Source: Spinacia oleracea (lineage: Eukaryota; Streptophyta; Magnoliopsida; Caryophyllales; Amaranthaceae). Taken from it: DNA of 64,000 bases. Where the stretch lies: contig NC_079491.1 of the NCBI RefSeq assembly GCF_020520425.1, forward strand, positions 28,573,449-28,637,448, given 5' to 3'. A program made the translations under genes and the position numbers. The notes under the pieces are model-generated. The model worked only from the letters and a program-made list of their open reading frames with translations. It was not told where the DNA came from and did no database searches. Numbering within the stretch: position 1 is the stretch's first letter; each line of letters opens with the position of its first letter. Shown here in pieces: positions 1 to 64,000 of this stretch.

Positions 1-1937
1 ACAGTAAAGTTTCATAGGTCTTGTCCGATACTAGTCTTCCCAAAGTAAGTATCTATGCAAATGATTATGACATTGCCATGTCCACATAGTTCAAGAAACA
101 GAACTACTAGTCATCTTGCATTCTAATCGTCTAACGTTTTCTATGCGTCCAATTTTATAGAAAACTCCGACTAGGGACCATTTTCAACCTTTGACATTCA
201 AGTTCACTTGATAGACATTTCTTAGTCACAGGACTGGTCCTGACAGTCTATCTTGAATATATCGTCAAATTGAAGGGACTCATCATTTAATACTAAACCA
301 AGATTAAATGGAATATGAAAATACATTTCATATATGATAAATGTTCAACCCCAATGTTTTACAACCATGGGCCTCAAACCCATCTTTAAAACAGTTCATG
401 GAATTCAAAGCTATGCTTGATTTCCAGTGCTACAACGTGAGTGTTGCTTCTCACTTGTTGCATAGGTTTAGTTATCATGCTTTGCCAATCTTAATATCCT
501 TTTCATCGAATGTTCTTCGAGATATGATGATAAGATCTTTTCGAGTTTGTTTATTATGTGATCTAGTCTTTCTTACTTTGATGGTGGTTTTACTCATTTT
601 GCAATGAAGAACCATCAAGTTAGCAGACGTTTTTCTTGCTTCAAGAGTGGTTCTACGCATTTTTCAATGAAGAACGATCAAGCCAGCAGATAGGTGATCT
701 ACCCAAGTTCAGTGAAGAACTTTAAACAACCCTGTTTTATTGCTTCTTAGGCAATAATTACTTTTACTTCAACTGTATAGGTTGCTAGTGATGCTTTGGT
801 TTGGATTTACTTATCCAAGCAATTCACGGATATGTGGAAGACTTTCCAGCTGTATCTTAGAACATAGAAATTAATATTTAATTTCCCACGCAACAACTCA
901 TGGTCTCCAATCCATGTTGCCATTTCAAAACACGATGCTCTTTAGCTCGTCCTTGTCAATGGTTAACTCCAAAGGAATCTTGCTTGATCCTTTGCCAGTG
1001 TTTATGCGTGTAGCATCAATATTTAGCATATCTTTATTTCCTTGAGTCAAGAACTAATCTTATGTACCTTTTCAAGTACTATAAGTTTTTCTTGATCTCA
1101 ATCTAGTTGATCTTCACTTAGATCAAATAAAGATTGGTATATGTTCGTCATGCCCAAAGTCATACGATACGTTTTTGGCGATCCTCATATTATATCATAC
1201 ATGATAAATTCTTTTGCAGAATAATTCCAATTGAATTCTATTCATGTAACTTTAGCTCATCTAGTTTCAGTAGATACTAAATCCAGCTAAATTCTTTGAC
1301 ATATAATATAGGTTAAGAATCTTACTTAGATCCTTTGATGTTTAACTTAGTAAATGCTTATACATAGTTCAAACATCCTTTACTTAGATTTATTCATATG
1401 GGTCGAATATCTCCAATGGAGTCTTTCGTGTTTGATTTAGTAAATGCCATTACTTAATCCAAAACAATATCATAAGATCTTTGTAAATAGATCTTAATAC
1501 CCAGTATGTACTAAGTTTCGCCTTGGTCCATCATTGATGAATAATTTCAAACCTAAGTCATTAGCATTTGAATGTTATTTCACAATAGAGAGATATGTGT
1601 GATACACATAGGACCAAATAAGTTTTATGTACTCCCACTAAACTTCTTATATATCTATAAGAATCATGTACATTTTATGAAACTAAAATACTTATTAGCT
1701 TCACTAAAATACATTTCTAATTCCCAATTGCTTGCTTAAATCTGTACTTAGATTTTATAAACTAGCTTTTCTTTTCAAGCATTTATTTGGATCCATAAAT
1801 CCTATGACATACCATGTACATAGTTTCTTCCAACATTTGACAGAGGAAGATGTTTTGTCATCCAATTGCCATATGTACCAATATGCAATCATTGCTTGAA
1901 TTATAGACTTAAGCATTACGATTTTGCATGAGGTTTC
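1..1937 (-). mobile_element. Outer Copia element, 3' part of internal region (RT to RNase H remnant)
   Basis: This segment matches 3827-5768 of the inner element almost base for base, so it is the downstream (RT and RNase H) part of a second, older copy of the same Copia family read on the minus strand. Reading minus from 1955 to 1755 gives degenerate reverse-transcriptase residues including MLKSI, IWQLDDKT and DPNKCLKR, comparable to the Copia RT block with IWQMDVKTAF. Several positions that should be coding carry stops, so it is not translatable. The segment ends at 1937, where the inner element is inserted, and resumes at 12294. Its own 3' LTR should begin roughly 460 bp beyond the left edge of the window, judging by the inner copy. 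Confidence 0.85.
1933..1937. repeat. Left target-site duplication GTTTC of the inner Copia
   Basis: GTTTC precedes the terminal TG of the LTR at 1938. The identical GTTTC follows the terminal CA at 12293 (12294-12298). In the uninterrupted sequence of the inner copy (near 5763-5770) this pentamer occurs once. This proves the insertion and defines the element ends. Confidence 0.95.
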
Positions 1938-2290
1938 TGTTAGGTTATGATACATATGATATTACATAAATCATGCGGAAACAACCATTAACCCAGGATT
2001 ACATATTGTTTACACATAATCATATAGCATAATTTAGATGCATACTCTTTGTTGCGTGCCCTCCCTAGCTGTGCCCGAACCGAACAAGAACAAGTCTTTA
2101 GGACTCCAAGTGTCGTCCCTCCGTAGATAGTCCACAGCACGTCCGGATCCGCCTTAAGATTGACCAACTAGAATCGCCCTTAAGGTACTAGAATTTTCGG
2201 CACTTTTGAGCAAGATGTGTGGCTGAATTTTTCTCTCAAAAACTCACTTTGAATACTTGAAAACTCGTTATAAATTGTGAACCCAGGCCA

Positions 2291-2300
2291 CATATTTATA
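2291..2300 (-). promoter_or_regulatory. LTR TATA box
   Basis: Minus strand reads CCTATAAATATG, a good plant TATA box. Transcription would start some 30 bp to the left, near 2265, followed by a leader containing GAGAGAAAAATTCAGCC. The same box occurs at 11224-11233 and, slightly altered, at 17801-17808. Confidence 0.6.
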
Positions 2301-2469
2301 GGGGTATGGAAAGGGAATTGGAATCCTATTCAGATACAAATTAATTAAACCTAGAATCCTACAAGAACTCTAATTAATTAATTTATCAAATAGAATTAGG
2401 AATTTAATCATTAACCGAACTCTGCATGATCTAGGAATCGTGCATGAACACAAACACTTACGCACACAC

Positions 2470-3060
2470 ACACGGCAGCCACGATGGGCCGCCCATGCGC
2501 GTGCGTGCGAGCGGCAGCCCACGCAGCGAGGCCTGCGCGAGCTACAAGCCCACGTAGCTCCTGCGCGCGATGCGCGCGCTGCCACGGCCTGCTGGGCCTG
2601 GCCTTGCGCTGGGCCTGGCGTGGCCTTGGCTGTTCGTGTGGCGCGCTTGGCTTGCTGGGCGATGGCCTGGCTTCGTGCTGGGCCCTCGTCCGGTAGGCCT
2701 CGTCCGATGCTTATTCGTACGATACGCTTCCGATTAAATTTCCGATTCCGGAATTCATTTCCGATACGAACAATATTTAATATTTCCGATTCCGGAATTA
2801 ATTTCCGTTTCGAACAAATATTTAATATTTCCGTTTCCGGAATTATTTTCCGATTCCGACAATATTTCCGATTCTGACAATATTTCCGTTTCCGGCAATA
2901 TTTCCGATTCTGGCAATATTTCCATTTCCGACAATATTTTCCGACACGTACCATGTTTCCGTTTCCGGCAACATCTACGACTTGGATAATATTTATATTT
3001 CCGATACGATCCATATTTCCTGTTTCCGGTAATATCATCGTTTCCGGAGTATTCATTTCT
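2470..3060 (-). repeat. GC-rich block and TTCCG motif array in LTR U3
   Basis: From 2470 to 2700 the DNA switches abruptly to very GC-rich sequence built on GCTGGGCCTGG and GCGCGC words. From 2720 to 3060 there follow about twenty TTCCG-containing units with spacers such as ATATTTAATA and CAATAT, several forming the palindrome TTCCGGAA. All lie upstream of the TATA box. The same arrangement is present in the other two LTRs (11405-11990 and 17975-18510). Confidence 0.8.
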
Positions 3061-3362
3061 TGCCTGTGACGATCTCAGCTCCCACTGAAACCAAGATCCG
3101 TCGATTCCGAATATTCATAGATGGAGTATTTAATGCCATTAAATACTTGATCCGTTTACGTACTATTTGTGTGACCCTACGGGTTCAGTCAAGAGTAAGC
3201 TGTGGATTAATATCATTAATTCCACTTGAACTGAAGCGGCCTCTAGCTAGGCATTCAGCTCACTTGATCTCACTGAATTATTAACTTGTTAATTAATACT
3301 GAACCGCATTTATTAGACTTATCATAGAATGCATACTTGGACCAAGGGCATTATTTCCTTCA

Positions 3363-3377
3363 GTCTCCCACTTGTCC
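3363..3377 (-). other. Polypurine tract of inner Copia
   Basis: Minus strand reads GGACAAGTGGGAGAC directly before the LTR start TGAAGG at 3362. A purine-rich AAGTGGGAGA tract is the usual plus-strand primer in plant Copia elements and fixes the orientation as minus. Confidence 0.85.
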
Positions 3378-4199
3378 TTAGGGACAAGTGTGCATTTCCT
3401 AATTCCTTTGTCGCTCGATGCTTGCTCTTGAACATAAGGTAAGAGTTGTCATCCTTATTATGTCCAGAGGTGTTCCTCGGTTTCAGAGTTCAACTGATCA
3501 AATAAACAGATAATCATAGCCTATGATTCATCCGAGCACGGCCATGCATTTCACAGTTTCTAGCTCTCCGAGTGGCCTTGTACAACTTTTAAGCATCTCA
3601 TCCCGATTTATGGGAGGACAATCCCAATCTTGTGATCTTGAGATTAGACTTCGTTTGATAGGTGATTACCTGAGCGTTGCCTTTATAGCCTCCTTTTACG
3701 GTGCGACGGTTGGTCAACGTCAAAGCAACCAGTTCTCAAACAAGTAATCTCAAATCACTCAGGTATTGAGGATTTAGTGTCTAATAATTTTAATGAAATT
3801 TACTTATGACAGATTTTCATCTCTTACAGTAAAGTTTCATAGGTCTTGTCCGATACTAGTCTTCCCAAAGTAAGTATCTATGCAAATGATTATGACATTG
3901 CCATGTCCACATAGTTCAAGAAACAGAACTACTAGTCATCTTGCATTCTAATCGTCTAACGTTTTCTATGCGTCCAATTTTATAGAAAACTCCGACTAGG
4001 GACCATTTTCAACCTTTGACATTCAAGTTCACTTGATAGACATTTCTTAGTCACAGGACTGGTCCTGACAGTCTATCTTGAATATATCGTCAAATTTGAA
4101 GGGACTCATCATTTAATACTAAACCAAGATTAAATGGAATATGAAAATACATTTCATATATGATAAATGTTCAACCCCAATGTTTTATAACCATGGGCC

Positions 4200-4700
4200 T
4201 CAAACCCATCTTCTAAAACAATTCATGGAATTCAAAGCTATGCTTGATTTCCAATGCTACAACGTGAGTGTTGCTTCTCACTTGTTGCATAGGTTTAGTT
4301 ATCATGCTTTGCCAATCTTAATATCCTTTTCATCGAATTTTCTTCGATATATGATGATAAGATCTTTTCGAGTTTGTTTATTATGTGATCTAGTCTTTCT
4401 TACTTCGATGGTGGTTTTACTCATTTTGCAATGAAGAACCATCAAGTTAGCAGACGTTTTTCTTACTTCAAGAGTGGTTCTACGCATTTTTCAATGAAGA
4501 ACCATCAAGCCAGCAGATAGGTGATCTACCCAAGTTCAGTGAAGAACTTTAAACAACCCTGTTTTATTGCTTCTTAGGCAATAATTACTTTTACTTCAAC
4601 TGTATAGGTTGCTAGTGATGCTTTGTTTGGATTTACCTATCCAGGCAGTTCATAGATATGTGGAAGATTCTCCAACTATATCTTAGAACATAGAAATTAT
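4200..4700 (-). pseudogene. Copia RNase H remnant (inner copy)
   Basis: Minus-strand translation of about 4487-4302 gives RKTRSHNKQTRKDL and KDIKIGKA. These resemble the C-terminal part of Copia RNase H, where SHxRTKHID, RGDVxI and ADPLTK are typical. The reading is broken by stops just after KA. It lies between RT and the 3' LTR, as expected. The homologous stretch in the outer copy is 341-660. The identification rests on motif order and position, not on a search. Confidence 0.6.
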
Positions 4701-4999
4701 TATTTTAATTTCCCACGCAACAACTCATGGTCTCCAACCCATGTTGCCATTTTCAAAACACGATGCTCTATAGCTCGTCCTTATCAATGGTTAACTCCAA
4801 AGGGTCTTGCTTGATCCTTTGCCAGTGTTTATGCGTGTAGCATCAATATTTAGCATATCTTTATTTCCTTGAATCAAGAACTATTCCTATGTACCGTTTC
4901 AAGTACCATAAGTATTCTTGATCTCAATCTAGTTGATCTTTACTTAGATCAATAGAGATTGGTATATGTTCGTCATGGCTAAAGTCATACGATACGATT

Positions 5000-5960
5000 T
5001 TGGCGATCCTCATATTATATCATACATGATAAATTCTTTTGCAGAATAATTCCCAATTGAATTCTATTCATGTAACTTTAGCTTATCTAGTTTCAGTAGA
5101 TACTAAACTCAGCTAAATTCTTTGACATATAATATAGGTTAAGAATCTTATTTAGATCCTTTGATGTTTAACTTAGTAAATGCTTATACATAGTTCAAAC
5201 ATCCTTTACTTAGATTTATTCACATGGGTCAAATATCTCCAATGGAGACTTTCGTGTTTGATTTAGTAAATGCCATTACTTAATCCAAAACAATATCATA
5301 AGATCTTTGTAAATAGATCTTAATACCCAGTATGTACTAAGTTTCGCCATGGTCCATCATTGATGAATAATTTCAAATCTAAGTCATTAGCATTTGAATG
5401 TTATTTCACAATAGAGAGATATGTGTGTAATACACATAGGACCAATTAAGTTTTAAGTACTCCCACTAAACTTCTTATATATCTATAAGAATCATGTATA
5501 TTTTATGAAACTAAAATGCTTATTAGCTTCACTTAAAATACAGTTCCAATTCCCAATTGCTTGCTTAAATCTGTACTTAGATTTTATAAGCTAGCTTTCC
5601 TTTTCAAGCATTTATTTGGATCCACAAATTCTATGACATACCATGTACATATTATATTCCAACATTTGATTGAGGAATACGTTTTGTCATCCAATTGCCA
5701 TATGTACCAATATGCAATCATTGCTTGAATTATAGACTTAAGCATTACGATTTTGCATGAGGTTTCAACACAATCCATGCCATGAATTTGCTTTTAACCT
5801 TTAGCAACTAATCTAGCTTTGTGTGTGAACACAATTCCATGTTTGATGGTTTTTATCCTTAAAACAAACTTGCAACCAATAGGTGTGAAACTATTCTTGG
5901 AAATCAACAAAATTTCAATTTTGTCATCAAAACATTGAGTATGTTTTGTGGCCTTTAACC
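5000..5960 (-). pseudogene. Copia reverse-transcriptase remnant (inner copy)
   Basis: Read on the minus strand from about 5960, the sequence gives GCKFVLRIKTIKHG, then HKARLVAKG, a stop, QIHGMDCVET, MLKSIIQAMIA, IWQLDDKT and FVDPNKCLKRKASL. This order matches the conserved Copia RT (RVT_2) series GCKWVFKIK, YKARLVAKGF, DYDETFSPV, IWQMDVKTAF and PEGFVDP. The stop after KARLVAKG and altered residues in the DVKTAF block show decay. The outer copy was hit by the inner element exactly at the codons for CVET. Confidence 0.8.
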
Positions 5961-8900
5961 AATTAAACATATAGTCTATGTATGGCCTCTAACCATTTTA
6001 GGGAATCTGGGTTTCGTCATAGCTTTCTTACAAGTCACTTCTTTTAGTTTGACTGCAAGTTGTAGGTTTCTTTACTATCTAATAGAAGAATTGCATAGTT
6101 TCAGTGACTTGAATTCTATGCCTACTTGGGTATAGAACATCAAACAATAGAATATCAATAGCCACTTGAAAGTCCTTTGAATATTCTGTTCTCCTTGAAG
6201 CACTTGTAAAGTCTTCTAAGAGATGTCTATTCTTTAAAGCCACTTCTAAAGTCCTTAAAGAATAAGTTCGATTTTTTTCTGAAGTACTTCGAAAAGCCTC
6301 CGGAATGTCCATTTATGTTTGTTGTTCGCCTCGAAGTCTTTCGAGATCTATTTTCTCCCACTTGTCATTTTGGAAACGAATCTCCAAAAGGACATTATTT
6401 CGAGCAAACAAACATTATGTTCTCAAAAATTCGTGGTAGAAACAATACCCTTGTGTCTCATTTGAATAAATCACAATGAAACATATATCTAGACTTGGGC
6501 CTTAGTTTGTTGAATAACAAACACTAAGCTCCCACTGAGTTTAGCAACTCTTTAGATATATATATAATTGAAAAGATATCCTGAAATTACTTTTCAATAG
6601 CTTTGACGAATTTGGTTTAGTTTGGTGGTAGTTGAGCATTTTGTTTTAGAAATTATAGGAAAAGTCTTTATGATTCATCATTGATCGAATCAAGTACTAA
6701 TTGACTTCGATTATTCCAACTACGATATGCCATATCTTATGGACCTAGATTGTGAAATTACAACACACAATCATTGATGATCATATTTGGTCTCAAGTAA
6801 TCATCAACATGATCTAACCTAGATCTTTATGATTTCTTGCCAAGTGGATTTTATACTTCTGAATCTTTGAACTAGTCAAACAGATTCAAACTTATATCAC
6901 TTTGAGTAAATAAACCTATATTCCCTCAAATCCATGTGAAATAATAAAGTCATTAAATCTTTCTTTAGCTTTGAACTCTATTGTCTAGGCGTTCTAACGA
7001 TAGTTCATATCTTTTGTTACTTTCAACAAGTAAGACTAGTTGTCTTAAATTGATCTAGAAATCAATGAACTTTCAAAAGTCCATCAAAATAGAGCTTTTG
7101 AATGTTAATTTGTTGATATGGTCTAAGCAACAATGCCAAAGATTAGTGGAACTCAAATCAAGGGGTTGATTTGAACCTAGTAAAGTTCTTTAAAGAGTTG
7201 TTTGTTTTAATCAAGCATATTGACTCAACCTGTAATTGACCATTTCATTCAAATAAACAAACAAACAAACATTGTTTTTGTTTTTCTTGAATGTGAGTCT
7301 TTCTGTGTTTGAAAACAGAAATTTAGGTATGTTGATTATGGAACAAAATAGCCATTAAGTTCCAGCCTTTGAAAGGACTTAAAACAAACTAGATGACCCT
7401 ACAACTAATGTAGCATTGCCATGCTTCATTTCCCACTTGTAGGTCATTAGTGTATCCTAGCTTCCATTGTTTGAGTTATTACCGAAGTAAGAACCTCAAG
7501 CGGTATATGATACCAAGGAAGTTTGATTGCTAGGTCACTTCTCTTTAAACATAAACTTATAGGTAGAAACGGAATCGTAAATTCCTTTCATATGTTCCTT
7601 TGTTTTCCTATTTCTTGTACCCTTTCTTATAGTCTTAAGAATTGAATTCTTTAGTGTTGACTTTTATACTTTGTTAGACATGTCCAATGTCACCAACAAG
7701 GTTCTTTACCATTTTAATTTATGTTGAATATTTTGTTTCAACTAGATGATCTTACCAGAAGCTTCTAAAGTTCTCTAAGTATCGATCTATTCGAATGTCT
7801 AGTGACTAGACTCATTCGAGAATTAAATGGACAAAGATATTAGGTTGTTAACCATTGGTAAGGATGAGCGTTTAAACTCAATGCTTTATGATCTCAAAAC
7901 TACATTGTATTTTGAATTCACAAGCACCAATTGGTTTGCCATTCGATTTTGATATTCGAAAACAACCATAAAAGTCGATATAAGAAACGTACATTTCAAA
8001 TTGCTCACTTTCTCTCTTTTCCGTGAATCGTTCTTGGATTCACTACCAATCGAGGAAATTTACTGTTACCTTTCTAAAAGGATTTATTGCAGTGCAAGAT
8101 ATTTAATTATAAACAATAATTAAAACATACATTGAAGCATGCAAAGTCTAAACATTTATCATGAATAATAACTTGAAATTAAAGTAACCATGCAATTCAA
8201 ACAAGTTATTAGCATTTTATTCGATTTTATTGTTCCGGCAGGTGTGAATAAAATGATTCCAAGATCCTAAAATCATTGAAGAACTAAGCACAGTTTGTCG
8301 ACTTAATCCTAAAACATCTTAGGTAAGCAAAATCCTTTTGCTAATAGTCTAGAAACTATTCTTGGTTGATAGGTACGTCTAAGAACTTATTAGGTAAACC
8401 TATCGATTTTGCCACGACATAAAAGGACTCCTTACTTATATCGTTGAGTTTCACCAAAACTAACATGTACTCACAATTATTTGTGTACCTTGCCCCTTTA
8501 GGACCAATAAGTAACACCTCGCTGAGCGAAAACTATTACTAGATTGATGTAAAGGATATCCAAGCAAGTGTATATTTTGGCATGGCACCTTATAACTCAA
8601 TTTTTAAGTTTGGAACTTAAGGCTCTTACTATGTTGGTTAGATTTTAAGTGAACTAAAATCCTTAATCATGCAACATAATCAAGCCACAATCTCATGCAT
8701 AATTAAGACATATTTAAAGCAATAAATAACTTAAAGCATGCATAAGATAAATGTGATCTAGTATGGCCCGACTTCATCTTGAAGCTTTGACTTCAAAGTC
8801 CGTCTTGAAAATCTCCGTGGGAGGCACCATTTTCTTCAAATAGGATAAGCTATAACTAATTACAACTATTTGATGGTACGCAGACCATATTTGAATTGAA

Positions 8901-9544
8901 AAATAACTTTGGTGCTTCAGACCAATTACATTCAAATTAATGGTACGCAGACCATATTTTCTATCCTTTTTGGGCCATACTAGTCACTTCATAACCTGCA
9001 AAACAGTACATATACAATATATACCATTCACCCATTCATTATCATGAATGGCCCACATAGCTGGTTAGTAAAACACATTATGCATCACGTAAACATTTGC
9101 AGCAATTAATCAAGGGCACCAATAATCTACCAATTATTCAGTCCTTATTAATTCTAATCAAGTTGTTTTAACCTTAAGGATTTGTAGACCTAATCAAGAG
9201 TTCATGACTAAAAAGCGCTCCCACTTAAACCAATAAATTCATATGCTTTACTAATTTTAAACATAAAAATGTATTTCTAGTCTAACCGGAAACATACAAA
9301 TTTAATTAAAATTTAAAGCTCATATAAATTTATAATTGAATCCAAAAAGTTTAATTTAATTTCAGTCGTTATTTAAATTAATTCATGATTTTAATTTTAG
9401 TAAAATAATTAGAATAAATAACATTTATTATAATTACAATATTCAAAATTAAAATCCAAGAAAATAATTTAAATTATTAATTTTAAAATTAATTAAAATT
9501 ACGTGAACTGAAATTTTCAAATTAAACATTCAAAACGATCTAAT

Positions 9545-10090
9545 CGTAACGCAAACACCCTACGCATTGCACGCCCATGGGCCGCACGCATACAGCCATT
9601 GCTGGCCATATGCACGCAGCCCATGCGCTCGTCGCATAGCTGCTGCATCTCCATCGCAAGCCATCGCACGCTGTGGTGCTTGCTTCGCGCGCGCCAGCGC
9701 TCGTCGCACGCGAGCCATCGCTCGCAGTGCGCGCTCGCCAGCGCTCGCTGTGCGCGCGAGCCATCGCTCGCTGGGCGCGCGACATCGCTCCTGTGCGCGC
9801 GAGCAACGCTGGGCGCAGCGCTCGTGGCACGCGAGCTTGCGCTCGCTGCGGGCGAGGCTGCGCGCTCTTGCGCGAGGCAGCGCGCGTCGTGGCGCAGCTC
9901 GCTTGCTGCCCACACGCGACTGCCTTGGCTTGCCTTTCGCCCATGCCCATTTGTTCATAGCTCGTGGCCCACGACACAAGGCAGGGTTGCTGCCTTGTGC
10001 TCGTGCACTACGCCCTTGCTCATTGCATTCGTGCCGCACGGGCGACGAGCTTTCTTGCTCGTCGTCGCATGCCCGCACTATACAACACCC
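9545..10090. repeat. GC-rich tandem array in Copia leader
   Basis: A block built on words such as GCGCGAGCCATCGCTCGCTG and CAGCGCTCGC, repeated with variation, embedded in otherwise very AT-rich DNA. On the minus strand it lies about 0.8-1.3 kb after the PBS, in the 5' leader or start of gag. It opens in several frames on both strands only because stop codons are rare in GC-rich sequence; none of those frames resembles a gag protein. The homologous block in the outer copy (16130-16710) has a different repeat number. Confidence 0.8.
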
Positions 10091-10856
10091 CTTAAGGGTA
10101 ACACGAAGCGTCCATTGCTTTGTGCGTGCAAGTTATATGAACGAATCGCATAAAATTTAAAATTTATATTTAAAATTAATGACAAATTAATAAATAATAT
10201 TAATTTCATAATTTTAGGGCGAAAAATCGAAAATTTATTATTCAATTGATTTCCGATTGTTATGGATTCAAGTCTAGGTCATAAAAATTTAAAATTTATC
10301 ATAAATTTACAATTTTTATGGTGGTTTTTAATCATAGGTTTCTAATTAAATTATAATTAATTATGAAAATCAAATTAATTCTAAATTATTCTAATTTTCA
10401 ACAAATTAATCATAATTACAAATTAGATTGCATAATTAACAAGGCTAGGCATTCAAACTTGTTAAACATATACAGTAGGTCAATCAAAAATTCAAGATTT
10501 ATCAACAAGAATCGCAAATATTTAATTTAACATCTTAAATTTACGAAATTTTGCATTCGAAAAACTAAAACCTTCGAAAAGTCATAGTTAGGCTTCTAAT
10601 TTGAGAATTCTGGGTTCGGCAGAAAAAGACTATTTTTGTCAAAATTTTAGAATGCCTTTTACATGCGGAATTGACACAAAAATCACTCGATTTGGATGAG
10701 TAACGAAGAAACTGCCGAAAAACTGCGTACGTATAATTAAATAAACGCAATTTGCAATTAATTAACAATTACGAAAATTAATCACCCCTTTTAAATCTTG
10801 CAAATTTATAATATTTAACCATGTTCATGCAATTTAGATTATGAAAATAATAAGGG

Positions 10857-10869
10857 GCTCGTGATACCA
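10857..10869 (-). other. Primer binding site of inner Copia (tRNA-iMet type)
   Basis: Minus strand reads TGGTATCACGAGC one base after the LTR end CCTAACA. It matches the common plant Copia PBS TGGTATCAGAGC, complementary to the 3' end of initiator tRNA-Met, with one extra base. This is adjacent to the right LTR, so the right LTR is the 5' LTR. Confidence 0.85.
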
Positions 10870-10870
10870 C

Positions 10871-12293
10871 TGTTAGGTTATGATACATATGATATTACAT
10901 AAATCATGCGGAAACAACCATTAACCCAGGATTACATATTGTTTACACATAATCATATAGCATAATTTAGATGCATACTCTTTGTTGCGTGCCCTCCCTA
11001 GGTGCGCCCGAACCGAGCAAGAACAAGTCTTTAGGACTCCAAGTGTCGTCCCTCCGTAGATAGTCCACAGCACGTCCGGATCCGCCTTAAGATTGACCAA
11101 CTAGAATCGCCCTTAAGGTACTAGAATTTTCGGCACTTTTGAGCAAGATGTGTGGCTGAATTTTTCTCTCAAAAACTCACTTTGAATACTTGAAAACTCG
11201 TTATAAATTGTGAACCCAGGCCACATATTTATAGGGGTATGGAAAGGGAATTGGAATCCTATTCAGATACAAATTAATTAAACCTAGAATCCTACAAGAA
11301 CTCTAATTAATTAATTTATCAAATAGAATTAGGAATTTAATCATTAACCGAACTCTGCATGATCTAGGAATCGTGCATGAACACAAACACTTACGCACAC
11401 ACACACGGCAGCCACGATGGGCCGCCCATGCGCGTGCGTGCGAGCGGCAGCCCACGCAGCGAGGCCTGCGCGAGCTACAAGCCCACGTAGCTCCTGCGCG
11501 CTGGGCGCGCTGCCACGGCCTGCTGGGCCTGGCCTTGCGCTGGGCCTGGCGTGGCCTTGGCTGTTCGTGTGGCGCGCTTGGCTTGCTGGGCGATGGCCTG
11601 GCTTCGTGCTGGGCCCTCGTCCGGCAGGCCTCGTCCGATGCTTATTCGTACGATACGCTTCCGATTAAATTTCCGATTCCGGAATTCATTTCCGATACGA
11701 ACAATATTTAATATTTCCGATTCCGGAATTAATTTCCGTTTCGAACAAATATTTAATATTTCCGTTTCCGGAATTATTTTCCGATTCCGACAATATTTCC
11801 GATTCTGACAATATTTCCGTTTCCGGCAATATTTCCGATTCTGGCAATATTTCCATTTCCGATAATATTTTCCGATACGTACCATGTTTCCGTTTTCGGC
11901 AACATCTACGACTTGGATAATATTTATATTTCCGATACGATCCATATTTCCTGTTTCCGGTAATATCATCGTTTCCGGAGTATTCATTTCTTGCCTGTGA
12001 CGATCTCAGCTCCCCCTGAAACCAAGATCCGTCGATTCCGAATATTCATAGATGGAGTATTTAATGCCATTAAATACTTGATCCGTTTACGTACTATTTG
12101 TGTGACCCTACGGGTTCAGTCAAGAGTAAGCTGTGGATTAATATCATTAATTCCACTTGAACTGAAGCGGCCTCTAGCTAGGCATTCAGCTCACTTGATC
12201 TCACTGAATTATTAACTTGTTAATTAATACTGAACCGCATTTATTAGACTTATCATAGAATGCATACTTGGACCAAGGGCATTATTTCCTTCA
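10871..12293 (-). repeat. 5' LTR of inner Copia (1423 bp)
   Basis: Nearly identical to 1938-3362 with the same TG..CA ends. It contains the TATA box at 11224-11233, the GC-rich block and the TTCCG array. Visible differences from the other LTR include three substitutions near 11003-11020, a small indel near 11500, and single changes near 11624, 11865 and 12014. Confidence 0.95.
11224..11233 (-). promoter_or_regulatory. TATA box of inner Copia 5' LTR
   Basis: CTATAAATATG on the minus strand, at the same place as in the other LTR. Because this is the 5' LTR it would be the promoter used for the full-length element transcript. Confidence 0.6.
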
Positions 12294-12298
12294 GTTTC
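12294..12298. repeat. Right target-site duplication GTTTC of the inner Copia
   Basis: Pairs with 1933-1937. Immediately to its right the outer Copia resumes with the RT codons corresponding to GMDCVE on the minus strand. Confidence 0.95.
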
Positions 12299-15200
12299 AA
12301 CACAATCCATGCCATGAATTTGCTTGTAACCTTTAGCAACTAATCTAGCTTTGTGTGTGAACACAATTCCATGTTTGATGGTTTTTTATCCTTAAAACAA
12401 ACTTGCAACCAATAGGTGTGAACCTATTCTTGCAAATCAACAAAATTTCAATTTTGTCATCAAAACATTGAGTATGTTTTATGGCCTCTAACCATTTAAA
12501 ACATTTGAGTCTATATATGGCCTCTAACCATTTTAGGGAATCTGGGTTTCGTCATAGCTTTCTTATAAGTCACAAACTCATTAATCTACATGATAATAGT
12601 TTGACTGCAAGTTGTAGGTTTCACTATTTAATAGAAGAATCTCATAGTTTCATTGACCTGATCTCTATGTTTCTTCATTATCTAATAGAAGAATCTCATA
12701 GTTTCAGTGACTTGAATTCTATGCCTACTTGGGTATAGAACATTAAACAATAGAATATCAATAGCCACTTGAAAGTCCTTTGAATATTCTGTTCTCCTTG
12801 AAGCACTTGTAAAGTCTTCTAAGAGATGTCTATTCTTTAAAACCACTTCTAAAGTCTTTAAAGGATAAGTTCGGATTTTCTGAAGCACTTCGAAAAGCCT
12901 CCGGAATGTCCGTTTATGTTTGTTGTTCGCCTCGAAGACTTTCGAGGTCTATTTTCTCCCACTTGTCATTTTGGAAACGAATCTCCAAAAGGACATCATT
13001 TCGAGCAAACAAACATTATGTTCTCAAAAATTCGTGGTAGAAACAATACCCTTGTGTCTCATTTGAATAAATCACAATGAAACATATATCTATACTTGGG
13101 CCTTAGTTTGTTGAATAACAAACACTAAGCTCCCACTGAGTTTAGGAACTCTTTAGATATATTATGAAAAGATATTCTGAAATTACTTTTCAAGAGCTTT
13201 GACGAATTTGGTTTAGTTTGGTGGTAGTTGAGCATTTTGTTTTAGAAATTATAGGAAAAGTCTTTATGATTCATCATTGATCGAATCAAGTACTAATTGA
13301 CTTCGATCATTCCAACGTAGATATGCCATATCTTATGGAGCTAGATTGTGAAATTACAACACACAATCATTGATGATCATATTTGGTCTCAAGTAATCAT
13401 CAACATGATCTAACCTAGATCTTTATGATTTCTTGCCAAGTGGATTTTATACTTCTGAATCTTTGAACTAGCCAAACAGATTCAACTTATATCACATTTG
13501 AGTAAATAAACCTATATCCATGTGAAATAATAAAGTCATAAAATCTTTCTTTAGCTTTGAACTCTATTGTCTAGGCGTTCTAACAATAGTTCATATCTTT
13601 TGTTACTTTCAACAAGTAAGACTAGTTGTCTTAAAATGATCTAGAAATCAATCAACTTTCAAAAGTCCATCAAAATAGAGCTTACGAATGTTAACTTGTT
13701 GATATGGTCTAAGCAACAATGCCAAAGATTAGTGGAACTCAAACCAAGGGTTTGATTTGAACCTAGTAAAGTTCTTTAAAGAGTTGTTTGTTTTAATCAA
13801 GCATATTGACTCAACCTGTAATTGACCATTTCATTCAAATAAACAAACAAACAAGCATTGTTTTTGTTCTTCTGAATGTGAGTCTTTCTGTGTTTGAAGC
13901 AGAAATTTAGGTATGCTGATTATGGAACAAAATAGCCATTTAGTTCCAGCCTTTGAAAGGACTTAAAACAAACTAGATGACCCTACAACTAATGCAGCAT
14001 TGCCATGCTTCATTTCCCACTTGTAGGTCATTAGTGTATCCTAGCTTCCATTGTTTGAGTTATTACCGAAGTAAGAACCTCAAGCGGTATATGATACCAA
14101 GGAAGTTTGATTGCTAGGTTACTTCTCTTTAAACATAAACTTATAGGTAGAAACGGAATCGTAAATTCCTTTCATTTGTTCCTCGTTTTCCTATTTCTTG
14201 TACCCTTTCTTATAGTCTTAAGAATTGAATTCTTTAGTGTTGACTTTTATACTTTGTTAGACATGTCCAATGTCACCAACAAGGTTCTTTACCATTTTAA
14301 TTTATGTTGAATATTTTGTTTCAACTAGATGATCTTACCAGAAGCTTCTAAATTTCTCTAAGTATCGATCTATTCGAATGTCTAGTGACTAGACTCATTC
14401 GAGAATTAAATGGACAAAGATATTAGGTTGTTAACCATTGGTAAAGCTGAGCGTTTAAGCTCAATGCTTTATGATCTCAAAACTACAGTGTATTTTGAAT
14501 TCACAAGCACCAATTGGTTTTCCATTCGATTTTGATATTCGAAAACAACCATAAAAGTCGCTATAAGAAACGTACATTTTAAATTGCTCACTTTCTCTCA
14601 TTTCCGTGAATCGTTCTTGGATTCACTACCAATCGAGGAAATTTACTGTTACCTTTCTAAAAGGATTTATTGCAGTGCAAGATATTTAACAATAATTAAA
14701 ACATACATTGAAGCATGCAAAGTCTAAACATTTATCATGAATAATAACTTGAAATTAAAGCAACCATGCAATTCAAACAAGTTATTAGCATTTTATTCGA
14801 TTTTATTGTTCCGGCAGGTGTGAATAAAATGATTCCAAGACCCTAAAACCATTGAAGAATTAAGCACAGTTTGTCGACTCAATTCTAAAACATTTTAGGT
14901 AAGCAAAAGCCTTTTGCTAATAGTCTGGAAACTACTCTTGGTTGATAGGTACGTCTAAGAACTTATTAGGTAAACCTATCGATTTTGCCACGACATAAAA
15001 GGACTCCTTACTTATATCGTTGAGTTTCACCAAAACTAACATGTACTCACAATTATTTGTGCACCTTGCCCCTTTAGGACCAATAAGTAACACCTCGCTG
15101 AGCGAAAACTATTACTAGATTGATGTAAAGGATATCCAAGCAAGTGTATATTTTGGCATGGCACCTTTTAACTCAATTTTTTTTAAGTTTGGAACTTAAG

Positions 15201-16129
15201 GCTCTTACTATGTTGGTTAGATTTTAAGTGAACTAAAATCCTTAATCATGCAACATAATCAAGCCACAATCTTATGCATAATTAAGACATATTTAAAGCA
15301 ATAAATAACTTAAAGCATGCATAAGATAAATGTGATCTAGTATGGCCCGACTTCATCTTGAAGCTTTAACTTCAAAGTCCGTCTTGAAAATCTCCGTGGG
15401 AGGCACCATTTTCTTCAAATAGGATAAGCTATAATTAAAACTAATTACAACTATTTGATGGTACGCAGACCATATTTGAATTGAAAAACAACTTTGGTAC
15501 TTTAGACCAATTACATTCAAATTAATGGTACGCAGACCATATTTTCTATCCTATTTGGGCCATACTAGTCACTTCATAACCTGCAAAACAGTACATATAC
15601 AATATATACCATTCACCCATTCATTATCATGAATGGCCCACATAGCTGGTTAGTAAAACACATTATGCATCACGTAAACATTTGCAGCAATTAATCAAGG
15701 GCACCAATAATCTACCAATTATTCAGTCCTTATTAATTCTAATCAAGTTGTTTTAACCTTAAGGATTCGTAGACCTAATCAAGAGTTTATGACTAAAAAG
15801 CGCTCCCACTTAAACCAATAAATTCATATGCTTTACTAATTTTAAACATAAAAATGTATTTCAAGTCTAACCGGAAACATACAAATTAAATTAAAATTTA
15901 AAGCTCATATAAATTTATAATTGAATCCAAAAGTTTAATTTAATTTCAGTCGTATTTAAATTAATTCATGATTTTAATTTTAGTAAAATAATTAGAATAA
16001 AAAATATTTATTATAATTACAATATTCAAAATTAAAATCCAAGAAAATAATTTAAATTATTAATTTTAAAATTAATTAAAATTACATAAACTGAAAAATT
16101 TCAAATTAAACATTCAAAACGATCTAATC

Positions 16130-16710
16130 GCAACGCAAACACCCTACGCATCGCACGCCCATGGGCCGCACGCACACAGCCATCGCTGGCCATGTGCGCG
16201 CAGCCCATGCGCTCGTCAAATAGCTGCTGCATCTACCCATCGCAAGCCATCGCACAAGTTGGTGCTCGTTGCGCGCGCGCCAGCGCTCGATGCACGCGAG
16301 CCATCGCTCGCTGTGCGCGCTCGCCAGCGCTTGCTGCGCGCGCTCCAGCGCTCGATGCACGCGAGCCATCACTCGCTGTGCGCGAGCCATCGCTCGCTGT
16401 GCGCGAGCAATTGCTCGCTGCGCGCGATCGACGTTGGGCGCAGCGCTCGTGGCACGCGAGCTTGCGCTCGCTGCGCGCGAGGCTGCGCGCGCTTGCGCGA
16501 GGCAGTGCGCGTTGTGGCGCAGCTCGCTTGCTGCCCACACGCGACTGCCGTGCCTTGCCTTCGCCCATGCCCATTCGTCCATAGCTCGTGGCCCACGACA
16601 CAAGGCAGGGCTGCTGCCTTGTGCTCGTACACCATGCCCTTGCTCATTGCATTCGTGCCGCACGGGCGACGAGCTCCCTTGCTCGTCGTCGCATGCCCGC
16701 ACTATACAAC
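16130..16710. repeat. GC-rich tandem array in outer Copia leader
   Basis: Counterpart of 9545-10090 with the same CGAGCCATCGCTCGCTG-type words, but with a different arrangement of units between 16255 and 16440. It is evidence that this array changes copy number between family members. Confidence 0.8.
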
Positions 16711-17430
16711 ACCCCTTAAGGGTAACACGAAGCGTCCATTGCTTTGTGCGTGCAAGTTATATGAACGAATCGCATAAAAATTTAAAATTTATATTTAAAA
16801 TAATGACAAATTAATAAATTAATATTAATTTCATAATTTTAGGGCGAAAAATCGAAAATTTATTATTCAATTGATTTCCGATTATCATGGATTCAAGCCT
16901 AGGTCATAAAAATTTAAAATTTATCATAAATTTACAATTTTTATGGTGGTTTTTAATCATAGGTTTCTAATTAAATTATAATTAATTATGAAAATCAAAT
17001 TAATTCTAAATTATTCTAATTTTCAACTAATTAATCATAATTACAAATTAGATTGCATAATTAACAAGGCTAGGCATTCAAACTTGTTAAACATATACAG
17101 TAGGTCAATCAAAAATTCAAGATTTATCAACAAGAATCGCAAATATTTAATTTAACATCTTAAATTTACGAAATTTTGCATTCGAAAAACTAAAACCTTC
17201 GAAAAGTCATAGTTAGGCTTTTAGAATGCCTTTTACATGCGGAATTGACACAAAAATCACTCGATTTGGATGAGTAACGAAGAAACTGCCGAAAAACTGC
17301 GTACGTATAATTAAATAAACGCAATTTGCAATTAATTAACAATTACGAAAATTAATCACCCCTTTTAATTCTTGCAAATTTGTAATATTTAACCATGTTC
17401 ATGCAATTTAGATTATGAAAATAATAAGAG

Positions 17431-17443
17431 GCTCGTGATACCA
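17431..17443 (-). other. Primer binding site of outer Copia
   Basis: The same TGGTATCACGAGC as in the inner copy, one base from the LTR end. It shows that 17445-18820 is the 5' LTR of the outer element. Confidence 0.85.
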
Positions 17444-17444
17444 C

Positions 17445-18820
17445 TGTTAGGTTATGATACATATGACAATTCATAAATCATGCGGAAACAACCATTAAGC
17501 CAGGAATACATATTATTTACACATAATCATATAGCATAATTTAGATGCATACTCTTTGTTGCGTGCCTTCCCTAGCTGCGCCCGAACCGAACAAGAACAA
17601 GTCTTTAGGACTCCAAGTGTCGTCCCTCCGTAGATAGTCCACAGCACGTCCGGATCCGCCTTAAGATTGACCAACTAGAATCGCCCTTAAGGTACTAGAA
17701 TTTTCGGCACTCTTAGGTAAGAAATATGGCTGAATTTTTCTCTCAAAACTCACTTTGAATACTTGAATTAATCTCTGAAAATATGTGACCCTAGGCACGT
17801 ATTTATAGAGTTATGGAAAGGGAATTGGAATCCTAGTAGGATACGAATTAATTAAACTTAGAATCCTACAAGAACTCTAATTAATTAATTTATCCTTTTA
17901 GGAATAGGAATTTAATCATATACTAATTCTAATAGTTTTAGGAATCGTGCATGAACACAAACTCACACACACACACGGCAGCCACGAGGGCCGCCCATGC
18001 GTGCGTGCGAGCAGCAGCCCACGCAGCGAGGCCCATGGCCTTAGGCGCGCGCTGGGCCTGCCTTGCGGTGGGCCTGGGCGCTGCCTTGGCTGGGCGCGCG
18101 TTTGGCTTGCTGGGCGATGGCCCGACTTCGTGCTGGGCCTTCGTCCGGCAGGCCTCGTCCGATGCTAATTCGTACGATACGCTTCCGATTAAATTCCCGG
18201 TTCCGGAATTCATTTCCGATACGAACAATATTTAATATTTCCGATTCCGGAATCAATTTCCGTTTCGAACAAATATTTAATATTTCCGTTTCCGGAATTA
18301 TTTTCCGATTCCGATAATATTTCCGATTCTGACAATATTTCCGTTTCCGGCAATATTTCCGATTCTGGTAATATTTCCATTTCCGATAATATTTTCCGAT
18401 ACGTATGTACCATGTTTCCGTTTCCGGCAACATCTACGACTTGGATAATATTTATATTTCCGATACGGTCCATATTTCCGTTTCCGGCAATATCATCGTT
18501 TCCGGAGTATTCATTTCTTGCCTGTGACGATCTCAGCTCCCACTGAAACCAAGATCCTTCGATTCCGAATATCCATAGATGGAGTATCTAATGCCATTAA
18601 ATACTTGATCCGTTTACGTACTATTTGTGTGACCCTACGGGTTCAGTCAAGAGTAAGCTGTGGATTAATATTATTAATTCCACTTGAACTGAAGCGGCCT
18701 CTAGCTAGGCATTCAGCTCACTTGATCTCACTGAATTATTAACTTGTTAATTAATACTGAACCGCATTTATTAGACTTAACATAGAATGCATACTTGGAC
18801 CAAGGGCATTATTTCCTTCA
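17445..18820 (-). repeat. 5' LTR of outer Copia (1376 bp)
   Basis: Same TG..CA ends and overall plan as the inner LTRs but clearly more diverged. The U5/R region differs at many positions around 17710-17810, and the GC-rich block (17975-18140) is shorter. The TATA box is at 17801-17808. The right flank starts CCTAA; the matching left duplication is outside the window. Confidence 0.93.
17801..17808 (-). promoter_or_regulatory. TATA box of outer Copia 5' LTR
   Basis: Minus strand reads CTATAAAT, at the position equivalent to the boxes in the other LTRs. Confidence 0.5.
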
Positions 18821-19107
18821 CCTAATAGGCGAGCGATTGGGTTTGGGACGGGTGTACTACTAGAGAAAGTGCCGAGTGGACAACATTCGAAGCGTATGCA
18901 CCCCCCGGTTGGCGATGGGTATCCTTAGTCCCAACTCCCGAGATGAAACATCCAAGGGAGCCAAGATTCGTTATGCGGTTCTGTCCGTTCACATTAATAT
19001 GCTGATTTTCATGTCGTCCCAACTTGATGGGGAAATAAACGCGGGGTAGGATCGTTTCACCCCTCGGCTATTTTGATTACCTACAAGCACGAGTATTTCC
19101 TTCACTA
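18821..19107 (-). mobile_element. Tat-type Gypsy leader, cut off by outer Copia
   Basis: This is the first 287 bp of internal sequence after the PBS of a Gypsy element read on the minus strand. It ends abruptly where the Copia LTR starts at 18820, so the remainder of the Gypsy element lies to the left of the whole nest, outside the window. A minus-strand frame of 66 codons (19022-18822) is open through this stretch. It may be leader sequence or the start of an extra ORF; I cannot assign a function. Confidence 0.75.
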
Positions 19108-19125
19108 TCCCTAGTGGAGTCGCCA
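19108..19125 (-). other. Primer binding site, tRNA-Arg type
   Basis: Minus strand reads TGGCGACTCCACTAGGGA, one base after the LTR end. The complement of a plant tRNA-Arg 3' end is TGGCGACTCCGCTGGGGA, so 16 of 18 positions agree. A tRNA-Arg primer is typical of the Tat/Ogre branch of Gypsy elements. Confidence 0.75.
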
Positions 19126-19126
19126 C

Positions 19127-20589
19127 TGTGAGGGGGTCGAAAAAGCACGAGGCTAATGCGTGACCTCGTCCCTCGTGGGTGTGACGTTTCTTTTTGTCAA
19201 ATCAAGTGTAATTGGATTTCCTGTGAGTTTACACCCAATTGACTAGTAATATAGGAGTCGCCATTCAGCTTTTAACGACAATGAGAAAAACTGACAAAAC
19301 CCGGTTATCGTGACATAAAGGGAGTGCAATTATGTTTGACCACGACGGCCGTAGGTTCCCTTGTGATCCCTGGTGTGGGGATCTCTCAACATACACCCGC
19401 AAGGTAGAGATTGAGGGTTCGGGGGACTGTAACTACCGAGAGGAGTACTCGCTCTTCGATAACTCCAGAGGCAGGATATCCTTACTAGCTCAGCATAAAT
19501 AATTGAAGGGACATGCGTTAACTATTAAACTAATCTGAGTTGATTTTAACAATATGCAACATATAATACTAGATCGATCGCGATTATCTGATTTAGATTG
19601 TTTTAAGGGACCTAGCATGATAATCCAATTTCCCAACATATTATCTTTATTAGGCGTGATAGAACAATCAGATTTGATTAGTTTAACAGTTCATAAAAGG
19701 GCGAGGAAAGCAATTAAATCATGCGAAGGGGCACATTACGACGCACCCTTGAGAGGTGCGTCACGGTTCTCAGAAAACTAACCACTTTGACTTTGCTATT
19801 TCTCCTTTTATTTAACGAATCTCAAGTTACGGGACATGATACGTTCTGTTCGATTTTTGGATCGATTGCGACAGAACGCGTGATCAATTTCGCAGCGTGA
19901 GGCTTAGGATTAGGGGTTGGAGTCAATACTCAGAATATGAATTGTGTGTGTTTCACGTCGAATTAAAGCTATATTTATAGAAAAGAGTTCGTGGAAAGAT
20001 AGAATTTTAGAGCTCTAATCCACGAAGAATTAGGAAAGAACACGTCCCAGGTAATTTCAGCGCCCAGGGCTGGGCGCCGAAGATTTCGGCGCCCAGAGCC
20101 AGGCGTTGAAAATAGGGTTTGGGCCGTTTTCTTTGTCAGACTTGGACTCTTAGAATCCGGAGTGTTTGAGACTTATTCGAGTCTTTTAGCGCGTATTAAT
20201 TTTATGACGGAATGCGTCTGGGCCCGTTACGAACTCTAGGCTCGTTAGGATTTTAATTAATACGTAACTCTTATTTTCGAATCATATTAGGAATATGATT
20301 CCTCTTGCAATTTCTATCTCATTTAGGATTTATGTTGGAGTGCAACACCTAATTCTGACAGGTTTCTATCTTTTATGACTTGCCACTTTTAACAACTACC
20401 CATTACGGTAGTTACTATTTTTAGCAGGTTTCCATAAGTAGCTGGTTTCTATAAATAGCAGGTTTCGGGTGAAATGAAAAGGGTGATTGAGATTCGTTAT
20501 TTTATAGGAAATGCGTTGCCAAGTGGAGATTTATGTTCTCTTCATCGAACCTTCCCTTTCGGGAATGGGGACAAAAGTAGGTGTCTACA
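19127..20589 (-). repeat. 5' LTR of Tat-type Gypsy element (1463 bp)
   Basis: On the minus strand it begins TGTAGACACCTACTTTTG at 20589 and ends CCCCCTCACA at 19127, just before the tRNA-Arg-like PBS. It contains a TATA-like CTATAAATATAG at 19969-19980. A short inverted-repeat cluster of GCGCCCAG words is at 20060-20107. The right flank is GCATG; the partner copy is not in the window. Confidence 0.8.
19969..19980 (-). promoter_or_regulatory. TATA box of the Gypsy LTR
   Basis: CTATAAATATAG on the minus strand, in the middle of the LTR. Transcription would proceed leftward through the PBS. Confidence 0.5.
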
Positions 20590-22125
20590 GCATGGATGAT
20601 GAATGAACTATTTTCAATGACATTTGCATGTGACATCATCACCTAATGCCCTCATCTTTCATAATTACTTAATTAGTAATACGATAACCCAATTGGCATA
20701 TAAAGGAATGGATATAATAAACAGAAGAGTGTGAATGGTAGGATTTTCCATTGAACTCGCGTTGAAGACTAGATTTGGATCTTGGAATATTTCTCCTAAA
20801 GTGTTCACACTATGCATGTATGGTGTATGATGCATGTGTTTTCAATAATCTTCCTATCATACATACGAACTACTTGCACCTGAATACATATCAATTCCCA
20901 AATGGGCACCTAATTAGAGTTAAAGGGTTAATAATTATTGAAGATTTTACTACTTTAATATACCTTGTTGTGTCTTCTCGTCAAAAAATAAAAATAAATA
21001 TACCTTGTTGTGTTCAAAAGTTAATATAATGCATGTGTGCAAGAATCTTCATACCATACATAATTACATACGGAGTACTTGCACCATTAATTAATTACAC
21101 CTAAATAATTATAATTCCCAAATGGGCACCTAACTAAGCTTTACTAATTAAAGAGTTAAAGGGTTCATTACATGATTATGGAAAATTTTAATACTTTTGT
21201 ATATCTTGTTGTATTAAAAAAAAAATCTAATAGTATAAGGCTACGTATAATACCACCAAAAGCAAGGTTTGACGTAATGACCAGTAAGATTAACATCTCA
21301 CAATCTTGAATTTGGGGATCAATCTATCTCCACTCAAAGGCCGACTCTTTAAATCTTATCCCCCCCCCCCCCCCCCCCCTCAAAGGAGGCTTACCCGCTA
21401 ATTCGAGTTTGGTTGTTCCATACGAAATTTTATCCTGGTAAGTCCGTCTCCTCACCGATTCCTATATACAATTCTAGTATCTTTCAGTTGGGAGTGGTTT
21501 TAGAGAAGCTAGCTACAAGACAAATATTAATTAAGTAGACAATGATTTTAATATATTACTTTAATTATGATTTGAATTAAGACACGTTGGTCAACAAACA
21601 TTGTTAATGAACATATTAATTTGATTAGGAACCTCGACACCAAAGTGATGTCAGTTAAGAACCTAATCTAGTTATGTAATTAGTGTAATGCTTAATTGCT
21701 TACGAAAATGGGATGATATGTTACAATTTTACGTCTTGTAGGGTTGCATTTGCATATAAGATAAAGTTTCAAACTATACAGTCAACGAATTCTAGCTTCA
21801 AGTAAGGCACACGGTTTGGTCAATGAAAGAAAATTAGGTAGTTCAATCTTTGGAAAAAAAAACAAGAAATAGATAAAGCGAGTCGTCTCTTCATTTGTAT
21901 ATACATATTTTTCTTACAAAAGATTTTATGCTTAATAGATAACTTTTATTTATATCGTGGTAACATTTGATCACTTATAGAATAATTTTATTACAATATT
22001 TACAATACACCAACAATATATAAGTTTTTGTGTTTTTCTTTCTAAAGATGGAAAAAAAACTACAATGATTCACTAATGTATTTATGTAGTCTTTGTGATG
22101 GTTGACTTTTAACAATTACTTCGTA
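20590..22125. other. Intergenic DNA with a diverged direct duplication and a poly-C run
   Basis: No gene seen. A roughly 185-bp segment occurs twice in direct orientation at about 20812-20982 and 21026-21215. The shared words are CAAATGGGCACCTAA, AGAGTTAAAGGGTT and CTTGTTGT. A run of 20 C lies at 21360-21379. The rest is AT-rich unique-looking sequence. Confidence 0.6.
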
Positions 22126-22377
22126 TTTCCTTCGTTCCAATTTTTTTTTTTCATATTTACTATTTATTGGCTTAAAGTTTAAAAACTTTTATCATCGTAG
22201 TTTAAATATTTAGAGAAAACATTTACTTGTGACATCTCATTGGATTTGTTTCAATGTAAATTTTTTAAATATAATTTTTTTAATTACCTAAATATGATTA
22301 AAGGTATTAGTGGTCAAAATAGTGAATTGGAGACTGCACATAATGGAATAATGTGGAACATTATAGAACGGAGGGAG
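22126..22377. mobile_element. Degenerate Stowaway-like MITE
   Basis: The right end reads GAACGGAGGGAG followed by TA. The left end reads TA then TTTCCTTCGTTCC, a worn version of the inverted complement CTCCCTCCGTTC. About 250 bp between TA dinucleotides fits a Stowaway (Tc1/mariner-type) MITE. Confidence 0.5.
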
Positions 22378-22463
22378 TATGTTTTACTTTACTATTCATA
22401 TATTTAATCAATGTTTGGTTAAACTTATTTTGTTTGATTTTATTTTATATGAATTATCAGAAG

Positions 22464-22464
<1 letters not shown>

Positions 22465-22527
<63 letters not shown>
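22465..22527. repeat. (TA)n microsatellite
   Basis: About 31 uninterrupted TA units just outside the left end of the MULE composite. Any frame through it giving alternating Tyr-Ile is an artefact. Confidence 0.95.
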
Positions 22528-22529
<2 letters not shown>

Positions 22530-22649
22530 CTTGCTTTATACTTTCTTACAAAAATTTGAATAAGACGGACTGACAGCGTCAGACGGGTGACGTGGCGGCG
22601 CGGGTCGTGACGCGGGTCAGGACGCGGGTCAAATCCGAATCGGGTTTAG

Positions 22650-22658
22650 TATAAAAGG
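22650..22658 (+). promoter_or_regulatory. TATA box for the plus-strand MULE gene
   Basis: TATAAAAGG follows the GC-rich terminus. It is followed by a leader rich in TTCTTC/GAGAGAGA (22700-22786) and a splice donor CTGTAAGT at about 22788. Confidence 0.55.
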
Positions 22659-22948
22659 TTTTCTTTCCCACGTTTTTGCCCATTTCCAAATCACTGTTCA
22701 CTTTTAGAGAGAGAAACCGCCGAGTTCTTCCATTTCAGGAGAGAGAAAGCTTCTACTCTTTGTCTTCTCTTCGATTTCTTCAATTTCTGTAAGTTTTTTG
22801 CATTTTCACTTGTTTTTCTTTGTTCGTGTGTAGTTCTTACTGATTTATCCTCTCTTTTTTCGTTCGATTTAGGGTTTTGAAGGTGTGATTGTGATATTTT
22901 CCGATTTACTTCAAGTTTCGGTAAGTTCTTTCTATTTTCATCTACTTT

Positions 22949-23248
22949 TTGTTCAATTTTGTCATCATTTGATGTTCGTTTTGTTTCTTACTGTTTTTGG
23001 TTTTGATTTAGGGTTTTGTAATTGTGATTTGTGATAATTTCGGTTGCTCTTCATTTTCGACAATATTTTTGAAGTTTTGTTGTCATTTTTTCTTCTTTTT
23101 GTTCAATTTTGTTATCATTTGAAGTTCGTTTTTGTTTCTTACTGTTTTTGGTTGTGATTTAGGGTTTTGTAATTGTGATTTGTGATACTTTTGGTTGTTC
23201 TTCATTTTCGACAATATTTTTGAAGCTTCTTGTCCTTTTTCCTTCTTT
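22949..23248 (+). repeat. Tandem duplication of about 150 bp in 5' leader
   Basis: Two copies, starting near 22949 and 23099, share TTGTTCAATTTTGT, CTTACTGTTTTTGGTT, GATTTAGGGTTTTGTAATTG and TTCGACAATATTTTTGAAG with a few differences. It lies in the leader or first intron of the plus-strand MULE gene. Confidence 0.8.
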
Positions 23249-23309
23249 TTGTTCAATTTGTTCATAATTTGAAGTTTGTTTTGGTGTTTTTGTTCAATTT
23301 GTTCAATTA

Positions 23310-24800
23310 AAAGTTCGCTGATAAATAGTTAGTTTTTTAATCAATTAGTTAATTATTTTTACCAATTAGTTATTCTTTCAAAGCAATTAGTCATATTCTG
23401 ACATTCATAAATCAAGTATTAAACGAATTAGTTAATTTATTTAATTTCAAACTTTCTTGAGCAATTAGTTCACTTTTTTGACCAATTAGTTAATTGCATA
23501 ATCCAATTAGTTAACTATTTTAACCTGTTAGTGAAACATTCAAAGCAATTAGTTATACAATGAAATTGTTTTGTTTTTATTGCTATTTATACTGCTTATG
23601 TTCATTACACATTCTTTTTATTTGCGCATTGAAATATATTGAACTACATTCATTTATAGTTTCAGTTCACATAATGAGGTCAAAAAATGCAAACAAAAAA
23701 TCGGATTATCACGATGTTGGGAAGTCGAGTCAAGATGTTGAAGGCAGTTCAAGGCCGACTGAAGATATTCCAGCTAGTCCAAAGCTGAGTGCAGATGAGA
23801 GGAAAATTGGAAGGGGGCCAAAGAAGTCGAAAGTTAAAGTAGAATATACGGAAGATGGCGGGGAAGTTGTAGAGTTGGATAGGTATAACTCCTATCTTTG
23901 TAACTGTTATTTATCACTGTTTAATTAGTTGGATAGGTATGACTATTTAAAAATTGATTTTGCAATTATCATAACTTATTTTACATTTAGTGAACTTTTT
24001 GCATAATTTAGTTAACTTTTGACTGCAATTAGTTAAATATTTTTCAGTAATTAGTTAACATTTTTTAAAAAGAATCTTTCCACTAATTAGTTAACTTTTT
24101 TCACTAATTAGTTAACCTTTTCCATTAATTAGTTAACTTTTGACTGCAATTAGTTAACTCAATAATTAGTTTACTTTTGACTGCAAATAGTTAAATTTTT
24201 CCATTAATTAGTTAACCTATTTCATCAATTAGTTAACCTATTGCATGATTAGTGAAGTTTTTTTCAGTTAGTTAACCTATTTCATTAAATAGTTAACCTT
24301 TTTCTTCAATTAGTTAACCTATCTTTGTAACTGTTATTTATCACTGTTTAATTAGTTGGATAGGTATGACTATTTGTTATTTATTTTTTAATTAATTACT
24401 TTTGCTTTGAAACAAATTATTTTACCTATATGAAGTAGTTATGTAATTAAAATAATTAGTTAACCTTTAAACACAATTAGTTAAATATTTTTCAGTAATT
24501 AGTTAACCTTTTTTTAAAAAGAATCTTTCCACTAATTAGTTAACTTTTTCACTAATTAGTTAACCTTTTACATTAATTAGTTAACTTTTGACTGCAATTA
24601 GTTAACTCAATAATTAGTTAACTTTTGACTGCAATTAGTTAACTTTTTCCATTAATTAGTTAACCTATTTCATCAATTAGTTAACCTATTGCATGAATAA
24701 TGAAGTTTTTTGCAGTTAGTTAACCTATTTCATTAAATAGTTAACCTTTTTCTTCAATTAGTTAACTTCTTAAGCAATTAGTTAAATATTTTCATTAATT
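23310..24800 (+). repeat. AATTAGTTAAC minisatellite in intron 1 of the plus-strand gene
   Basis: Irregular units of about 19-24 bp such as TTAATTAGTTAACTTTTT, with the T-rich side downstream on the plus strand. A larger internal duplication repeats about 23990-24370 at about 24440-24760, including the word AAAAGAATCTTTCCACTAAT. The array starts already in the leader near 23310 and fills the intron between exons 1 and 2. Confidence 0.9.
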
Positions 24801-25850
24801 AAATTCTTTTGTTTTGTGTAGGGGTTACAAACTAAATTGTAGACCAGAGGTGTTGATTAATCTTCTTAATTCTATAAAGAAGAATGAAAACAAAGTGAAA
24901 GCCATTAAAGAGATTGGTTTTGGTGGTTTGTTGAGTGTTCGACTTCATGAAGTCAACACACGCCTTGTTCCATGGCTGCTTCAACATTTTAATTGTGTTG
25001 GTCATATGCTCCAGTTTGGAGAAACACAAAATGTTCAGTTATATGATTATGATGTCTAGGACGTCTTTGGCTTGCCATGGAACAAGGATTTTGATGTTCA
25101 AGAAACGCCAAGAAAGCGGGTTGAAGAAGATGCCAACCATGAAATGATTCAAAGATGGAATGAGAAGTTCCACAAGAAACCAACTGTTCAGGCACCCACC
25201 TTGACGGAGTTGGAATCTTTTTTGAAAACAGATGAATGTGGAGATGATTTTAAACGTGCCTTTGTGGTATATGTTTTAGGTAAAAATTTCTAAATTAATT
25301 ATGCTCAAGTTATTTACCTTTAACAGCAAGTATATAGTTCACTATTTACATTAATTAGTTTACCTTTTTTTTATTAATTATTCTTCTTTTTTCATTAATT
25401 AGTTCATTTTAATAATTAGTTTACCTTTTTTATCCATTAGTTACTGTTTTCATCAATCAGTTAACCTATTTTACATTTAGTTAACTTTCTTCATCATTTA
25501 GTTAACTTTTTACATTAATTAGTGAACTATTTTTATGAATTAGTTAACCTATTATCTTATTGATTTCTGTAATTATCTTATTGTTTTTATAGGTGTATTT
25601 TTGGCTCCTACGTCTAACCGGTTGTTAGACATCAAGGTTTTGAAGGCTGTTGAGGATGTTTCACAGATTGTGAAACAAAATTGGTGTAAATACGTGTTAA
25701 ACCAGCTTGGGTTTGCTGTCGAGAGGTGGAGAGCGAGTGTCAAAAATGACAAGGTTGGTGGCTGTGTTCTATTTTTGGAGATAATTTATCTCCAAAGATC
25801 GTTATTTCGGGGTGTAGTCCCCCCTAAGGAAATCCCACTTGTTCAATTAG
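23674..25850 (+). pseudogene. MULE-borne accessory gene, unknown function, broken by an in-frame stop
   Basis: Three exons can be read. Exon 1 (23674-23882) starts MRSKNANKKSD after a splice acceptor TTTCAG and encodes a hydrophilic, charged N-terminus with GRGPKKSKVK. Exon 2 (24822-25279) encodes IGFGGLL, VPWLLQHFN and DVFGLPWNKDF. Exon 3 starts at 25593 and encodes APTSNRLLDIKVLKAVED, QNWCKYVL and VGGCVLFLEIIYL. GT/AG borders keep the frame. The blocks resemble the plant proteins often found next to FAR1-type transposases inside MULEs, some of which continue into a Ulp1-type cysteine protease. No protease part is seen here. A TAG at 25057-25059 interrupts exon 2, and after about 25850 coding gives way to minisatellite, so the 3' part is lost. 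No function can be assigned. Confidence 0.65.
25290..25590 (+). repeat. AATTAGTTAAC minisatellite in intron 2 of the plus-strand gene
   Basis: The same family and orientation as in intron 1 (ATTAGTTAACTTTTT), filling the intron between exons 2 and 3. Confidence 0.85.
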
Positions 25851-26170
25851 TTAACTTATTACTTCAAATAGTTAACCTTTTTTCAGTTAGTTTACTTTTT
25901 ACATTAATTAGTTTACCTTTTGCATCCATTAAGCTTTTAACAATAATTATTTAACTTTTTCCATCTATTAGTTAACTTGTCCCATCAATTAGTTATCTTT
26001 TTCATCAATTAGTTATTGTTTTAACTTTTTAACAACTTTTTCAATCAAGTAGTTAATCAATTTAGGTAACTTTTACTGCAATTAGTTAACTTTTTACTAC
26101 AATTAGTTAACTTTTTACAGCAATTAGTTAACTTTTTGCTGCAAAAAGTTAACTATTTACAACAATTAGT
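25850..26170 (+). repeat. Minisatellite replacing the 3' part of the plus-strand gene
   Basis: Starts directly behind the last recognisable codons of exon 3 (VVPPKEIPL). It contains the left arm (25903-26137) of the long inverted repeat, whose partner is 26951-27184. Motif orientation flips at about 26180. Confidence 0.85.
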
Positions 26171-27184
26171 TAAGCATAAATAGATGGTACAAGTTAACTA
26201 ATTGATGAAAAAGTTAACTAATTGAGGGAACAAGTTAATTAATAGATGGTACAAGTTAACTTATTGATGATAAAAGTTAACTAATTTTTAGAAAAAGGTA
26301 ACTAATTGATGATAAAAGTTAACTAATTTTTACAAAAAGGTAACTATTTGAGGGAAAACGTTAACTAATTGAGGGAGCTTATTTTGAATTATTTACTTGG
26401 TATATTTCATAAGTCAGTCAGTCAATCTAATTCAATATATTAGTTAAGCATTAAATTCAATTAGTGAAATATCAAATTCAATTAGTTAAAACTTATTAAT
26501 GAAAATAGTTAACTAATTGATGCAAAAAGTTAACTATTTGGTGGAAAAGGTTAATTAATTGATGGTAAAGGTTAACTAAAGAGTGGTAAGTTCAACTAAT
26601 TGATGCAAAAAGTTAACTAATTTTAGGTTAACAATATTAGTTAAACATAGTCATCCTGCATATTGTGACGTCAACAATAATTACAGTAACTTGACTTTTG
26701 AAAATGAAATCAATTAGTTAACTAATTGAGGGAACAAGTTAACTAATTGATGAAAAAAGTTAACTAATTGAGGGAACAAGTTAAATAATTTTTATAGAAA
26801 GGTAACTAATTGATGGAAAAAGTTAACTAATTGATAGAAAAAGTTAACTAATTGCTGAAAAAAGTTAACTAATTGATGGAAAAGGTTAACTAATGCATTG
26901 TAAGGTTAACAATATTAAATAATTGAGGGAAGAAGTTAACTAATTGCTGTAAAAAGTTAACTAATTGCTGTAAAAAGTTAACTAATTGTAGTAAAAAGTT
27001 AACTAATTGCAGTAAAAAGTTACCTAAATTGATTAACTACTTGATAGAAAAAGTTGTTAAAAAGTTAAAACAATAACTAATTGATGAAAAAGATAACTAA
27101 TTGATGGGACAAGTTAACTAATAGATGGAAAAAGTTAACTAATTATTGTTAAAAGCTTAATGGATGCAAAAGGTAAACTAATTA
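25903..27184. repeat. Long inverted repeat, arms about 235 bp
   Basis: Arms 25903-26137 and 26951-27184 are reverse complements with only a handful of differences over more than 230 bp. The match includes non-repetitive words such as TTTGCATCCATTAAGC and ATCAAGTAGTTAATCAATTT, so it is not merely the shared minisatellite unit. The spacer is 813 bp. It lies between the 3' ends of the two convergent MULE genes. Confidence 0.9.
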
Positions 27185-27415
27185 ATTGATGAAAAAGTTA
27201 ACTAATTGATGGAAAAAGTTAACTAATTTCTGAAAAAAGTTAACTAATTGATGGAAAAAGCTAACTAATTTCTGAAAAAATTTAACTAATTGATGGAAAA
27301 GGTTAACTAATGCATTGTAAGGTTAACAATATTAAATAATTGAGGGAAGAAGTTAACTAATTGAGGGAACAAGTTAACTAATTGCTGGTACAAGTTAACT
27401 AATTTGATAAACACT
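26180..27415 (-). repeat. Minisatellite in reversed orientation between the convergent genes
   Basis: Units now read GTTAACTAATTGATGGAAAAA on the plus strand, i.e. AATTAGTTAACTTTTT-like on the minus strand. A 70-bp stretch with GCATTGTAAGGTTAACAA occurs twice directly (about 26872-26944 and 27285-27360). A fragment at 26645-26675 duplicates the intron/exon border of transposase exon 6. Confidence 0.88.
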
Positions 27416-28060
27416 AAATTCAATCCAATGTCACTAAAAAAAATTGTTCTTTTGGTGTAAAAGTTCCAAATTCTGTAGGTGCTGTTGACGATGTCCTTAT
27501 CTCAAAGTATCCTTTTTTTCTTTTACTTCTTCCTTTTGTCTTCACTAGTGGTGGATTTTCAACTATTATTTGTGGTGCATTTGATGATGATGATGATGTA
27601 GACGGTGCTATGTTGATTGTGGTTTGTTGTGCTTCAACATCGTCTTGTGCCTTTTGTGCTGCCTCCTTTTCTGCTGCTTTTTCTTTTTCTAGAACCTTAT
27701 TTATGCTTTCGTTAGCATGAGCATAAGCCTCTTTAAGCACCTATTAGTTAAGATTTAAAGCAAACTAGTTAGACTCTTGAAGTATTTAGTATTTTTTGTT
27801 ATGTATTAGTTAAATAATAGTTATTAAAAACCTTTTTAGCTGCATCACTCCCTTGACATTTAATAACCAAGTTGTACAAATTTCTTGCCATCTCATAACG
27901 CCATGGAGTAATTTTTCTCTTTTCTGTTCCATTATCTTCTCTATGTTCCATTCTCTTCCATACTTCACTTTTTGCAAACTTTGTCCACCTTTTTGAAATG
28001 TATTGCTCTGGAATGTTGACAATAGAATGTATATGTAGAACTCGTATTGCATGGAAACAT

Positions 28061-30463
28061 CAATCCCACTTGCATGGACCCGGTCCACGCTATAATTAGC
28101 ATGGACCAGGGTATTTTCGTAAATTAGCAGTGGTGGAGCATGGATCATAAATATTTTACCTAAAGAGTAACTATATGTTCTGTAACGTAACTATGTATTC
28201 ATAATAGTAACTATGAAAAAATAATAATATAGTCATTTCGATAAGAATAACTATTCTATCCAAAGAGTAACTATATCATATAAAAAGTAATTTTAACTGT
28301 AGAACAGTTACTACGAAGTATATTATAAAATAAACAATATAATATAAAAAATTAGAAACTATATGTTCTGTAAAGTAACTATATCTTCATAATTGTAACT
28401 ATGAAAAAAAAATATAGCCATTTCGATAAGAATAACTATTCAATCCAAAGAGTAACTATATCATATAAAAAAATAACTATAGAACAATTACTATATTATA
28501 AGATAAACAATACGATATTGATGCTTTAGAGGTAATATAGTAACTTTTTTCTATTATATAGTTACTATTATATATCGTATAGTTACTAAATAAAAAAGAG
28601 GAATTATAACTCTTGGACAATAATTAAGAAAAACATTAACTACATAGTTGGTTGTTTTAAGCTATGACATTCTAATTATTTGCATCTATTAAATAAATCA
28701 CATTAAACTCAAATGATTTTTGAACTAAAAAATATATTAATCGCCACTTTCACGCACATCCTTCCTTCCTCTACCACGTCCTTGGTTTTCATTGTTGTCG
28801 GGATTTTCTTCTTCTTTTTCTCCTACTTTTGTTTTCCTTGTAGAAGTTATTCTTTGCACGACTTCAATTATGGATGCATCATCTTTGTATTTCTGAATCA
28901 ATAGCATATAAACTAAGTTAATAATTTAACATTTAAATATGAAAAAGTAACATAGTAACTATTTTGAACATATAGTTTATATTATACATCATATAGTAAC
29001 TCTTAGATTTAATGATGGTAAGATACTCGCAAAACTGCAGATATAGTTATTGTTATAGTCATATAGTTACTGTCATAATAATATAGTCACTCTTATTATT
29101 AATAACACAGAGAACAAAAAATTATGAATATAAAAAGAACATAATGATAACAAATCATGATAAAATAAACATAGTACCTATTTCAAATATATAGTAACTA
29201 TATAAACCATATAGTATCTATATAAAACATATAGTGACTATTATTATAATATAGTAACTATTGTACACATATAGTAACCATTATAATCATATAGTCACTA
29301 TCTAAGAATCGGACAAAAACATACTCTAAATAACATAGTACATAATGTAATCGTATAGTAACTATTATTTATCAAAAAGTCACTATAAACTGTTCATAAC
29401 ATAATAACTATCTTAAACACATAGTTACTGTTTTAAACTTATAATAACTTTCTAAAAAATATAGTGATTATTTTAAACACATAGTTACTGTTTTAAAGTA
29501 ATAGTAACTTTTAAAAAAATATAGTTACTCTAAAAACTACTACTAACATAAACACAATGAACATTCCAGTGATATTAAAACACTATTTCGCAACATAAAT
29601 TAAAGGTGACTATATCATTTATATACTAACTATGTGAAACACTAACCCTTATTTCAACAAAACAACAAACATTTCAAATCACTCAACAAAATAATAACTA
29701 TTGTACACATATAGTAACCATTAAAATAATATAGTAACTATTGTACACATATAGTAACCATTAAAATTACATAGTACCTCTTTAAACCATATAGTTATTG
29801 TATTACTCATATAGTTACTATTTAAAATCGTGAAGTCACTGATCAAATTCGCGAAGTGAAAGTGATATTTCGGTAAAACACAAACATTAATTTCTTCAAA
29901 ACAACAAATATTTTCAATTTTAAATAAAAATAGACTTAAAATTCTTTAAAAAACAACAAACCGAGATGTGATCTCTAAAAATTCTTGCGAAGATTTGTAG
30001 GCGAGCGCAAATTCTTCGATTCGATTTCGGCAACGACGAACCTCCTTCTTGATCTACTACTTCCTCCAATTTTTCCTCATCTAATAGATAAAATTATAAA
30101 AATTATAAGATAATTACGAAGAAAATCGAACAAAACCTAGAAATTTGGGCTAAATTTTGAAAAGCATAGAGAGAAAATGAAGAGAGAGAAAATGAAAGAG
30201 AATGAACAGAATGTAGATCTGAAATTTTGAAAAATAAAAAAGTTTAAAACGTATATAAAGTGGGTTAGACACAAATCGCATTGAAACTCTACAAAACACA
30301 TAGTAACTCTTTAAAACACATAGTTACTGTTATACGTATATAGTTACTATTTAAAATCACAAAATAACTGTCACGTGACAGTTACATATGTTGCCCATAC
30401 AAATTACTCCGTTGCCCTGGTCCACGCTAAGTTAGCTTGGACCAGGTTTATATTAGTGTAAAT
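28061..30463. mobile_element. DNA transposon inserted in the SWIM exon of the MULE transposase
   Basis: The 10-bp word ATGGAAACAT flanks the insert on both sides (28051-28060 and 30464-30473). Removing the insert and one copy restores the frame TGG CTA TGT TTC CAT GCA, giving WLCFHA of the SWIM finger. Near each end lies an imperfect palindrome (28078-28111 and 30415-30447) built on GGTCCACGCTAA..TTAGC.TGGACCAGG, and the two are also inverted copies of each other. The interior is filled with ATAGTAACTAT words and has no convincing gene. A 9-10 bp duplication suggests a non-autonomous MULE. Confidence 0.75.
28160..30400. repeat. ATAGTAACTAT-rich array inside the inserted transposon
   Basis: Dozens of near-palindromic words (ATATAGTAACTATT, CATATAGTTACTGT) on both strands at irregular spacing of about 20-30 bp. 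A direct pair of about 130 bp occurs near 28175-28320 and 28365-28500. It is distinct from the AATTAGTTAAC family outside the insert. Confidence 0.8.
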
Positions 30464-30489
30464 ATGGAAACATAGCCATCATGCATATT

Positions 30490-31160
30490 GTGACATCAAA
30501 ATATTAACTAATTGATGAAAAAAGTTAACTAATTGATAGAAAAAGTTCACGAATTGATAGAAAAAGTTAACTAAGTGATGAAAAAATTAATTAGTAAATG
30601 GTACAAGTAAACTAATTGATGAATAAAGTTAACTAATTGTACAACAAACTAACTGAAGTGAATACAAAACTAGGTACCTTAATAGTATAACTAATTCATG
30701 GAAAAGGCTAACTAATTGATAGAAAAAGTTCACTAATTGATAGAAAAAGTTAACTAAGTGATGAAAAAATTAATTAGTAGATGGTACAAGTAAACTAATT
30801 GATGAATAAAGTTAACTAATTGTACAACAAATTAACTGAAGTGAATACAAAACTAGGTACGTTAATAGTATAACTAATTCATGGAAAAGGCTAACTAATT
30901 GATAGTAAAAGTTCACTAATTGTTAGAAAAAGTTAACTAATTGATGAAAAAATTAATTAATAGATGGTACAAGTAAACTAATTGATGAATAAAGTTAACT
31001 AATTGTACAACAAACTAACTGAAGTGAATACAAAACTAGGTAACTTAATAGTATAACTAATTCATGGAAAAAACTAACTAATTGATAGAAAAAGTTCACT
31101 AATTGATAGAAAAAGTTCACTAATTGATAGTGTATGTAAAAATGCAATTAGTTAAGAGCA
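30490..31160 (-). repeat. Minisatellite in intron 5 of the transposase gene
   Basis: AATTAGTTAAC-type units in minus orientation. A higher-order repeat of about 185 bp (TAGGTACCTTAATAGTATAACTAATTC-like start; further unit starts near 30850 and 31040) occurs about three times. It fills the intron between the SWIM start in exon 5 and exon 6. Confidence 0.85.
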
Positions 31161-31569
31161 TTAACTAACCTGATTCTTCGAAGTTCCTACAAGTGCATTT
31201 AATGGAATTTGTTGTTGGATCAAATGCTACATAATGGGCAGTATGTTCAGGCCAAGATTCATGTTGCACTTTGTAACCAAAGAAATTTCCATTGATGTAG
31301 TTGACATTTGAGATGCAACCCATTGCATACTTGAATTCTTTTTCAAAATCTCTAAACAATGTAAGTGTGTAAACATTTGCCGCATGTTTTATCATTCCGA
31401 CCATTGGAAAATCAGATTTAGGCAAAGCATTTCCACAATCATATTCATTTTGATCTTCTTGATATCTCCAACGATCCACTGTTGCTCCAAAAATGTGAAA
31501 GAATTCTGTTAGTGAAGTGATTTGTTCCCTTTAAATCCAATTGCATTGTTAGTGCTCTCACTCCTGTGT

Positions 31570-31885
31570 AACAAGATTGAATTAGTTAAACATTCTATTT
31601 AATTAGTTAAGCAGGTACAGGAATTAGTTAAGCAAACAAAGGAACTAGTTAAGAAGGTGAAACATTTAGTTAAACATTTTGTTTAATTAGTTAATCTTTC
31701 TGATTAATTAGTTAAGCAGGCAAAGGAATTAGTTAAGTAGATGAAACAATTAGTTAAACATTGTGAAGTATTCAAAGCAATTAGTGAAGTATTCATAGTA
31801 ATTAGTGAAGTATTCATAGCAATTAGTGAATTATTCTGAGCAATTAGTTTAGCATTAAAATAATTAGTGGACTTCTTTTATTTAA
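31570..31885 (+). repeat. Minisatellite in intron 4 of the transposase gene, opposite orientation
   Basis: Units such as GGAATTAGTTAAGCAGG and ATTCATAGCAATTAGTGAAG read on the plus strand, although the host gene is on the minus strand. It is an exception to the general orientation rule of this repeat. Confidence 0.8.
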
Positions 31886-32199
31886 GCATTTACCTTTGTG
31901 AAGACAATATTGCAGCTGAGAAAAAATCTTTGTTCAAAGCTGTACACCATTTTTCTTTTATTGTATAGAGATTTGTAAACCAATCATGATCTTGAAGGTT
32001 ATACTTAGTAATCATGTCAAACCAAGTGGTTTCAAATTCTTCTTCATTGTAACAACGATATAAGCACTTCTTGAATGTGTCTTTGAATGTATTGTCAGCT
32101 TTTAAGTCTCCAAATCTTGACACGGCATTCTTTTGTAAGTGCCATAAGCATAATCTATGTCTTGTATTAGGAAATACCTGCAATTTTTTTGATGAATGA

Positions 32200-32580
32200 T
32201 GTATTAGTTAAGAATTTAAACTATATAGTTAAGTCGGAACAGAATTTTGTATTAGTTAGGAATCTGAAAATGATGCAAAAAGTTAACTAATTCATGCAAA
32301 AAGTTAACTAATTCATGCAAAAAGGTAACTAATATATTATTAAAACAAAAGTTAACTAGTTCATGCAAAAACTTATCTAATTCATTGCAAAAGTTAACTA
32401 ATTGATTCAAAAAGATAACTAATGTATGTAATAGGATAACTAATTGATGGAAAAAGTAACTGATGAATGGATATCAATTTAGTTAAACTTTTCAACTCAT
32501 TAGTTAAAGACCAGTAGCAAATAGTTAACAATTTTTAGCAATTAGTTAACTATAAAACCCAAATAGTTAATACACTCTTA
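32200..32580 (-). repeat. Minisatellite in intron 3 of the transposase gene
   Basis: Mostly GTTAACTAATTCATGCAAAAA on the plus strand (minus orientation), with a short plus-oriented stretch at 32470-32575. Confidence 0.8.
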
Positions 32581-33159
32581 CTTGTTCAATAGCATTTGCC
32601 ATTGCTTGATCTTGATCTGTAAAGATAGTTATAGGTGCTTTGCCTCCCATAGAGTCCAGAAATGTTTCCAATAGCCACACAAAAGTGTGTGTCTTCTCAT
32701 CAGCAATAAAAGCACAACCAAACATCACATTACTCCAATGGTTGTTGACACCTAAAAATGGCGCACAAACTAAATTGTATTTGTTTGTTCTGAAAGTTGT
32801 GTCAAAGACACAGACATCACCATATACGTCATAATCTTCTTGCATCATTCCATCCCTCCAAAACATGCTTATTACTTGGTTTGCCTCGTTCACCTTTACT
32901 CGAAAATAAAAGTTTGGATCTTCTTCTCCTCTCTTAATTAACATGTTCACAACTGCTTGTGTATCTTTTCCTTCTAGTCTTTTCATTTTCAATCTACTTG
33001 TGAAATTCATGTGGTCAACTAATGTGTGTCCAACCACCCTTGCGTCGCCAGCTTCATTACACATATATCTATAGGAATCTGCTGGTGTTATTCCTGATAG
33101 TGTGAGTCCTTCAATTACTTTTCCCTTTTCTTCATCAATTTTTCTTTGTGATCTGGAAA

Positions 33160-33590
33160 TGATGCAAAACGTTAACTAATTGTTGTAAAAAGTTAACTAA
33201 TATATGCAAAAAGTTAACTATTTGTTGTAAAAGGTAAATAACTAATATATTATTAAAATAAAAGTTACCTAATTCATGCAAAAACGTAACTAATTGATTG
33301 AAAAAGTTAACTAATTGATGAAAAAGTTAATTTATGGTTTTAGGAAGTAAGTAATTGAGGTAAAAAGTAAACTAATTGATGCAAAACGTTAACTAAATGT
33401 TTTAAAAAGTTAACTAATGCATGGAAAAGGTTAACTAATTTATGAAAAAAGTTAAGTAATTGATGGAAAAAAGGTAAGTAACTGTTTGATCTAGTTTATT
33501 ATTAAAACAAAATTATTTAAACGCTTAAGTAATTAATGTCAAAGCCTAACTAAATATATTTAATGGTTAACTAATTACTTGTATTTTGTT
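33160..33590 (-). repeat. Minisatellite in intron 2 of the transposase gene
   Basis: GTTAACTAATTGTTGTAAAAA-type units in minus orientation fill the whole intron between exon 2 and exon 3. Confidence 0.85.
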
Positions 33591-34059
33591 TTGTACCTTT
33601 CAAAGTTTTGCAGTGACTCTCTTGTTAAGGCATGATTGTGTTCTATAACATGATGAAAGACTATAAACTTTCCATCCTTTTGTAACTTCAATCGTATAGA
33701 TGCGTTGCACCCTGTTCTAGTAAGGTTTTGCTGCCTTGCGTTCTTTGACTGCTCTTTCTGTTTGCTCTCACTTGATACAGTTGCTTCTTCTTTCTTTGTG
33801 TTCTTTGTGTTTTCCTTTCTCTTTCCTTCCTTTGAACAACAAAAGTATCTTTCCTTTATCTCTCCCGTTTTTTGATCTCTCCTTAATGTGTTTTTTCTTA
33901 TTGAAAATCCAAGAAGTATTGAATGTTTGTCATAAAGTTCATATAGTTCATCTACAGTGCCAGTATATCCAGTCAAAGGTCCTCTAATATCATCCTCTGT
34001 TAAATCGTTCCAAATATCTTTTGAACCTGTAAAATGAACAAAAGTAATAATTAACAAAA

Positions 34060-34660
34060 GAAACTAATTAGTTACATAATTCAGGAAATTAGTTAACCAA
34101 TTGAACTAATTGAGAGAACAAGTTAACTAATTGATGATAAAAGTTAACTAATTAAGGGAACAACTTAACTAATTGATGGTACAAGTTAACTAATTAAGGG
34201 AACAACTTAATTAATTGATGGTACAAGTTAACTAATTGATGATAAAAGTTAACTAATTGATGATAAAAGTTAACTAATTGCTTCAAAAAGTTAACTATTT
34301 GGTGGAAAAGGTTAACTAGTTGCTTCAAAAAGTTAACTATTTGGTGGAAAAGGTTACCTAATTGATGGTAATGGTTAACTTAGTGAAAAATGAAATTTGA
34401 AAAGTAGCTTTAAAAAAAATTAGTTTAGTATTGATATTATTTAGTTAAGTTCTTAAAGAAATCAGTGATTTATTTAAATTAAAAGTTCCTTTATATATTA
34501 TTTAGTTTATTATCCAATTAGTTAACTATTTTGACCAGTTAGTGATTCTTTCAAAGCAATTAGTTAACCGATTTGTTTAGTTTTTTTGCCGCTTAGTTAA
34601 TTGCACAATCTAATTAGTTACGACAAGTAATCAATTAGTTAACTATATTCATTAAATTAA
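34060..34660 (-). repeat. Minisatellite in intron 1 of the transposase gene
   Basis: Minus-oriented units at about 34090-34390, including a doubled TTGCTTCAAAAAGTTAACT segment. They are followed by plus-oriented, more diverged units at 34430-34660. It fills the intron between exon 1 and the FAR1 domain exon. Confidence 0.85.
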
Positions 34661-35397
34661 TTTTAAAACCTGAAAAATAAGCTGATGTTGTTTCTCCTGT
34701 TGTTGCAGAACTTGTTTCAGATGTGTTTTCCTTTGTTCCAGAACTTGTTTCAGTAGTTACTTGCTGCAATGTTGTAAAAGCCCTTTGATTAGGGTTATCA
34801 AATTGCGCAGAAGGTTGAAATCGAGAAGGAGGATGAAGATCGCTTTGATAATGGTTATCAAAACGGGCAGGAGGTTGAAATCGAGGAGGAGGATGTAGGT
34901 CGCTTTGGTTAGGGTTATCAAATCGCGCAGGAGGTTGAAAACGAGGAGGAGGATGACAGTCGCGAGGTTGAAAAATCGGTGGTGGTAGAAATCGAGGATG
35001 TTGAAGGTGGCGAGGTTGAAAATTCGGTGGTGTTAGAAATCGAGGAGAATGTTGAAGGTGGCGAGGTTGAAAACTCGGTGGTTGAAATTGTGGCGGAAAC
35101 ATCTGTGTTGGTTGTTGAAATTGTGGCGGAAATAATGGTGGTGGTGGTTGAAAGCCGTCGGCCATGTCTGATTTGAAAGTTGTCGGCGGTGATTGTGGCG
35201 GAAATATCGGTATTGGTGGTTGAAATTGCTCATAGCCGCCGTCGCCCATGCCGGATCTGAAAGTTGTTGGCGGCGATTGCGGCGGAGCAAGCTGAATAAT
35301 TTCGCAAAATTAGATTAGGGTTTGAGAAAGGATGTCGCTGTTGTGAAGAAGGAAGGAGGAAGGAGGAAGGAGGAAGGGAGAGAAAGAAATATGAGAT

Positions 35398-35412
35398 TTC
35401 GTATTTATGTGG
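35398..35412 (-). promoter_or_regulatory. Candidate TATA region for the transposase gene
   Basis: Minus strand reads CACATAAATACG immediately inside the GC-rich right terminus, about 150 bp before the ATG at 35249. A purine-rich stretch on the plus strand (GGAGGAAGGAGGAAGG) gives a pyrimidine-rich leader on the transcript. Confidence 0.4.
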
Positions 35413-35483
35413 CGCGTGAAGCCCACGCGCGCGTGGGGGAGTCAGCGGACTGACAGGCGCGTGGCCGTCAGGCCGCCTGACAG

Positions 35484-38400
35484 AAAACGCGCTGATACTT
35501 TCTCATTTTCCTCCTTGTAGGGGGTTAAAGTACGTTGAAAGGCAAGTAGTCAAAATATTATAAACGCCATAATAAAGAACTTTAATTTTGGGTTTCATAA
35601 CAATAAAACTCAATACCTTGTCCAAATTATAACAATAACTTGGTGCGATTTCAATTTAAAATGGAAAAATAGAGTTTTCATGGAGATTTACTTTATTACA
35701 ATTATTGCCACTAAATAAATAACACACAGAGACACTAATAAAAAAAGGATTCTCAACACTTATTGGGCATTATGCTATTATATACGAAATAATTAAATAA
35801 GCCTCTAAAAAAGTTCAAAGAAACATGCAATTATAAGTCTATAAAAATGGAGTACAAAAAACATTACTAGAAGAAAATCTTATGGAAATTTTAAAAAAAA
35901 TCTTTTTGAAGAAAAATAACACTATAATTTTTGTTTCTGTAAAAGCAAAATCATGAATCTTATAGAAACAACCATTTTTTTTTTAAAGTAAACTGATGAA
36001 GAAAATACGACTTGTTAGGGAAAAAGGAAAAAAAGTGAAGAATTTAGAGAATTAACAAATGACAAGTAAAAGACGAAAAAATTCATATTCAATGTCCTCT
36101 TAGGATTTTTCGAACCAAAACAACCTATGTAGCATTATCAATAAGCAACCATTTTGCTACAGGTATATTTCATTATCATTATTGTAAGTTAATTACACAT
36201 ATATTAATTATTTTAAGTGCAATTAATTACCTCAAAATCAGTTTAACCATTTTTTATAAAAATAAAACCGGGGTTCCTTTAGACCCTTATAGGACCATAT
36301 ATATATGGACGCCTCTGACTGTGGCGTGTCGTTCACGTGCTTTTTTTTAATTGGAAAATTTGTCAAAATAGGCCTTTTATATGTTTGACTTTGCGAGAAA
36401 AAAAATCTTTTATATTTTTCTAAATTTGGCAATTTCATACGTAGTACCTTATTATTTTTATTGTTTTTGCAACAAACAACCTTTGTTACCTTTTATTGTG
36501 ATTTTTTTTTTTAATTGTCGTGCTAGCTAACATCATTATAATCTTACATTTAGATAATAAGTAGAATTAATGTTGAGGCCTAAAACTAGTTAGAAGGAAT
36601 TCCAACATGTCAGAGATCAAGGAATACATAACTCTAATATGCTTCTCAAAGATTGCTATAAGAATTCCAATAATATGTTAAAGGGATGCAAGAGAAAACC
36701 AATCATCTAGTTAATGGGTAAGTTGGATTAGGAGGATGGTATACTATGCAAAGGGTTTTAGCAAAAGGGAAGGGCTGAAGAGCTTTGACGGGATCATAAT
36801 GCTATATGTAATTAAGATAATCTAATTCATAGGGGTCTAGTAGAAGTGAGTAGCATAATTGATTAACCAAGTAGACTTACATAAATTTAAAGTTGATCAT
36901 GAAAAAGACACATTTGTTTAATTTGGAAATAAAGGTATGTTTCTGCTACATGCTAGATACGTGTAATTCCATGAGTATTCCTTGTTGACGTGTCATGACA
37001 TGCACCCACAAGAGAAAGTAAAACATGATAATGAGAACTTAATTCACCATGCATACCATATACAAACATATGCCAAGGTTTGTGCTTATATATTTACATT
37101 CATGTAAGGTCATAACTAGTGGGAAGTTACACCTTACCCAGAACCTCTTCCTCCTACTTACATGAACATGGTTGGTAGGACTAGCAAAAAGAAGAGGGCA
37201 AAGGAACAAGAGGAAGGTCATGATAAACATAAGAGAGGCAATCAAAACAAAATAATAAGTTCAGTTCCTTTATGACTTCCATGTGAATCTTGAATGATTT
37301 TAACACAATAAAATAAAATCATCTTCCAATAAAATATTTCAAATGTTGTTTCTCGCAAAAAACAATAAAAAAATTACGGTTAGAAATTGCCAAAAAATTA
37401 TAAAAGGCTATTTCTCGCAAAGTCAAACATATAAAACGTTTGTTTTGGCAAATTTTCCAAGAAAAAAAAACGCCCGTAATCGACACGTCATAATAAACGC
37501 CGGAAGGTCAACCCCTGAAAATGAACTAACCATGTTTCGCACAATTTTTTTTAAAAGGTCTGAATTTGTCAGAAATTTCATAAAAGATTATTTCTCACAA
37601 AAGTAGACCTATAAATTTTTTTTTTTTAAATTGCGAATCTAAAATTAGTTTAACTTAGTTATTTAGAAGATTGAATATGTATTAGCCAATGATCATCATT
37701 TTAGCTAATACCGTACCGGCCTAGTGTCCTACATATTCACACGATTTCTAGTCTAGTCAATATTCAGAATAACAGAAAGGTAGTCCACATTTTGAAGATT
37801 ATATTTGACTAAAGAAAGAAAACAAAAAAATTTGAGTCTGAGTGTAACGATGTTACAAATGCATAAATGTTACTATTTGTGTTGGGTTACAAATAGAGAG
37901 ATAACATAATGAATTTAATAGTGAAAGTTAAGTCAAAGAAGAATCCATGAGGTGTTGCCGTGTTGGTGGGAGAGTTGTTGATAAGTTACCTTTGAACTTT
38001 GACATCATACACTCGAGTATTCAATTTTTCATAGCATGGCCAATAATTTTAAATAGTTTATGCAAGAATCAATAGGGTTGATAACTATTTAGGTGTAAAG
38101 AAGATTGTTGCAAGGTAGACGTGATTTGATCACATATGTTGAACAAATCTTTAAAACTTTAACCAACTAAGTTAGTTGACATTCATATTAACAAAGGTAA
38201 TTACGAGATTTATCAGATTTCATGGCAATAATACGTCTTACTAACTATATTCTTCGTATATGATTTAAACTTATCTTACTCGGAACAAATTGTATATAAA
38301 ATTCCTCGTAAGGTTTAGACTGTCCAACACTTAGAGCAAGACATCAACTTCCTTAGAGGAAACTAATCAAAATAATCGTTCATAAAAAGGTATCCTAGAT

Positions 38401-38898
38401 GTTCCTGCTTTTCCACGGTTAAACCTTTAGCACATACTGAGAACCACCACCAAATACTTCCAAGTAGACCACAAAGTCTTTCTCACTCCACCAAATATAG
38501 AGTTGTAGTTTGTAGATGGTGAATACCCTTTCTTTTTTATTAGGTATGGTTAATAGTCTTAATACCTTGTAGTTTGTAGATTGGTGGATACCATTTCTCA
38601 TTTTACTCAATTTGGTAAGATTCAGCTCTAGTCCGACCACTTTAATTTGTTCCTTAATTTTTTTTTTTTTTAAAGTGAGAACTAAAAGATAAAAAGTAGG
38701 TTGAAATCCAATATCCGGTAGTGGTAGGTTAAGTGAAAGTTTTGAAGGTAATTTCTGACAACAAAAATGTTACTGCGTAGTTTTCGTAAAAAATTACAGA
38801 GTAACAATTATGACATGTCCCGTGGTCAGGATGTAACCAAACAATTCATCACCCAATGTTCATTTTGTGACCCCCATAGTAGGGAAAAAGTTTTTAAA
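35484..38898. other. Intergenic DNA with an inverted repeat pair
   Basis: No gene seen. About 150 bp at 36290-36440 and 37370-37510 are inverted copies (shared words TATATGTTTGACTTTGCGAG, GGAAAATTTG.CAAAA, TTTGGCAATTTC) at about 75 percent by eye. A weaker direct relative is at 37540-37620. They enclose roughly 0.9 kb with no recognisable gene, so they may be the arms of an old non-autonomous DNA transposon. The rest is AT-rich with nothing identified. Confidence 0.5.
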
Positions 38899-38902
38899 CT
38901 GA

Positions 38903-39086
38903 GCCCCTGTTCTTTTTGGCTTAATTTCAGTTTCAGAACTTATTTGGCAGTTCAGTTCAGTTCAGTTTAGTCCAGTTCAGTTCAGTTCAGTCCAGTTCAG
39001 TTCACTTCAGTTTAATTCAGTTTAATTCAATTCAATTTAACTTAACAATAATAATAATAATAATAATAACAGTAATAATAATAATT

Positions 39087-39122
<36 letters not shown>

Positions 39123-39600
39123 TTACTTATATTATTATTTATATTATATTACTTATCATTTATATTTATATTATTATATTACTTATTATTTACATTTATA
39201 TTATTATTATTATTTATAAATAATTATTTATTATTAATTAATATAATTTATTATTTATAATATATTATTATTTTTATTAATTAATTACTGATTATTAGTT
39301 ATTAATTACTAGTATTTAGTTATTAGTTATTAATTATGAATTATTATTATTAATATTAATATTTACCATTTATTATAATTATTTAGTAATCAATTACATA
39401 TTATTATTATTTATTATTTAGTTATTTAGTTATTAATTATTATTTAGTTATTAATTAACATTTTTTATTATTATTTTGTAACTAACTAGTTATTATTTAT
39501 TATTTATTATTTATTTCGGTAATATTCTGTTAAGTTAAGTTAAGTTCAGGAGCATTCAGTTTAGTTCAGTTCAATTCAGTTCAGCTCTAAAGAACAGGGC
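38903..39600. mobile_element. MITE of 698 bp with 4-bp target duplication CTGA
   Basis: Ends GCCCCTGTTCTTT and, inverted at the right, GCCCTGTTCTTT (one C fewer), flanked by CTGA on both sides (38899-38902 and 39601-39604). Inside each end is a subterminal array of CAGTTCAGTT words, in the same orientation on the plus strand at both ends. The centre is an (AAT)n/(ATT)n-type expansion from about 39044 to 39520. No coding content. Confidence 0.75.
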
Positions 39601-39604
39601 CTGA

Positions 39605-41487
39605 CACAAGAAGGGCCGCCTTATAATCGTCACCCAAATTTTGGGTATAAAAACAATTGGAAAATTCTCTATGGTAGTATTATACTTTTGCAAATGTCCC
39701 AAAGCTAGTACATGTATTAGCAGGTCCGGACACATGAGTAAGCAAACGAATCAACCGAACACTTTATCATCAATGTTCGATAATCATCAACAGGCTCAAC
39801 CGAGCAAAGAAATTAGAAAACAGTAGATTTCCCAAGGCTATTTCATACATACTCCAAAAGAAAATGCACTAAGCCCAACACAACAATAATCAGCTATTAG
39901 GTAACAAAATTGCCGAACTTAGGTAACAAAATTCCGGCTAAAAGATAATCTGAAAAATGAATCACTCCACGAGTTTCTGCTAAAGAATAAAAGCAGGTTA
40001 AAATTGGATCAGATTGAATAAAAAATTCAGGAAAAACAAAAGTCCAAGGAGATGGAAGGGGGTGAGAGGAAAACACGAAGAAAATTGAGGGGGAAAGAGG
40101 GGTTGTTGGTTTCACAACCTATAATTTTTTGGAGGGAATGAAATGAGTTAACCATGATTAATTCTAATTAAGTTTTAAGTTAATTTGGTGGAAATTATTA
40201 AAATAATGTTAGATTAGAGATATCCTAAATAACTAGTGCTATTTTAGAGAATGTAGCAAAAAATTTGTTACCAATGAGAGATTACAAAAGTATAATATTA
40301 TGCTACCAATGAGAATTTCCCAAAACAATTTGCAAAGTTTTTGTTGTGTTTGTTTTTTATAATACGGAGTAGCATACATCGTGGATTGTTTGGCAAATGT
40401 TTATTCCAAGGAATAATTTAACTTCTAAAGAAATCAACATTCAAGAAGGTGGGTTCTTGAAAACTGATTTATCTGGTTCCTTCGAATTTGTGCCTCATAT
40501 AGTCATGTATGAAGTTGCTTTTTTTTTGTTTAAGTTGTAATTTGATAAACATATAAGCAAATACAGAGTAAACGCCAAAAGAAAAGCATAAACTTTGTAT
40601 ATACTTGATAGTAGTAGAAGTGTATGTTTACCAAAAGAGATCACCTACGATTTTCTCACCCAACTTTGTTTGAGTTGTACATCCAATAATTGATACGTTA
40701 ACTTGTTTCAGCATGTACAAAAAATAGCTAACGTGTCAAATTGATGCTCATTTACATAGCTATACAAAAGGTGGCGTAGAGGCCTCAATATGGTGGTCTT
40801 GATCAATTCAGTCGTTCTTCCAAGCACGAGGCAAATATTTGAGACGAGTCTTTGAATTGAACAACCTTGAAATTGGAAAAATAAAATAAAAAATAATGTG
40901 GTTAATAATCCCAGAATGATAACATCCTACATATTCAGAAATTGAAAACATCATCAAAGCACAAGAGGACTACATATGTATCACCTAAATACTTAACTTG
41001 TCATAATAATACACATAGGAGAAAGATGTAACATGTAGACCAATTCACTTAAGCCAAAATTAGAGAACAATATCTCATGGCAGATGTATGCAATAACTAA
41101 ATTCATTTTTACCCTACTAAGATTTTACTATGTATTCCCACAAAAAGAAGTATGTAATAGCTTCATTTGTCAGTTAACAGTCCCGGAAAAGATGACTTAC
41201 GCTCCACAACAACTCAACAATAGAAATATCACTGAGCTCCATTAACACTAACTTGTCTCCAAACAAACCGTCTGATTGGGCTAGAAATATGGTCACTATA
41301 CTCCCTCTATTTACCTTTTTGTCTATCACAATACCCTATCTCACCCTTTCATTCTGCCCAGGCACTCAAGAAAATCAAGGCTACCCTCTTTAGCTGTCGC
41401 AAAAATGAGCAAAATTGAGAACTGCAACTCACTAGTTTTTAAAGAAAAGATAGTTACTGAAAAATACAACACCTGTGCACTTGGAAT
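39605..41487. other. Intergenic DNA, nothing identified
   Basis: AT-rich sequence without convincing coding frames, splice pairs or inverted repeats that I could recognise. Short open frames here (for example 40115-39897 minus) lack any family signature. Confidence 0.4.
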
Positions 41488-42157
41488 TCACAGAGTAATC
41501 AGACAACATTTTAAGCTAGCATAATAAAAATCAGTCTCTAGTTTATACTCAATAATTTTATACAAAGCATAATTGACAGAAAATGCCATCAAATGTTTTT
41601 TATGCCTTGAAAACTTTTTAAGTTTACATAGAAACAAAAAGAAAAAGGTTACTTCAAAAACTATTGTGTTACACCAACAAATGCCAACATTATCGGAAAG
41701 CATAGAACAGCATAAGGAAACATATAGATCATTGTCTTCTATGATAATTACTTGATGTATACAATCCCAATCAATTTTAACCATCCTTCATGACAACCCA
41801 AAAAGAAAAAAAAAATTGGTTCACACTTTAAGAGATGGATGGAGTACACAAATTACAATCAGTATCTACGAATAGTCTAAAATTCATAGCGGAAAATTAT
41901 GCTGCAAGAGTAAAGGATCAAGTTACTCACATTGTCTTTGCCATTTCATTTGAGTCGTGAGGTTCATTAACCCTGTACAGCCATAAAGAAAACCATAAAT
42001 TAAAACCAAACTTCCGTGCATACTGTCAAACCCAAAAATCACAGAGTAAAAATCCTCACCATCTGTTAACACTAATCCTCCCGGTTCCATCATCGAGGAC
42101 GAAACTGACGTCAGTAACCTTTTCAATCTTATTAAAAATCATCCCGACAAGCATCAC
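41488..42157 (-). pseudogene. Fragment of a replication protein A 32-kDa subunit (RPA2) gene
   Basis: Three minus-strand exon pieces line up with the RPA2 OB-fold. 42157-42060 gives VMLVGMIFNKIEKVTDVSF and then LDDGTGRISVNR. 41972-41931 gives WVNEPHDSNEMAKTM, joined in phase by GT..AG borders. Around 41640-41570 the frame reads LKKFSRHKKHLMAFSV, like LK.FQGKK.L.AFSV of RPA2. RPA2 is the middle subunit of the single-strand DNA-binding heterotrimer used in replication and repair. Here I find no N-terminal phosphorylation region, no start codon exon and no C-terminal winged helix, so this is a truncated or decayed duplicate. A very diverged intact gene is less likely. Confidence 0.65.
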
Positions 42158-43878
42158 CTAAATCGACAAATTTTCCCACCTTAACTATCACAATTAAACC
42201 TAAAATTGCAACTATAGCACCAAACAATTCAAGTAACTTTAAAAATAACAATCAAGAAAAAATAACAGCATAAATTGTTAACATCAACAAGGAAATGACC
42301 GCTCTCTTTAGATGCTAAAACTGCGTCTTTCCTTTATTTCACTGTTAACAACACCAAAGCCTGAGCATAACAATTATCTAATTCAATTTATCCAAACACT
42401 AAATGAAAATGTAAACCCCAATGAGAATAAATTCTCAATTTCCAATTAATTCATAGAAAAATGAGCGGAAATTAGCATAATTGAATACGAAAAAAAGGAA
42501 ATGAGGGAGAGCAGTACCGAACAATAACGTAGTTATCGAGCACAATTAAAATTTACGAGAAATCTAAATTTGAGTAATACCCCAGCAAATTAATTTCCAA
42601 AATTCTACAAAGAAACTCAACATCATCCATCTAGCATTGTCTGATGGTTTTCTCTTGCACAATGGAGGTGATTTATACAGCCGCTCTAGCGATTGCTAGC
42701 GGTTTCTCGACTTGACGACGTCTTTTATGCATATCAGAAGGTAAAAAATTAAAACAGGAATATAAATCCCAGTGCTCTGATAGATCATACACTTGTACAT
42801 TAGGCAGCAACAGCAAAGTCAGAATTCCCGTGCACTGACAACAGCCTACCAACTATCCAGCTGTTGAGTTTGTGCACACATGTCAATCTCAAATTCTCAA
42901 CTCCAGTATCCCCCCTTCCTCATTAACAACATAAAATTTGGAATCCTATTGCATACCAGAGCTGCCGGATTCACAAGAAATGTCGGCTCAGCGAGACTAT
43001 TGTATGAAACAGGACTATCACGCTAATTTGAACATTCACATGATCACATCTTAATCGCAATATAATCAAAGAGGTATCTCTGTACTAGGTTGATCTGATA
43101 TGCAGCAAAGGGGTTCTTGTTCTTCAGCTGCAGTAATAGGACTAATGTAGGCTGGGGAGTAGAGGATTTAGGCATCTACATTACCATATGACTCAACTAA
43201 ATTGCACAACTCAAATAGTTGGTTCTTTCACTTCCAAAAACACAAAACTAAGGAAACTCTAAAGTCCAAGATATTTTATAAAGAGATGAAACGTCGCCCT
43301 GAATTTGGCATCCAAAACAGGAAATCGTGATTACACTGAAAGTTGACCCAAAAAGCAGAACCTTGTCTTTCCATTATAGTGTTAGACTCAATCTTAAAAG
43401 CTTTGTAAACATTTATTCAAAACTAGTCTTTGAACCAAGTGACCAAGGCATCATAATATACAACAGCAATTGAATTTATGAAAATAAGAAGGAAACTGAA
43501 GATATGTATTCCTCTATGGACAATAATCCACACAGAAAGATGACAAGAACTAGGCAAGTGTCATCATTTAGGTATTCTGATAGGGCGCATTGACCTATGA
43601 CTCTGAATTTGGTTTCTTAATCCTGGTTGAATTCTGAAACATCAGTCGACGCTTAGGACAATGGGTCCCACACCTAAGCCTTAATATGTATGACATTGCT
43701 GAATAAATACAAAACATAGCTCCATCTTATTAATAAAGAATACTCAACGAATTGACAGGAAAAATAAAAATAAAAACAGATGCTTACTGGTGGAACTTGA
43801 GGGATGGGGGCCATAGATAGAATAGGTGCACATCAGTAGTCTTGAAAATAAAGCCTGTACGTTTGTACATTAAACACA
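42158..43878. other. Intergenic DNA and probable 3' UTR of the ALA1-like gene
   Basis: No coding sequence recognised. The right part (roughly 43400-43878) probably holds the 3' UTR and polyadenylation region of the ATPase gene. Minus-strand AATAAA-like words occur, for example near 43411, but no one site stands out. Confidence 0.4.
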
Positions 43879-46800
43879 TCAACTGGCATGCTCTGTTTTT
43901 GCATCTAGCTTTTTCCGCCTTTTCATTATCTCAGCTTCCCTAGCTATCTGAATATCTGAAGGCCAAAACATTTGAAACACAGCTTTGCAAAGAAAGCGGG
44001 GAAGCAATGCCACGACTAAAATTAGGGCAATTGTTAGCCAATAAGTAGGTGTAACTGCAAGATGATAAATGGTCCTGCAAATGCAAAAAGGACGGGTTAC
44101 ACTTTACATAAATAATCATCACAATTCACATAATCACGATGAATTTTAAACTGCAAAAATGAGAACTGACCAGTAGTTCGGAAAAATAGGTATAGAATCC
44201 AAAACCACCATACATACACATGTGATGACTATTGATCCCCATACAGCAGAATGAGTGATAACTACCCAGCGCTGAATGTCCATTGCCAAGTGCATATTAA
44301 CAAGGAGTACAACAGAAATAGTCCACAAACTGCCCAAACTCCAAATATCAAGGGTACTGTCGAAGTATGTATACAGGGGAACATAAAAGAGGACAAGACT
44401 CTGCCATAAGGTGTCCAGCATTGTTATCCAAAAAAGCTGCAAATTATAGCTCTCTTGTCTATGTCCTGCACCGTAGAGCTTTGGATGCTCAAGCAATGTC
44501 TTATGACTCAGGTCCTTATCCAAAATTCCAACAACAATAGTTGGCACAGAAGTGTATATAACAGAATAAAAGACACTGCTCCAATCAGTCAACGCCTGAG
44601 TTGTTGAAAACGCAGTACACATTATATACCTGTCACAAAGAAAGGTGAATGTTATAACTAGTTTTATTGGTTAGAGCAAGGACATATATATAATATCTGA
44701 TTTTTGTTCAACGACCAAAAGGCTAAAAGTTAGCAATACAACCATTCAATCTACAGGATGCTTCAGAAGAACTCTGTAGTGCTCATAAGATGTTCAATAA
44801 ACAACACACTTTTTGTAATTTAATTAAAGGATGAAAGGAAGTTGACAAGAGGAAGGCAATTTGTTGCTAAATATCATAAATTTTGATGTTAACGCAATGA
44901 GGTCCATAAAAATTCTAGTGTGGGCTACTCATAGTAGCTAACTATAATTGCTTCAAAAATGTATAAAGAGACCAACAGCATAAATAATCTAAGATAATAC
45001 AGAGACATTGCATTTAGCTTTCTAGGATAGTCAGAAGGCTAATACTCCGGTACTCCCTTGATTAGCATATTAATACAAAATGAACAACAAATCCAGATCA
45101 GATTACAAACTTTTACATTTCATAGCAACCAGCAAGGAAATGATGCCCCTTAAATAATGAAAAACATCTGACCAAAGGACACCTCACTTCAAAAAAGGCT
45201 AAAAACTGAAATACAACCATGCACCCACTTCCACAAAAAAATCACGGTAAATGTGCAAATAAGAATATTATGGGAGAATAATACGGCCAAAAAAGGTATG
45301 CATTTAATAGAACAAGAGATGAACAACAGATTTATTGAAACTAAGAATTTGTCCAGGTTGATATACTAGGACAAAAACCAGGTTGCACATACCAGAACAG
45401 CATAAGTACAAATACTGCATTTCTGTAGAAGTTGTAGAGGACCAGATAACCAACACGCTGATAGTTCCAATGACCATGCACCAATAGTAGTCTTTTCAAA
45501 AAACGAAATTGTCCCATAGCAAAATCAGACGCCATAACCGCCTGACGTCCTTCCTGACCACAAATTCCAACCCCAACATCCGCCATTTGAATCATTGAAA
45601 CATCGTTTGCACCTAGGTTCATTAACAATTGATTCTTATCTTCGTAAATTGATTATTAACAAACATTGCAGGGTGGGGGGAGGGGCACTTTGAGGAAAAC
45701 AAGTGTTTATGTCAGACAGAATTTGTACATAATCCCACATCAAAAACCAAAGCATTTTCCAATACCTTCAAACTAAGGCCTTTTGTTGGCAAATACTTGA
45801 AATCAGGAACTTGCAAATAACTTGTTGATTGATTTTTAATTTTATATGGAACTCAAAAATCCACAAGTAACAAAGTTTCATCAAAAACTGTAGAATGGCT
45901 TAACTTGGGATTTGTGTATTATTTTATGGAAGTCCAAATCCTAGGGAAATAGAAGTGTTGCAAAAAATAAGTTACATAGCTACCCTCAAGTTTTGATGTG
46001 GGGGGTAGCTATGTAACTTAATTCTGCAAATCTTCTATTTCCCAAGAATTTGGATTTCCATGAGTGCTCCTAGTTGAATAAAGCAAAGCCTAATCAAAGG
46101 ACGACTTGCAGTAATCAGAAAAACCAACTTACCATCACCAATAGCCAGTGTCAAATCATCAGTGCGACTCTTTATTAAATCAACAATCCCAGCCTTTTGC
46201 AAGGGTGCAACACGACAGCAAATCACAACTTGACAAGAAGTTGCAAGATCATAAAGCTGTAGCAAGCAAAAAAGACGATCAACAATAAATAATAATGAGA
46301 TTCTCTTGTACAGATATAAATAAACATATAGTGAAAAAATTATATTCTTATAAAATCAAAAAGAGGCATATGCAGTAAAAGTGGTAACCCAAGTCAAATT
46401 TGTACGACCAATGTACACGGCCAGTTAATGTTTTCCAGATAAAATTTCTCCAAATTCCAACACCAAAAAACAATGAACCAAAGAAGTATACTGCCAGAAA
46501 GTATAAAGCTGTCCCACAAAAAGATAATATGGCCAAAACAAAAATCACACCTGTAACTCAAGATCTTTCTCGAGAATGTAAACCAAACTATTCCCATCAA
46601 TAATTAGAGCCAATGAAGAACTTGTCAATTCTTCTTCTTTTCCTGGGCTCCATGAGACTATATCCGCACTATTTGAATCATCTGGGATCTCAAGATAACC
46701 ATTTGTAGCGTCCTTTTTCCGTACCAAGCTCTCATCTCCACAACATGCTGATGCGACAAAATACTTGGACTTTGCCTCAGCTAAAAGGCTTCTGCACTCT

Positions 46801-49800
46801 TGTTCTGAAGTCCCATTGATGATAATTTTCTGCATATCAGTGGTCAAGAGTCTACAAGAAAGCCCAATGGAGATTGCTGTCTCTTGCTTATCACCAGTTA
46901 AAACCCAAACTTTAATGCCCGCCTGGCGAAGGGACTCAATAGCTTCAGGCACACCAACTTGTAACTTATCCTCTATACCAGTAGCCCCAAGTAATGTCAA
47001 GTCACGCTCGATTAAAGCTGCTGTTTGACGTAGTTTTGCAGATCTATCAGTTAAAGAGGTACTAGCGTCCTCATACTTTTTCTGCCACTCCTCAAGTTCT
47101 TCATCTGTCAGATCTCGTGCAGCCACAACCAGTGTACGTAAACCAAAAGAAGAATAATCAAGAAGATGACCTTGAGTAGCAGTTTCTACATGATCATCTT
47201 TGTCCATTCCTTTGGCCAAAATCGAGAACATAGAAGTATCAGCACCTTTTACTAATACTTTGACTGAGTTGTCAGGAAATCTAATTACGACGGACATTCT
47301 TTTCCGTATACTATCAAATTCATGCAGACCCAACACATCTAACCTACAAATTGGAAAAGCTGATATTAGTGTATTGAAATAATAGACAACATTAAACTCA
47401 CCAAACGAAACATGCTATATGTAATCTAATCTGCGTCTATCATAGATATAGAAATATGAGAATAATTAAAATTAGGCACAAAATAAAACATACAGCAAAT
47501 AGCTCTAAGAAACATAAACAAAAAAAATTAACTTGTGATAGTTGGATAAATCATATACGTCCAAAATGATAGTGCATAAAGTTCTTTTTTATAATAGGAA
47601 AATATATTTTATTAAGAAATAGGGAGAAAAAAAGCAAGAGGACAAGGTGTCCTCATTATGAACCATAAGAAACTAGTTACAAATTAGCCCAGTTCTGTTG
47701 TAGCTCTCCAATTGAGTCAGTTTTTAAAATCGCAGCTGCCTGAGTCCACAAGGATGCCAACAAAGTTTATTCTATCCCATAGTAAATCGCGTGAAACATA
47801 TGCTCCTTTAAAAACCGGAGCATTCTGTTCCAACTAAATTGTATGCTATAGTTCCTTTTTATCCTTCGCCTTTCCGAGACCCACAAACCCATAGTTCTAT
47901 TTATTCAGCAAGTAGAGAGAAAATTAAGCGTATCAGAAAGAATATAAATTTATACATGGGAGATTCTGTATAAGTTAAGGCGCCCTTGCCTAAATTTTTT
48001 AAATTTAACATGGTACCCTCTCCTTAAATTTTGACCAACTCTGCCTCATAACATATCGTTAAGTGCTAGGGTGGCATATGGTAATAATTAAAGCAACTAT
48101 TATACCCCTCACCTTTAAAATGGGAAGAAATAAAGATAAAATGGAAAGCAAAAACCCCCACTCCTGTTCCTTCAAAACCTATGGAACCCTTCATCCTCCC
48201 TCGCCACCCCTACAAATAGTCACCCCCACGAACCATGATGACAGGACTGGATACTGAAGCAGTGAAGCCCCTCGTCTAACACCCTTTAACAAGTTATCCT
48301 TCGAAAACATTAGCCTTAATATATTCAAGCCTTTGAAAACAACCACACATACTTTCCACCCATGTTTCTCCCTTGCACTAAACTATCCACTCCAGCACAT
48401 CTTAGCCTTAATTTCAGCACTCTAGATAAAACCTGAAATAGACAACCTTAAGCAGTTATTGGATTTAACTTGATTTTGTTCATGAAATTAAAAAAATCGT
48501 ACCATATCATCCTTTGGGGCTCCGCAATTTCAAGATTCCTTTTAGTATTAATGTTTTGACATTGTTGTTATTGATCTTATAAAAAGTTACTATTCTAATT
48601 TGTGCAAGAACAAAGACGAATCACATTCAATTTGCATTATGGTTCTTCAAATTTGACCTATTACATTGGGAGCATCTAAAATTTCTGGGATTAATATTAG
48701 AGGACAGAGATGAACCTCAAGAAAGCCATCAACCTTAATTGATTGCACTTGTGGATAATGGTAGGTAGGACCTCGAGGGGATGTTGCACTTTAACGTTAG
48801 TGGAAGGGGAAGGGCCATGGGGCAGGACCATGTAGAATTTTCCTTCATATTCTTTTCCCTTCTCTATTTATTTACCTATTTCAGTTGTTTGTAAATCTCA
48901 CTTACGGATTACTCCCTCTGTTCCTATATACTTGCAACACTTGTGTTTGCGCATAGGTTTAGTAAGGCTTGTGGGTAATACATGAAAATGAAAGCTAATG
49001 TACAGGTGGAGAAATAACAAAGAAAGGGTGCAAGTAGGGTTAATAGAAGAGAGAAACAATAATAATTGGTACAAGTGGGGTTACTGGGAGAGAGGATCAC
49101 TAAACAATTAGCGGTCTCGTGCCAAAATGGAAGCGTATTCAGAAACTGCCGAAAGATGCACGTGTTTTCAGGAATGAAGGGGTACCAATTTGCAATTTGG
49201 TGACACAAACCAAACCTTTTCTGAAAAGAAATAATTTCAGCATTAAGCTGAATTTTTAAAATAAAACCAAAGACAGAGTCGTGAGAAATAACACAAAGCG
49301 ACCAATATTAGGGCCCTAGATGATCACTGGATGGAATTAGAATAAAACAAACATTCATGCCAACATTCTGTATTTACAAATGGACTGAACTTTTTTTAGT
49401 AATAGTTGGTATAGGATCAGAAAAACAGCCAATTTCACTCCACTCCACCTGAATTACACCTCTCAAAATCTGTAGAAAAACATCAAAGTCACTAATAAGG
49501 AAGATCTAGATGGAAAAGACAATGCAAAGGTAACATCAACAATCTCCAATGCTGGCTTTGTGGATTGTTACCTTTGTGAAGTTCCTAACTCTGAAAGTCA
49601 CTAATTCTCCAATTACCTTGCCATATATTGACAACTTAGAAGCTTATAACTTATCAATACTTGGTTACCTTGGAATGCCCATTTAAAGGAAGTAAACATA
49701 TGTACTACTCTTTTATGTAGGATTACACCAGACCAAATCAAGATAGCTTTCTCACACTGGCGTACTTCTGATTCATAAGGGATGGTAGATTGTAATAGCA

Positions 49801-52800
49801 TTTTGGATCAATGATCTAACAGAAACAGCTCTTGTCATCTTATGTCGAGGTTCAGTACACCCCATATCCCTCCATCCAATACCCTTTAAGAGGCATTAGA
49901 TGTTGATGTTGGCATGAGTACATGATCCCAAGAAAATGATGAAAAAGGTTGGCATATATATGTAAGATGTTGTATACAAATCCAAACTTCTAAAGAGTCT
50001 AGGAAACATAAATTTTCATGCAAAATAAAAACCAGCTCACTCAGTAAGTAGGTTGCAGACACAAAACAGAACATACACGCTCTTCGAGAATAAATATGCT
50101 GACTAACCATGCAATCAACTCTGAAAACTTTCCTCATATCATAGCAGTACTCTGACTTTTCCAAAATAATACAGAAGTAACCCCCCCCCCCCCCCAACAC
50201 TCAGCACACCAAGTTCAAACTAAAACAACATAGTCCCTCTATTTTTTTATACCCAATTATTGTATACACTTGTTTCTAGGAGAGATAAGTGGGTGTAAGA
50301 AAAAGGTGAAAAAGTAAGAGAGCGGAATAAAATAATTGGGTAATAGTGGGATTCAGCAAGAAAACGGTGGGTTAAGTACGACACAGATGATAAAAAGGTG
50401 TAATATTATTGGGAAAAGGAATAAATAGTAAAAAAAATATGTTCGCTAAAAATCTCTATTATATAAGTGAAGAGGTGAGGTTATTTTAGTAAATCCAATT
50501 TTGGTGTCCCCCTTGGATTACTAAAATACCCTCCACATTTATAGAATAGAGAATATAATGACAACCTACCTAATAGAAAAAGCTCAAAGAAGCATTTAAT
50601 CAATCTAGCCCTTAAATAAATTCTTACCATTTTAATCAATCTGTTTATATGCGTTCGCAATTTAGAAGGTGGACCATGGTGCACATAGAGCTACGTGCAC
50701 CAAAAGAACACAGTATATAATTGAAAGAACATCTGGTTACGAGAAAAGAACATGAGTATTTTTTTTATTTAGGTTTTAATAAATAGTAAAATAAAAAAAA
50801 ATTATTATAATAATAAAAAAGTGAAATATTATATCGCATGTTCTTTTGCCGTAGTGTCGTGTTCTTTTACTTATGCACACATGTTCTTTTGGTGCACGTA
50901 GCTCTATGTGCTCCACGGTCCATAGTCCACGAATTGATATGCGTTCGACTCTATCTAACTTATATGTTTCTTATATTCGCACGCATCGCATTTATATTAT
51001 ATTTTTTACATGTTATTTCAGGTTTAAATGTAACACTAATTTGTTTCTTATATCCGCACGCATCGCGTGCATGTAAGACTAGTAGAATACAGTAGAAGCG
51101 CGTAGAACAAAATAAACACCCCTTTTTAGAAAGTGGGTACATAAAAAAAAAATTAACAACCAAAGGGAGTATATGGCTTATATCAAACACAGGCTTTGTC
51201 ACTAGGCGATGGCTTGGTTGTTGTACGGACAATAGTTCTAACCTTAAGAAACCTGCATAAATTAATGTTATTGTTCCTATTATATATAATATCAATATGT
51301 AAATTACTTTGAGTAGTTATTATGTTTCATAGTTAGTTTAATCATCATCGTGTTACTGAGATTTTCCTTTTAGACAAAAACATTTAATCCTGAAATGTCA
51401 AATTTTTAGTTTATTTAGCTTTAAAAATGTTGGATGTCGGGAAAAAAAAGGCATGTTTAATCTGATCAGCATTTTGGACTTTCTGTAGGATTTGTAAGCC
51501 TAAGTTGTCTTGTTTTGGCATTATTAACCCTAGATCTGCACGACCAAACTCGATTTTTCAAACATTTGGGTGTAATTATTTGGCCTATAAAATCTGAACA
51601 AATTTGAAATTTCAAACCGATCTTTGTGTTTTGGTATTTACTCCTAGAGAAAGTGATTGCATATACGTATAATTTTGTTTATTACATAATATAAATACTC
51701 TCTTTTGCTAAAATATATTTTCAAGTGTGCTAATACTAAATCAGCCCTAATCAACATAAAAGTTCAATTTAATACTCCTCATGTTTTTTCAAAGATATTC
51801 TTACTCCGCCTAAATTTATTCTTTAAAGATGTTTCAATTCTGCTTTTTCTTTATTCTAACTTTGTTAGCTTTTTAATATTTTCACCCATTACCTGCCATA
51901 ACCCTGACTTAAACTTGTGTCTAATTAATTTAGTTAGTAATAGCCATGTTTTTAACAACTTTCTTTTTCCTACCTGAAAGGTAAAAAAAAAATAACACAT
52001 ACTTTCCACAACTTCTTCATTTCCTTGGTTTACATACGAACAATAAACAGGAAGGTATACGTATTTAAGAAATAAAGTAAGCAATATGCTACTAACAACA
52101 CAATGTCTCGTGTAGGTGTAATTGTGTGGTTTTATTAGTAAGGTGATATGCAGATGATTGTGTTGTTTCAACATTAGGAGAAATCACCCGTAAAAAAACA
52201 CAAGTAGAAATTAAAAGACGTACGTATTTAGATAATTTTTCGTGAAATACAAACATGATCACACACATTATGGAGGGCCACAAATCACAATACGTTGCAT
52301 AACTCCCTAATAACTGATATTAATCACTTATTCTTTGTTGACAACGACCACAATCTAGAAACATACGTAAGCAAGCTTATTTCTAAATAGACTTCCTAAA
52401 CTACTAGGAGGATATTTAGTTGGGCCTCTTGGTACGGATTGTAATGTATTAGGATCCAGGCTATTTTTTAGTTGAGATCTTTTGCTGTGGAACTTCATAC
52501 CAAGGTTATCTAACTCCACCCCAACCCAAAGAATCTCATACCCACAGGACACCTCACCCCCTAAGATTCTAAATCCAACCTTGACTAAGAGGGGAAGGAG
52601 AGAGAGAATATGAGGTAACATCAACGACGCTCATGTTCAACTCGACGAGGAATCAACTGTCCATCACCCCCTCTTCTTTCGATGAATTTTTTTTTATTCA
52701 ATCTATTATGCTATTTGGATTTTTGTTTCGGGATATCACCACCATTTTTGGATCAGTTTTTTTGTTATATAATTTGCTGGGAATTCAAAAAAGAAATCCT

Positions 52801-54494
52801 ACAAGCATAATTCGTCAATTTGTGTTTGAGTTGGGTAGAGAATGAAAATGTCGGTAACTTCTGAATGAGAATGTTAGTTTATTATTGGTTTTCAATAGGA
52901 GGGAGAATACAAACAGGTCAAGGTAATGTATTTCAAAAAAAAATATTGAGGTGGATTTTAATTTTGTTGCATACAACGGAGCCTCATAAAACAAAAATGA
53001 AAACAAAATGGGGCTCAATAAATAAAAATAAAGATATACAAGGATAAGTCCTCGATTCCACACTAAAGTTAACCAAACAATAGAAATAGTTACAATATCT
53101 ATCCCAGTTTCGACCCAAACACATTTAGCCATTTAGGTATGCGTGGGGTTCTCCCTGGTATGTGTTAGTCCACTCCATTCCCATGTATTGAACCAAACAA
53201 CTCCTCGGAAATTTCAAGCCAACACGCCGAATAACACATACTAAAAAAGAGATTTCCTAAACAACTACGTCTACTTAGGAAATGTTCCAAAATATATATA
53301 TATTGAAACTACACATCTAGATGAATAAAACTAGATCTCACATAAGATTATAACAACTTAAATAAATAGAGAGCGTATAACTTAATTTAATTTATTTCAT
53401 ATTTTGTCTTTTCTCTTCATATATTTTGTGTTGATTGATGAAACAATAGAAGGAGTGGAAAGTAAGTTGGAGTTATGGAGACAAACTTTGGAATCTCGGG
53501 GTTTTAGGCTGAGTAGAAACAAGACGGAATATATGGAGTGCAAGTTTAGTGGAGTCCGAGAAAGAGAGACAGGGGCGATTACCTTAGATGGGAAAATTGT
53601 CCAAGGCTCTGAAATGTTCCGTTATTTAGGATCTATTATCCAAAAGGATGGAGAATTGGATGGCGATGTGGCCCATAGAATCAAAGCAGGTTGGTTGAAG
53701 TGGAAAGGTGTCACGGGGTTCCTATGTGATTCAGGCATGCCCCAAAGATTGAAGGGAAAATTTTACCGCACGGCAATTCGACCGGCTTTGTTATACGGCA
53801 CGCAATGCTGGCAATGAAACATTGTCACGTGCACAAGATGAATGTGGCGGAGATGCGCATGTTACGTTGGATGTGTGGGCATACAAGAAATGATCGTTTG
53901 AGGAATGAGATTATTAGGAAGAAAGTAGGGGTTGCACCGATTGAGTTTAAGATGATGGAAAATCGTTTAAGATGGATTGGACACGTAAGCAGAAGATCAC
54001 ATGATGCCCCGGTTAGGAGGATAGAAGGGTGGCAAAGGGATAGAATTGCAAGGGGTAGGGGAAGACCTAAGAAAACTTGGAGGAAGGTGATTGAGCACGA
54101 TATGAGCTTTCTTGGAATTGAGGAAAATATGGCGTTGGATAGGACAGAGTGGAGGGAGAGAATATACATTGATGACTTTATTTGACTTATACAACTTCAA
54201 TGTGTCTGATTCTCTTTATTTTTACTTTTATTTTATTTTTAAAATTCTTTCAAATGTTATTTGGAAATGTACTTATTTTACTTATTTTTTATTATCTCTT
54301 ACAATATTTCTTCTATAATATATATATATATATATATATACATTTTTTCTCTTATCCTACTTTCATTAATTTCACTTTCTCTTCCTTGTTTTTTTCTTTT
54401 TACTTCCTGCTCCTTTCTGGTTTGATTGGTGACAATGACGATCTCCTACGACGATTCATGTTAGCCGACCCCAAATCATTTTGGAACTAAGGCT

Positions 54495-54527
<33 letters not shown>

Positions 54528-57500
54528 GTCTTTTCTCTTCATATATTTTGATCCATTGTCAATTAAAACACATCACAAATGGATCTTATTTTAATGTACT
54601 TTTCAAAACGAATCTAATAATATTAAATTATAGTTTAGAAAGCGTATAACTTAATTTAATTTATTTCATATTTTGTCTTTTCTCTTCATTTATTTTGATC
54701 CATTAATTTAAATCGATTAAAACACATTTACACATCGCAAATGGATCTTATTTTAAAGTACTTTTCAAAATGAATCTAATAATATTAAATTATAGTTTTA
54801 TAAGATATGTATGGGAAGTTGTATTACTTCGTACATTTTATGCATATGCAATGTCAAAAAGTTTATCAAAAATAATATCTTTTCCCTACAACAACTCATC
54901 TGAAATCTTACATGGCATCATATGTCGCATGTTATCATATGACGCACAACATTTTGGCAAACTCTGGGCTGCCAAGTGTAGTTATATATATTTTTTATTA
55001 TTAGTCATAGGAATTTACCAAATACAACTCAAATGAAGCTTTGCCAATTACAACCTCAAACTTCCAAAATTGTAAATTACACCCTTAAACCTATATCTCA
55101 CTTTAAATTACAACCCCGGGTCATTTTCCGACGAAATCAATCGAAATATTAATCTTATTAAAACACAATTACATAATTTTCTAAAAAATAAAATCGAATA
55201 ATTTCTGATTATTTTGTTTTTTTTTTTTTGAATTATTTAATTTATGTTTAGAGTTTTTTTGGATTATTATATTAATGACATCATATTTCGCTGGTATTTT
55301 TGCCGGAAAATGACTCATGGTTGTAATTTAAAGTGAGGTATAAAGTTTAAGGTTGTAATTTATAAATCTGAAAGTTTGGGGTTGTAATTGGCAAAGAGAC
55401 GACTTTATTGGTTTGTATTTGGCAAATTTTCCTTAGTTATATGATTGTACTTATCTACTCCCTCCGTCCCAAAATTATAGACCTGTTTGACTAAAAACAC
55501 GGATTTTAAGAAAAGTGTAATTAAGTGTGTGGGAAATTGAAATATAGTACATTGATGATGAAAAAGTAGAATATAGTACATGTAAAAAAGAATAAAGTAC
55601 ATGGGAAAGAGAAAATAGTACATGTTAAAAAGAATAAAGTACATTTTGTTTTTGTTTTGTGGTCCCAAATGAGGGTAACATGGGAAATTTTTTGTGTTCA
55701 AATAAGGAAATAGGACTATAATTATGGGACGCCCGATTTGAAAAACAGGACTATAATTTTGGGACGGAGGGAGTATATGACAAGACGACAAGTTATAAAC
55801 GTTGTATTATGAAGGCAAATCTAATAGTGGGAATTTATTGGATGCAAACATATGGCTAAGGCAAAGGAGAATGGCGGGGAACAACCCTATATGCATAGAA
55901 AAACAATTAAACTTCTCTTAAACCCTAAATATTTTTACCCAAGTATAAGAACCTCTCCCCCCGCCTTCTTTTTCCTGTAGGGACTCGTGGAATACAAACA
56001 AGTCCTAAGAATAGTTTATAAATAAAGTCACATAAACCAAGACATATGCGAAGTTGGATCTTTACGAATCATGTTAGTTTCCATCATATACAAACTTCTA
56101 CAGTGAACAATTGAATACAGTTACAAATTTAACAGGTAGGTAAGTTTAAGCAGCACTGCATATCATGATACTGTAACAAAAAAAAATTGCCAGAGACAGA
56201 TAATTGAATACAGTTGCACAGGTACCAGGAAGGAGAGAAAAGAAACTAAGTGTCTTCTTCTATGTCCAGAATATTGATTGCTGAATTTTAAATTTATAGA
56301 TCAGATTGAAAATGAACTCTTACCTGAGCTTCTCCCCATCGACATCAATCACAATGTGACCAGAAGTGCGCTCAAAAAGGGTATATCCATAAGCAGAAGC
56401 AGCGGCAACAAGTGCTTGCTCATCAGGAGATTCACCCTGGTAATCAATTGCTTCAGTGTCTACTTCAACGTCATTTCCTGCATGCTCCAGAGAAGAACTT
56501 CGATTGAAAATAGGAATGACTGTGTTACATGCAGCTAATGTCAAGAAGAACTGATGAGCTGCATTTCGGTCATCTCCTTCCGATCCTTTATGCAACAATT
56601 CCATAAGTTCAAAATCAACATCTACTTCAGATTTCAGTTTCCATCTTTTTCTAGGCACATATGTTACACTAGTGACTCCTGCAAACATACAAATAAGAAA
56701 TATTAAGAGACTTGGATATTTACCATTGGGACAAGAGAGTGTCATTATAAAACATGAGAACCTGGGGCACTGAAATATCTTAAATTGCCCAAGTTCCAAA
56801 AGTTTATAAACTTCTACATCAAATCATATAGGATTAGCTTCATAGCCACTCCCGAGTTAGTGACTAGACCATCATCATGCTGTGTTGTAGCTACAAAACT
56901 TGACCACTTCTCTATTAGAGGTAAGGGATGGAACTGGACATGATAAGGTCATCATCGCCGCCATGTAGAATTTATATCATAAATATGATGGCATACTCTA
57001 ACAAACCAATTTACCAAAAATCTAATCCACAAAAAAGGGTGTAACTAAAGCTAAGAACATATACACAGAATACATAGAGTACAATACATCCTATGTGTTT
57101 TTAAAGCCCTTGGCCGAAATGCATGCTTCAATGCTTCATATATAAACCTAGAATACTTAATCAATGAACATTTGTAATTTTCTAATAGCTAAAATTCTTT
57201 GCACACACAAACTACCATGACAAATGTTTTTGCACCAACCACATATATTCCAAAACCAGTATCCTTTTACCTCAACTTTATACAGCAAATGTCACTGTCA
57301 ATAATTCTCACACTTAAACAATATCATCTTTCTACAAGAAAAAAAGAAACCCAAAGACATTGTAAATTCTTATGAAAGGTGCTGGAGGAAAATGCATAAC
57401 ATGGACATTGGACAATCACTGTATATGTCAAAACAAAACTTCATCACAGACATGAATCCGCAAATAAAATAGTACATAATAAAATCAGCTCCAAGTCTCC

Positions 57501-59597
57501 AACTCCCCGTTACTAGCAGAATAATCATCTCTTCAGTAACAGGCTAGGTTAATCCTCAATTTTTGTCACATGCAAAGAGTACTTCAAAATCAACGAAAAA
57601 AGAAGAAATGGAATCGTGCAAATCGTGCCACAAGGAGGCCAGTTTTCTGGCCTATATTGATATTCTTATCAAGCGTAATACAACTACAAAGAATAAACAA
57701 AAGCGGTTTAAAAAGTTCAAATTAATTCCCACATAGTTGAGTTCGCACATCCCTCGCGACAACTCAAGACAAGCTCTAAACAAATCACAAAACCTTGGTG
57801 AAAACTAGAGATTGCAACTGAATATGCTAAATAAATGTTCATAAAAAATCGATAGGAACGCCAAGTTAGAAGTCCGGAATATTTTTTGAAAGAATCGTAA
57901 GAAAGAGACAAAGAATGACGATTTACACCAACTCAGTCTTTTCATTTACAGATATAGAATACAATGCGGCTAAAAAAAGCAAAAGCAAAGTTACACAATA
58001 ATTATGTGCATAATGATCAGAGAAGAAACCTGAGGAATAAATGCATAGAGGAAATGGAGACAAAAGAAACACTACACAATCACAAGACTAGCTCAAAACA
58101 AAATTAACAATTGTAAAAGCACCAGAAAACTCAAGAAAAAATATGCATCACAATAAAAGAGCTCTGATTACCTGAAAGGCTCTGGCCTGGGGAAGGTGCA
58201 GCAGCAAAAGATATACTCCCGTACATCTTTCCATGAATACTAGCTGTCCTGAATTCCATTTTGTTTTGTGTAAGTGTCCCAGTCTTATCTGAGAATATGT
58301 AGCGTATCTGACCCAAGTCCTCATTTATGTTCAAAGATCTACATTGGAACCTAGAGTCACTACTGCTATCATACATATGCTTATCTCCAATCATGAAATA
58401 GGATTGTCCTAGTCTAACCAACTCCATTGTGATATAAAGTGATATTGGTATCATAATCTGAAAGACTATAATGGAACTCAAGAAGGCAAAGAAAGTTTCC
58501 ATAGCAATCCCATAATATTTGTAGTTTTTTCCTGCCTTTCTTCCGCTTGTAAAATATCTTTTCCGGTAGTAAGGTAATGTGTCAAGCTGATCCCTGTGGC
58601 GTTGAAGCCACAGGCCCATTCCAAGAGCCACAACAGAACACATGATAAGCAGAAAAACCGACAACCATAGAGTTTCCCGATTCATATGATTTTCCACTTT
58701 GCTTCTCTTAGCAGGGGAAGCTGCACTATTCAGCATTGCTTTAGTTTCCTGACCAGTATATACCACAACACCAATCACCCATTCCGTGTTTTTAAGCTGA
58801 CAACCACGCAAAATTATGTTTGATTGACTGAGTGGAAACTTATGCCCTTTGAAGTCCAAATTGGCTGTGAACTCGTAAATATTCCTGTTTGGTTGTTCAC
58901 ATCTGACCAGTCCTGAAACTGTCTCTCCTTCTGCAACAGCTGATGCTGTTTCTTGTCTCGCGTACCTGGTCTTCAAATTAGACTCACCATCCAAATTCAT
59001 TGTTTGAATGTAGGCAATACCACTAGTATCACTTGTTCCCAGCAATACCATGTCACAAGGAATTGTATCTTCGGCATATATCTTCACAATCTCACCAGCC
59101 TGGATATCCTTCCACTTCTTCATCTCAAAACATCCTGATTGAAGCACAAGAGTTTCCCTGTTATTCTCTTTCTTGTCTGACCTGTGTCTCCGCCAATCTT
59201 CATAACCATCTTTTACAGCAGTTACACTAAGCACAAACAGGAGAGGAAACAGAGACACTGTCCTTCCAAAGACCGCAAGCGGGGGAAGTTGGTTGAGAGC
59301 AGCTATGGCTAAGAAATACAGATATGCAACCCGGTGGAATTGGATGAAAAGATTCTTCGGCAAGAAATTGAGCAATGTATATTTGCTAGTACGGATCTCA
59401 TTACTTGAGAATTCGTACTTGTCATTTGTCCTCCTTGGATCATCAATATAAACTAATCTTGGACTTTGATCACAGAAAATATTATCATCCAACTGCCCAT
59501 TCTTATAATAAATAGCCTGAGTCTTTCTCAATTTTTCCTGCACCCTAGATGCAGTACCAGAAATCTCAAAAGTACCAGGATGACTTATTTGTTCCAT
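43879..59597 (-). CDS. ALA1: P4-type phospholipid-transporting ATPase (ALA1-like flippase)
   Basis: Seven coding exons: 59597-58172, 56678-56324, 47343-46551, 46256-46133, 45612-45393, 44629-44171 and 44074-43879. All have GT..AG borders; the sum is 3573 nt, 1190 residues plus TGA. P4-ATPases use ATP to move aminophospholipids to the cytosolic leaflet of plant membranes, usually with an ALIS/CDC50 beta-subunit. Visible motifs: actuator DGES near residue 203; phosphorylated Asp in DKTGTLT near 437; PISLYI in M4; nucleotide-binding [22 protein letters not shown]; and the hinge [11 protein letters not shown] split by intron 4. About ten membrane segments are expected, and the hydrophobic pairs M1-M4 are clear in exon 1. 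Closest to Arabidopsis ALA1 from memory. The start is the first ATG in the open frame; upstream N-terminal coding is broken (see 59598-59852). Intron 2 is about 9 kb. Confidence 0.92.
45926..46061. repeat. Foldback sequence with about 60-bp arms in intron 4 of ALA1
   Basis: ATGGAAGTCCAAATCC ... AAGTTACATAGCTACCC on the left pairs with its inverted counterpart GGGGGTAGCTATGTAACTT ... GGATTTCCAT on the right, with about 85-90 percent match and a loop of some 15 bases. It lies between the exons coding GDG and ANDVSMIQ. It could be a tiny foldback MITE or yield a stem-loop RNA. Confidence 0.75.
47580..47900 (-). mobile_element. Possible LINE 3'-end remnant
   Basis: On the minus strand the segment ends in an A/T-rich tail after CTTAATAAAATATATTTTCC and contains the broken frame [14 protein letters not shown]. 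This resembles the C-terminal region of plant non-LTR elements. No target duplication seen. Weak call. Confidence 0.3.
48904..49130. mobile_element. Stowaway-like MITE remnant, left end only
   Basis: Begins TACTCCCTCTGTTCCTATAT, the typical Stowaway end, followed by TTGCAACACTTG. The matching right end was not found, so the extent is approximate. Confidence 0.4.
50231..50440. mobile_element. MITE-like remnant, left end only
   Basis: TAGTCCCTCTATTTTTTTAT resembles a Stowaway terminus, followed by purine-rich sequence (GGTGAAAAAGTAAGAGAG) typical of such MITEs in plants. No opposite end seen. Confidence 0.35.
50670..50922. mobile_element. MITE of 253 bp with 40-bp terminal inverted repeats
   Basis: The left end (50670-50709) and right end (50883-50922) are inverted copies with two or three mismatches: TGGACC.TGG.GCACATAG then AGCTACGTGCACCAAAAGAAC. 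The interior is AT-rich with repeated AAAGAACAT words. No clear target duplication. Located in ALA1 intron 2. Confidence 0.75.
53403..53428 (+). repeat. Left 26-bp target-site duplication of LINE
   Basis: TTTGTCTTTTCTCTTCATAT followed by ATTTTG; repeated without change at 54525-54550. Confidence 0.93.
53429..54524 (+). mobile_element. 5'-truncated RTE-type LINE (1,096 bp), dead
   Basis: This is the 3' end of a LINE reverse-transcriptase ORF. The frame enters just after the catalytic FADD box with [17 protein letters not shown], continues with [19 protein letters not shown] and [11 protein letters not shown], then shifts by one base at about 53808 and continues [27 protein letters not shown] and GRGRPKKTW to a stop at 54183-54185. 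The 3' region ends in AACTAAGGCTTTGTTG and a (TTG)n tail. A perfect 26-bp target duplication frames it. The (TTG)n tail and the [15 protein letters not shown] blocks are characteristic of plant RTE LINEs. The missing 5' part and the frameshift make it inactive. Confidence 0.88.
54525..54550 (+). repeat. Right 26-bp target-site duplication of LINE
   Basis: Identical to 53403-53428, directly behind the (TTG)n tail. Confidence 0.93.
55010..55432. mobile_element. MITE of 423 bp with long terminal inverted repeats and 9-bp TSD
   Basis: Inverted arms of about 120 bp share CCAAATACAA, TTTGCCAATTACAACC, CACTTTAAATTACAACC and GTCATTTTCCG. Flanks TTAGTCATA (55001-55009) and TTAGTTATA (55433-55441) agree at 8 of 9 positions, which fits a Mutator-type 9-bp target duplication. 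Located in ALA1 intron 2. Confidence 0.75.
55458..55773. mobile_element. Stowaway MITE (316 bp)
   Basis: CTCCCTCCGTCCCAAAATTA at the left and its inverted copy at the right, ending GGGACGGAGGGAG, flanked by TA on both sides. Classic Stowaway (Tc1/mariner) termini and target. The interior is purine-rich with repeated AGTACATG words. Confidence 0.9.
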
Positions 59598-59852
59598 TCC
59601 ACCCCACGACACGAGGCGCTTGCGGTCCCGTGTGGGGTGTTGCCAAGAAGATAACTCAGGGAAGAGAGAGCCAACGGAACAAAACCCTTTTTCCTAGAAC
59701 CAGGGGTAGGGGAACTATGAACCACCGTCTAAGCAAAACTATCGTCAATAATGATAGTGGTCTCTTCGTCCTATTTTAGGTCGAATAGGTCAAATCCTGC
59801 CTCATTTGTGGAAGATGAGAATGAGGCATTTGAACACAGAAAAACCAGGTTA
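59598..59852 (-). pseudogene. Broken N-terminal extension of the ALA1-like protein
   Basis: Behind a splice acceptor (ATGCAG before 59852) the minus strand reads SNASFSSSTNEAGFDLFDLK, a TAG stop (59773-59771), DEETTIIIDDSFA, a second TAG (59731-59729), then VHSSPTPGSRKK. A 1-nt loss in the A run near 59690 is followed, in the frame of the main ORF, by FCSVGSLFPELSSWQHP and RKRLVSWGG, directly joining the Met at 59597. The composition and the SNASFSSS and WGGME blocks fit N-terminal extensions of ALA1-like proteins as I recall them. As it stands this stretch cannot be translated as one frame and may act only as 5' UTR. Confidence 0.6.
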
Positions 59853-61080
59853 CTGCATATTAAAAAATTGTCCAGATTACTTACGTAACGGCTCAGCTCC
59901 AGGATCATAAAGAACTCTCTAAAGTACACATTGAAGAAACACTCACAAAATAACAACTTCTACCAGCTCTAAAGGCTACGGAATATAGATACTCCACAGC
60001 TTAATTTCTCTACTTCATCTTCCCTCTCCAATCCTCATTCAAGTACTAGAAAAGACAAATCGTTTTGAGCTTCCCTCATCCATTTAAAGTGATCAGTTCA
60101 AAGAATACTACACATCAAAGGATCCACCATCGTCAAGCTACCACTGCAGTCTACAACAATAGTAAAAACCTGAATCAGCGTGACCCAGACGAACAACTTA
60201 CAGACAAATAAGTTAAAGCAAAAACAACTGATCAAACTAAAGAATTCCCTCGAATAAAGTAAATAAATTACATTTCCACCAAAATTCTAATTATTGTAGT
60301 TAATTACATAATCTTAACACCTGATTCAAAACGCAAATTTCGCCAAATAGTAAAGCAGAAATTCTAGATGAGCAATAAACGAAGAAATGTGGTGGAACAA
60401 TAACCCTAATTTCACCCAATGTACCTCCGCATAAATCAATCAAGCTATTAACTTTGTAAATAGCAGTAAATAGATACAAATATAGAAGCTCTAAACAGCT
60501 TCTGAAAGCTGAGTAAGAAACGGATGAAGAGAGAAAGGGACTAACCGGTGAGGTGAGGTAGAGATCAAATAGTCGATCCAAAATGCAAACGACACAGATA
60601 AATTGGAGGTAGACGATAAACCCTAAATAATTCGCTTCGATAAATGTGAAAACCCTGCCAAAAAGAAAAACTCAGAAGGAATTTGTTCTTCAAATTCAAG
60701 TTGTGCCACTGAACACGATAACCAAAATTCAATCAATCGCGCAAGAAATATACAGACTTTTAACGTAAAATCTCTGCTTCAATGACGCCAGATCTGATCG
60801 CGAAGTTTCAGATTAATTTTTATTTTTGGATTGTTTGCACTAGGTGTAATTTTGTTTGCAGTGTTAATAAGACAAAAATATCAAATCAATCGAATTCCGC
60901 CTCGAAAAAACAAAAAAATGGGATCAAAATTAGAAAATTAGGGTTTGAGAAGTGTTCATCGAATTAATATGGGATCGATTTACAGAATGTAGGTGGTGAT
61001 GATGATGAAGGTGGAGTGGGTTACACGAAGAGAGAGGAGATAGAAAGGAAGAGAGATGGAGATGAGGATGGATGGAGGAA
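59853..61080 (-). promoter_or_regulatory. ALA1: 5' leader, first intron(s) and promoter region of the ALA1-like gene
   Basis: Minus-strand pyrimidine-rich leaders occur at about 61075-61010 (CATCTCTCTTCCTTTC and CTCCTCTCTCTTC) and near 60570-60520 (CCCTTTCTCTCTTC). Candidate donors are ATTCTGTAAAT near 60985 and CACCGGTTAGT near 60546, with the acceptor at 59853. The exact transcription start and leader exons cannot be settled without transcripts. Confidence 0.45.
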
Positions 61081-61524
61081 CACAAATCGCGCCCCTGTTA
61101 TTCTGTTATTTGTTAAATCATAAAATTGGTAAATTTGGAGAGTATTTATTGTGTCTTTATGAGTTTACTATTCTGCCCCTGGGTTTTTAATGGTCCACTT
61201 CACACTTCACTGATGTACTGTCTTTTAGAATTCTATTCAAAGTGACGTCGTTTTCTTGCCTTTTTTTATTGGGTTTCCTAAATCATAAAGTTCATAACAA
61301 CCTTTCATTAACTTCTCAAACATGACTTGTATGAGCGAATTGAGAGAACGTTAGATGATTCATGATTGAGTCATTCAACTTAATTGTTGCTATTTTTGTT
61401 ACGATTTTGTTAATTCGTTGGATAATCGGAAGGCTGTAATGATTAGTTACAACTTTGTATTTACTAGACATGGTAATTGGACAAGTTGAATTAAGGCATG
61501 TGCTGAGGAAAAGCAAAATATGGT

Positions 61525-61770
61525 TTATACACCCGGGTGCACAATGCTCACTGTGCACCCTGTTTTACAAAGAACATATAGTTCAAATACAAAGAACATA
61601 TTGTTCATATCCAAAGAACATATTTCCAATGAACATAGTTCAAATTCATAGAACATATAGTTTAAATATTTCATTAGTACATGTACATTGAAATCGTTCT
61701 CAATGTTCATTAAATTTTCAATAAATGTTCAACAGGGTGCACAATGAGCACTGTGCACCCGGGTGTATAA
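61525..61770. mobile_element. MITE of 246 bp with nearly perfect 40-bp inverted ends
   Basis: TTATACACCCGGGTGCACA at each end, inverted, followed by (A/G)TGCTCA(C/T)TGTGCACCC. The interior carries several AAAGAACATAT words. It lies about 450 bp upstream of the ALA1 leader. Confidence 0.8.
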
Positions 61771-62611
61771 TCTAAATTGCGGAGGAAAAGTGGGTAGAGT
61801 CATAAAAAGATTACCTTGCAACGGGTCAAGTTGATCGGGCCAAGACGGTTGCGATCAATATCAGATAGTGGGCGAGCCAACGAACAAGCAGAGATAAATG
61901 AGAAAGAACAGAGACAAATGTGAGCACAAGTGAATACGAAGATGTACATATAATTTCTACACGTAACAGATTTTCATTAATTATATAGTGTGATAAACTA
62001 AACTTAACAACGGCTAATCATCATTACTTATCCAAATTTACTTGAACTTGTTATTAAACTTATTCTATATTTATTTTTACCTGAACAAGGTTCAAAATTC
62101 AAGGGTCTATAAATTATAAAGTTGAGTTTTTGTTACAAGCTTGTCATTATTAGTTATCTATGGAATTATTGATTATCGGTTATATACTTTTAGATAATCG
62201 GATAAACTATTTATTTTTTTGACTGGATAAAATGTTGCTAGTTTACGAGTGAATATTAATTATATTCGATAGGAAATATCTTAGTCCAACATTTACTTAA
62301 GAATTTTGAGTTACAAGAGGAGCAGAAGCATTGATTCAAAATTTCTAGGTCTAGAATTAAAGAAGAAAGCCACTAACTAGGGATGGAATAAATACCATAT
62401 TCACCCAAATGGATAAGCTCATCATGCGCAGTTGAACTATGCATGCTCCTACGACTCTACGAGTATTGTTTCTTGATATGGTATAATGAAAATGTGATTA
62501 GTTGTTTATAACTTGGCAAGTTTTGAAGTTTTGAAGTTTTGAACAATTACTAAAAAAAAGGGAAATTTGGTGAAACAATATCTTAAGTTGAGATTTTGTG
62601 AATAGCAATAA

Positions 62612-62642
<31 letters not shown>

Positions 62643-62922
62643 CCTAATAATTTAACTACCTTATATGTTTGGTTTGCTTGACCAACACTATCATTTGGCA
62701 GTTGACGTTTTCCGTTAATATTTTTTGTCGTGTATTTCTTCTATTCTTTTAAATAGCTCTCTTCTAGGAAAGATGGATAAATATAATAGAAGATGGATAA
62801 AATAAGAGATATTTGTAAAAAGATGGGTATGTTAGTATGTGTAAAAAAATGAATAAGGTAAGTAAAATTGAGTGGAAGTTGTAAATGTTGTGAAGTAAGA
62901 GGGATCACAAATTCTTATTTAC
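61771..62922. other. Intergenic DNA with a T15A16 palindrome
   Basis: No gene seen. At 62612-62642 a run of 15 T is followed directly by 16 A, a perfect foldback. Otherwise AT-rich unique-looking sequence. Confidence 0.5.
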
Positions 62923-63218
62923 ATGGGGTGTACGATAAATATTGTACACTGAAGTTAAAATTGACGTAAAATGCTTAAAAGTTACCCTTATATATGTAAA
63001 AGTTATCTACTATTTAGTAATAAAAAATTTCATTTTAATAAAAAAATTATTTCTTCAAAATCACTAATAATGTATAAAATTAAGCATTTAACACTTAAAA
63101 TGTTTATCTATTAACTTTTTTTTAATAATATAAAAGTTAGAGAAAACTGAGTAAAAGTTAGAGAAAACTGGGTAAAAGTTATGTTGGTGCACAATAAATT
63201 TATTGTACACCTTGTGCA
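62923..63218. mobile_element. MITE of about 296 bp with GTGTAC-type inverted ends
   Basis: Left GGGGTGTACGATAAATATTG and right, inverted, AAGGTGTACAATAAATTTAT. Each end itself contains a GTGTAC..GTACAC or GTGCAC..GTACAC foldback. The interior is AT-rich with two direct copies of AAAAGTTAGAGAAAACTG. No clear target duplication. Confidence 0.6.
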
Positions 63219-64000
63219 TGCAAGACCTTTTGAAGAAGGATATGATATTATATTTTCATGTCCAAAAATAGCATAAAGCGTAATGTAAAAGACATTATAA
63301 AACAGACTAAAACGTAAAGTGTAAAAATCATTTTGAAATGAAGGTAGTAAAGAAAAAAAAAGATAATGAAAGATTGAAAGCACACATACACACGATCACC
63401 TTAAATTATGTGGTCTCCTTTAGAAGATATGGAGATGGGAGGCAATCCCATTTTGACAATAACAAAAAGAAAAGGAGTCTTTTTTTATTTGATTCACCAA
63501 GTAAGATGATAAGCAAATTAAGTAGCAAAATGTCATACGCATAAAGCCATAAAACAAGATTGTTTTATAGTGCCGAAAGCTTTCGTTGTTAGTTGCTGTT
63601 TGGCTTGGCTTGGAAATTGGAATTGGCTGGTGTGATTATATTTCAACTTTCATGTATGCTTAAGATTGCTTACTAGTGATTCACAATCTTGTTTCCTTTT
63701 CTGCCTCTTTTTACTTTCTAGTCCTCGTCTTTTGTTGTAATTTGTGTGGCTACACATTCACTTTTTATGATCAAAAACTGCATGCAATGCATATCTTGGT
63801 TTTCCTAAATGTACTTGGGTTTTTGTCTTTTTATAAGATGGGGGAAGAAAATGTATTAATTAAGAGACCTTGCTCTCAAAGTAGAACACCTAAGTAATCA
63901 TTACGTAGTACTTAGGAGCGAGAGGAGTTGCGGGTTATTACAATATTCTATGTACATCGAAGAACTCATTAAAAACTATTAATGGGAAAATAAAGTTTGC
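63219..64000. other. Intergenic DNA, nothing identified
   Basis: Short open frames (for example 63676-63897 plus) show no family motif, codon bias or splice context. I see no gene or repeat here. Confidence 0.4.

Follow-up and report, generated by a model that had tools for sequence, protein, structure and literature searches.

A 21-bp minisatellite has spread between the introns of a Kaonashi-type MULE in spinach

Kaonashi (KI) MULEs from Arabidopsis and ULP-carrying MULEs from grapevine, melon, and rice have no terminal inverted repeats, and encode a mudrA-type transposase and a reversed ULP-type gene (PMC2528002, PMC6117577). The term tandem repeat is absent from the accessible part of PMC2528002, and the accessible parts of both accounts make no mention of such repeats. 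The element described here shares the lack of terminal inverted repeats, the mudrA-type transposase, and the opposite ULP-type gene with these MULEs as far as they are described there, but differs in having its introns and tail filled by a single 21-bp unit. Minisatellites and satellites with an origin in transposable elements, such as Gmr9/GmOgre from soybean and PisTR-A from pea, arise and travel within the element, according to the accessible part of PMC9659126. The present repeat is likewise carried within an element; however, the examples given there sit in UTRs, LTRs, or tails, whereas this unit fills many introns of two genes. CeRep25B from Caenorhabditis elegans, for which a link to splicing was proposed, is found in introns at 75% (PMC4039745, in part), and the present minisatellite is also mostly intronic. 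CeRep25B, as described there, sits in host genes and not in a transposon, with clusters on chromosomes III and II; this unit is inside a transposon. No tandem repeat in the introns of MULEs or other transposons was described in the titles and abstract openings searched.

The element and its two genes

The window, which is the whole stretch of 64,000 nucleotides analyzed, includes a single KI-type MULE of 12.95 kb (Table 1). Its limits are the points where copies cease to be alike, as seen in 11 copies for the right end and three copies for the left end. A 9-bp target-site duplication was recognized in two of the three copies with both ends seen, ATACTTTCT in the window and, by eye, TATTTGTAA in copy A7; that of copy A5 is imperfect by eye. 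Inspection by eye of three left and 11 right ends revealed no terminal inverted repeats, and a short GACTGACAG near both ends.

The minus-strand gene shows Pfam matches to MULE (1.4e-28) and FAR1 (1.2e-18). The plus gene shows weak matches to PMD and DUF1985, below the Pfam cut-offs, and in longer copies it runs on into an Ulp1 (C48) domain (4.7e-7 in copy A2 and 9e-7 in the sister element B1), in reverse orientation to the transposase. A reading made from the sequence only had taken both genes as MULE genes, which is correct for the minus gene, while the plus gene is of the PMD/Ulp1 type. The C48 part is missing from the window copy through a deletion, which fused exon P4 (~25846) with the intron P8-P9 array and the latter (~26173-26179) with the tail between the genes. 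The mudrA-like transposase, the 9-bp target-site duplication, the lack of terminal inverted repeats, and the opposite ULP (C48) gene are the structural and domain features by which the element is assigned to the KI type. The 20-bp repeat of the nested insertion is separate from the 21-bp arrays.

Table 1. Features of the MULE and its minisatellite arrays in the window.
Feature	Position	Strand	Remarks
Whole MULE	22547-35494		12,948 bp, including nested insertion
Left target-site duplication	22538-22546	+	ATACTTTCT, 9 bp; flank sequence
Right target-site duplication	35495-35503	+	ATACTTTCT, 9 bp; flank sequence
Plus gene	23666-25840	+	GT-AG introns and translation; front part of PMD/Ulp1-type gene
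Plus-gene coding exons	23666-23882, 24822-25279 (in-frame stop), 25593-25840 (cut by deletion)	+	
5' UTR intron of plus gene	22789-23665	+	
FAR1/MULE transposase gene	27420-35293	-	Splice sites and translation; Pfam
Transposase-gene exons	34670-35293, 33597-34026, 32582-33152, 31894-32177, 31170-31563 (frameshifted), 27832-28064, 27420-27740	-	
Nested insertion in intron M6-M5	28061-30463		10-bp duplication ATGGAAACAT; own 20-bp repeat
Array, plus-gene intron P1-P2	23342-23524	+	Sense, 5 units
Array, plus-gene intron P2-P3	23984-24795	+	28 sense and 2 antisense units
Array, plus-gene intron P3-P4	25331-25557	+	Sense, 9 units
Array remaining from intron P8-P9 after deletion	25844-26183	+	12 units on +, 1 on -
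Tail array between genes	26184-27405	-	43 units, minus strand
Array, transposase intron M6-M5	30494-31126	-	Sense, 19 units
Array, intron M5-M4	31579-31881	+	Antisense, 10 units (1 sense); identical orientation in B1
Array, intron M4-M3	32273-32446	-	Sense, 8 units; missing in L036
Units near donor of intron M4-M3	32476-32559	+	Antisense, 3 units
Array, intron M3-M2	33162-33577	-	Sense, 16 units
Array, intron M2-M1	34083-34385	-	Sense, 14 units; missing in L033, L035
Units near donor of intron M2-M1	34438-34652	+	Antisense, 4 units; sense strand A-rich
Inverted-repeat arms	25903-26074 and 27015-27186		172 nt, 99% complementary

Distribution and orientation of the unit

A profile search (threshold 9) found 176 units with a period of 21 in the 64-kb window, all of them at 23342-34652, within the MULE and with no unit near either of its ends. 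Twenty dinucleotide shuffles of 22500-35500 gave 1.1 units on average and two at most. The plus-gene introns contain 42 units on the plus strand and two on the minus strand, and the transposase-gene introns 58 on the minus strand and 17 on the plus strand; pooled, these are 100 sense versus 19 antisense units. One match falls in the exons. The tail (25841-27419), which is not a known intron, is denser in units than the introns (35.5 versus 25.1 per kb), and shows 12 plus and one minus units followed by zero plus and 43 minus units. At this threshold, no unit is found in the shortest intron (27741-27831), which has an average of just two cores with one mismatch across 11 copies. The sequence-only reading is thus confirmed in recognizing one minisatellite in almost every intron of the two genes. 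The three exceptions it named (31570-31885, 32470-32575, and 34430-34660) are true flips of the core. The strand flip it reported near 26180 exists, but in the window copy this is a deletion junction; in copy A2, the flip lies by eye just beyond the last plus-gene exon.

In 11 copies of the element from the same genome (group A), the plus gene contains 961 sense and 17 antisense units, and the transposase gene 632 and 179, counts which are not independent because the copies share arrays by descent. In B1, the sole sister element read, the core is observed 39 times on the plus strand and four times on the minus strand in the transposase-gene introns, and 38 times and once in the plus-gene introns and tail. 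Nearly all cores of B1 are therefore on one DNA strand, sense in the plus gene and antisense in the transposase gene. The proposed inequality of strand counts over family members is found within group A; the proposed match between unit orientation and transcription is seen in the window and, as a lean to sense, in this family branch, whereas the transposase gene of B1, the only sister examined, has it the other way round. Of 14 group-A introns, 13 have more T than A on their sense strand, as do all nine sampled B1 introns; this is compatible with selection.

How the minisatellite is distributed over the introns differs between family members. Copy L036 has an M4-M3 intron of 209 nt, with three antisense units; in the window this intron measures 404 nt, its identical flanks enclosing eight extra sense units, and the array end resembles intron M3-M2. 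Intron M3-M2 measures 382, 403, 424, 444, 464, or 466 nt in the 11 copies, mostly in steps of ~21 or 42 nt. Antisense gains or expansions are seen in intron M2-M1 of four copies (13-14 antisense units in L026, L027, L028, and L032) and in intron P2-P3 of copy A3 (seven antisense units). The M2-M1 sense array could have been lost from L033, L035, and L037 rather than never present, since the L026 clade grouping with them has seven sense units. Over 55,170 exon bp of the copies, 30 unit matches were found; 14 are in exon P4, all artefacts of mapping the cut window exon, and the other 16 candidates are in M3 (11), P6 (3), and P9 (2).

A tandem 21-bp unit, within the range of 10-100 bp and changing in length by whole units, is a minisatellite. 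Introners, too, place a single repeated sequence in numerous introns of one genome; they create these introns and supply their splice sites. Here, in contrast, arrays entered the interior of pre-existing introns: B1 introns at corresponding places hold array content different from that of group A, and the M4-M3 and M2-M1 arrays are internal to introns whose ends match those of array-free copies. The repeat is thus not an introner.

Spread between compartments and the origin of the bias

Within the transposon, the repeat has spread from intron to intron. All eight inverted matches of at least 70 nt and at least 86% identity in copies A2, A5, and A8 link a plus-gene intron with the transposase side or the tail, and all seven direct matches at these thresholds are within the tail and transposase side (one of them carries the label P9, since the cut of exon P9 in A5 falls at that point). 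The M6-M5 array of the window has an inverted match to intron P6-P7 in the same three copies. The 172-nt inverted copy between intron P8-P9 and the tail is common to all eight copies with both parts placed, both arms matching at 97.7-100%, and the match 25903-26074/27015-27186 is thus not private to the window. A 38-nt landmark is found in P6-P7 (+), in the tail and M6-M5 (-), and once in L036 (-), always in sense where placed. In two copies, 109.3 of 246 and 110.2 of 248 units have their best resemblance in their own array (26.6 and 30.2 expected). Single units were rejected as independent evidence since arrays are inherited and locally amplified. Block-shuffle z-scores between introns (12 shuffles each, 132 comparisons) were not used as tests, being inflated because the shuffle breaks unit phase.

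We consider it probable, at roughly two in three, that this is an old transposon-borne minisatellite copied at the DNA level and tolerated in noncoding DNA, any preference for T-rich sense strands being mild at most. Units would multiply inside an array, and array blocks would be copied from one noncoding compartment of the element to another, in direct orientation among those on the transposase side and in inverted orientation between the convergent genes; the repair mechanism may be template switching or ectopic conversion. Selection would keep exons free of units and so give the repeat an intron-specific appearance, despite the higher density in the tail. In group A, the bias to sense would represent a handful of copies superimposed on an older state still visible in B1, in which nearly all units were on one DNA strand and hence antisense in the transposase gene; the evidence for this polarity is a single B element and an M3 tree whose internal support is low. 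It appears that antisense units were present first and that sense arrays joined them later, in part through inverted copying of introns from the plus gene. A mild preference for introns with a T-rich sense strand may aid the persistence of sense copies, with antisense arrays tolerated. What counts against copying at the DNA level is that every traceable long match preserves sense; although the sample is small, a blind process would not have to be so one-sided.

The copies of one element in one genome thus keep a readable record of how a tandem repeat spreads among introns, consisting of introns without an array, introns with an array, and inverted copies between two convergent genes. The growth of transposon introns, and what may enter them, becomes directly testable. 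A caution follows as well: a few copying events can be enough to bias the orientation of hundreds of units.

The sequence-only reading explained the orientation by splicing: a sense unit supplies a U-rich intron and a branch-like TTAAC before a U-run, and mainly sense insertions would survive in transcribed introns. The sense excess in the window and in the 11 copies and the T-rich sense strands agree with such a filter, as does the T-run following TTAAC in sense arrays only. TTAAC itself, however, is inside the palindromic core AGTTAACT and is therefore present in both orientations, and CTRAY branch-site matches in the window are more frequent in flipped arrays (2.4-4.0 per 100 nt) than in sense arrays (0-0.5), so the branch-point argument was dropped. 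The core is antisense in the B1 transposase introns, antisense arrays were gained or expanded in the four L026-type copies and A3, and the tail, although not a known intron, shows the same pattern. Counted by arrays, the bias is seven sense to three antisense among arrays of at least three units in the window (p = 0.34) and 10 to three in full-length elements (p = 0.09). Orientation as a splicing rule is not upheld, and a splicing filter is an unlikely main cause. Copying of array blocks from pre-mRNA would keep sense automatically between both genes, in line with the sense-preserving long matches. The two antisense cases, M2-M1 of the L026 type and P2-P3 of A3, speak against it, and blocks end inside introns. 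One block, at 26645-26690, is by eye a copy of the intron M6-M5 3' end and the adjoining start of exon M6; seeming to cross a splice junction, it suggests a DNA source rather than excised intron RNA. Such RNA templates are hardly credible.

It is also very improbable that the layout reflects avoidance of double-stranded RNA. The intron RNAs of the convergent B1 genes would be complementary, and the sense-sense layout of group A would remove this and lower RNA-mediated silencing; this predicts the shift from the one-strand layout of B1, but the long P8-P9/tail inverted repeats of group A would form a hairpin in a read-through transcript. Arrays might instead be kept because a transposase or host factor binds the unit. 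The TAGTTA core recurs in group A, in B1, and in a repeat near the family-C transposases, yet the absence of units from both ends of the window element and the strongly different per-intron array content of A and B1 make this role quite unlikely.

The recurrence of the core allows one more, rather doubtful, proposal: the minisatellite could be a long-term passenger of MULEs, persisting across families and moving from intron to intron within an element, with a filter or template linked to transcription preserving sense, and one family shifting in this way from a one-strand to a sense-sense layout. The transposases of the families with the TAGTTA-core repeat share ~57% identity. Family C was placed by coordinates only, from 61 of ~105 transposase rows with 52-69% identity, the rest, mostly of the shorter D type, being left out.

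Distribution and orientation of the minisatellite

The 21-bp minisatellite recognized in the introns of both convergent genes of the KI-type MULE by the sequence-only reading is real, and it is a clear picture of a repeat spreading within a transposon. A profile of the unit detected 176 units in the window, all within the element, against a shuffled expectation of 1.1. The introns of this copy include 100 units in sense orientation to their host gene and 19 in antisense, while 56 units are in the tail, the stretch between the two genes, and one match is in an exon. The density is higher in the tail (35.5 per kb) than in introns (25.1 per kb). The exact 16-mer AATTAGTTAACTTTTT occurs 1225 times genome-wide, compared with 10 times for its reversed control, and 317 times (~29 per copy) in the 11 copies examined. 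Among the 100 places listed of these 1225, all on one contig (C1), 99 fall in three clusters, each of which contains a transposase exon of group A, the window element and its close copies. Therefore, as far as these 100 places are concerned, the repeat seems to be a feature of this MULE family, not of introns generally.

Copies were searched with the MULE exon as query, and 150 of 1245 candidates were scored. Twenty-nine of these, including the window, show at least 94% identity across the whole query and constitute group A; 12 at 75-85% represent the sister group B, 4 are partial matches at 94-98%, and 105 show 52-69% identity. Ten group-A copies were taken at length, making 11 with the window; depending on the intron, placement succeeded in 4 to 11 of them. 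Introns are designated by their flanking exons (P1-P9 in the plus-strand gene, M1-M7 in the transposase gene). The plus gene has units in each of its eight introns (only one or two in P5-P6 and in P7-P8), the transposase gene in five of six. Unit counts, which are co-inherited across group-A copies and not independent, were 961 sense versus 17 antisense in the plus gene (919:15 without the window), 632 versus 179 in the transposase gene (574:162), and 1 on the plus strand versus 420 on the minus strand in the tail. Counted as arrays in full-length elements, 10 are sense and 3 antisense (p = 0.09). Four transposase-gene introns were also counted in 3.6-kb loci from 28 group-A copies, the ten included.

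Features of the element and its surroundings, and unit counts in group-A loci (per intron n = 27, some truncated at the locus end)
Feature	Window position	Units (+/-)	Remark
Transposon	22547-35494		9-bp duplication ATACTTTCT at flanks
Nested insertion	28061-30463		10-bp duplication ATGGAAACAT; own 20-bp repeat in both orientations
Second tandem repeat	22941-23282		5' UTR intron of plus gene; 151 bp, 2.3 copies, 91%
Right end of element	~35415-35494		contains CACGCGCGCGTGG
Microsatellite (TA)31.5	22465-22527		immediately left of element
TTAATATTTCCGATTCCGG-type repeat	2734-3004, 11665-11937, 18189-18465		three similar arrays left of element
GC-rich arrays GCTCGCTGCGCGCGAG	9678-9804, 16264-16427		left of element
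Intron M3-M2		0+/436-	- = sense
Intron M4-M3		75+/244-	- = sense
Intron M5-M4		242+/23-	- = sense
Intron M2-M1		134+/319-	- = sense

The sister element and the probable gain of arrays

The orientation bias noticed from the sequence is a property of one branch. B1, the sole group-B element read, is covered by two pieces (L038 and L059) and has a MULE exon of 85% identity. In five sampled stretches of its transposase-gene introns, the plus strand carries 39 matches to the core AATTAGTTAA (at most one mismatch) and the minus strand 4; because this gene is on the minus strand, these cores are mostly antisense. In the plus-gene introns and tail of B1, 38 cores are on the plus strand and 1 on the minus. 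The plus strand thus prevails in both genes, and the unit orientation in B1 tracks the DNA strand, not transcription. Group A retains the antisense state in M5-M4 and, in M4-M3 and M2-M1, close to the donor. Array content differs as well: P6-P7 is empty of units in B1 and has 21-22 in group A, and P5-P6, nearly empty in group A (1-2 units), contains 23 cores in B1.

The orientation in group A is most simply explained by a few copying events. M4-M3 is 209 nt long with 3 antisense units in L036, a copy branching outside the other group-A copies in the M3 tree rooted on B1 (support 0.89), and 210 nt long in B1. The window M4-M3 has flanks as in L036 plus an 8-unit sense block, which by eye ends like the 3' end of M3-M2. 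The array end (32264-32276) resembles by eye the 3' splice-site region of M3-M2 (33153-33165), and may act as a decoy acceptor lying mid-intron. L033 and L035 have no sense unit in M2-M1 and L037 has a single one; five further copies carry five or seven, and in 19 of 27 loci the number is 12-19. Because L033, L035, L037 and the L026 clade group together with modest support (0.77) in the M3 tree, gain and loss of this array are not firmly separable.

In the copies A2, A5 and A8, every long match from a plus-gene intron to the opposite side is inverted. All three copies pair P6-P7 with M6-M5 over 285-306 nt (87-89%); two of them pair P8-P9 with the tail over 558-566 nt (86-87%), and one pairs P6-P7 with the tail over 114 nt. 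The tail and transposase-side introns match each other in direct orientation. A 172-nt copy shared by P8-P9 and the tail has both halves at 97.7-100% in 8/8 copies with both placed. With convergent genes, a block copied in inverted form from one to the other stays sense. A strict sense rule is countered by 13-14 antisense units in M2-M1 of L026, L027, L028 and L032 (of group-A type in L026), and by 7 antisense units in P2-P3 of A3, where the intron exceeds the 918-nt form by 148 nt. With B1 as the older state, there are five sense gains (M2-M1, M3-M2, M4-M3, M6-M5 and tail) versus two antisense; the test of gains excluded the A3 case and used 5 to 1 (p = 0.22), a sample too small. A preference for T-rich introns, if any, is at most mild.

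By eye, 26645-26690 in the tail resembles the junction of M6-M5 and exon M6, covering the 3' end of the intron and the start of the exon (30464-30500); the exon part is preceded by GCAG in the 26645 copy and by GCAT in the 30464 copy.

The 20-bp repeat of the nested element is of the type ATATAGTTACTATT, and one exact form, ATATAGTTACTATTCTAAA, has 61 genomic occurrences. Forty-nine have a distant transposase exon (family C; 61 such exons were used) at 15 kb or less, and the other 12 have none of these exons at that distance. All 49 placed sites are on the strand of the nearby family-C gene (34 genes), with the sites placed by proximity, not by intron, and the counts not independent, as the copies are related. 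The core TAGTTA is common to group A, B1 and the repeat near family C.

Base composition and splicing motifs

The argument that a branch-point-like TTAAC followed by a U-tract favors the sense orientation is not supported. TTAAC is present in both orientations because AGTTAACT is its own reverse complement, and in the window CTRAY is commoner in three antisense arrays (2.4-4.0 per 100 nt) than in four sense arrays (0-0.5). TTAAC followed by a T-run was observed only in sense arrays of the window. Base composition tracks transcription better than branch-site-like motifs do. On the sense strand, T exceeds A in 13 of 14 group-A introns (averaged over copies) and in all nine sampled B1 introns, barely in three (0.004-0.041). 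A exceeds T in 7/7 transposase exons and in the antisense array 34430-34660, and T exceeds A in 5 of 9 plus-gene exons. The two genes of B1 also differ in the variable half of their units, in line with transcription (permutation p = 0.0025 on 28 and 39 units, which are not independent). Plant introns are U-rich, and the sense-strand T excess fits this. U-rich tracts and 3' splice sites are among the subjects treated in PMC5757305.

The element and its two genes

The minus strand of the element encodes a FAR1/MULE transposase in seven exons, disrupted in the window by a frameshift and the 2.4-kb nested insertion. On the plus strand only the front part of a gene is present, with weak matches to PMD/DUF1985, and it too is disrupted, by a large deletion as well as an in-frame stop. 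In A2, this gene runs on to nine exons (by eye), one of which includes a Ulp1-type C48 domain. The motif CACGCGC is the FAR1/FHY3 binding site, and thus CACGCGCGCGTGG at the right end may be a transposase site. To the left of the element, the TTAATATTTCCGATTCCGG-type and GCTCGCTGCGCGCGAG arrays constitute a repeated module. The element itself adjoins a TA microsatellite; MULEs targeting TA microsatellites are known from Medicago (PMC4486113).
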